A stretch of DNA of 34,520 nt. It comes from Thermoplasmatota archaeon. Its GTDB lineage: Archaea; Thermoplasmatota; Thermoplasmata; Thermoplasmatales; Thermoplasmataceae. Positions within the stretch are counted from its first letter, which is position 1. Each line of letters starts with the position of its first letter. Positions 1-34,520 of this stretch are shown here, piece after piece. A program made the position numbers and the translations under genes. The stretch covers positions 1 through 34,520 of the forward strand of contig JAMCUH010000057.1 in the NCBI GenBank assembly GCA_023379435.1, written 5' to 3'. The notes below the pieces were generated by a model. The model was not told the DNA's origin, did not search any database, and was given only the letters and a program-made list of their open reading frames with translations.

Positions 1-97
1 TAAGATTATTATCAAGGCACTTGTAAACAATACCCTTTCCCCCTTCACCAAGCTTCTTAATAATGGAATATCTCCCATTCCCAAAAGTTTCTTCCAT
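1..97 (-). CDS. Protein kinase-like protein, 5' end only (partial)
   Basis: The 32 visible codons start at an ATG (97 to 95 on the minus strand) and run off the left edge. They encode a short lead-in and then YSIIKKLGEGGKGIVYK, which is subdomain I of a eukaryotic-type Ser/Thr protein kinase: the glycine-rich nucleotide-binding loop GxGxxGxV followed by YK. A kinase of this family would phosphorylate Ser/Thr on proteins. The catalytic loop and the DFG motif lie outside the window, so activity and any fused domain cannot be judged. AT-rich TATA-like stretches lie upstream (minus strand, 111-118 and 132-143). The family call rests on one motif, but that motif is a good match. Confidence 0.6.
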   Translation of the reverse strand, partial: MEETFGNGRYSIIKKLGEGGKGIVYKCLDNNL

Positions 98-110
98 CGA
101 AAGCACCAAT

Positions 111-143
111 TTATATAAGCAAACTATCTTAAAATTTATAAAC
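111..143 (-). promoter_or_regulatory. Candidate promoter of the kinase-like gene
   Basis: Read on the minus strand there are two TATA-like boxes, GTTTATAAATTT (143-132) and TTATATAA (118-111), upstream of the ATG at 97. The farther one would give a leader of about 14 nt. The nearer one is too close for a transcript starting at this ATG. Which one is used cannot be decided by eye. Confidence 0.35.
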
Positions 144-371
144 ATTTTGCCGATGCTTTTTGCACATTATAATTTGAATTGATAATTGAATTGCATGGCT
201 AAGTGCTGTATGTTTTTTCTTTTATGTGTATAAATCATATATCTTGCGGCAGGATGATTGAGGTTACCTACAAAGTTAAAGAGATCCAGATCCTTCATAT
301 AGTAGTTCCATCAGATTGTTTGGTGATAAAGTGGTTATAGGTTCTAATTTAAAAGCTAAGCCTATATTCAA

Positions 372-444
372 TGGGTCCGTCCGGATTTGGACCGGAGTCT
401 CCAGCTCCCGAAGCTGGAAGGATGCCAAGCTACCCCACGAACCC
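372..444 (-). tRNA. tRNA-Pro (anticodon CGG)
   Basis: The minus strand folds into a full cloverleaf. The 7-bp acceptor stem GGGTTCG/CGGACCC contains one G-T pair. There is a D arm with GGGT..ATCC. The anticodon stem CCAGC/GCTGG encloses the 7-nt loop TTCGGGA, so the anticodon is CGG (Pro, codon CCG). The T arm is TCCGG/CCGGA with loop TCCAAAT. The discriminator base is A and CCA is not encoded. There is no intron. Short ORFs predicted across this stretch on either strand are spurious. Confidence 0.93.
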
Positions 445-464
445 TTCAAACGGAATATTTTTGG

Positions 465-473
465 ATTTAATGA
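465..473 (-). promoter_or_regulatory. Candidate TATA box for tRNA-Pro
   Basis: On the minus strand an ATTAAATCC box is centred about 25 nt before the 5' end of the mature tRNA at 444, the normal archaeal spacing for a start at or just before the tRNA. Confidence 0.4.
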
Positions 474-718
474 ATCTGTCCATTTTGCATGAGATAAATA
501 AATTGGATCTCTTCTACGTTGTGTGGGCAAATAGGTATACACAAGCTCATCTGGATAAAGTAGGATGCCCACCCTGGGACAGGGTTGACCAATGACTGAG
601 CAAATCAGGTGAGAATCAGGAGTTTCAGGTTCAGGAACAAATCATCATAAGAAGAAACATGGAATATATTTACAGAATCTGACCTAAAGGGGCCCGTAAT
701 TTTTTATTTACTTCAAAA
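474..718. other. Intergenic stretch without a recognisable gene
   Basis: Between the tRNA promoter and the operator-like palindrome before glgB I see no ORF with family features, no RNA fold and no repeat worth naming. The 336 bases from 445 to 780 therefore hold only the tRNA promoter, the palindrome at 719-732 and the start signals of glgB. Confidence 0.6.
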
Positions 719-732
719 TGAAAATATTTTCA
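719..732. promoter_or_regulatory. Perfect 14-bp palindrome TGAAAATATTTTCA upstream of glgB
   Basis: TGAAAATATTTTCA equals its own reverse complement. It sits 49 nt before the glgB ATG, at the only intergenic entry to the glgB-glgE-treS-mak operon. It overlaps a TATA-like AT-rich core, so it could be the promoter, a repressor operator covering it, or both. A purine-rich ATAGGAG ribosome-binding site lies at 767-773. The operator role is inference. Confidence 0.4.
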
Positions 733-780
733 TATCATGTAGTAATGGAAATGATGAATTGATGAAATAGGAGCATATTC

Positions 781-2946
781 ATGGAATCAAATTTGGAAAA
801 ATTTCATAAGATTGCAGATTTCCTGGAGCACCATCCAATATCGGTCCTGGGTCCGCATTATATGCAGGGAGAAACAGCTATCACAGCATATATACCTGAA
901 GGAACGTCAGTATCTGTCGAAAAGAATAATGTTGTCAAGCCCATGCAGATGATTGAGAGAGGGGTCTACACATTGTCATTGCCTGGTGAGTTTCCCGCCT
1001 CAGATTATTTTCTTCTATATACAGATCAGTCTGGATATACTCACAAAGTCCACGATCCTTACGGTTTTGGTACCACGATATCAGATTACGATATATACCT
1101 GTACAAAGCTGGAACATTGAGGTATAGTTGGAAAACACTTGGTGCCCATTTGGAGGAGCGCAACTCAATTCATGGCGTAGTGTTCAGGGTATGGGCTCCA
1201 AACGCCAAGGCGGTATCAGTTGTGGGGAATTTTAATCACTGGATTGTTGGAATGAACCCCATGGAAAATGTGAGGGATTCAGGTATATGGGAGATTTTCA
1301 TACCCGACATCGGAGAAAACGAAGTATACAAATACGCTATTAAATCGAACGCCGACAATCTTGTAAGATTGAAAATAGATCCATACGCCTTTGGTTCTGA
1401 GCTTAGGCCAAGAACAGCGTCCGTTGTGAAGGACATATCATATGAATGGCACGACTCAGATTGGTACAGTTTCAGGGAGACTGATATGGATAAGCCTATT
1501 GCGATCTATGAGGTTCATCTTGGATCATGGAAAAGAAAGAACGGGGAATTCATGAATTATGTCGAAATCGGAGAGGAACTTGTTAAGTATCTGAAGGAAA
1601 CGGGCTTCAACTTTGTTGAGTTTCTTCCTCTGATGGAGCATCCCCTTGATGCCTCCTGGGGTTACCAGGTGACAGATTATTATTCACCAACAAGGAGGTT
1701 CGGATCTGCCAAGGATCTTAAGACTATGATTGAAACGCTTCACAATAACAGAATCGGCGTAATTCTTGACTGGGTACCAGCACACTTCCCTTCTGATGAT
1801 TTTGGCCTTTCTCTGTATGATGGTACGCATCTTTATGAACATGAGGACCCGAGGAAGGGATACCATCCTGACTGGAAGACTATGATTTTCAATCTCGGTA
1901 GAAATGAAGTGAAGAATTATCTGCTTTCCAACGCTTTTTACTGGATTGATGAATACCACGCTGACGGCATAAGGATCGATGCAGTTTCATCGATGTTATA
2001 TCTTGACTATTCAAGGAAGCCAGGTGAATGGGTTCCAAATATTTACGGAGGAAGGGAAAACCTGGATTCGATCAGTTTCTTCAAGGAAATTAATTCTGCC
2101 GTACATCAGGAATTTCCCGGGACACTCATGATAGCAGAGGAGTCTACAGCATGGCCCGGCGTAACTAGGAGTACCGAATCAGGGGGGCTTGGTTTTGATC
2201 TGAAATGGAATATGGGCTGGATGCATGACACCCTTCATTATTTTTCTCTTGATCCGGTTTATAGAAAATTTCACCAGAATGAGTTGACCTTTTCCATGTG
2301 GTATGCATTCAATGAGAAATTCCTCTTGCCACTATCCCATGATGAGGTTGTCTACGGAAAAGGATCGCTCTATTCCAAAATGCCTGGTGATTACTGGCAG
2401 AAGATGGCAAACCTGAGGCTCCTCCTTGCGTACCTTTATACATTTCCAGGTAAGAAATTGATTTTCATGGGTGGCGAGTTTGGTCAGGAGCAGGAATGGG
2501 ATTACAACAGTGAATTAAACTGGGGGATTCTGTCTGATAGAAACCGTACGGCTCTTAGGGTACTTATTAAGGATCTGAACTCCTTTTACAGGAATCAAAT
2601 GTCCATGTACCAGGGAGATACCATAAGCTCTGGCTTCGAGTGGATAGATTTTTCTGATGCTGATCAGAGTGTTATAAGTTTCATGAGAATAGCAAATGAT
2701 AGAAAAGATTTCGTTGTATGTATACTGAACTTTACTCCGGTTCCAAGGAACAATTACAGGATCGGTGTTCCTGAATCTGGCTTTTATTCTGAACTTTTGA
2801 ATACGGATTCTGCAATATATGGTGGGACAGATTCGGGCAATCTTGGAGGTTTGAACTCTGACGATATACCATGCCATGGAAAGAGTTATTCGTTATCCCT
2901 GTATCTTCCACCCCTTGCAGCACTCATTTTAAAAAAGAAAAGGTGA
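781..2946 (+). CDS. glgB: 1,4-alpha-glucan branching enzyme GlgB
   Basis: This enzyme cuts alpha-1,4-glucan chains and re-attaches them by alpha-1,6 bonds, the branching step of glycogen synthesis. At 721 residues it has the size and architecture of bacterial GlgB (GH13): an N1 domain with HHPISVLGPHY near residue 18, a CBM48 domain around 125-225 (VFRVWAPNAKAVSVVGNFNHW region), the catalytic barrel, and a C-terminal beta domain. The triad is visible: nucleophile D400 in GIRIDAVSSML, acid/base E453 in AEESTAWPGV, and D521 in LSHDEVV, each five residues before the E. coli GlgB counterpart (D405/E458/D526). The ATG at 781 has an ATAGGAG site 7 nt upstream. It is the first gene of a four-gene operon; its stop codon lies within the SD of glgE. 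Bacterial-type GlgB in an archaeon suggests transfer. Confidence 0.95.
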   Translation: MESNLEKFHKIADFLEHHPISVLGPHYMQGETAITAYIPEGTSVSVEKNNVVKPMQMIERGVYTLSLPGEFPASDYFLLYTDQSGYTHKVHDPYGFGTTISDYDIYLYKAGTLRYSWKTLGAHLEERNSIHGVVFRVWAPNAKAVSVVGNFNHWIVGMNPMENVRDSGIWEIFIPDIGENEVYKYAIKSNADNLVRLKIDPYAFGSELRPRTASVVKDISYEWHDSDWYSFRETDMDKPIAIYEVHLGSWKRKNGEFMNYVEIGEELVKYLKETGFNFVEFLPLMEHPLDASWGYQVTDYYSPTRRFGSAKDLKTMIETLHNNRIGVILDWVPAHFPSDDFGLSLYDGTHLYEHEDPRKGYHPDWKTMIFNLGRNEVKNYLLSNAFYWIDEYHADGIRIDAVSSMLYLDYSRKPGEWVPNIYGGRENLDSISFFKEINSAVHQEFPGTLMIAEESTAWPGVTRSTESGGLGFDLKWNMGWMHDTLHYFSLDPVYRKFHQNELTFSMWYAFNEKFLLPLSHDEVVYGKGSLYSKMPGDYWQKMANLRLLLAYLYTFPGKKLIFMGGEFGQEQEWDYNSELNWGILSDRNRTALRVLIKDLNSFYRNQMSMYQGDTISSGFEWIDFSDADQSVISFMRIANDRKDFVVCILNFTPVPRNNYRIGVPESGFYSELLNTDSAIYGGTDSGNLGGLNSDDIPCHGKSYSLSLYLPPLAALILKKKR

Positions 2947-2951
2947 TTTTC

Positions 2952-4874
2952 GTGATTTCCAGGATTATAATTGAAAACGTAAAGCCCATTTTGAATGATG
3001 GCGAAAAAAGCATCAAAAGAATATGTGGTGAAACTGTAAGAGTTTCTGCTGATATTTTTTCCCACGGTCATGAGACTGTCAAGGCCAGGATAGCCTACAA
3101 GCATGAATCCCGCGATGAATGGAGGCACTCTGAAATGAAGGGTATGGGAAATGACACCTGGGAAGGATCATTTACTGTTTCGATGAAGGGTACATACATT
3201 TATACCGTTGAAGCCTGGAGCGATACATTCACGTTATGGTTGAACAATATTGCCAAATGGAAAGAAGCAGGAGAAAATATTGCCCCAGATCTTCTGGAGG
3301 GAATATTACTCATCAGGGAAAAGTGCCATCCCAGAGCAGAAAATGAAATTGCTGAGCTTGAAAAATTGCTTGAAAAACTTGAAAATGGAGAATTTAAGGA
3401 TCCACTGGATGAAATATCCAGGCCCTTGATATATGGCATCATCACAAAAAACTGGGCCAAGGATGACTTTGTCTCATATGAAAAGGAGCTTACAGTGGAG
3501 GCGGTGGAAAAGGCAAGAATATTCAGGTCATGGTATGAGATGTTCCCCCGCTCCCAGGGTACAAAACCTAATGTTTCCGGTACTTTCAGAGATTGCATAA
3601 ACCGTCTTCCCGACATCGCAGACATGGGCTTTGATCTCATCTATCTTACTCCTATTCACCCCATTGGTATCACTAACCGGAGAGGTAAGAATGGATCTAA
3701 AAAATGCGAGAAAGGTGATCCTGGCAGTCCATGGGCCATCGGTAACGAGAAAGGCGGTCACAAGTCCATAAATCCCGATTTGGGGACAATGGACGACTTC
3801 CTTGAGTTTGTGAACAAGGCAAGAGGGTTTGGAATTGATATTGCAATGGATATAGCCTTTCAGTGCTCACCAGACCATCCTTATGTTAAGGAACATCCTG
3901 AATGGTTCAGGAGAAGGATTGATGGAAGCATTCGCTACGCAGAAAACCCACCAAAGCGCTACTATGATATATACCCCCTTGACTTTGACACCAGGGATAA
4001 GGAAGGTCTCTGGAATGAATTGAAGAGCATATTCATTTTCTGGGCAGAGAAGGGAATACGGGTGTTCAGGGTGGACAACCCGCACACAAAACCTTTTGAT
4101 TTCTGGGAATGGATCCTTAAGGAGGTTAAGAGGGAATTCCCGGATACAGTTTTCCTGGCTGAGGCCTTCACAAGGCCAAAGGTAATGTATGAACTCTCAA
4201 AGATAGGATTCACACTGTCATACAGCTATTTTACCTGGAGAAACTTCAATTATGAGATTATGGAGTACTTCCGTGAAATAGAGTCTTATCCCATATCGGA
4301 GCATTTCTGGCCGGTGCTATTCACAAATACACCTGATATTCTTACGGAAAACCTCAGGGTAAACGGTAGACCTGCATTTATTTACAGGGCTTTTCTCGCT
4401 GCCACCCTCTCCCCTTCATGGGGCATTTACAGTGGATATGAATTATGTGAGAATGCTGGTATTGAAGGCACTGAAGAATATCTCAACTCGGAAAAATACG
4501 AGATCAAGGTAAGGGATTGGAACTCTACGGGCAACATTAAGGGATTCATATCGTCGCTAAACGGTGCAAGGAGAGAAAATCCAGTATTCAGCCACTTTGG
4601 TAACACAACTTTTCTCGAAACAGGTAATCCAAACATTGTTGCCTATCTGAGGACATACGAGGATTCTTCCGCACTTATGCTGGTGAATATAAACCCCAGA
4701 GAGGCACATACTGCATACATTGATCTCCCTCCTGAATCTCTTGGTATCAGAAATTTTGACTCATACATTCTTGAAGATCTCCTCACAAAGGAAAGAATGT
4801 ATTTTCACGGGAATAAAATTATTATAACACTTTATCCTGAAAAGAGGGCCGGAATGGTCCTTGTGAGGGTGTAA
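2952..4874 (+). CDS. glgE: Alpha-1,4-glucan:maltose-1-phosphate maltosyltransferase GlgE
   Basis: GlgE (GH13_3) extends alpha-1,4-glucans by maltosyl units taken from alpha-maltose-1-phosphate. The N-terminus RIIIENVKPILNDG and the segment with DIFSHGHETVKA are typical. The catalytic residues are D375 (FRVDNPHTKPF), E404 (FLAEAFTRPKV) and D462 (TNTPDILTE). Their spacing of 29 and 58 nearly equals that of Streptomyces GlgE (D394/E423/D480). The C-terminal GIYSGYELCEN motif is also diagnostic and separates it from ordinary amylases. I chose the GTG at 2952: the SD AGGTGA lies 5 nt before it, and the family N-terminus begins here. The reading frame is open back to 2871, but that part overlaps glgB and is not conserved. 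An in-frame GTG at 2943 is an alternative. The protein has 640 residues, within the usual length. Confidence 0.94.
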   Translation: MISRIIIENVKPILNDGEKSIKRICGETVRVSADIFSHGHETVKARIAYKHESRDEWRHSEMKGMGNDTWEGSFTVSMKGTYIYTVEAWSDTFTLWLNNIAKWKEAGENIAPDLLEGILLIREKCHPRAENEIAELEKLLEKLENGEFKDPLDEISRPLIYGIITKNWAKDDFVSYEKELTVEAVEKARIFRSWYEMFPRSQGTKPNVSGTFRDCINRLPDIADMGFDLIYLTPIHPIGITNRRGKNGSKKCEKGDPGSPWAIGNEKGGHKSINPDLGTMDDFLEFVNKARGFGIDIAMDIAFQCSPDHPYVKEHPEWFRRRIDGSIRYAENPPKRYYDIYPLDFDTRDKEGLWNELKSIFIFWAEKGIRVFRVDNPHTKPFDFWEWILKEVKREFPDTVFLAEAFTRPKVMYELSKIGFTLSYSYFTWRNFNYEIMEYFREIESYPISEHFWPVLFTNTPDILTENLRVNGRPAFIYRAFLAATLSPSWGIYSGYELCENAGIEGTEEYLNSEKYEIKVRDWNSTGNIKGFISSLNGARRENPVFSHFGNTTFLETGNPNIVAYLRTYEDSSALMLVNINPREAHTAYIDLPPESLGIRNFDSYILEDLLTKERMYFHGNKIIITLYPEKRAGMVLVRV

Positions 4875-4876
4875 TT

Positions 4877-6535
4877 ATGGATTTTGATGATCCTCTTTGG
4901 TTCAGGGATGCAATTTTTTACGAGTTACATGTTAAATCGTTTTACGATTCAAACGCTGATGGTGTTGGTGATTTTCCAGGTCTCATTCAAAAGCTGGATT
5001 ATCTCAAGAATCTCGGTATAGACTGCATATGGCTTCTTCCATTCTACGAGTCTCCTTTGAAAGATGACGGTTATGACATTTCTGATTATTATTCCATCCT
5101 GAGCGTTTATGGTACTGTGGATGACTTTAAAAAGCTTCTTGATGAGGCACATTCAAGAAAAATAAAGGTTATTGCAGACCTTGTTCTCAACCATGTTTCA
5201 GATCAGCATCCATGGTTTCAGGAAGCAAGAAAGGACAAAAATTCCAAAAAGAGAAACTGGTTTGTATGGAGTGATGACCAGAGCAGATACAAGGATGCCA
5301 GGATAATTTTCATTGACACAGAGAGATCAAACTGGACATTCGATCCTGTGGCAGGTCAATATTTCTGGCATAGATTCTACAGTCATCAGCCTGATCTCAA
5401 TTATGACAATCCTGAAGTAAGGGAGGAGATCAAGAAAGTGATGCGATACTGGCTGGACATGGGCCTTGACGGTTTCAGGTGTGATGCCGTCCCTTACCTG
5501 TTTGAAAGGGAAGGGACAAACTGCGAGAATCTGCCGGAAACACATGCATATTTTAAGGAACTGAGGAAGATGATTGATAGAGAATATCCGGGCAGAATCC
5601 TACTGGCTGAAGCAAACCAGTGGCCTACAGATGCAAAGGCATATTTCGGTAATGAAGACGAGTTTCACATGGCATTCAACTTCCCGCTAATGCCTAGAAT
5701 TTTTGTGGCGCTGGCAAAGCAGGATGCTTTTCCCATAATCAACATAATGCAGCAGGTGACCCCGATTCCTGAAAATTGTGACTGGGGCATATTCCTGAGA
5801 AATCATGATGAGCTGACACTGGAGATGGTTACTGATGATGAGAGGGATATCATGTACAATGAATATGCGAAGCTACCCAAAATGAGACTTAACCTGGGAA
5901 TCAGGAGACGGCTCTCGCCTCTTATTGAAGGTGACAGGTACACGTTTGAACTCCTGCATGCACTCCTGTTTTCCCTTCCCGGTTCTCCCATTATGTACTA
6001 TGGAGATGAGATAGGAATGGGTGACAACATATACCTTGGTGACAGAAATGGTGTAAGAACCCCAATGCAGTGGTCATATGACAGAAATGCAGGGTTTTCT
6101 GCCGCGGACCCGGAACAACTCTATAGCCCAGTAATCATAAATCCTAATTATCATTATGAGTTCATAAATGTCGAGGGTGAATCCAGGATGCCCAACTCTC
6201 TCCTGAACTGGGTCAGGAAGATGATCCTTGTGAGGAGAAAGTACTCGGCCATACTGGGCAGAGGAAAGATAAGATACTTCTACAGCGGCGAGAAATCTGT
6301 TCTTGCTTATGTGCGAAACTACGGGAACGAGAACGTTTTCTGCATTTTCAACCTTGCCAGGGTTCCAAAGGCAGTGATGTTCGATCTGCATGAATTCAAG
6401 GATTACACGCCCGTAGAGGCCATAACAGACAGTGATTTCCCGCCAATAGGGGAATTGCCATACTTCTTCACGTTGAATTCAAGAAGCTTTTTCTGGCTAT
6501 ATCTTAGGCCACCGGGTGATAACACTGGAAAATGA
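4877..6535 (+). CDS. treS: Trehalose synthase TreS (maltose alpha-D-glucosyltransferase)
   Basis: TreS interconverts trehalose and maltose by intramolecular transglucosylation. In the GlgE route it supplies maltose for phosphorylation. The 552-residue protein starts with WFRDAIFYELHVKSF and has the GH13_16 signatures: DGVGDFPGL near 30, DLVLNHVSDQHPWFQ near 100, nucleophile D203 in FRCDAVPYL, acid/base E245 in LLAEANQWP, D311 in RNHDELTLE, and MYYGDEIGMGDNIYLGDR. The GlgE stop and the ATG are separated by two bases (TAA-TT-ATG), with GAGGGTG just upstream as a ribosome-binding site, so translation is coupled. There is no fused maltokinase domain; the kinase is encoded separately by the next gene. 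Confidence 0.95.
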   Translation: MDFDDPLWFRDAIFYELHVKSFYDSNADGVGDFPGLIQKLDYLKNLGIDCIWLLPFYESPLKDDGYDISDYYSILSVYGTVDDFKKLLDEAHSRKIKVIADLVLNHVSDQHPWFQEARKDKNSKKRNWFVWSDDQSRYKDARIIFIDTERSNWTFDPVAGQYFWHRFYSHQPDLNYDNPEVREEIKKVMRYWLDMGLDGFRCDAVPYLFEREGTNCENLPETHAYFKELRKMIDREYPGRILLAEANQWPTDAKAYFGNEDEFHMAFNFPLMPRIFVALAKQDAFPIINIMQQVTPIPENCDWGIFLRNHDELTLEMVTDDERDIMYNEYAKLPKMRLNLGIRRRLSPLIEGDRYTFELLHALLFSLPGSPIMYYGDEIGMGDNIYLGDRNGVRTPMQWSYDRNAGFSAADPEQLYSPVIINPNYHYEFINVEGESRMPNSLLNWVRKMILVRRKYSAILGRGKIRYFYSGEKSVLAYVRNYGNENVFCIFNLARVPKAVMFDLHEFKDYTPVEAITDSDFPPIGELPYFFTLNSRSFFWLYLRPPGDNTGK

Positions 6536-6539
6536 ACTC

Positions 6540-7886
6540 ATGGAATATGTCAGATCAGGGATTGCAAGGGAGAGATGGTTCGTCTCGAAGTCAAGGACAA
6601 TCAAAGATATTTCAATTGAAAGAGATTTGTCATTTTCCATTGGTGACTCCACATACCACATTCTTATTGTGAAAACAGGATTCGATGATTTCTCTGATTT
6701 TTATGCCCTTTTCCTGAAGAAAAGGAAAGATGTATCTGGTTTTGAAAATGCACTGGGTGACAAAAAGTTTGTCAATAAACTTGCAGATGTATTCCTTTCT
6801 GAAAGGACAGGCTCTCCAGGGATACCCGGCATATTTGCTGAACTGGTGATCCCACCCAGCATAGCCTCTGGACATGATATGGATGTTGTTGTGAACAGGG
6901 AAGAGCAGAGCAATAGCACGGTTTTTCTTGGAAAAAAATTGGCTATGAAATTTTACAGGAGACTCACACCAGCAAATTCCCCTGATTACGAACTACCAAA
7001 GAAACTATCCTCCGGAACGGCATTCACTGACACGCCACAGTGCTTTGGCTCTTTACTATACGAATTTAATGGAAAGTTGTACCTGCTGTGTTCCATATTT
7101 CAGTACATAGAGAATGAAGGAAGTTGCTGGACATGGCTTACTGAGAATCTTGCAAAACTTCTTATGTCATCTGAGTTGAAAGACAATTCAATGAACGAGG
7201 AGATTAAGGCCATAGCCGTTGTTACGGCAGAGCTCCATAATGCTCTGAGCAAAGTAACTGACAGTTCAGAATATGTTGATGAGAGAGACATAGAGAACTG
7301 GGGAAGTGAATTCAGAGCAAACCTCAGAGCACTTTACAGCAACAGAATCTCAAATAATCTTCCGCCTCTTCCCATAATGAGAGAAATATCCACAGCAAAC
7401 CTGGAAAAAGTGAAGAGAAGTCCGTTCAGGAAGATAAGGATACATGGCGATTACCATCTCGGCCAGATTATTAAGGCTGGAAAGAAATATTTCGTTATTG
7501 ATTTCGAGGGGGAGCCGATGAGATCACTGGAATACAGAAGGAAACCATCATCGGTACTCAAAGATGTCTCAGGAATGCTCAGATCACTTCACTATGCTAT
7601 ATCCTACGCCTGCATGGTATCTGGCATTGATCCAGATAGTTCATGTCCAGAGAAATGGTATATTATGGCCCAAAACCTGTTCCTTGGCACATATTTAACT
7701 CACATGAAAGGAGATTTTCACATTATTCCAGATGACAAGGAAGTTTTTCAGGCTTTACTTGATTTTTTCATTCTTGACAAGGCAGTGTATGAGGCACTCT
7801 ACGAGGTGAACAACAGACCGGAGTGGACAGGCATACCACTTCATGCAATTAAGGAAATATTGAAGAATTCATCACAGAAGGGTTAG
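6540..7886 (+). CDS. mak: Maltokinase (Mak/Pep2 type)
   Basis: Maltokinase phosphorylates maltose with ATP to maltose-1-phosphate, the GlgE donor. The protein has the aminoglycoside-phosphotransferase-like fold signatures specific to this family: the N-terminal ARERWFVSKSR (mycobacterial Mak has QRWFGGK-like), the catalytic loop HGDYHLGQ with D304, and the metal-binding IDFEGEP with D321, then RRKPSSVLKDVSGMLRS. I prefer the ATG at 6540, four bases after the treS stop, because it places the RWF motif at the usual distance. A GTG at 6516 in the same frame would overlap treS by 20 bases and is possible; no strong SD favours either. It is the last gene of the glgB-glgE-treS-mak operon. Confidence 0.92.
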   Translation: MEYVRSGIARERWFVSKSRTIKDISIERDLSFSIGDSTYHILIVKTGFDDFSDFYALFLKKRKDVSGFENALGDKKFVNKLADVFLSERTGSPGIPGIFAELVIPPSIASGHDMDVVVNREEQSNSTVFLGKKLAMKFYRRLTPANSPDYELPKKLSSGTAFTDTPQCFGSLLYEFNGKLYLLCSIFQYIENEGSCWTWLTENLAKLLMSSELKDNSMNEEIKAIAVVTAELHNALSKVTDSSEYVDERDIENWGSEFRANLRALYSNRISNNLPPLPIMREISTANLEKVKRSPFRKIRIHGDYHLGQIIKAGKKYFVIDFEGEPMRSLEYRRKPSSVLKDVSGMLRSLHYAISYACMVSGIDPDSSCPEKWYIMAQNLFLGTYLTHMKGDFHIIPDDKEVFQALLDFFILDKAVYEALYEVNNRPEWTGIPLHAIKEILKNSSQKG

Positions 7887-7958
7887 GTATCCTCATGATC
7901 AGTCCCGGAAAAACGGTGAGAAAATTTCATATCATTAATAGGGATCAATCAGAAGGTA

Positions 7959-8813
7959 ATGGAAAAATCCGAAATAATTGGTACAATTGAAAAATTTAAA
8001 AGATGGCTGAATGGGGAGAGAAAGAGCAGGTATACTGTCACTGAGTATTCAATGCTTGCCAGGGATTTCCTGAGATTCACCGGCAAGGCACCATCAGAGA
8101 TTGGCTATGATGATATTGAGGGCTACAAGGCTTATCTCGCACTTGAAAAGAGGTATTCCAAGGGAAGTCAGTATCTGTGCATTAAGGCTGTAAGATCGCT
8201 GTTTAAATGTTTTGGAATAGACCCACCTAAAAACCTGACCTCACCTACAAGATCCAAGAAGGTTCCTGTTTATCTAACCGAAGAGGAAACCAGGAGGCTT
8301 CTCAATTATTCCTACTCAAACATCAGGGATTTGGCCATCGTTAGCATTCTCGTTTACACGGGCATTAGGGTGAGTGAGCTCTGTTCACTCAACATTGCGG
8401 ATGTTGATCTTGAATCGGGCACATTAAAGGTCATCTCCGGAAAAGGAGACAAGGACAGAATAACACTGATGTCGAATGCCTGTATATCAACACTTAAAGA
8501 ATACATGGCGATCAGGCAGAGGGCAAGATCTGATTCCAGGGCTTTGTTTCTCACCTACAGGATGAATAGAATCGATCCATCGGCTGTTCAGAGGATGATA
8601 TCTTCTGCATCGAGGGAAGCAGGGATCAGCAAAAAAGTAACACCGCATGTACTCCGACACACCTTTGCAACGACTATCCTTAGAAATGGAGGAGATATAA
8701 GATTCATACAGAAGCTTCTTGGGCACTCCAGCATTGCCACCACTGAGATATATACACACATAGACGAAAACACACTGAGAAAAATGTATGAAAAATTCAA
8801 ACCTACATATTAG
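7959..8813 (+). CDS. xerA: XerA/XerC-type tyrosine recombinase
   Basis: This site-specific recombinase has 284 residues, the normal size for archaeal XerA, which resolves chromosome dimers at a dif-like site. It has an N-terminal SAM-like core-binding domain (about 1-95) and a C-terminal catalytic domain. The residues are R137 (TGIRVSELC), a Lys in SGKGDKDR, H230 and R233 (HVLRHTFAT), H256 (LGHSS) and nucleophile Y265 (TTEIYTH). The ATG at 7959 is preceded by AAGGT. It follows the glycogen operon by 72 bp without a clear terminator, so read-through is possible. An element integrase is less likely: the protein has the compact Xer form and I see no attachment-site duplication or cargo border here. 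Confidence 0.88.
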   Translation: MEKSEIIGTIEKFKRWLNGERKSRYTVTEYSMLARDFLRFTGKAPSEIGYDDIEGYKAYLALEKRYSKGSQYLCIKAVRSLFKCFGIDPPKNLTSPTRSKKVPVYLTEEETRRLLNYSYSNIRDLAIVSILVYTGIRVSELCSLNIADVDLESGTLKVISGKGDKDRITLMSNACISTLKEYMAIRQRARSDSRALFLTYRMNRIDPSAVQRMISSASREAGISKKVTPHVLRHTFATTILRNGGDIRFIQKLLGHSSIATTEIYTHIDENTLRKMYEKFKPTY

Positions 8814-8834
8814 TGTGCCATATTTTATGCACTG

Positions 8835-8842
8835 TTTATAAG
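8835..8842 (+). promoter_or_regulatory. TATA box of the aldehyde dehydrogenase-like gene
   Basis: TTTATAAG is centred 25 nt before the ATG at 8863, which predicts a leaderless transcript beginning at the start codon. Confidence 0.55.
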
Positions 8843-8862
8843 CGGATTATTCATTTCTGTAT

Positions 8863-10131
8863 ATGAAGATATTCTGCACATCTGATGGTAGACCTTTGGG
8901 AGATGTAAGCGAGACCAAATTGTCCAGCGTTAGTGATTTCATTGGGAATCCATCCACATTAAAAAACGCAGACGATTTCGTCATGGGGCTTAGAAATGAA
9001 CTCAGAAACCATGCCGAAAAATATGCGTCTCTGCTATCCGCGGAAACAGGCAATCCCATCACATGGTGCAGAGAGGAAATCAACGAAACAGTGAGGAGTC
9101 TCGATTCATGGAATAAGCACGGGTATAATTCAGAGGAAAAGGTGAAATTGTTGAATTCAAGGTTTCATGCAATTTTTGAAATGATCCCTGCACCATTTAC
9201 TTTAGTAATAGGATCCAAGATAGCACCCTTGCTGAATTTTGTGGTGCATTTCCTTTCATCGCTTGAAACGGGTTCCAGGTTAATTTACAGCCCATCAAAG
9301 TATGGATCGCTCACACTGTCATCCCTGTGGGAAGATGTATCTGAAGGTCCCCAGATGTCTTTCCTTCCATTATTCTCAAACCATGAGGGCAGTAATTTTA
9401 GAAATATTCTTGCAAATGCAGGTAGAATGAGGATAATATTCAGAGGGACTGATGAAAGCATGCACGTTCTGTTGAGAAAGGCTCCAGTCCACCTGACCAT
9501 TGATGAGAAGATTCAATCGGTCGCCGTTGTCTTAGATGGAGACACTGATCTTATTGCAAGATCCATAGCTTCCTCTCTCAGGTGGGTCAAGGATACGATG
9601 TTTTCACCAAAAAGAGTCCTTGTGAAGGAAGAGCTTCTGGAATACATGTTTAACGCTGTGAGTGAAGAGTCTTACAGATTAAGGTTCGGAGACCCATGCG
9701 ATTCTCTAACGGATCTTCCAGGTTTCATGAGCTCCACGGACAGAGATGCATTCATTGAAGATATAGCTCAGGAAAAGAACCAGTGGAACACTCTTCATTC
9801 TGATCCGGAGATAATTGGTAATTCCTCCTCTCCAGCAATCCTGAAGGTGGAGGATAAGTTTGGTCCATTCTGGAACAGGGGACCGTTTTGGCCTTTCCTT
9901 GTTATGAAGGGGATAAGGTCTGTGGATGAAGCTTTCGGGATGCTGAGAAATGAACAGAGAGCAATTGTTCTCTATTCAGAGGATGTGGGAATCGTCAAAA
10001 AATTCCTGTCTTCTGGTTTCAATATCATAAGCAATCCTCCAGCATTCATTTCTGCGGCAGAATACCTTTCACTAGAATCCTGTTCGAAAGAGTATCTATT
10101 AGAAAGGAGGAACGTATTTTACTGGTCATAG
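8863..10131 (+). CDS. Aldehyde dehydrogenase-like protein without the catalytic cysteine
   Basis: The 422-residue protein follows the outline of the ALDH superfamily: SAETGNPIT near 60, a Rossmann part around 110-200, SVAVVLDGDTDLIARSIASS near 220-240 (compare VIVFDDADLDxA in ALDHs), PKRVLV near 250, and FGPF..SVDEAFGML in the C-terminal third. Where ALDHs have GQxC followed by xxPxRV, this protein has KDTMFSPKRV, so the nucleophilic Cys is replaced by Met (M246). The ELGG segment carrying the general-base Glu reads LTIDEK. It is also shorter than the usual 480-500 residues. Oxidation through a thiohemiacetal should therefore be impossible, leaving a pseudoenzyme, a binding protein or a decayed copy. 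The frame is intact and has its own promoter. Family membership is fairly clear; the role is unknown. Confidence 0.7.
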   Translation: MKIFCTSDGRPLGDVSETKLSSVSDFIGNPSTLKNADDFVMGLRNELRNHAEKYASLLSAETGNPITWCREEINETVRSLDSWNKHGYNSEEKVKLLNSRFHAIFEMIPAPFTLVIGSKIAPLLNFVVHFLSSLETGSRLIYSPSKYGSLTLSSLWEDVSEGPQMSFLPLFSNHEGSNFRNILANAGRMRIIFRGTDESMHVLLRKAPVHLTIDEKIQSVAVVLDGDTDLIARSIASSLRWVKDTMFSPKRVLVKEELLEYMFNAVSEESYRLRFGDPCDSLTDLPGFMSSTDRDAFIEDIAQEKNQWNTLHSDPEIIGNSSSPAILKVEDKFGPFWNRGPFWPFLVMKGIRSVDEAFGMLRNEQRAIVLYSEDVGIVKKFLSSGFNIISNPPAFISAAEYLSLESCSKEYLLERRNVFYWS

Positions 10132-10149
10132 TCTTAAATAAAATGAGAC

Positions 10150-11361
10150 CTAAGATGGTTTAATCCTCTTTTCAACCTCTTCCCCGAACTCGGAACACTT
10201 GAGTCCCTTCTTATTCAGAAGCCTGGCAATATCCTGAGTTACCCTTCCGTCTTTGTAAGTTTGTTCCACAGCTCTTTCCAAAGAATCCGCTGCCAAATCC
10301 CAGCCCAAATGGTGCAGCAACATGGCACCGGAAAGTATGATTGATGTGGGATTTGCGATATCCATCCCGGCGTACTTGGGTGCGGTGCCATGGACCGCCT
10401 CATAAATGGCGTAAATATCTCCTACGTTTCCACCAGGGGCAAGCCCAAGCCCACCAACCTGAGCTGCAAGATCATCAGAAAGATAGTCCCCATTCAGGTT
10501 TGTTGTAGCTATGACATCATACTCTTCTGTTCTTGTAAGTACTTGCTGGAACATGTTATCTGTTATTCTATCCTTGATGACAATTTTGTTGCTGTATGCG
10601 TTAGGATTCTGCAAGTACTGCTCTTCCGTTACGGTAACATCGGCAAATTCCTTCGCAGCAACTTCATAGCCCCATTCCTTGAAAGCTCCTTCAGTATATT
10701 TCATTATGTTCCCCTTGTGTACAAGAGTAACACTCCTTCTTCTGTTTTTAATGGCAAAATCGATGGCTTTTCTGACAAGCCTTGTGGAACGGAATTTACT
10801 GATAGGTTTTATTCCAATGCCAGCATCTTCAGTGAGCTTAACGCCGAGTTCATCCTGGAGAAATCTCCTGAGTTTCTTCGCTTCAGGAGAGTCGTATCTC
10901 CATTCTATACCTGCATAGAGATCTTCCGTGTTTTCCCTGAATATAACCATATTCATCTTCTCAGGGTTCTTCACCGGCGAAGGCACACCGGGAAAATACT
11001 TAACCGGCCTTATGTTTGCATATAGATCGAAATACTGCCTCAGGGAAACATTGAGGCTCCTGAATCCTTCCCCGACCGGAGTTGTCAGTGGACCCTTTAT
11101 GGATATGATGCATTTCCGGAGTTCTTCCAGTGATTCTTGAGGTAGATGTTTTCCTGTTTTCTGAAATGCCTCTTCCCCCACAAGGACCTTTTTCCATTCA
11201 ATTGATTTCTCTCCATGGTATGATGACTCAACTGAGCTGTTAATAAGTTTGATTGCCACCTTGGTTATATCTGAACCTATGCCATCGCCCTCAATGAATC
11301 CTATGGTTGGATTCTGAGGTATAACAACCTTGGACTGATCTTCTATTCTAATATAGGCCAT
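10150..11361 (-). CDS. icd: Isocitrate dehydrogenase, NADP-dependent type
   Basis: This TCA-cycle enzyme converts isocitrate to 2-oxoglutarate and CO2. The 403-residue protein has GPLTTPVGEGFRSLN followed by VSLRQYFDLYANIRP. S102, R108 and R118 sit 11 positions before E. coli Icd S113, R119 and R129. The HGTAPKYAG segment carries the Lys-Tyr pair that binds the 2'-phosphate of NADP in the E. coli enzyme, so NADP is the likely coenzyme. The start ATG has a TATA box 27 nt upstream. The gene converges on the ALDH-like gene (18 bp apart) and diverges from purA. Confidence 0.95.
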   Translation of the reverse strand: MAYIRIEDQSKVVIPQNPTIGFIEGDGIGSDITKVAIKLINSSVESSYHGEKSIEWKKVLVGEEAFQKTGKHLPQESLEELRKCIISIKGPLTTPVGEGFRSLNVSLRQYFDLYANIRPVKYFPGVPSPVKNPEKMNMVIFRENTEDLYAGIEWRYDSPEAKKLRRFLQDELGVKLTEDAGIGIKPISKFRSTRLVRKAIDFAIKNRRRSVTLVHKGNIMKYTEGAFKEWGYEVAAKEFADVTVTEEQYLQNPNAYSNKIVIKDRITDNMFQQVLTRTEEYDVIATTNLNGDYLSDDLAAQVGGLGLAPGGNVGDIYAIYEAVHGTAPKYAGMDIANPTSIILSGAMLLHHLGWDLAADSLERAVEQTYKDGRVTQDIARLLNKKGLKCSEFGEEVEKRIKPS

Positions 11362-11383
11362 GTTATATCACTGAGGTATCTTA

Positions 11384-11391
11384 CATATAAA
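11384..11391 (-). promoter_or_regulatory. TATA box of icd
   Basis: On the minus strand TTTATATG is centred about 27 nt before the icd ATG. It lies in the 94-bp divergent region shared with purA. Confidence 0.5.
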
Positions 11392-11432
11392 GATATAGTT
11401 TTCATTGCTTGCCATAAGTTAAGTGGGGGAAC

Positions 11433-11440
11433 ATATTTAA
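11433..11440 (+). promoter_or_regulatory. TATA box of purA
   Basis: ATATTTAA is centred 20 nt before the ATG at 11456 and 44 nt before the next in-frame ATG at 11480. The spacing fits the first ATG with no or almost no leader. Confidence 0.4.
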
Positions 11441-11455
11441 TTGTGCTAGGGATTC

Positions 11456-12775
11456 ATGAAAGCTCTTGGAATAAATTTCATGCAGCATCGGGTGATTGAC
11501 ATTATAACTGCAGTTGTAGGGGCTCAGTTTGGAGATGAGGGGAAAGGAAAGATCGTGGATTTCCTTAGTGAGAATTACGATTATGTTGTGAGATTTAATG
11601 GAGGAACAAATGCCGGGCACACGGTTGTGGTAAACAATGAAAAATTTAAGTTTCATCTTCTCCCTGCGGGATCACTAAGGGTTGATCATGTTATACTTGG
11701 GAACGGAATGGTTATCGACCCACGTTCCCTTCTTGAAGAAATAGAGGCCATTAGGAAAATAAACAGAGATTTGAGGATTACCGTAAGCAAAAAAGCCCAT
11801 GTTGTCACCGATCTGCATCGCCTTCTGGACAAGGCGGAGGAGGAAAAGCGCGGAAGCATGCGAATAGGTACAACCTTCCAGGGCATTGGGCCAGCTTATG
11901 AAGATAAGTACGCTCGAACCGGAATACGGATCGAGGACCTTCTCAATAGACAACTTATTAAGGAGAAACTTAACATAATCATTGAATTGAAGCATGATCT
12001 CATTCCGGACATTGATTCAAGCAAGTTGAATGAATTAGCTTCATCACTTTTGAATATGGGGAAGGAAATAAAGGAATATATGGGAGACACCGAGAGCGTT
12101 CTGGAGGATGCATACGAGCAGAAGAGAAGCATTCTTTTTGAAGGTGCCAATGGTACTCTTCTTGATATAGATTACGGTATGTATCCCTACGTTACTTCAT
12201 CAAACACAATGGCAGGATTTCTATCATGCGGTTCGGGATTCTCGTTTCGCAAAGTAGAGAATGTCATCGGTGTAATCAAAGCTTACATGTCGAAGGTTGG
12301 TGGTGGTCCGTTTCCAACTGAGATAAACGGCCCTGAAGCTGACAGGATAAGAGAATTGGGTCATGAATATGGAACAACAACTGGCAGGCCAAGGAGAATA
12401 GGATGGCTCGATATCCCATTGCTGAAATATTCGATCCTGCTCAATGACATAGACCATCTTGCAATAACCAATGTTGACACGCTCGGTGAAATGAATGAGA
12501 TCAAGGTATGCCATGATCATGAGATGATACCAAATAATGCAAACGGTAAAAATAACAACAACCCTGATTCGGGTTATAAGAGCTTTGAATCCTGGGGAAA
12601 GCTGGAAGATGTGGATAAAAGGGAAATACTGAAGGAGGGATTCGATGCTTTTCCGGAAGAGCTTAAGATATATCTTCGGTACATTGAAAATATGACAGGT
12701 AGGGACATCGCAATAGTGTCATTCGGAAACAACAGGGAATATACGGTTAGAAAATATGACGATTTGAAAATATAA
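11456..12775 (+). CDS. purA: Adenylosuccinate synthetase
   Basis: PurA joins IMP and aspartate using GTP, the first committed step to AMP. The phosphate-binding VVGAQFGDEGKGK is at residues 20-32 and NGGTNAGHT at 48-56. D27 and H55 correspond to E. coli D13 and H41. The later GVIKAYMSKVGGGPFPTE and TTTGRPRRIGWLD segments are also family motifs. The protein has 439 residues, normal length. With the ATG at 11456 it has 14 residues more at the N-terminus than E. coli PurA. The TATA position supports that start, but the ATG at 11480 or a GTG two codons further on would remove the extra part. Confidence 0.95.
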   Translation: MKALGINFMQHRVIDIITAVVGAQFGDEGKGKIVDFLSENYDYVVRFNGGTNAGHTVVVNNEKFKFHLLPAGSLRVDHVILGNGMVIDPRSLLEEIEAIRKINRDLRITVSKKAHVVTDLHRLLDKAEEEKRGSMRIGTTFQGIGPAYEDKYARTGIRIEDLLNRQLIKEKLNIIIELKHDLIPDIDSSKLNELASSLLNMGKEIKEYMGDTESVLEDAYEQKRSILFEGANGTLLDIDYGMYPYVTSSNTMAGFLSCGSGFSFRKVENVIGVIKAYMSKVGGGPFPTEINGPEADRIRELGHEYGTTTGRPRRIGWLDIPLLKYSILLNDIDHLAITNVDTLGEMNEIKVCHDHEMIPNNANGKNNNNPDSGYKSFESWGKLEDVDKREILKEGFDAFPEELKIYLRYIENMTGRDIAIVSFGNNREYTVRKYDDLKI

Positions 12776-12797
12776 TTACGACTGATTGCTGCCTCTT

Positions 12798-12803
12798 TTT
12801 TCG
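12798..12803 (+). terminator. T-rich tract after purA
   Basis: A T6 run 23 bases after the purA stop is compatible with archaeal oligo-T termination. No hairpin is seen. The remaining part of the 190-bp gap to the binding-protein gene holds only that gene's promoter. Confidence 0.3.
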
Positions 12804-12934
12804 ATTGATGATGCATATCTCCAGATCTAAACAACATTAAAGATTTTCCTTTTATTCTATATTGCGCACACAAGGCTCATACATGTTATTTATTTTGCAT
12901 CAAGGATTAAAATTTTTTTCATCAATGCTACCAA

Positions 12935-12944
12935 TTTTTAAATA
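12935..12944 (+). promoter_or_regulatory. TATA box of the sugar-binding protein gene
   Basis: TTTTTAAATA is centred 26 nt before the ATG at 12966. This predicts a leaderless mRNA and supports that ATG over the out-of-frame ATG at 12955. Confidence 0.6.
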
Positions 12945-12965
12945 CAAAGATTTCATGAAGAAAAT

Positions 12966-14402
12966 ATGGAAAATCCAAGCACACCAATGAAACCGAAGAA
13001 GAATAGCGCACTGATTGCTGTTATAGCGGTTGTGGTTGTTGTGGTTATAGTGGGTTCCTTCATAGGGATTGATTATAACCATCTTTTCCCAAAGAAGGTT
13101 ACAACTGTGACCCCGACGCCAACACCGTCTAATCAGGTGCTGTATGTGTATCCAGGAGTAAGTGGACCAGCCAATTCCAATCACCTTCTTGGTGGTTGTG
13201 TCCTTGCAGAAATGAAGGGAGCCGCAGTGCCGGCAGCTTCTGCACAGCTGATGGCATATCTTTTGAATCCGGCCATACAGAAAGCCTGTGAGGCTGCAAC
13301 AGGTTTCATACCGGTTGATCAGGGAGCTTATACTTCCAGTCCGTCAACAACAGTACCGACTATCTATTCCCCCCATAACGCTACTGTAACGGTGTATTAT
13401 TACAGCAGCATCAGTACCGCAGACGTTTCTTACGTGACAAGTGTACTCAATAACTTTCATACAGCCTATCCTAACATAAATGTGGAACCAAGCTTCATAA
13501 CTGCAACAAATATCGTATCAGATATATCCTCGCTCGTTACTGCTAACAGTCACGCTAACGTAGTTATGACCATTGACAACCTTGATGTTGGAACACTCTT
13601 CTATGATAGTTATCTGTTCAATCTGACATCATGGGTGAACACAATTACGAGCGGAGCGCAGGTCATTTCATCTATAAACCAGCTAAACAACTACGAGGTT
13701 AGTGTCTTTGGAGGAACTTATTTCCTGACTCAGCTGGTTAATGTTCCACTCGTGTGGATGGATTACACAGCCATGAAGAAGGCCGGAATCACATCTCCCC
13801 CTACTACCTATACCCAGCTCTACACTGATGCCAAGACCCTATACACCTATTACAACGACACCGGAATGATAAACTTCCAGGGCCACGGTGGAGCCAGCAC
13901 ACCTACAGAGCTCTACCAGTGGATGGTTCAGTTTGACGGAAATCCAATGGTTTTCAATGATACAGGCGACATTCAGGCAATGGAGTACATATATAATCTC
14001 AGCCAGTATTTCAGCCCGGACTACAAAACATCCTACTGGGCAACATACACTGGTCTGGCATCTAACACATACACAGTCATGTATTACCAGTGGCCAGGGT
14101 CCGTGAATCTGACAAAACTGGGAATGACGCCTTACAACTCTACGGATACTGCGCTGAATGAATCCTTAAATGCTCTTAAGGGTGGTGTTTTCCTTAGATC
14201 ACCGGTTGCGTGGATAGGCGAGTGGCAGGATATCATGGATAATACAGTATGGAAAGTGGTAGAGGATCACTCAGGTCTATCAAGCCTGGTGAGCGCGCTG
14301 AACAGTGCAAACTCACACATGGACTCGTATCTTTCATCACTTTACGGCAGCCATGTGGCCCAGCTCTATGAACAGGGATACTACAAACCGGTCTCTGTCT
14401 GA
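12966..14402 (+). CDS. Membrane-anchored ABC sugar-binding protein with rearranged segment order
   Basis: This is an extracellular solute-binding protein of the carbohydrate (CUT1) kind, 478 residues. A short basic N-terminus leads into one membrane segment (about 15-36), then a Thr/Pro linker (TPTPTP, about 46-55), as in anchored archaeal binding proteins; there is no lipobox. Several N-x-S/T sequons suit an S-layer-side glycoprotein. Residues about 139-406 resemble the usual N-terminal and middle part of such proteins (VTVYYYSS..., FHTAYPNINVEP) and 407-460 the usual C-terminal helices. The segment that normally stands between them (GG...AAxxxAxLMAYLLNPAIQKACEAATGFIP style) instead lies at about 57-122, before the first strand. 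The transporter genes converge from the other strand. The substrate is unknown; maltose or trehalose would suit the neighbouring operon (inference). Confidence 0.82.
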   Translation: MENPSTPMKPKKNSALIAVIAVVVVVVIVGSFIGIDYNHLFPKKVTTVTPTPTPSNQVLYVYPGVSGPANSNHLLGGCVLAEMKGAAVPAASAQLMAYLLNPAIQKACEAATGFIPVDQGAYTSSPSTTVPTIYSPHNATVTVYYYSSISTADVSYVTSVLNNFHTAYPNINVEPSFITATNIVSDISSLVTANSHANVVMTIDNLDVGTLFYDSYLFNLTSWVNTITSGAQVISSINQLNNYEVSVFGGTYFLTQLVNVPLVWMDYTAMKKAGITSPPTTYTQLYTDAKTLYTYYNDTGMINFQGHGGASTPTELYQWMVQFDGNPMVFNDTGDIQAMEYIYNLSQYFSPDYKTSYWATYTGLASNTYTVMYYQWPGSVNLTKLGMTPYNSTDTALNESLNALKGGVFLRSPVAWIGEWQDIMDNTVWKVVEDHSGLSSLVSALNSANSHMDSYLSSLYGSHVAQLYEQGYYKPVSV

Positions 14403-14717
14403 AGTCATAAAATTCTAAATAATTTTTTATATTTTTTTTGAATTTGTTTATTCTTTTGTTCAATTTATCATGGATCAGACTCATCAACGTGAAATTACAA
14501 CAATAATTTTCTCAAAACACGTGAGGAACTTATGGAAGCTGTGCTAAATGAGATGAAAGAGAGAAATCTGATTTAGAGCATTTAATCCCTGGTGGTATAT
14601 ATAATAATTTGAAACATGCGCATCCATGCATTTTACGTTTTTGTGCAATATCCTGTTTAATATATGACCAGATCATGATGAAGAACTACAAAAAAAATGA
14701 GAGGTTAAAAAGTTGGA
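14403..14717. other. Convergent intergenic region with T-rich tract and a possible gene remnant
   Basis: After the binding-protein stop there is a strongly T-rich stretch (about 14420-14458), a likely archaeal terminator for that gene. Further on, codons 14493-14576 (after an in-frame TGA at 14490) read NYNNNFLKTREELMEAVLNE and then MKERNLI before a stop. This looks like the C-terminal helix of a lost protein but is too short to assign. A TATA-like TATATATAATA at about 14595-14605 has no convincing gene behind it. Confidence 0.35.
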
Positions 14718-14730
14718 TCAGTGTCCAACT
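14706..14730 (-). terminator. Hairpin plus T-tract terminator of the permease-ATPase operon
   Basis: On the minus strand AGTTGGA-CACTGA-TCCAACT forms a perfect 7-bp stem with a 6-nt loop that contains the malK stop codon. It is followed at once by a TTTTT run and, a little later, another run of eight T. The layout is that of an intrinsic terminator. Confidence 0.55.
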
Positions 14731-15836
14731 ACATCTGAGAGAAGGCCATCTTTGTATAGATTGTATTTTAGAAGCTGAAATGTTATGGGATCGCCCACAT
14801 CGTATCTCTTTGAAACTCTCATCGTGATATGGAATGTGTTTGGCGCGTCCTGTGATTCAAAGACATCTACTTTTTTCCCTTCCTTACCATCATCTGAAGA
14901 ATCTGCTGAGAGAGTGGCTCTTACCGTGTAGAGATCCTCAGTAACCTGGCAGAAATCGACTGTTGCAGTGAGGCCGCTTGAAGCTTCCTTTGTCCATGTA
15001 TTCCTGAAACCAATTTCATAGCCTTCCTTACCAAGCAATTTTCCGTCTATGAAATTCATCGGATAGTCTCCGACAAAGTCTCCAAGCCACTTTGACTTCG
15101 GTTTGTTTATAATGGTTTCATACGAGGACACCTGTTCTATTTTCCCATTTCTTAAAACTGCAACCCTGTCTGATAGGCTTGCTGCCTCTGACTGATCATG
15201 CGTAACGTAGACAAAGGTATACCCAAGCTCCTTCTGTATTTTCTTCAACTCGCTTCTTGCGGTATATCTAACTCTGGCATCAAGGTTACTGAGTGGTTCA
15301 TCCAGCAGAAACATCTTTGGATCTCTTACAAGGCATCTTGCAAGTGCTACCCTCTGCTTTTGACCACCGCTGAGCTGGGTTGCATTCCTTTCAAGCACAT
15401 CCGCAATCTTCAGAGTTTCGGCAATTTGCATAACTTTTTTATGGATTTCGTCCTTCGTTAGCTTCCTAAGCGTGCCACTGTTTTTTGTACTATCCGCATA
15501 ACTGCCAGCTTCATTTACCTTGGCCAGTTTTAAAGGAAAGGCAATATTCTGATATACCGTCATATTTGGATACAGAGCATAGTTCTGGAATACCATTGCA
15601 ATATCCCTTTTATTTGGCGGAAGTTTCGATATATCTTTGCCATCTAGAACTATCCTTCCTCCAGAGAGTTCCTCAATGCCCACTATTACCCTGAGCAAGG
15701 TGCTTTTCCCCATCCCAGATGGACCTAATACAACTAGGAATTCACCATCTTCAACATCAAGGTTAAGACCCCGTATAACCAATTTGTTGCCATAAGACTT
15801 GTAGATATTATCCAGTTTCAGTTTTGTGTAGCTCAT
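14718..15836 (-). CDS. Sugar ABC transporter ATP-binding protein (MalK/UgpC type)
   Basis: This is the ATPase of a CUT1 carbohydrate importer, 372 residues. Walker A is GPSGMGKST (38-46; Met at a place usually Ser, Cys or Ala), the Q-loop is FQNY (Q84), the signature is LSGGQ (155-159), Walker B is FLLDE (176-180), followed by the D-loop SNLDA and H-loop H213. The C-terminal third is the TOBE-type regulatory domain. Compared with typical MalK there are about 15 extra residues between Q-loop and signature (about 105-125, Ser/Gly/Ala-rich). Its ATG overlaps the TGA of the upstream permease (ATGA), so the two are translationally coupled. A hairpin terminator follows at the stop codon. Confidence 0.92.
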   Translation of the reverse strand: MSYTKLKLDNIYKSYGNKLVIRGLNLDVEDGEFLVVLGPSGMGKSTLLRVIVGIEELSGGRIVLDGKDISKLPPNKRDIAMVFQNYALYPNMTVYQNIAFPLKLAKVNEAGSYADSTKNSGTLRKLTKDEIHKKVMQIAETLKIADVLERNATQLSGGQKQRVALARCLVRDPKMFLLDEPLSNLDARVRYTARSELKKIQKELGYTFVYVTHDQSEAASLSDRVAVLRNGKIEQVSSYETIINKPKSKWLGDFVGDYPMNFIDGKLLGKEGYEIGFRNTWTKEASSGLTATVDFCQVTEDLYTVRATLSADSSDDGKEGKKVDVFESQDAPNTFHITMRVSKRYDVGDPITFQLLKYNLYKDGLLSDVVGH

Positions 15837-16663
15837 ACAACCATGCCTCCTGAAAGATATTGTCCCTTAAGATATTTCATTAGGAAACCAGTGAGGATGA
15901 GAACCGGGACGGTGGCGACCAGAGCGAAGGTTGCCGCATCCAGCGCGAGATCACGCGATACGTAATTATATAATGTAACAGGGAAAGTAGAGTTGCTTGG
16001 TGCAATAGGGTCTATAATTACGGCATACGTAAATTCATCCCATGACGTCATCCATGAAAGCAGGAAAGCAACCATAATAGCTATCCTGTTCAGCGGCAGA
16101 ATAATTCTGAAGAATGAAGTGAAGAATGGTGCTCCATCAACTCTTGCCTGATTCTCCAGGTCCTTTGGGAGACCCCTGAACCCACCAAGTACGATGAAGA
16201 CAGAAAGTGGGAGTACTACAAGTTCCTGAGCAAGGGCAACGCCCACTATGTTGTTATAAAGGCCAACTTTATCGAATTCCGAGGCAACCGGAATGGATAT
16301 GATTAGCCCTGGCATCATGTTGATCAAAAAGAGAAGAACAATGATCTTATTTGACACTCTTGCAGTGAGCTTTGAGAGACCATAACCGGCAAATATGGAC
16401 AGAAAGATTGCAATTCCCCCCACCATGAAAGCCACTTCCAGGCTTCGAAGGAGGGATGATCCTAGATAAAGACCCGGGGTTGTGATTGATGTAATTATAT
16501 TCTTCAGGGTAAAACCTAATGGGAGAAAAGATGGGTACACTCTACCGAAAGTAAACCTCACCGGTTCAAAAGCTATGAGGATCAAAACCCAAAGTGGTAT
16601 GAAAAAGATTATTGCCAAAATTATAGCACCTATATATGTGCCAGGTCCAGCTTTACTGGCCAT
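15833..16663 (-). CDS. Sugar ABC transporter permease, MalG-like
   Basis: This is the second membrane subunit of the CUT1 transporter, with about six hydrophobic segments. The EAA-type loop contacting the ATPase reads ENQARVDGAPFFTSFFRIIL with the conserved DGA and a Leu-Pro next. I chose the ATG at 16663 (276 residues), which overlaps the previous permease by 11 bases and has a GGGGTG-like ribosome-binding site about 9 nt upstream. The frame is open to 16702, but the extra 13 residues would overlap by 50 bases. The gene ends in an ATGA overlap with the ATPase gene. Confidence 0.9.
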   Translation of the reverse strand: MASKAGPGTYIGAIILAIIFFIPLWVLILIAFEPVRFTFGRVYPSFLPLGFTLKNIITSITTPGLYLGSSLLRSLEVAFMVGGIAIFLSIFAGYGLSKLTARVSNKIIVLLFLINMMPGLIISIPVASEFDKVGLYNNIVGVALAQELVVLPLSVFIVLGGFRGLPKDLENQARVDGAPFFTSFFRIILPLNRIAIMVAFLLSWMTSWDEFTYAVIIDPIAPSNSTFPVTLYNYVSRDLALDAATFALVATVPVLILTGFLMKYLKGQYLSGGMVV

Positions 16664-17588
16664 TTTTAGGTGCACCCCCCAAGTAAAGAACAATAGCGGC
16701 AAAAGCCATGATAATCACAAGGAGAACAACTGAGGCTGAATATGCCCAGGGCCGGGTAATGGCAAGAGGATAGTATTCATAGATAAGTGTGTTGAGTAAT
16801 TTTGGCGAGTAACCTATTATCACCAAGGGGAGAGCAAAAATGTTGAATTCGCTGACACCTCTTATTATCAGGGCAACAGCCATGAGGGGAGCTATATTCG
16901 GTAAGGTTATATAAAAGAATCTTCTCAGCGGACCTGCACCATCCACTGCTGCAGCCTCATACATTGATGGGGAGAGAGAAGACATGCCTCCGTACAGGAT
17001 TAGTGCAATTAGAGGCGTGTTTTTCCAGAAGTCTGAAAACATGACAACACCAAGTGAACTCCACTTATTTGCGAACCAGTCTATGCCGTGAGTTGCTATA
17101 CCCTTAAGTCCAAGGGCAAGAAAAAGAGGTTTAAAAAGCATAACGAATCCATTTGCAAAACCTCCAAACGCCTGGAAAATAAGGCTGAAAACGTATGCAC
17201 TGACAACAGTGGAAACGCCGAACGGAATTATGACCAGAAGAGAAAAGAGTTTGTTTCCCTTAAACGGCTTCATCATAAGAGAAGCAAGGAAAAGCGCAAA
17301 AAAAAGTTGAATGAGAAGCGCACCGATACTTACAACAGCCGTATCCACAATGGCTCCATATATCCCGATCCCGGGCAGAGCATAGTAGTTTGACAGTGTT
17401 AAGGTATGCGTGTCATATTTAAAGAAACTGAATAATATCGCACTTCCAGCAGGAACAATCGCAAGAATAAAGACATATGCAATAGCAGGAAGAGCAAAGG
17501 AAAAGTAAAACAGGTCCTTTAATATATGAGATCTCCTTATTTTCCTTTCACTATACCCACCTGAGTCCGCCTCAGTGACATTCAACAT
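16653..17588 (-). CDS. Sugar ABC transporter permease, MalF-like
   Basis: This is the first membrane subunit of the transporter, 311 residues. A charged cytoplasmic N-terminus of about 25 residues precedes six hydrophobic segments. The EAA loop MYEAAAVDGAGPLRRFFYIT, followed by LPNIAPL, is a textbook match. With the next two genes it forms the permease-permease-ATPase operon; the binding protein is encoded separately on the other strand. The oxidoreductase gene lies 55 bp upstream on the same strand. A box AGATTAAGT (minus strand, 17620-17612) about 28 nt before the ATG could be this operon's own promoter. Confidence 0.92.
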   Translation of the reverse strand: MLNVTEADSGGYSERKIRRSHILKDLFYFSFALPAIAYVFILAIVPAGSAILFSFFKYDTHTLTLSNYYALPGIGIYGAIVDTAVVSIGALLIQLFFALFLASLMMKPFKGNKLFSLLVIIPFGVSTVVSAYVFSLIFQAFGGFANGFVMLFKPLFLALGLKGIATHGIDWFANKWSSLGVVMFSDFWKNTPLIALILYGGMSSLSPSMYEAAAVDGAGPLRRFFYITLPNIAPLMAVALIIRGVSEFNIFALPLVIIGYSPKLLNTLIYEYYPLAITRPWAYSASVVLLVIIMAFAAIVLYLGGAPKNGQ

Positions 17589-17611
17589 GAATTCTTCAAC
17601 GAATAAGCTGT

Positions 17612-17620
17612 ACTTAATCT
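17612..17620 (-). promoter_or_regulatory. Candidate TATA box of the permease operon
   Basis: On the minus strand AGATTAAGT is centred about 28 nt upstream of the first permease ATG. It is a weak match to the archaeal TATA consensus. Confidence 0.3.
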
Positions 17621-17643
17621 TTTTCTCCCAACATCATGCGTAC

Positions 17644-19302
17644 CTAAAGGAACAAATTCATGTTTTCCTGGATATAATGTAAAATCTTTGACCTTCCTGA
17701 CACCATGGCTTCCCTGATGTCATACTGGTTTTTCTCAAAATGGCTAACTGAATATCTATCCGTAATTGAATTATCGATGAACCTTACGCCCATCTCAATG
17801 GCATTTCTTGAAAAGGCCTCCCTCCTTGATCTGTCGAGGCCCTCAATGCTCCTCTTGGTCATGTAAACATCAGATGATAATGAGAGTCTCATTGCATCAT
17901 CCTGATATCTGTAAATATTGGAGTCAATGATTATTTTATCAGATTGTTTGATTTCTGGATATTCTACCAAGGGAAGACAGTAAAGTCCTTCACTGATGTA
18001 ATGATCGTTCAGTTCAATGGAGATACCAAGTTTCTGCATTACATGAGCATAATAATCAAGAAGCCTGCTAAATTCCTTCTTCTTTAATGGATCATAGAGA
18101 TCAAGGAGCTGCCCTCCTATCCTGTCATTCTTTTCGTGGATTGTCACTTTTAAACCACATTTTGTGCCATATATGGCAGCCTCCATGCCTTGAACTCCGC
18201 CTCCAATGATGTCTATCTCACCCTTAAAATTGTAAAAAGGAAGCGGTGTACTCTCGAACCCAGTCTCAGGGTTAACTGTACACCTTACCTCTCCATATGA
18301 AAGATCACGGCAGGCCTGGTTGCACCTGATGCATGGTCTTGGTATTACATTGGAGATTACCTTTTTCGGGAAGTACGGGTCTGCAAGAAGTGCTCTGCCC
18401 AGGGAAACAAAATCAGCCACAGATAAAACCAATTCAGCATCACTTTTTGATGTCACAGACCCCACAACTATTGTGGTTAAATTGGGTTTTCTGGGCATTC
18501 TCAGGAAGATATGTGTCCGCGGGGAATAGAAGGAGGCCGATGAACCAGGAGGTGAAAACCTCCCGGCAGAGAAATGAACATAATCAATGCCATTGAGTGA
18601 TTCAGCAACATTGATACCATAATCCGGGCCGTATCCACCCTCGTCGTCTTCATAGAGACTCAGCCTTATTCCTACAGGAATGGACACGCATTCTCTTATG
18701 CGGTCTATGATCTCCTGCGGAAACCTCAGTCTTCCCCTGAAATCTCTGCCGTAACTATCTTCACGGCGGTTAAGTGAGGGGGATATGAATTCCTGTACTA
18801 GGTAACCATGTGCCCCGTGTATCTCTATCCCATCAAAGTTTGCCCGCTCAGCTATCACTGCCGATTTGGCAAAATCATCCACAATCAAAGATATCTCATC
18901 TTCCGAAATCTCGTCAGGTATACCGCCGGGATAAGAAACAGGAGAAGGTGAAACCGCCCTTTCACCATGGCTTTTTAGCGCTTTTCCACCTGCATGAACG
19001 AGTTGTGCAAAGATCTTTGTGTTCCACCGATGTATCCGTTCAGTGAGACGCCTGAGTTTCGGTATGTAATCATCACTGAATATGCCAAGCTGGTTCCTTG
19101 ATCCCTTGGAATTAATGGGATTTATGTATGCATATTCCGTGATTATAAGGCCTGCTCCACCTTCTGCTCTTTTCTCCAGATACAACATATGATTTTCATT
19201 TGTATTACCATCAGGATTGGCAAGGTTAGAAATCATTGGCGCCATAACGAGCCTGTTGCGAATGTGAACATCCCCTATCTGTCCAGGTTCATCTATTTTC
19301 AT
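17644..19302 (-). CDS. Old-yellow-enzyme family NADH:flavin oxidoreductase / 2,4-dienoyl-CoA reductase-like
   Basis: The N-terminal part (about 1-320) is an FMN-binding TIM barrel of the OYE family: VMAPMISNLA near 20, EIHGAHGYLVQEFISPSLNRR at 160-180 with the active-site H162/H165/Y167, and SLGRALLADP near 300-309. Cysteines C324, C327, C331 and C341 form the 4Fe-4S motif of the FadH/trimethylamine dehydrogenase branch. A GGGVQG dinucleotide-binding loop (367-372) and IGGQL (395-399) begin the FAD domain. After that the sequence is weak and the protein ends at 552 residues, about 100 short of FadH, with no second nucleotide-binding glycine motif. The electron donor site is therefore doubtful. 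Substrates cannot be told from the sequence. Confidence 0.85.
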   Translation of the reverse strand: MKIDEPGQIGDVHIRNRLVMAPMISNLANPDGNTNENHMLYLEKRAEGGAGLIITEYAYINPINSKGSRNQLGIFSDDYIPKLRRLTERIHRWNTKIFAQLVHAGGKALKSHGERAVSPSPVSYPGGIPDEISEDEISLIVDDFAKSAVIAERANFDGIEIHGAHGYLVQEFISPSLNRREDSYGRDFRGRLRFPQEIIDRIRECVSIPVGIRLSLYEDDEGGYGPDYGINVAESLNGIDYVHFSAGRFSPPGSSASFYSPRTHIFLRMPRKPNLTTIVVGSVTSKSDAELVLSVADFVSLGRALLADPYFPKKVISNVIPRPCIRCNQACRDLSYGEVRCTVNPETGFESTPLPFYNFKGEIDIIGGGVQGMEAAIYGTKCGLKVTIHEKNDRIGGQLLDLYDPLKKKEFSRLLDYYAHVMQKLGISIELNDHYISEGLYCLPLVEYPEIKQSDKIIIDSNIYRYQDDAMRLSLSSDVYMTKRSIEGLDRSRREAFSRNAIEMGVRFIDNSITDRYSVSHFEKNQYDIREAMVSGRSKILHYIQENMNLFL

Positions 19303-19381
19303 CTACACCAGTTATGGAATCTTTTCAAATAGAATATACGTTGTTTTCTCAACATGAGGAGTAAAAAATATTATAAGAAGA

Positions 19382-19390
19382 TTTTTATAT
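19382..19390 (+). promoter_or_regulatory. TATA box of the LURP-one-like gene
   Basis: TTTTTATAT is centred about 25 nt before the ATG at 19412, again the leaderless arrangement. It lies in the 109-bp region divergent from the oxidoreductase gene. Confidence 0.55.
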
Positions 19391-19411
19391 GAGTGAACAT
19401 TCCCAACACCA

Positions 19412-20005
19412 ATGTCCAAAGCAGCATTGGATAATGTTACTCAAGCGCTCGAAGGAAACAACGAATTACTGATGAAGAAGAAAATGATAGCACTTGGAAA
19501 ACACTACACTGTTATGGATAAGGATCAGAGACCTCTATGTTCTGTACATCTTGACTGGGGGCAGAATATGGGAGGGGCTATGCTCTCATCTATCGGAGGA
19601 AAATGGCTAGGAAGGAGATCACAGTATCTTTATGAGGTAAAGGATAGTAATGATCAGCTGGCGCTTGAAATAAGAAAAGGCGTCGGTTCCTTCAGGTCTC
19701 AGTTTACGATAGTTGAACCTGAGGAAAATAAAAACATAGGTGTAATCTCATTGAAGAGGTCCCTAATAGGGGGAATGAGAGCTCAGTGGCTTGATCCTTC
19801 CTCTTCACAAGTGTTAATGCATACAAAGGGAAATGTCATAAGGAGAAAGTATGTTATTCTCGATTCGCAAAACAATGAGATTGCCAAGGTGAGACACAAG
19901 ATTATGGCAATAAGGGATGTCTGGCAGATATATCTGAATGCGCAGTCAAGCCATCTCAATGCAATGATATTCGCTACGATTCTTGATTTTGAGAAAGAAA
20001 TGTGA
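19412..20005 (+). CDS. LURP-one-related (Tubby C-terminal-like) protein
   Basis: The 197-residue protein has no membrane segment. It shows the beta-strand pattern of the LOR/LURP1 family (related to the Tubby C-terminal barrel): LLMKKKMIALGKHYTVMDKD at about 19-38, QYLYEVKDSNDQLALEIRK near 71-89, repeated short strands, and a C-terminal hydrophobic helix ending in ILDFEKE (the central helix of the barrel in relatives). Prokaryotic members have no settled function; lipid or phosphoinositide binding is known only for Tubby proteins. It is a single gene with its own promoter. The family call rests on visual similarity. Confidence 0.65.
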   Translation: MSKAALDNVTQALEGNNELLMKKKMIALGKHYTVMDKDQRPLCSVHLDWGQNMGGAMLSSIGGKWLGRRSQYLYEVKDSNDQLALEIRKGVGSFRSQFTIVEPEENKNIGVISLKRSLIGGMRAQWLDPSSSQVLMHTKGNVIRRKYVILDSQNNEIAKVRHKIMAIRDVWQIYLNAQSSHLNAMIFATILDFEKEM

Positions 20006-20184
20006 TTTTCTTAAAATTCTCATAATTTCTACGAGTTTTCCATGAAATCAAAATCCGTGGCATGGTAAAGAACTGATGCCTGCCTCATCACTTTATATAT
20101 GTTCCTGGAAGTTATTGTCATACTTCTGTTATCTGATAAGTTTTCAGTCCGATATGGTTTTCCAGGCTTTCTTGGATTCTCAGG

Positions 20185-20194
20185 TATAATTTAA
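20185..20194 (+). promoter_or_regulatory. TATA box of the lipocalin-like gene
   Basis: TATAATTTAA is centred about 29 nt before the ATG at 20219. A second TATA-like stretch at about 20091-20099 has no start codon at the right distance. Otherwise the 213-bp gap after the LURP-one-like gene shows nothing. Confidence 0.45.
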
Positions 20195-20218
20195 TAGTCT
20201 TTCATAGTATGCAGCAAC

Positions 20219-20647
20219 ATGAATGTGGAGGAAAAAATACTTGGTTGCTGGGCCCTCGAATCATTTACCTTTGATTTTTATAATGGAAACAGCATCACTC
20301 CTTTCGGAGAATCACCCTTGGGAATTTTGATTTACAATAAGTGTGGTTACATGAGTGCCAACCTCATGAAACCGGATAGGGTTAAATTTGCCTCCAATGA
20401 TCAGTCAGTCGCAACTTATAATGAATTATCTGATTCTGCAAATTACATAGGATATGCGGGAAAATATGTTATTCACGAAAATGAGATAATTCACCACGTA
20501 GAAACATCATATTTCCCGAACTGGGTTGGTACCTCTCAAAGGAGATTCTATTCCTTGTCTGATGATAAACTTACATTGAGCACGGAACCTCTTATGAATG
20601 GCGGCGTAAAGGTAGTTGCTAAACTAGTGTGGAACCGTATATTATGA
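20219..20647 (+). CDS. Lipocalin-like domain protein
   Basis: The 142-residue protein fits the small bacterial/archaeal lipocalin-like family: an opening GCWALESF, then a glycine-proline turn (GESPLGILIYNKCGYMSANL at about 31-50), then YIGYAGKYVIHENEIIHHVE near 75-95, then FPNWVGTSQRRFY and a DDKLTLST strand. Members are small beta-barrels. Their ligand is generally unknown, and some appear next to oxidoreductases. There is no signal peptide, so it is cytoplasmic. A T7 run after the gene (20674-20680) may terminate it. Confidence 0.75.
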   Translation: MNVEEKILGCWALESFTFDFYNGNSITPFGESPLGILIYNKCGYMSANLMKPDRVKFASNDQSVATYNELSDSANYIGYAGKYVIHENEIIHHVETSYFPNWVGTSQRRFYSLSDDKLTLSTEPLMNGGVKVVAKLVWNRIL

Positions 20648-20915
20648 ATCTAAATCTTTCAGTTTAAAATTCCTTTTTTTGGGTAACTGGAGAATCTTAC
20701 AGACTTTCCCACTAAGAACTTTCCTCAAATCCCGCATGTTTATCATTACGATCTGAATCCTTTGCATATTCATTTAAGTGTAGTGCTTCCTAAGATGAGT
20801 TATAGGCATCTAAATGGGCAGGGCGTCTTTGATTCCTTATCGTAATTATTCCGAAACACCCGAACGGGTTGATTGAATACCACCTAAAATTGGCAGAAAT
20901 AATCAGAAATATCTG
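20648..20915. other. Intergenic stretch between lipocalin-like gene and SDR gene
   Basis: It contains a T7 tract at 20674-20680, a plausible terminator. Apart from that I see no ORF with family features, no RNA fold and no repeat. Confidence 0.5.
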
Positions 20916-20927
20916 AAAATAATTTAA
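20916..20927 (+). promoter_or_regulatory. TATA box of the SDR-methyltransferase pair
   Basis: AAAATAATTTAA is centred 26 nt before the ATG at 20948. This supports that start over the out-of-frame ATG at 20943. Confidence 0.5.
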
Positions 20928-20947
20928 CCCAAGCACAATGTCATGGT

Positions 20948-21721
20948 ATGAATGGAAAGTTCCAGGGAAAGGTTGTGCTTGTAACAGGTGGTTCAAGGGG
21001 AATAGGGAAGGCCATTGCAGAAAGATTTTACACTGAAGGAGCAACAGTTGCAATTACCTATCTGAACCATTTTGAAGATGCAAAGGACCTATTAAGAAAA
21101 TATCCTGAAATTATGGTTGAGAAATGTGATGTTAGGGTGCGTACTTCAGTTAGTCATGCTGTAAATAGTATAGTTGAGAAAACAAAATCATTAGATCTGA
21201 TCATAAACAGTGCTGGCGTTATGATTACAGGAAAATTTACCGATTTTGATGAAGAGGTGTACCGAACGACGATGGATACTAATCTTAAGGGTATTATCTA
21301 CGTTGTTCTGGAAACCTTTCCATTCTTGAAGCGTTCGAAGAACGCTGCCATAATAAACATCGCATCCAATGCAGGCATAGGGACAGCCATGCCAGGAACT
21401 ACGTTATACGCCATTTCCAAGGCGGGCGTTATAATGCTGACCAAGAGGCTCGCTTATGAATTTGCAGATGACAGAATCCGTGTTAACGCGATTGCCCCAG
21501 GATGGGTTGAAACCGATATGACTGTGCAAGGGAAATCACAAGACGAAATTGATAACATTAAGAGATACTTCAAATCGCATTCAACAACCGGAAGGACTGG
21601 CGTTGTCCAGGACGTTGCATCTGCAGCCATTTATCTTGCCTCTGAGGAATCTTCATTCATGAATGGACAGGTGCTTGTTATTGACGGTGGCAGAACGGAT
21701 AATCTTACGCATTCCATCTGA
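20948..21721 (+). CDS. Short-chain dehydrogenase/reductase (FabG-like)
   Basis: This is a classical SDR of 257 residues. It has the cofactor loop TGGSRGIG (13-20), NSAG (87-90), N112, catalytic S140, Y154 and K158 (YAISK), IAPGWVETDM after strand 6, and a C-terminal FMNGQVLVIDGG. The segment after the second strand has no acidic residue at its end (TYLN), which favours NADP. The substrate cannot be inferred; 3-oxoacyl-ACP and sugar or polyol reductases share these motifs. The DNA methyltransferase gene starts 7 bases after its stop codon with no promoter between them, so they form an operon of unrelated activities. Confidence 0.9.
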   Translation: MNGKFQGKVVLVTGGSRGIGKAIAERFYTEGATVAITYLNHFEDAKDLLRKYPEIMVEKCDVRVRTSVSHAVNSIVEKTKSLDLIINSAGVMITGKFTDFDEEVYRTTMDTNLKGIIYVVLETFPFLKRSKNAAIINIASNAGIGTAMPGTTLYAISKAGVIMLTKRLAYEFADDRIRVNAIAPGWVETDMTVQGKSQDEIDNIKRYFKSHSTTGRTGVVQDVASAAIYLASEESSFMNGQVLVIDGGRTDNLTHSI

Positions 21722-21727
21722 TCAGTC

Positions 21728-23341
21728 ATGCCATACTCCAAAAACACCATCTATATTCCCCCATACAGTATAGGTAGCAATGAATCCATATCACTTGAAA
21801 AATTGCGTGATAATGACATAAAAAACATGATATTTTTTGACGAAAACCTGAAAGTCATGGGTAACCTCCTCAGAAAAGGGTTCGGAGGTAGCATTGACAT
21901 GATTTATATTGACCCTCCGTTCTTTTCTGAAAACATGTTCAGCATAAAGAACAGATCAGGTGAGCGTGCCTATGACGATAGATGGAAAAACGATATGCAG
22001 TCTTACTTGAAATACCTGGAAAAAAGGATAGTGCTAATGAAGGAACTCCTAAAGGATTCCGGCTCCATATTTGTCCACCTCGACTGGCATGCGTCGCATT
22101 ATGTGAAGGTAATGATGGATAGGATCTTTGGCATGTCGAATTTCAGGAACGAGATCATATGGCACTATTATATGGGAGGAAAATCAAAGAAGGAATTTGC
22201 GCGTAAGCATGATGTCATCCTTTATTATTCCAAAGGCAGGAAATGGAAGTTCAATCCGCAGAAAATAAAAAGAAGAATAGATTTTCTGCCAAAACTACCG
22301 CTTAAATCATCCACAGGTAATGCTTTGGAAAACACCTATTTCAAGGATGAAATTGGTTGGTATTCTGTCGTAACTGCAGATGACGTCTGGGATGTTCATG
22401 GTGTGTTCAATCTCGGCAGGGAATATTCAGGATACCCAACACAAAAGCCACTTGAGATCCTGGAAAGAATTATTGCAGCATCCACAGATAGTGGCGATAT
22501 CGTTGCAGACTTTTTTATGGGGTCAGGCACGTCAATGGTTGCATCATCCTCAATGGGAAGGCATTTCATCGGATGTGATAATTCATACTATGCTGTGACA
22601 ACGACCATAGAGCGTCTGATGAATCCAGATAAGATGAAATTCAAGGATCACTATTCGCAGGGGCGAAAGGAAGATTCATGCTTCCAACTTATGCTAAATA
22701 TGAGCATTCCCAGGAAAAGATTAGCATCTATTCTTCAAACGAAGACTCACTGTGAGGAAATGTTTCAAAGAAAAAATGATATTACATTTGATAATATCCT
22801 TACATCACTCACTAAAAAACTTGACCCTGCTCACATAATTTTAAGGGACAGACAACATCGTTTCAATATTTTCTCCAATAGATTTTTTATAGGCGGTGAA
22901 GAAAAAAATGGATTGGTAACGTATTTGTCGAAGGGAGAGGTCTGGACACTTAATATAAGGCAGTCACAGGATATCCATCTTTTCCTTTTTGGGAATTGTA
23001 ACCCCATTGGAAAAGGTGAAGATAACGCCGTTAACACTTTGAAAGTGGAGGATCTTTGTGAAAATTTATTCTTCAACACGGAAGAACTTCTCATCAAGTC
23101 ACTAAAGATACGAGAAGAACCAACAAATGTTTCCGTCAGTCCAGATCTAATATCTGTTGGGGTTTCCGGAAGAGATCAGTTGCCCGTTATTCTGAAATGC
23201 TATCCATATCATGAAAATGGTAAGTACAAAATGTCGCTTCCTGCAACGATGAAGAATGTAGAATGGATTTTTCAAAGGTTTTCCATTGGGTGCATAAATA
23301 TGGATATATACGTCAGGAGCCCTCTGAACCCCCACATGTAA
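21728..23341 (+). CDS. DNA methyltransferase, N6-adenine/N4-cytosine (beta class), without restriction partner
   Basis: This enzyme methylates an exocyclic amino group of A or C in DNA. Motif IV is IDPPFF (DPPF, 62-65) and comes before motif I, DFFMGSGTS (261-269), with YPTQKP (motif X) just ahead of it. That order defines the beta class, as in Type III Mod subunits. Residues 1 to about 310 form the catalytic domain. The remaining roughly 225 residues are not recognisable and may hold the target recognition domain or a partner interface. The ATG follows the SDR gene by 6 bases, with a TGATC ribosome-binding element. No endonuclease, S subunit or Res helicase is next to it, so it looks like an orphan methyltransferase. 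The sequence specificity is unknown. Confidence 0.85.
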   Translation: MPYSKNTIYIPPYSIGSNESISLEKLRDNDIKNMIFFDENLKVMGNLLRKGFGGSIDMIYIDPPFFSENMFSIKNRSGERAYDDRWKNDMQSYLKYLEKRIVLMKELLKDSGSIFVHLDWHASHYVKVMMDRIFGMSNFRNEIIWHYYMGGKSKKEFARKHDVILYYSKGRKWKFNPQKIKRRIDFLPKLPLKSSTGNALENTYFKDEIGWYSVVTADDVWDVHGVFNLGREYSGYPTQKPLEILERIIAASTDSGDIVADFFMGSGTSMVASSSMGRHFIGCDNSYYAVTTTIERLMNPDKMKFKDHYSQGRKEDSCFQLMLNMSIPRKRLASILQTKTHCEEMFQRKNDITFDNILTSLTKKLDPAHIILRDRQHRFNIFSNRFFIGGEEKNGLVTYLSKGEVWTLNIRQSQDIHLFLFGNCNPIGKGEDNAVNTLKVEDLCENLFFNTEELLIKSLKIREEPTNVSVSPDLISVGVSGRDQLPVILKCYPYHENGKYKMSLPATMKNVEWIFQRFSIGCINMDIYVRSPLNPHM

Positions 23342-23373
23342 ATTTTAAGATAAGTTAATATGAATAATGCAAT

Positions 23374-23380
23374 GGAGGAA
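23374..23380 (+). promoter_or_regulatory. Strong Shine-Dalgarno site of the two-TM protein
   Basis: GGAGGA stands 6-7 nt before the ATG at 23386, the strongest ribosome-binding site in this part of the window. It fixes that start rather than the internal ATG at codon 11. Confidence 0.6.
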
Positions 23381-23385
23381 GGATT

Positions 23386-23616
23386 ATGACAGACACATCC
23401 TCACATGGAAAAGGTATGCGAACACTCATCACTGTTGTTGTTGGCATAGTTCTTCTGGTACTTGGAGGATATTTCATGGGCCTAGAAATAGCAGCTGCCC
23501 TTAGTCATATCAATGGCGACCTTCTCATTGCCGGTTTAATCATATTTTTCATTGGTATAATATTGCTGGCAATGGAGATTTCCCGGATCTTTCACAAGAG
23601 AGATCAAAAGCAGTGA
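23386..23616 (+). CDS. Small two-TM membrane protein
   Basis: The 76-residue protein has hydrophobic segments at about 13-35 and 46-66 and a basic C-terminal tail (RIFHKRDQKQ). No family is recognised. The strong SD, the clean hairpin-like membrane topology and its place between two well-supported genes argue that it is real. Confidence 0.7.
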   Translation: MTDTSSHGKGMRTLITVVVGIVLLVLGGYFMGLEIAAALSHINGDLLIAGLIIFFIGIILLAMEISRIFHKRDQKQ

Positions 23617-23619
23617 ATC

Positions 23620-23629
23620 TTAATTAAAA
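23620..23629 (+). promoter_or_regulatory. TATA box of the Gfo/Idh/MocA gene
   Basis: TTAATTAAAA is centred about 23 nt before the ATG at 23647, consistent with a leaderless transcript. Confidence 0.45.
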
Positions 23630-23646
23630 GGCAGCAATTACAAATC

Positions 23647-24612
23647 ATGAAGATTGCTGTTGTTGGATGTTCTGGATTCGGAGAGAGGCATTTAAAGGCT
23701 TTAAATGAAACCGATTTTGAAATATACATTTATGAGAGAAAGCCAAAAATAGCGGAAGAGCTGATAAAGAAATATAAAATACTTGAAAATTTTGAAACTT
23801 ATGATGCCCTTCTATCATCAGATGTTGAAGCTGTTGATCTCGTTCTTCCACATGATCTGCATGAAGAATTTGCAATAAGGGCGCTTAGGTCCGGGAAGAA
23901 TGTTATTGTGGAAAAGCCAATTTCCACAGATCTTAAAAGCGCGATGAAAATGGTTTCTGAGGCAGAGAAGCAAAATAGATACCTCATGGTTGCGGAGCAG
24001 TATCATTTTGATCCGACAGTGAGAGCCATAAAAAAAGCTATGGATTCAGGTATCATAGGGAAACCTTTACATGCCATTATAAGGGATCAGAGATCAGTTA
24101 AGCAGAAGGGCTGGAGATTAAGCGCCTCAAGTATGGGAGGCGGTTCACTTATAGATGGCGGAGTCCATTACCTGGATGTTGCAGTTAGTCTATTTGGAGA
24201 ACTTTCTGTCGTGAGTTCAACGGCAACAAGGGGCAATTCTGGCATAGAGGGAAATGACACTTACAGTGCGATCCTAAAAAACAACAGTGATTTAACATGC
24301 ACATTCTTCTACTCATGGAGTTACATGGATCCACCTATTGTTCCAAGTATAGAAGTCATGGGTGACAGGGGTAGCATATATGAAAAACCTGAAAGCAGGA
24401 GCATAAAACAAAGTGAGGGTAAATGGACACCTTTTGGAGACATTGTCATAGATGGAAAGGATGTTCCAGTGCAGTATGAAGACATATTTATAAATGAGTT
24501 CAGGGAATTTGAGCACTCGATTTATTCTGGTGAAAAGCCATATTTTCTTTCATCATATGCCATGGAGGATCTGAGGCTTGCCCTTGAGATAGAGAAAAAG
24601 GCAGCTGAATGA
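23647..24612 (+). CDS. Gfo/Idh/MocA family oxidoreductase
   Basis: This is an NAD(P)-dependent sugar or cyclitol dehydrogenase of 321 residues. The Rossmann loop is VGCSGFGERH (G7, G10, G12). The family lysine is in EKPIS (E89-K90-P91). The catalytic region GGGSLIDGGVHYLDV has D170, H174 and D177 (the DxxxHxxD pattern). The C-terminal half has the mixed beta-sheet domain that forms the dimer. The substrate cannot be read from the sequence; relatives act on glucose, inositol, xylose or UDP-sugars. It appears monocistronic. Confidence 0.88.
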   Translation: MKIAVVGCSGFGERHLKALNETDFEIYIYERKPKIAEELIKKYKILENFETYDALLSSDVEAVDLVLPHDLHEEFAIRALRSGKNVIVEKPISTDLKSAMKMVSEAEKQNRYLMVAEQYHFDPTVRAIKKAMDSGIIGKPLHAIIRDQRSVKQKGWRLSASSMGGGSLIDGGVHYLDVAVSLFGELSVVSSTATRGNSGIEGNDTYSAILKNNSDLTCTFFYSWSYMDPPIVPSIEVMGDRGSIYEKPESRSIKQSEGKWTPFGDIVIDGKDVPVQYEDIFINEFREFEHSIYSGEKPYFLSSYAMEDLRLALEIEKKAAE

Positions 24613-24638
24613 GGAGTATTTTCAGAAAAATCCGACCA

Positions 24639-25250
24639 TCATGACACAAGTGAGGATTCAATCTGGAAATTGGAATGAGAGTATGAACCTGCAGGAAACA
24701 GAAAACCGATGTAAAACGTAAGTGTCTGGCTACCTGCGGATATGTCGATGGAATAATGGGAACCTGTCTTAATATCAATTGCTGTCTGCGATGAAATATT
24801 TTGCATGGTAATCACAGATCCAGGGTGAGATATATACATTTCAGAGGTCCCCATGCATGTCGCGTTTGAAATACTCAAATTGAATACGCCTCCATTGGCC
24901 AGTGCGGAGGACGATATGGTCAGGATTAACTCGTCCAGCTCGTATACATTCTCGTTTAACTGTGACACAATTATGGAGCCATTCAGCATTTCATTCCTGA
25001 ACATAATACTACCTGAGCCAGCACTTTTCATCTGTCCAACAACAGCAGGATCGGATGTCTGTAAAGACGGATTCCACCTTATTATGGAACAGGAAGAAGT
25101 GTAATTTGACCCTGGAGCATAATAAAAAACGGAAGACACATCGTTCCCCTTAATCTGGAAGTTACCTGTGATCATAGAACCAGCAATGACCGTTGCAGGA
25201 ACAACAGTTGCTACGATTATTGCAAAAATCACAAGGTTGCGTCTCGTCAT
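24639..25250 (-). CDS. Anchored or secreted protein of unknown function
   Basis: The 203-residue protein starts MTRRNLVIFAIIVATVVPAT, a positively charged tip and a membrane or signal segment (about 5-26) without a lipobox. The rest is polar, rich in Ser, Thr and Asn, with several N-x-S/T sequons, two Cys, and a beta-strand-like pattern (one more hydrophobic stretch near 178-188). It resembles the small beta-sandwich exoproteins of acidophilic archaea, but I do not recognise a family. A GGAG site lies upstream (about 25261-25265) and a TATA-like GTTATATGAT on the minus strand at about 25298-25289, so a short leader is likely. Confidence 0.7.
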   Translation of the reverse strand: MTRRNLVIFAIIVATVVPATVIAGSMITGNFQIKGNDVSSVFYYAPGSNYTSSCSIIRWNPSLQTSDPAVVGQMKSAGSGSIMFRNEMLNGSIIVSQLNENVYELDELILTISSSALANGGVFNLSISNATCMGTSEMYISHPGSVITMQNISSQTAIDIKTGSHYSIDISAGSQTLTFYIGFLFPAGSYSHSNFQIESSLVS

Positions 25251-25412
25251 TACATGTTACTCTCCGTATTAGCGTTATTACCTGCGATCATATAACGAAG
25301 AATGAATGAAGAGTATTAAGTTAGAGTAAGGATAATTTGTACGTATTTATCATTCTTTTTTATAACTTATGTGCGGGATTATATTTTTAAAATAACCTTT
25401 GGTATCCATACT

Positions 25413-26078
25413 CTAAAGTTTTTCACCGCAGTTTGGGCAGTATTTCATAGTTTTTTTGACCGGTGCACCGCAGTTTGGGCAAACCGAAGTTTCATCCCTT
25501 GCAACAACGCTACTCTGCTGGGTCTTTGTAATCTCTCCTCCCTGGACAGTGTCTGCATCAATGAAATCGCCGGATCCAGATTCATCATTTCTTTCCTTAC
25601 TTTTGGGTTTTTGATTACCATAGTAGGCCACGCCAACATTGGTTGTACCAGCCTTGGCGCGTGCCATCTCCACCTCCTTCCTATATTCTTCTTCCTTCTG
25701 TCTCTGCAGACGTTCCTCCTCTGAGTGCTTTGCATCTGAGATCCATTTTCTCATTTGCTCCTCCCACTTCAGAGGATCTGTTATTCTGAATCTGGCTTTC
25801 TTTATATCATCTCCAAGATGGTATTCGATGATCAGGTATTTCTTAGTAAGTGCTTTAATCCTCGGAACAATGCTGCTCACGTTTGTTATGTTATAGAGAA
25901 ACACGTCAACTAGAATCTGTGATGGTGTAGCCTTAAGAAGTCCGCGCTTTCCCCTCTTTTCGAAAATGATCCTCTTGTCTGAAAGGTAAAGGTTGCCGGA
26001 TTCTGTATCACCGTCTTCCCTCACAAGAAGTGACTCGTCCGAAAGAATCTCATGTTCCCCAACTTCATATATAGGCAT
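25413..26078 (-). CDS. PH/GRAM-like domain protein with C-terminal zinc ribbon
   Basis: Residues 1 to about 110 look like a PH/GRAM-type barrel (NLYLSDKRIIFEKRGKRG near 29-46, a pattern shared with short PH-like domains that read LxLTxxRLIF). A charged, Glu/Lys/Arg-rich helix (about 112-142) follows, likely a coiled coil, then a disordered polar part. The end carries CPNC at 200-203 and CPNC at 214-217, a zinc ribbon of the type found on many archaeal membrane-associated or regulatory proteins. There is no membrane segment. Function is unknown; lipid or protein binding is a guess from the fold. A TATA-like box (minus strand, about 26108-26100) 26 nt upstream gives a leaderless start. Confidence 0.75.
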   Translation of the reverse strand: MPIYEVGEHEILSDESLLVREDGDTESGNLYLSDKRIIFEKRGKRGLLKATPSQILVDVFLYNITNVSSIVPRIKALTKKYLIIEYHLGDDIKKARFRITDPLKWEEQMRKWISDAKHSEEERLQRQKEEEYRKEVEMARAKAGTTNVGVAYYGNQKPKSKERNDESGSGDFIDADTVQGGEITKTQQSSVVARDETSVCPNCGAPVKKTMKYCPNCGEKL

Positions 26079-26132
26079 CTGCTAATCATTGCGCGCACAT
26101 AATAAAATCTTTTCCTTTCTGCGTTGGTTATT

Positions 26133-27149
26133 TCATCGGAATTTAAGAAATACTTTTCCCGTATTCTTGCGTGATCTGATTTCGGAGTAGGCCATATTCA
26201 CATCCTCAATGTCATAAGTTTTATCAATTACCGCCTTAAATTTGCCGGATGCAGCAAGTTCCAGGGCTTCACCCAGATCGTTCCTGGTTGAGCTGATGCT
26301 TCCTGTAACGCTGTTTCCTTTCAGGATAAGAATTCCAAGCGGTAACTTTGCGGGTTCAGGATTAATATTTCCCACAACAATCATTCCTCCACCAACCTTC
26401 AGGGATCTGAGGGCCTGTTCGAACGTGTAGTTGCCGGTAGTCTCCAGAGCGAGATCTACACCCTCCGGTATGATATCTCTTACCTTTCTGTCAAATCTCT
26501 CAGAAAATTGAACAACATGATCTGCACCAAGTGATTTAAGCACCTCTGACTTATCCGGTGATGATGTTTCAGCTATTACGGTGGCCCCGAGCAGTTTTGA
26601 AACTTCAACAGCATGGGAGCCAACACCACCGCCTGCGCCTGTGATGAGTATCTTCTGCCCAGGTTTAATATTTCCAATCTTTCTGATGGCATGTACTATC
26701 ATACCTGTGACACAGGAGGCAATGGCTGCTTCATACTCACCGACACCATTGGGAACTTTTACGGCGCTTTTCTGATCAATTGCAATATATTCCGCATATG
26801 AACCGTCCACATTCTCCCCATAAGTGACTTTGTTTGGACAGAGATTTTCATTTCCAGACATACAGTAGGTGCATGTTCCGCATGGTTTGTAGATAAGGCT
26901 TGCAACACGATCAGCAATTCTGAACCCTCTGACCTCTGATCCCACATTCGTGACAATTCCAGTTATCTCGTGTCCGGGAACTACTGGAAATTTAGCTCTG
27001 GGAAAGAAGCCATCCTGTTCCAGAATGTCCCTGTAGCATATTCCAGTTATTCTCTGCCTGACAATAATTTCCGTGGGTTTTGGTTCCGGGATTGGCCTAT
27101 CTTCGACCCTAAGGGGCGCCTTTATGGAGTCAAGAACTGCAGCCTTCAT
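26133..27149 (-). CDS. Zinc-dependent alcohol dehydrogenase (MDR family)
   Basis: This is a medium-chain alcohol dehydrogenase of 338 residues. Catalytic zinc ligands are C38 (GICYRD), H60 with E61 (GHE) and C145. Structural zinc ligands are C89, C92, C95 and C103 (PCGTCTYCMSGNENLC). The NAD(P) loop GAGGGVGSHAVEV is near 171-183. It oxidises alcohols or reduces aldehydes; the substrate cannot be told. A box AGTTATTTC on the minus strand (27178-27170) is 25 nt before the ATG. The TraG-like ATPase gene lies just upstream (44 bp) on the same strand. Confidence 0.92.
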   Translation of the reverse strand: MKAAVLDSIKAPLRVEDRPIPEPKPTEIIVRQRITGICYRDILEQDGFFPRAKFPVVPGHEITGIVTNVGSEVRGFRIADRVASLIYKPCGTCTYCMSGNENLCPNKVTYGENVDGSYAEYIAIDQKSAVKVPNGVGEYEAAIASCVTGMIVHAIRKIGNIKPGQKILITGAGGGVGSHAVEVSKLLGATVIAETSSPDKSEVLKSLGADHVVQFSERFDRKVRDIIPEGVDLALETTGNYTFEQALRSLKVGGGMIVVGNINPEPAKLPLGILILKGNSVTGSISSTRNDLGEALELAASGKFKAVIDKTYDIEDVNMAYSEIRSRKNTGKVFLKFR

Positions 27150-27193
27150 TTGATATTATTACAAATCAAGAAATAACTTTTTTCCTTCTCATG

Positions 27194-29161
27194 TTATATG
27201 AGGTCACCAGCTGTAAAAACTTCACAATCTGGTCTCCTGGACATTGACAATAACATCTTCATGGGAATTTCCTGTAGCATCTCGTCACTGAATTTCACTA
27301 TGTATCTCCGGGTCTGCATCATCTTCTTGTAAATTCCAATTTTCTCTGAGATGTGTGACGATCCCCTCAGTCTCATAACTGGAAAATCTATTTTAATCAT
27401 TCTGGCCGGTGAAAAGGTGACGAGGCCTCTTCCTCCGGGTATTTTGAATTCCTTGCCGTCATATATTACAGGTACAATGTCAGGAAAGGCACTCCACACA
27501 TCGCTTGAATACCTTCTTACTCCGTTAACGATTATGCCAAGGTCATTGGTAACTCTGCCATCACACAGAATCCTTGAAGGTGACTTTAGAAAATTTACAA
27601 GCTTTTCTGTTTCGTCTGCATTAACAACAATGACTAGTCTTTCACCCGACAGATTGAGAATCTTTGAAATCACCCTCCCTTTGACGTTCATATCAGATAC
27701 CTCAACTTCAACCAGATGCTCCCTGCCGTGATATACGAAGTAGCCATCACTGATGAAATCCCTCCGGCGTTTTTCCATATCCATTTCCACACCATTTTTC
27801 TGAAGTTTGTCCCTAAATCTTCTAATTATGATGTTATGGATTCCAGCGTGAGGCCTGATCACACCGGAACATTCCGGTTTGACATGAGGCATGCCGTATT
27901 TTCTCAGGGAATCATAGATAATCCTCGTAACGTTTTCGGTTGATACATGCAAGGGCTTAACCTTGAGGGATATGGGGATCAATGGCATCGTTTCACCGGT
28001 TGACCAGAACAGAAAATTATGGTATGTGTTCTCCCTAAACAGTGTATCCGCTCTTTCCTTGATCTTTCCAGAGAAAAACGCTGAAAGAAATGCTGATTCC
28101 TGGGGAGATATCTGAAAAACGGCAAAATTTCTCACATTACCCATTATAAAATCTGTTATGTCTCTATTTTTAAGCCTTAGAAATTGCGTGGAAAGTACGA
28201 GGGAAACACCAAATTTTCTACCCTCGCTTAGCAAAGTTTTCAATATGCTATCCGGTATGTCCTGCGATTCGTCTATAATGATATATGTTTTACTGTAAAC
28301 GCTATTACTGGACAAAGATGTAAGTTCGTTCCATATCTTCATAAGTAGAAGAAGTGAAAATATGCCTGTAACCTCCTCTGAGTTATTCTTTTTGGTTATG
28401 CCAGAAACTATAAGATTACCAGATTTAGCCACTATATTTCTTAAGTTAATGGATTCATTCGGAGATGATATTACCGATCTTATATCATCGTTCGACAGTA
28501 TGGAAAGCAGTTTATTTACCGAGCTTGCTATGTAATCTGACCACCTGAGACTGTTTTTCATCTGCTGATCTATGAAGTTGGCAAGACTGCGATCCGAGCT
28601 TTTCTCAAGAAATTCTTTCATTCTTTCCCGATTCGTCAAAAGGTCAAGAAAGCCTGACAGTGTTGAATTGTTTGAATTCTGCAACATGTATTCTTTCAGC
28701 ATTGAAGAATACACCAGCTGGAGCCTAGGCCCCCATGTGCCAGATGATATTTCCTGCTCATGGGAAAAAATGGATCTTATCCATTCTGAGGTTCTTTCAA
28801 CTAGAGTGTTTTCTCCGCCGGTGGAAAGAAAATTCATGCAGGTCTGATATCTGGTCTCATCAACTGTACCGGGTCCGAGGTATATCTTATTCACTTCGCT
28901 ATCCATGCATAGGGCGCGCTCAGAGATGTCTCCGTGTGGGTCTATGAGAACTACATTGTTACCCCTATTCAGGAGCTGGGAAATAAGATTCAATAGAAGG
29001 GTAGACTTTCCAGTTCCAGTCTTACCAAGTATAAGCATGTGACCTTCCAGGAACATAGTGTTCAGAAAAAAAGGTCTAAGAGTACTATCGTATCCTATCC
29101 TTATTCCCTGCTTATTTACGTCGTTGCCCACACGTCTGATACCAAAATGATAATCATACAT
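27194..29161 (-). CDS. TraG/HerA-like P-loop ATPase with C-terminal nuclease-like region
   Basis: This 655-residue ATPase belongs to the VirD4/TraG-HerA-FtsK group. It has Walker A GKTGTGKST (46-54), IDPHGD (73-78), WGPRLQLV (143-150), Walker B YIIIDESQD (293-301) and motif III LSTQFLR (323-329), as in DUF87/TraG-type coupling ATPases that pump or load DNA. No membrane segment is seen. After the ATPase (to about 430) comes a region with DGYFVYHG (D472), LVEVEVSD (E485/E487) and a Lys at 494 or 500, which fits the D-(E)xE/K spacing of PD-(D/E)XK nucleases; this is tentative. Such proteins occur in integrated elements and in defence loci. The ATG has a TATA box ATAAATAT complement about 29 nt upstream. 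No relaxase or T4SS gene is nearby. Confidence 0.8.
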   Translation of the reverse strand: MYDYHFGIRRVGNDVNKQGIRIGYDSTLRPFFLNTMFLEGHMLILGKTGTGKSTLLLNLISQLLNRGNNVVLIDPHGDISERALCMDSEVNKIYLGPGTVDETRYQTCMNFLSTGGENTLVERTSEWIRSIFSHEQEISSGTWGPRLQLVYSSMLKEYMLQNSNNSTLSGFLDLLTNRERMKEFLEKSSDRSLANFIDQQMKNSLRWSDYIASSVNKLLSILSNDDIRSVISSPNESINLRNIVAKSGNLIVSGITKKNNSEEVTGIFSLLLLMKIWNELTSLSSNSVYSKTYIIIDESQDIPDSILKTLLSEGRKFGVSLVLSTQFLRLKNRDITDFIMGNVRNFAVFQISPQESAFLSAFFSGKIKERADTLFRENTYHNFLFWSTGETMPLIPISLKVKPLHVSTENVTRIIYDSLRKYGMPHVKPECSGVIRPHAGIHNIIIRRFRDKLQKNGVEMDMEKRRRDFISDGYFVYHGREHLVEVEVSDMNVKGRVISKILNLSGERLVIVVNADETEKLVNFLKSPSRILCDGRVTNDLGIIVNGVRRYSSDVWSAFPDIVPVIYDGKEFKIPGGRGLVTFSPARMIKIDFPVMRLRGSSHISEKIGIYKKMMQTRRYIVKFSDEMLQEIPMKMLLSMSRRPDCEVFTAGDLI

Positions 29162-29186
29162 TTAATAACATTATACCATTAATTAG

Positions 29187-29194
29187 ATAAATAT
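29187..29194 (-). promoter_or_regulatory. TATA box of the TraG/HerA-like ATPase gene
   Basis: On the minus strand ATATTTAT is centred about 29 nt before the ATG at 29161. It lies in the 176-bp region divergent from the unknown gene at 29338. Confidence 0.4.
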
Positions 29195-29337
29195 CTTTGT
29201 GGGAAATAGATGTGATCCATGTGGTCAGTGAATTCCTGCTTGATCGAATGGTGCAATTCATCTTCTTCCATCTCTCAAATTTTAGGGAAAGATGAACTGG
29301 TAACAAATTTATTGAATAGATTACCATTCTATTGAAC

Positions 29338-29772
29338 ATGCATGAAAAGGAGAAACAAGAAATTGAAAACATAAAAAATAAACTTGGAGAGATTAAGCTG
29401 CATGAGAGAGTTAGTGAGTTTAAGCCTGTTTCCGGGGAAATACTTTCCATCCTGATTTCAGGATGCAGATCAGGCGGTGATGGCAATTTTTCCTTTGAAG
29501 GTGATTCCAAACACTATTCCGTGAAGTTTGAATATTTTGAAAAAGAGGTTTCTCCCGGCACAAATGGAATGTTTGATAATGTTCCTTCTCCAGACGAAAC
29601 CAAACTCGACACTGTGGCATTTAACGTGACCGGAATATTACCAAATTCAGAAACTGAGCTCATATTCACAAAGGGGACAATAATGATTGTTCCAAGCAGG
29701 GAACTCCGTCACATACTCGACTTTCAAAACGATCTTCTAAGATCCAATGAAAAGGCCACCTCCGGACATTGA
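29338..29772 (+). CDS. Protein of unknown function
   Basis: This 144-residue protein starts MHEKEKQEIENIKNKLGEIK, a highly charged helix likely to be a short coiled coil (about 1-28). Alternating strands follow, with one Cys (in ISGCRSGGDG). There is no membrane segment and no motif I recognise. The ATG at 29338 has an AT-rich box (ACAAATTTATTG, about 29303-29314) near 28 nt upstream; a TTG at 29332 in frame is less likely. It is divergent from the TraG/HerA-like ATPase gene. Confidence 0.65.
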   Translation: MHEKEKQEIENIKNKLGEIKLHERVSEFKPVSGEILSILISGCRSGGDGNFSFEGDSKHYSVKFEYFEKEVSPGTNGMFDNVPSPDETKLDTVAFNVTGILPNSETELIFTKGTIMIVPSRELRHILDFQNDLLRSNEKATSGH

Positions 29773-29865
29773 GAGCGACCCAATCAAGGTAATAATCTGA
29801 CCAAAATTAATGTTTCAGCAGAATTCTATAGTTTATACCCTAATATAAAAAGGAAAGAGTTAAGG

Positions 29866-29871
29866 TTTTAT
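29866..29871 (+). promoter_or_regulatory. TATA-like box of the DUF202 gene
   Basis: TTTTAT is centred about 26 nt before the ATG at 29894. Another box, GTTTATAC at 29831-29838, would give a leader of about 35 nt. Confidence 0.4.
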
Positions 29872-29893
29872 CCCCTCCTGCAGATCAAGAGCA

Positions 29894-30232
29894 ATGTCAT
29901 CACCCACTGATCACTTTGCCAACGAGAGGACTTTTCTTGCATGGGTACGAACCGGCATTGCACTTATTGCCTTTGGTTTTGTTGTGGCAAAATTTGCAAT
30001 TTTTCTGCAGATCCTAAAGGATAGCACCACAATAGGATCTGGCACTGTTGTATACGGCGAGGTTATGATTCTTCTTGGTGCAATGACGATAGTATACGGT
30101 ACATACTCATACGTGCTCTCCGACAGACAACTATGGAAGGATCACTACAAACCCAGGATAAGGGACAACATTGTATTTTCCGCTCTTGTAATAATAGTAG
30201 TTTTGATTATGTCACTGTTACTTATCCTGTAA
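29894..30232 (+). CDS. DUF202 (YidH-like) membrane protein
   Basis: The 112-residue protein opens with HFANERTFLAWVRTGIALIA (residues 7-26), the DUF202 signature (ANERTFLAW-RT). Three membrane segments lie at about 16-38, 52-75 and 92-112. The family is widespread and has no firmly established function. It is a single gene, separated from the riboflavin operon by 130 bp. Confidence 0.9.
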   Translation: MSSPTDHFANERTFLAWVRTGIALIAFGFVVAKFAIFLQILKDSTTIGSGTVVYGEVMILLGAMTIVYGTYSYVLSDRQLWKDHYKPRIRDNIVFSALVIIVVLIMSLLLIL

Positions 30233-30253
30233 ACTTGGTGAAGAGCTAAATCG

Positions 30254-30363
30254 TAGTAAGTAATCAACCATAATCTTTACCCGTTTCAATGTTTTTTCTA
30301 TATGGTTATTCATACTTATATCTGAGTAATTACCTAAATGTTTATTTCATACGCAGTAATTAA
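30254..30363 (+). promoter_or_regulatory. Promoter region of the riboflavin operon with AGTAATTA repeats
   Basis: Two identical octamers AGTAATTA stand at 30325-30332 and 30355-30362, exactly 30 bp apart. The first is part of the palindrome GTAATTAC (30326-30333). They flank the likely TATA element (TAAATGTT, 30335-30342, centred 24 nt before the ribB ATG). A related AGTAAGTAAT is at 30256-30265. The layout resembles operators on both sides of a core promoter. A riboflavin-operon regulator such as the archaeal RbkR (riboflavin kinase-regulator) is one candidate; I cannot recall its motif well enough to match it. Confidence 0.45.
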
Positions 30364-31070
30364 TGATAGTGTTGGAGGAAGCAATTAATGAGTTGCGTTC
30401 TGGAAAACCCATACTCATCTTTGACAGTGACAACAGGGAGAAGGAAACCGATATGGTCATTGCCTCCCAATTTGCAACGACCGGCATGATTACAAAATTA
30501 AGAACCGAAGCTGGTGGATTGCTCTGCGTCACGATCAGGGAAAAGGATGCTGAAAAGATAGGGCTGAATCTATTCGAGAATGCCATTCAAAAATGCAGTG
30601 ACGTGCCTCAGGAACTTTTCTATAACGGTGATCTGATTTATGATAGGAGCAGCTCATTTGCGATTCCCATTAACCACAGGAAGACTTTCACCGGAATCAA
30701 TGATCGCGACAGGTCACTTACTGCAATGGAATTCGCAGGTTTCATTGGCAGGCTCCCGATGCTCAACGGAAGCGCAAAAAAGGAATTTGCCACAGAATTC
30801 AGAGCTCCCGGGCATTTATGGACTCTCATAGCTCGCGACGGGTATTTTCGAGTAAGGAAGGGCCACACAGAACTCTCCACGTATATCGTAGAAAGAGCTG
30901 GCCTGATCCCATCTGCAACCATTGCGGAAATGCTTTCTCCGGATGGCACATCCCTATCCAGAGAAAAGGCAATCGAATACGCCAGATCTCATTCATTAAT
31001 TTTTATAGATGGTTCAGATATAGTCAAGCAGTGGAATGATGAAGACAGTAATGGCAACCGGAGTGTTTGA
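30363..31070 (+). CDS. ribB: 3,4-dihydroxy-2-butanone-4-phosphate synthase (archaeal type)
   Basis: RibB makes the four-carbon unit of riboflavin from ribulose-5-phosphate. The 235-residue protein has the archaeal acidic loop DSDNREKETDM (21-31, with R25, E26, E28 and D30), then AIPINHRKTFTGINDRDR in the middle, RAPGHLW, and GHTELS near the end, all as in the Methanocaldococcus enzyme. It is monofunctional, without the GTP cyclohydrolase II domain of bacterial RibBA. It is the first gene of ribB-ribL-ribC-ribH and overlaps ribL by 35 bases. Confidence 0.94.
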   Translation: MIVLEEAINELRSGKPILIFDSDNREKETDMVIASQFATTGMITKLRTEAGGLLCVTIREKDAEKIGLNLFENAIQKCSDVPQELFYNGDLIYDRSSSFAIPINHRKTFTGINDRDRSLTAMEFAGFIGRLPMLNGSAKKEFATEFRAPGHLWTLIARDGYFRVRKGHTELSTYIVERAGLIPSATIAEMLSPDGTSLSREKAIEYARSHSLIFIDGSDIVKQWNDEDSNGNRSV

Positions 31071-31470
31071 TATAATTCATCTCGGTCATATATTTTTCCT
31101 AAAAGAGTCAAAGAAACTTGGTGATGTTCTTGTGGTTGTGGTCGCAAGGGATTCCACGGCAAGGAAGAACGGGAAAACCCCAGTGATGGATGAGACGACC
31201 AGGGTGGCCATAGTAAACGAGCTCAAACCGGTTGACAGAGCAGTCCTTGGCCATGAGGGTGACATCTTCAGAATCGTTCAGGAAATAAAACCTGATATAA
31301 TTACGCTCGGATATGATCAGAACTTTGACGCTGATGCCATAAGAAGAGGGGCAATGAATGTTGGCGTTCATACGGAGGTTGTCAGGCTCCCAATGTATAA
31401 TTCCGAAATTAAGTTCAGCTCTACGGAAATAAAAAGAAAGATATCCGGGTCTGGGGGCGGTTCAAACTGA
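31036..31470 (+). CDS. ribL: FAD synthetase RibL (archaeal type)
   Basis: RibL adenylylates FMN to FAD. This 144-residue nucleotidyltransferase has TGVFDIIHLGHIFFLKES with the HLGH form of the HxGH motif (about 15-18), VVVARD, and then PDIITLGYDQNFD and the terminal FSSTEIKRKI, all typical of the cytidylyltransferase-like RibL family. The start lies inside ribB; ATG 31036 or 31039 both fit, with GTGGAA upstream as a weak ribosome-binding site. Its stop TGA overlaps the probable ribC start codon. Confidence 0.92.
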   Translation: MMKTVMATGVFDIIHLGHIFFLKESKKLGDVLVVVVARDSTARKNGKTPVMDETTRVAIVNELKPVDRAVLGHEGDIFRIVQEIKPDIITLGYDQNFDADAIRRGAMNVGVHTEVVRLPMYNSEIKFSSTEIKRKISGSGGGSN

Positions 31471-31955
31471 AGAAGATAGGCATAGTGGATACAATGTTTG
31501 CCCGTTATGACATGGGAAAGGCTGCCATTGATGAACTGCAAAGTCTTGGAACGGGATTCACTGTTCAAAGGGTTACTGTGCCTGGAATAAAGGACATACC
31601 GGTTGCTTCTCTGAATCTTATAAGGGAGAGTGGCTGTGACATTATTGTTGCACTTGGAATGCCGGGAAAAGAGAAGCTGGATAAAATGTCTGCCATAGTT
31701 GCCTCCATGGGAATAATGCAGATACAGCTTCTTACAGGAAAGCATGTTCTGGAGGTGTTTGTCCATGAAGAAGAGGCTGGATCGGAGCAAGAGCTTGCTG
31801 CTCTCATGGATAGGCGAGCCAGAGACCATGCCAAAAATGCATATATGCTGCTATTCCATCCTGAACATCTCACGAAAATGGCTGGAATGGGGGTCAGGCA
31901 GGGTTACGAAGATGCTGGCCCCCTTACAGGCTCAAAAGGAGGAATAAGGCATTAG
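31467..31955 (+). CDS. ribC: Riboflavin synthase, archaeal type; probable CTG start
   Basis: Archaeal RibC dismutates two 6,7-dimethyl-8-ribityllumazine to riboflavin. It is related to lumazine synthase, not to bacterial RibE. The conserved segments are IGIVDTMFARYDMGKAAI, TVPGIKDIPVA, ALGMPGKEKLDK, VFVHEEEA and GVRQGYEDAGP. The GTG at 31485 falls within the conserved IGIVDT and would cut off the first strand. No ATG, GTG or TTG lies upstream in frame. The CTG at 31467 gives (M)KKIGIVDTMFARYDM, matching the Methanocaldococcus N-terminus (TKKVGIVDTTFARVDM). It overlaps the ribL TGA (CTGA) and has GGGGGCGG a few bases upstream. A GTG start at 31485 remains the formal alternative. 162 residues from CTG. 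Confidence 0.93.
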   Translation: MKKIGIVDTMFARYDMGKAAIDELQSLGTGFTVQRVTVPGIKDIPVASLNLIRESGCDIIVALGMPGKEKLDKMSAIVASMGIMQIQLLTGKHVLEVFVHEEEAGSEQELAALMDRRARDHAKNAYMLLFHPEHLTKMAGMGVRQGYEDAGPLTGSKGGIRH

Positions 31956-31963
31956 GTGATATT

Positions 31964-32371
31964 ATGAAAATAGGAATTGTGGTATCAGAATACAATTACG
32001 ACATAACCACGGATATGTTGCAGAGGGCACAGGAAGAGGCGGAGTTTCTAGGTGCAGAGGTCTTCAGGGTTCTTAAGGTTCCGGGAACGTTTGATATACC
32101 GCTTGGAGTGAAGAAACTTCTGCAGATGAAGGAAATTGAGGGCGTTGTTACACTGGGTGCGGTGATCGAAGGAGAAACTGATCATGATCAGATCATAATG
32201 CAAAATGCGGCAAGGAAAATAGAAGACCTGTCTGTTGAATTCGGCAAACCCGTTTCTCTGGGTATATCGGGACCCGGTGAGACAAGGCTTCAGGCTGAAG
32301 CTAGAATAGAAAAGGCAAAGGATGCTGTTGAAAGTGTGGTGAAGATGATCAAGAGGGTCTCTTCACTCTGA
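31964..32371 (+). CDS. ribH: 6,7-dimethyl-8-ribityllumazine synthase
   Basis: RibH condenses the RibB product with 5-amino-6-ribitylaminouracil. The 135-residue protein has VSEYNYDIT (substrate loop), VPGTFDIPLGVKKLL, LGAVIEGETDHDQI with the catalytic His, and GISGPGETRLQAEARI. The SD AGGTGAT stands 4 nt before the ATG and overlaps the ribC stop. It is the last gene of the riboflavin operon; GTP cyclohydrolase and the reductase/deaminase steps are not in this window. Confidence 0.95.
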   Translation: MKIGIVVSEYNYDITTDMLQRAQEEAEFLGAEVFRVLKVPGTFDIPLGVKKLLQMKEIEGVVTLGAVIEGETDHDQIIMQNAARKIEDLSVEFGKPVSLGISGPGETRLQAEARIEKAKDAVESVVKMIKRVSSL

Positions 32372-32395
32372 TCCTATCAGTTGCCCATGCGTAAC

Positions 32396-32403
32396 AATTT
32401 ATT
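32396..32403 (+). promoter_or_regulatory. TATA box of the S9 peptidase gene
   Basis: AATTTATT is centred about 24 nt before the ATG at 32424, a leaderless arrangement. The peptidase is therefore probably separate from the rib operon although only 52 bp follow ribH. Confidence 0.5.
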
Positions 32404-32423
32404 CTACCCCGGAATGCTTTTGC

Positions 32424-34226
32424 ATGAAGGCCAAGGAAATATACCATAATATTCAGAACATAACATCTCTCCATAGCAAAGGTGAATTCATTGCACTCAC
32501 TGCTGCATTTCCTCATATAAATTTATCTGGTGACTCTGATTCCGCGGCATTTCTTATTGATCGGGCCAGTGGAAATATTATCAAAAAGATCCGCGGAAGT
32601 GACAGTTCCTATTCTTCCGCTTCAATGGATAGAGAAGGAAAGTTTGCAGTTTTTCTTGAAAAGAAAAAATCGGCCAGCTATCTTCTTGTTCTTAACACTC
32701 AAACTCTTACGGAAGAAAGAATCGAATTACCATCTAAACCTGGAAAACTTGTGGTTTCAGGAGATATATACATCATTCTGGAAGTGTTGAAAAAGAAAGA
32801 TGAAGAATCAGAAGGTAAGGACGGAGTTTACTTTGATGAAAATATAAAAAAATCAAAGGTTTTCAGATACAGATTTTCAGAAGGTTTCTCACCTGTCACG
32901 GGAGATTTGCATGTATGGGACTTTGATGTCAATGAAGATACCATTGTGACAATTGCTTCAACTCATCCTGGAGAGGATAACTGGTTCAAAAGCAAAATTT
33001 TCCTGTCAACGGACGGGAAGGATCATTTGATATATGACCCTTCTCCAAGGCTGGCAGCCAAACCCGTGATTTCTCCGGACAGGACAAGGGTGGCTTTCCT
33101 TGAATCCTACTGGAGTGATCGCGGTGTTACTGCAGGGGATGTCAAGGTTTTATCTCTTAAAAGTGGTACGGTTCAGAATCTGACAAAGGATCATTTGAGA
33201 AGCTATGGTGACGTTAGATGGTTGGACGATGGAAGGATCATTTCTGCTTTTAATCAGTGCGGGAGGCATGGACTTTCCCTTATTCATAACGGATTTTCTG
33301 AGATCTGGCGGGGCGATGGCAATTTTCAGCCGTCATTTTCCCCTGCCATTGCAATCAATGGAAGCATGATATATGCTTCTTACACGGACGCGAATAATCC
33401 ACCTGAAGTTATATCCGTTTTCGAAAATGGGGATTCATCAACCATCACTGGAATAAACAAAAAAATAAATTTCAGGGCAGTTCAATACCAATATGTGGAA
33501 TGGTATTCAACTGATAACAAGAAGATTAGTGGAATTGTAAGGACAAAAAATAAGAAAAATCCGCTTGTCGTATATCTTCATGGTGGGCCAACTTCATCGT
33601 CTGTTCTTAACTTTCTGGACATACCAGCTATTCTTGCCAGCGAAGGATTTACAGTATTTATGCCAAACTTCAGAGGAAGCACAGGCATGGGATCAAAATT
33701 TGTTGAGGCAAATCTTGGAGATATGGGCGGAATGGATGTTGAAGATATCTTGAGTGGCATAGATTACATTAGAGGTGAGGGCATTGCTGATACCACGAAG
33801 ATTATGGTCACCGGTGGTTCCTACGGCGGATTTCTTACAAACATTCTTTTATGTAGAAGAAGATTTAGTGCGGCAGTGAGCCTGTTTGGCATAAGTGACT
33901 GGAGAAGCTTTCATGATACCACTCAGGTACCTGTGTGGGACCTTGAGTATTTCAGGGCGAAATCTGGTGACTGGAAGAAGCACGAGAAATTTTCACCTAT
34001 TAACTTTGTGGAAAGAATAGATACTCCCCTCCTCATGATGCATGGGGAAATAGACAGAGAGGTTCCATTCTCTCAGTCGCTTCAGTTGTTCAGGGAGTTA
34101 AAGGATCTTGGTAAAAACGTTAGACTTCTTTTGTTTCCAAGGGAAGGGCATGGTTTCAGGGAAAGGGGACATCAGGATCAATACATTGAGGAGATGCTTA
34201 AGTGGTTCAGAAAATATTCTTCATGA
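32424..34226 (+). CDS. S9-family peptidase (acylaminoacyl-peptidase-like)
   Basis: This serine peptidase of the prolyl oligopeptidase family releases (acyl-)amino acids from short peptides in the cytoplasm. It has 600 residues. The N-terminal about 350 form a beta-propeller-like part with repeated short strands (for example TRVAFLESYWSDRGVTAGDV). The alpha/beta-hydrolase domain follows, with the oxyanion HGGPTSS, nucleophile S466 in GGSYGG, D544 in HGEIDREVPF and H576 in REGHGF. Length and motif spacing match acylaminoacyl-peptidases of archaea. There is no signal peptide. Confidence 0.93.
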   Translation: MKAKEIYHNIQNITSLHSKGEFIALTAAFPHINLSGDSDSAAFLIDRASGNIIKKIRGSDSSYSSASMDREGKFAVFLEKKKSASYLLVLNTQTLTEERIELPSKPGKLVVSGDIYIILEVLKKKDEESEGKDGVYFDENIKKSKVFRYRFSEGFSPVTGDLHVWDFDVNEDTIVTIASTHPGEDNWFKSKIFLSTDGKDHLIYDPSPRLAAKPVISPDRTRVAFLESYWSDRGVTAGDVKVLSLKSGTVQNLTKDHLRSYGDVRWLDDGRIISAFNQCGRHGLSLIHNGFSEIWRGDGNFQPSFSPAIAINGSMIYASYTDANNPPEVISVFENGDSSTITGINKKINFRAVQYQYVEWYSTDNKKISGIVRTKNKKNPLVVYLHGGPTSSSVLNFLDIPAILASEGFTVFMPNFRGSTGMGSKFVEANLGDMGGMDVEDILSGIDYIRGEGIADTTKIMVTGGSYGGFLTNILLCRRRFSAAVSLFGISDWRSFHDTTQVPVWDLEYFRAKSGDWKKHEKFSPINFVERIDTPLLMMHGEIDREVPFSQSLQLFRELKDLGKNVRLLLFPREGHGFRERGHQDQYIEEMLKWFRKYSS

Positions 34227-34520
34227 CGGATCGCTCTCTGGAGGAGGCGATGAGTTGAAGGTTCAATATTTATTTGATTCAGACCGATTATGTTTTTTAG
34301 GAACGTCAGTGGTGTTTTCTTGAATACAGTGATGTCAGGTACAGTTGCACAGATCAAATAGGCAATATTACTTGTGACAATGGTAAAAAGCAAGGTTTTC
34401 TTTTTTATAATATAAATATCAAAAAAGGCAAGCCCCATAATGTTTAATTCATGAAAGGTTAAAACATAGACAATGGAAATGAATAAAAGAAACTGCATTT
34501 CGCTGTGTATATTCTTCAGC
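34178..34520 (-). CDS. Possible membrane protein ORF, partial at the right edge
   Basis: A minus-strand frame is open from the right edge through an ATG at 34498 down to a stop at 34178. It would give two hydrophobic segments (QFLLFISIVYVLTF... and TLLFTIVTSNIAYLI...). The last 16 codons overlap the 3' end of the peptidase gene in the opposite direction. No family or start signal is seen, and AT-rich non-coding DNA easily gives such Phe/Ile/Leu-rich frames. If it is not real, the last 294 bases hold nothing I can name. Confidence 0.25.
   Translation of the reverse strand, partial: LKNIHSEMQFLLFISIVYVLTFHELNIMGLAFFDIYIIKKKTLLFTIVTSNIAYLICATVPDITVFKKTPLTFLKNIIGLNQINIEPSTHRLLQRAIRHEEYFLNHLSISSMY

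Follow-up and report, generated by a model that had tools for sequence, protein, structure and literature searches.

A membrane-anchored solute-binding protein from Thermoplasmata with a non-circular transposition of CUT1-type segments

Results

Genes at the locus

The window, the whole stretch of DNA that was analysed, comprises 34,520 nucleotides of a contig from a Thermoplasmatota archaeon (JAMCUH010000057.1). It contains a gene for a solute-binding protein (SBP) with two permease genes and a MalK/UgpC-type ATPase gene alongside, as expected of a CUT1 importer. SBP segments are named A, B and C after their order in ordinary relatives; the window protein has the order B-A-C (Table 1). The limit between the two parts of segment A was set by homology to UgpB hinge 143-146.

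Table 1. Coordinates of the B-A-C protein gene, its parts and the adjoining transporter genes in the window.
Feature	Position	Strand	Residues and basis
B-A-C solute-binding protein gene	12966..14402	+	478 aa; ORF, Pfam SBP_bac_8, orthologues
N-terminal membrane anchor helix	13005..13064	+	residues 14-33; modelled helix H14-33, hydrophobic, KPKK just before
Thr/Pro linker	13065..13136	+	residues 34-57; sequence, low model confidence
Segment B	13137..13331	+	residues 58-122 (HMM match to 130); two strands, then two helices
Gly76-Gly77 of segment B	13191..13196	+	alignment; invariant in B-A-C proteins
New B-to-A connector	13332..13382	+	residues 123-139; alignment; good confidence in 59-row model
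Segment A, first part (lobe I)	13383..13733	+	residues 140 to ~256; HMMs, model
Segment A, second part (lobe II)	13734..14153	+	residues ~257-396; HMMs, model, UgpB limits
A-C junction without B	14154..14165	+	residues 397-400; alignment, segment HMMs
Segment C (rest of lobe II)	14166..14399	+	residues 401-478, including invariant Arg411; alignment, HMMs
ABC transporter ATPase, CUT1/UgpC/GlcV type	14718..15836	-	profile matches
ABC permease 2 (MalG/GlcU-like)	15833..16702	-	profile matches
ABC permease 1 (UgpA/MalF-like)	16653..17588	-	profile matches

The genes for permease 1, permease 2 and the ATPase adjoin the B-A-C gene in 12/13 loci examined, and the remaining locus (L055) starts at a contig end. 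Three layouts were seen among loci L089-L107: the B-A-C gene is convergent and downstream of the transporter genes, as in the window, divergent and upstream, or downstream on the same strand. The SBP gene of ordinary relatives is mostly the first of the operon, on the same strand.

A GH15 trehalase-like gene is found near five B-A-C transporters (L089, L096, L056, L090 and L092) and beside two ordinary A-B-C transporters (L103 and L102). These genes match the NCBIfam model TreH1 (E 1e-116 to 1e-121) but fall short of the model's cut-off. In the window, 5 kb upstream of the SBP gene, genes for GlgB branching enzyme, GlgE maltosyltransferase, TreS (above cut-off) and a putative maltokinase lie in a row (781-7886, +). 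Taken by itself, this row looks like a complete alpha-glucan cluster of the GlgE type, here in an archaeon. The neighbouring trehalase and TreS/GlgE genes make trehalose or a related alpha-glucoside the most likely ligand, a prediction from gene neighbours in which we have moderate confidence. The Thermococcus litoralis trehalose/maltose-binding protein (1eu8) ranks among the top solved chains related to the ordinary-order profile.

One B-A-C gene lies in the genome of the cultured species Cuniculiplasma divulgatum, strain S5. A single close match to the ATPase was found in that region, at 814,373-815,392. When genes are counted onward from it, number six is a thiolase and number nine overlaps with a PALP-family enzyme at 825,392. 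This fits CSP5_0855 (acetyl-CoA acetyltransferase) for the sixth gene and CSP5_0858 (cysteine synthase) for the ninth, by which count CSP5_0849 should be the ATPase and CSP5_0850 the SBP. CSP5_0849 was reported as expressed in the proteome (PMC7285479); the SBP is not named in the main text of that paper.

Two further genes in the window were recorded. An N6_N4_Mtase-family DNA methylase is encoded at 21728-23341 (+), with no restriction partner noticed among the neighbours examined, and an Old-yellow-enzyme/NAD-binding fusion at 17644-19302 (-), whose C-terminal redox domain was matched by Pfam at its start only.

Segment order of the protein

The window protein was compared with the 279-position Pfam profile SBP_bac_8, and residues 60-126 aligned to profile positions 209-270. 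By this alignment a late piece of the family is placed at the front of the protein. The score of 28.9 bits is above the curated cut-off of 27, and an orthologue (L002) is above the cut-offs of both SBP_bac_1 (35.4 vs 26) and SBP_bac_8. Profile searches with the segment alone and the body alone had been suggested in the initial annotation, which was made from the sequence. Isolated segment B still matched SBP_bac_8 positions 210-271 (E 2.5e-4), and the body of the window protein without segment B matched no Pfam family. No NCBIfam model matched the window protein in a search of that collection.

Separate profile HMMs for A, B and C were built from ordinary relatives and from the window protein's relatives, then searched crosswise. 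The ordinary-order B profile matched the window protein at residues 60-130 only (iE 3e-14), and gave an N-terminal match in 24/24 B-A-C proteins (iE 1e-9 to 1e-21). Segment A was matched at 140-393 and was followed directly by C at 401-478. A second B was sought in the bodies of the 24 B-A-C proteins, and no match better than iE 0.05 was found; the sole other match, at iE 0.076, is at noise level. In the reverse direction, the B profile of the window protein's group matched between A and C in 18 ordinary relatives. All ordinary relatives that were read have the order A-B-C (36/36). The initial annotation had placed B right after the membrane anchor and linker, before the usual first strand, and had noted that it seems to be missing from its normal place; both claims, and with them the proposed order B-A-C, agree with the Pfam and HMM results.

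Among solved structures, UgpB (9lff) was the best match of isolated segment B (E 0.017), over residues 315-373 of the chain; under the likely offsets between this chain index and the numbering of the UgpB paper, B would either lie within the second domain I piece or start where hinge 2 ends. Other solved sugar binders were matched more weakly. A profile of ordinary-order B pieces matched 12 solved chains, with B at residue 217 or later in 12/12.

Segment B keeps the motif YPGxSGxxNSxHLLGGxVLA...FMAYLL..P.VQ, in which GG is also invariant in the ordinary A-B-C relatives. Its hydropathy correlates with that of ordinary B (r = 0.55; shifted controls <=0.16). Identity between the two groups is 0.31 for B vs 0.40 for A and 0.38 for C, and by this measure segment B has diverged somewhat faster than the other two. 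At residues 112-117 the B-A-C proteins read TGFIPV and ordinary Thermoplasmata relatives LSWPAV; UgpB has the similar TGYVPI.

The missing piece and the added piece have boundaries that agree within a few residues in the alignment. Ordinary relatives read ...YNxTNST/LGVYPG...AKYSxID/ALGxAI..GVFLR (slashes mark the boundaries), while the window protein at the same boundaries reads ...YNSTDTALNESLNALKGGVFLR, with LYVYPG...VPTIYS in front. Where the window protein has residues 397-400, ordinary relatives have ~72 aa. Circular permutation was considered and ruled out, as B-A-C is no rotation of A-B-C. The profiles and alignments show, with high confidence, a non-circular transposition of CUT1-type SBP segments, and this is what the initial annotation had called a non-cyclic transposition.

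Distribution and origin

An order-wide search identified colinear full-length or near full-length orthologues in 26 genomes including the window's own, spread over 10 genera of one Thermoplasmata family of acid-loving archaea, with 47-73% identity. Two of the genes lie on single-contig chromosomes, G089 and G012, the latter being C. divulgatum S5. Partial or broken copies were found in six further genomes. On contig 8 of genome G007 (85792-87212) a B-A-C gene is split over three reading frames (L010, L017, L025), which reflects decay or sequencing-error frameshifts. In class- and phylum-wide samples the B-A-C order was confined to the one family. Two genomes, G016 and G070, contain both orders in different transporters. 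Dozens of residues are invariant across the 26 sequences.

All B-A-C proteins fall on one side of one branch in the A+C tree (SH-aLRT 100) and again in the B tree (SH-aLRT 99). Their partner permeases form one clade (support 100/100) in a tree whose outgroup, a remote second transporter, has branches too long for a usable root. As the B-A-C proteins form one clade, a single event is indicated. A-B-C was found in all other SBPs met, so it is taken as the older order and would be ancestral. The B-A-C order would have arisen once, in an ancestor inside the family. The path is a guess: a gene or segment B may have been duplicated and the old B then lost, which would account for the matching boundaries. 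The B-A-C bodies read include no intermediate that carries B twice.

Predicted fold and lobe crossings

Residues 53-478 were modelled with AlphaFold2 using a 59-row alignment (the window protein, 22 B-A-C proteins and 36 ordinary relatives). Because B is an insertion in the rows of ordinary order, these rows inform A and C only and B rests on the B-A-C rows. The model is a two-lobed alpha/beta fold like that of CUT1 binders, with pLDDT 91.2 and pTM 0.88. Segment B has block means of pLDDT 90-97, except for a first block of 80, and contains strands 58-62 and 76-83 and helices 89-99 and 102-112. A shallower run with 23 B-A-C rows gave confidence for much of B and the first part of A (A1) and left lobe II poor, as expected if B and A1 are one unit. 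AlphaFold2 may be biased to a familiar fold. Top Foldseek matches of the 59-row model were CUT1-type sugar binders (Atu4361, MalE3, 1eu8 and others) with TM scores of 0.38-0.59, values that are unsurprising because Foldseek follows chain order and the order differs from that of the matches. The ordinary-order profile matched 1eu8 nearly end to end.

In UgpB, domain I comprises residues 23-142 and 303-373, domain II residues 147-283 and 388-433, and the three hinges are 143-146, 284-302 and 374-387; ligand contacts include Gly303 and Arg393 (PMC12718374). Gly303 appears to lie at or near the GG of segment B, and Arg393 probably corresponds to Arg411 of segment C. By homology, B of ordinary SBPs would be the second piece of lobe I, with A running from lobe I into lobe II and C completing lobe II. 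If B is the second lobe I piece, placing it in front makes each lobe one continuous stretch. Lobe I of the B-A-C protein would thus extend from residue 58 to ~256 and lobe II from ~257 to 478. There is good reason, from the comparison with UgpB, to expect that three lobe crossings in A-B-C are reduced to one, with the first hinge alone left covalent. Segment B probably fills the vacant place in the body. It would pack on A1 as in ordinary SBPs, so that lobe I consists of B and A1 and lobe II of the second part of A and C, and the ligand would be enclosed as in other flytrap proteins, the motion here turning on a single covalent hinge together with packed contacts.

Discussion

The window protein is predicted to be a working membrane-anchored SBP of a CUT1-type importer whose most likely substrate is trehalose or a related alpha-glucoside. 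Its segment B, the second chain piece of lobe I, would have been shifted ahead of the strand with which lobe I begins. We put the probability of this reading at roughly 0.85. Somewhat less firmly, we consider it likely that this is a natural transposition of single origin, which turned a three-crossing type II SBP into two continuous lobes with a single covalent hinge and remained functional over at least 10 archaeal genera, including a cultured species.

Segment B might instead be a small separate domain with another task close to the membrane, such as spacing or contact with a partner, the body working without it. Its place after the membrane linker, the ~17-residue connector behind it and its somewhat faster evolution would suit such a domain. 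We felt that this is improbable, since one long strand and two helices give B no full sheet of its own, B retains both the GG motif and the hydropathy pattern seen in ordinary relatives, HMMs found no other segment filling the gap in the body, and pTM is 0.88 for the whole chain. A three-dimensional swap, in which lobes are completed by the B of a neighbouring molecule in a dimer or chain, is a shade less probable still: the length of connector 123-139 would in principle allow it, but the single-chain model is confident throughout.

The window genome consists of 59 contigs and is 69% complete, which could raise the question of an assembly or binning error or of a decaying gene. This has almost no weight against the same order in 25 other genomes, among them the two single-contig chromosomes, and the conservation of invariant residues over the 26 sequences; assembly error as such is ruled out by these 25 independent genomes.

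The B-A-C protein is a derived variant of the CUT1-type SBPs (SBP_bac_1/SBP_bac_8; 1eu8, UgpB 9lff, Atu4361 4qsd). It shares with them its segments, fold match, and partner permeases and ATPase, and is predicted to catch sugar outside the membrane as they do. The difference is in segment order: those proteins are A-B-C with three crossings, whereas one crossing is predicted here. TpMglB-2 (Tp0684) of Treponema pallidum is a circularly permuted type I SBP with a fourth crossing added, for which the names Type Ic and Cluster Bc were proposed (PMC4990184). It is likewise a membrane-tethered sugar-binding SBP with a natural change of chain order kept in a clade. However, its change is circular, affects a type I protein and adds a crossing, while the B-A-C change is non-circular, affects a CUT1 (type II) protein and should remove two. 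Tethering was suggested as the selective reason in TpMglB-2 (PMC4990184), and by analogy could be the reason in B-A-C proteins.

Experiments with ribose-binding protein, whose halves were permuted or split by engineering, indicate that SBP halves tolerate re-wiring (PMC10601554, PMC9815098); these constructs were made in the laboratory from a type I protein, whereas B-A-C is natural. A further comparison is domain dislocation between SBP folds of types I and II (Fukami-Kobayashi 1999, cited in PMC10601554). As in B-A-C, SBP evolution there changes which chain piece belongs where. The dislocation reportedly moved a strand between lobes, whereas B is predicted to keep its lobe and to have changed only its place in the chain. 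No account of the B-A-C arrangement was found in the literature searched, which was largely open-access.

Sequence searches under-call proteins of this kind, as seen from the absence of an NCBIfam match for the window protein and of a Pfam match for its body alone. Type II SBPs are the textbook case of lobes that interlace, a feature often taken to be important for folding and for movement about the hinge. In the B-A-C proteins evolution appears to have undone it. The A-B-C relatives, some of which also have such a trehalase gene next to them, provide a natural control, with which it can be tested whether flytrap motion needs three crossings and whether the lobes can fold, or be swapped, alone.
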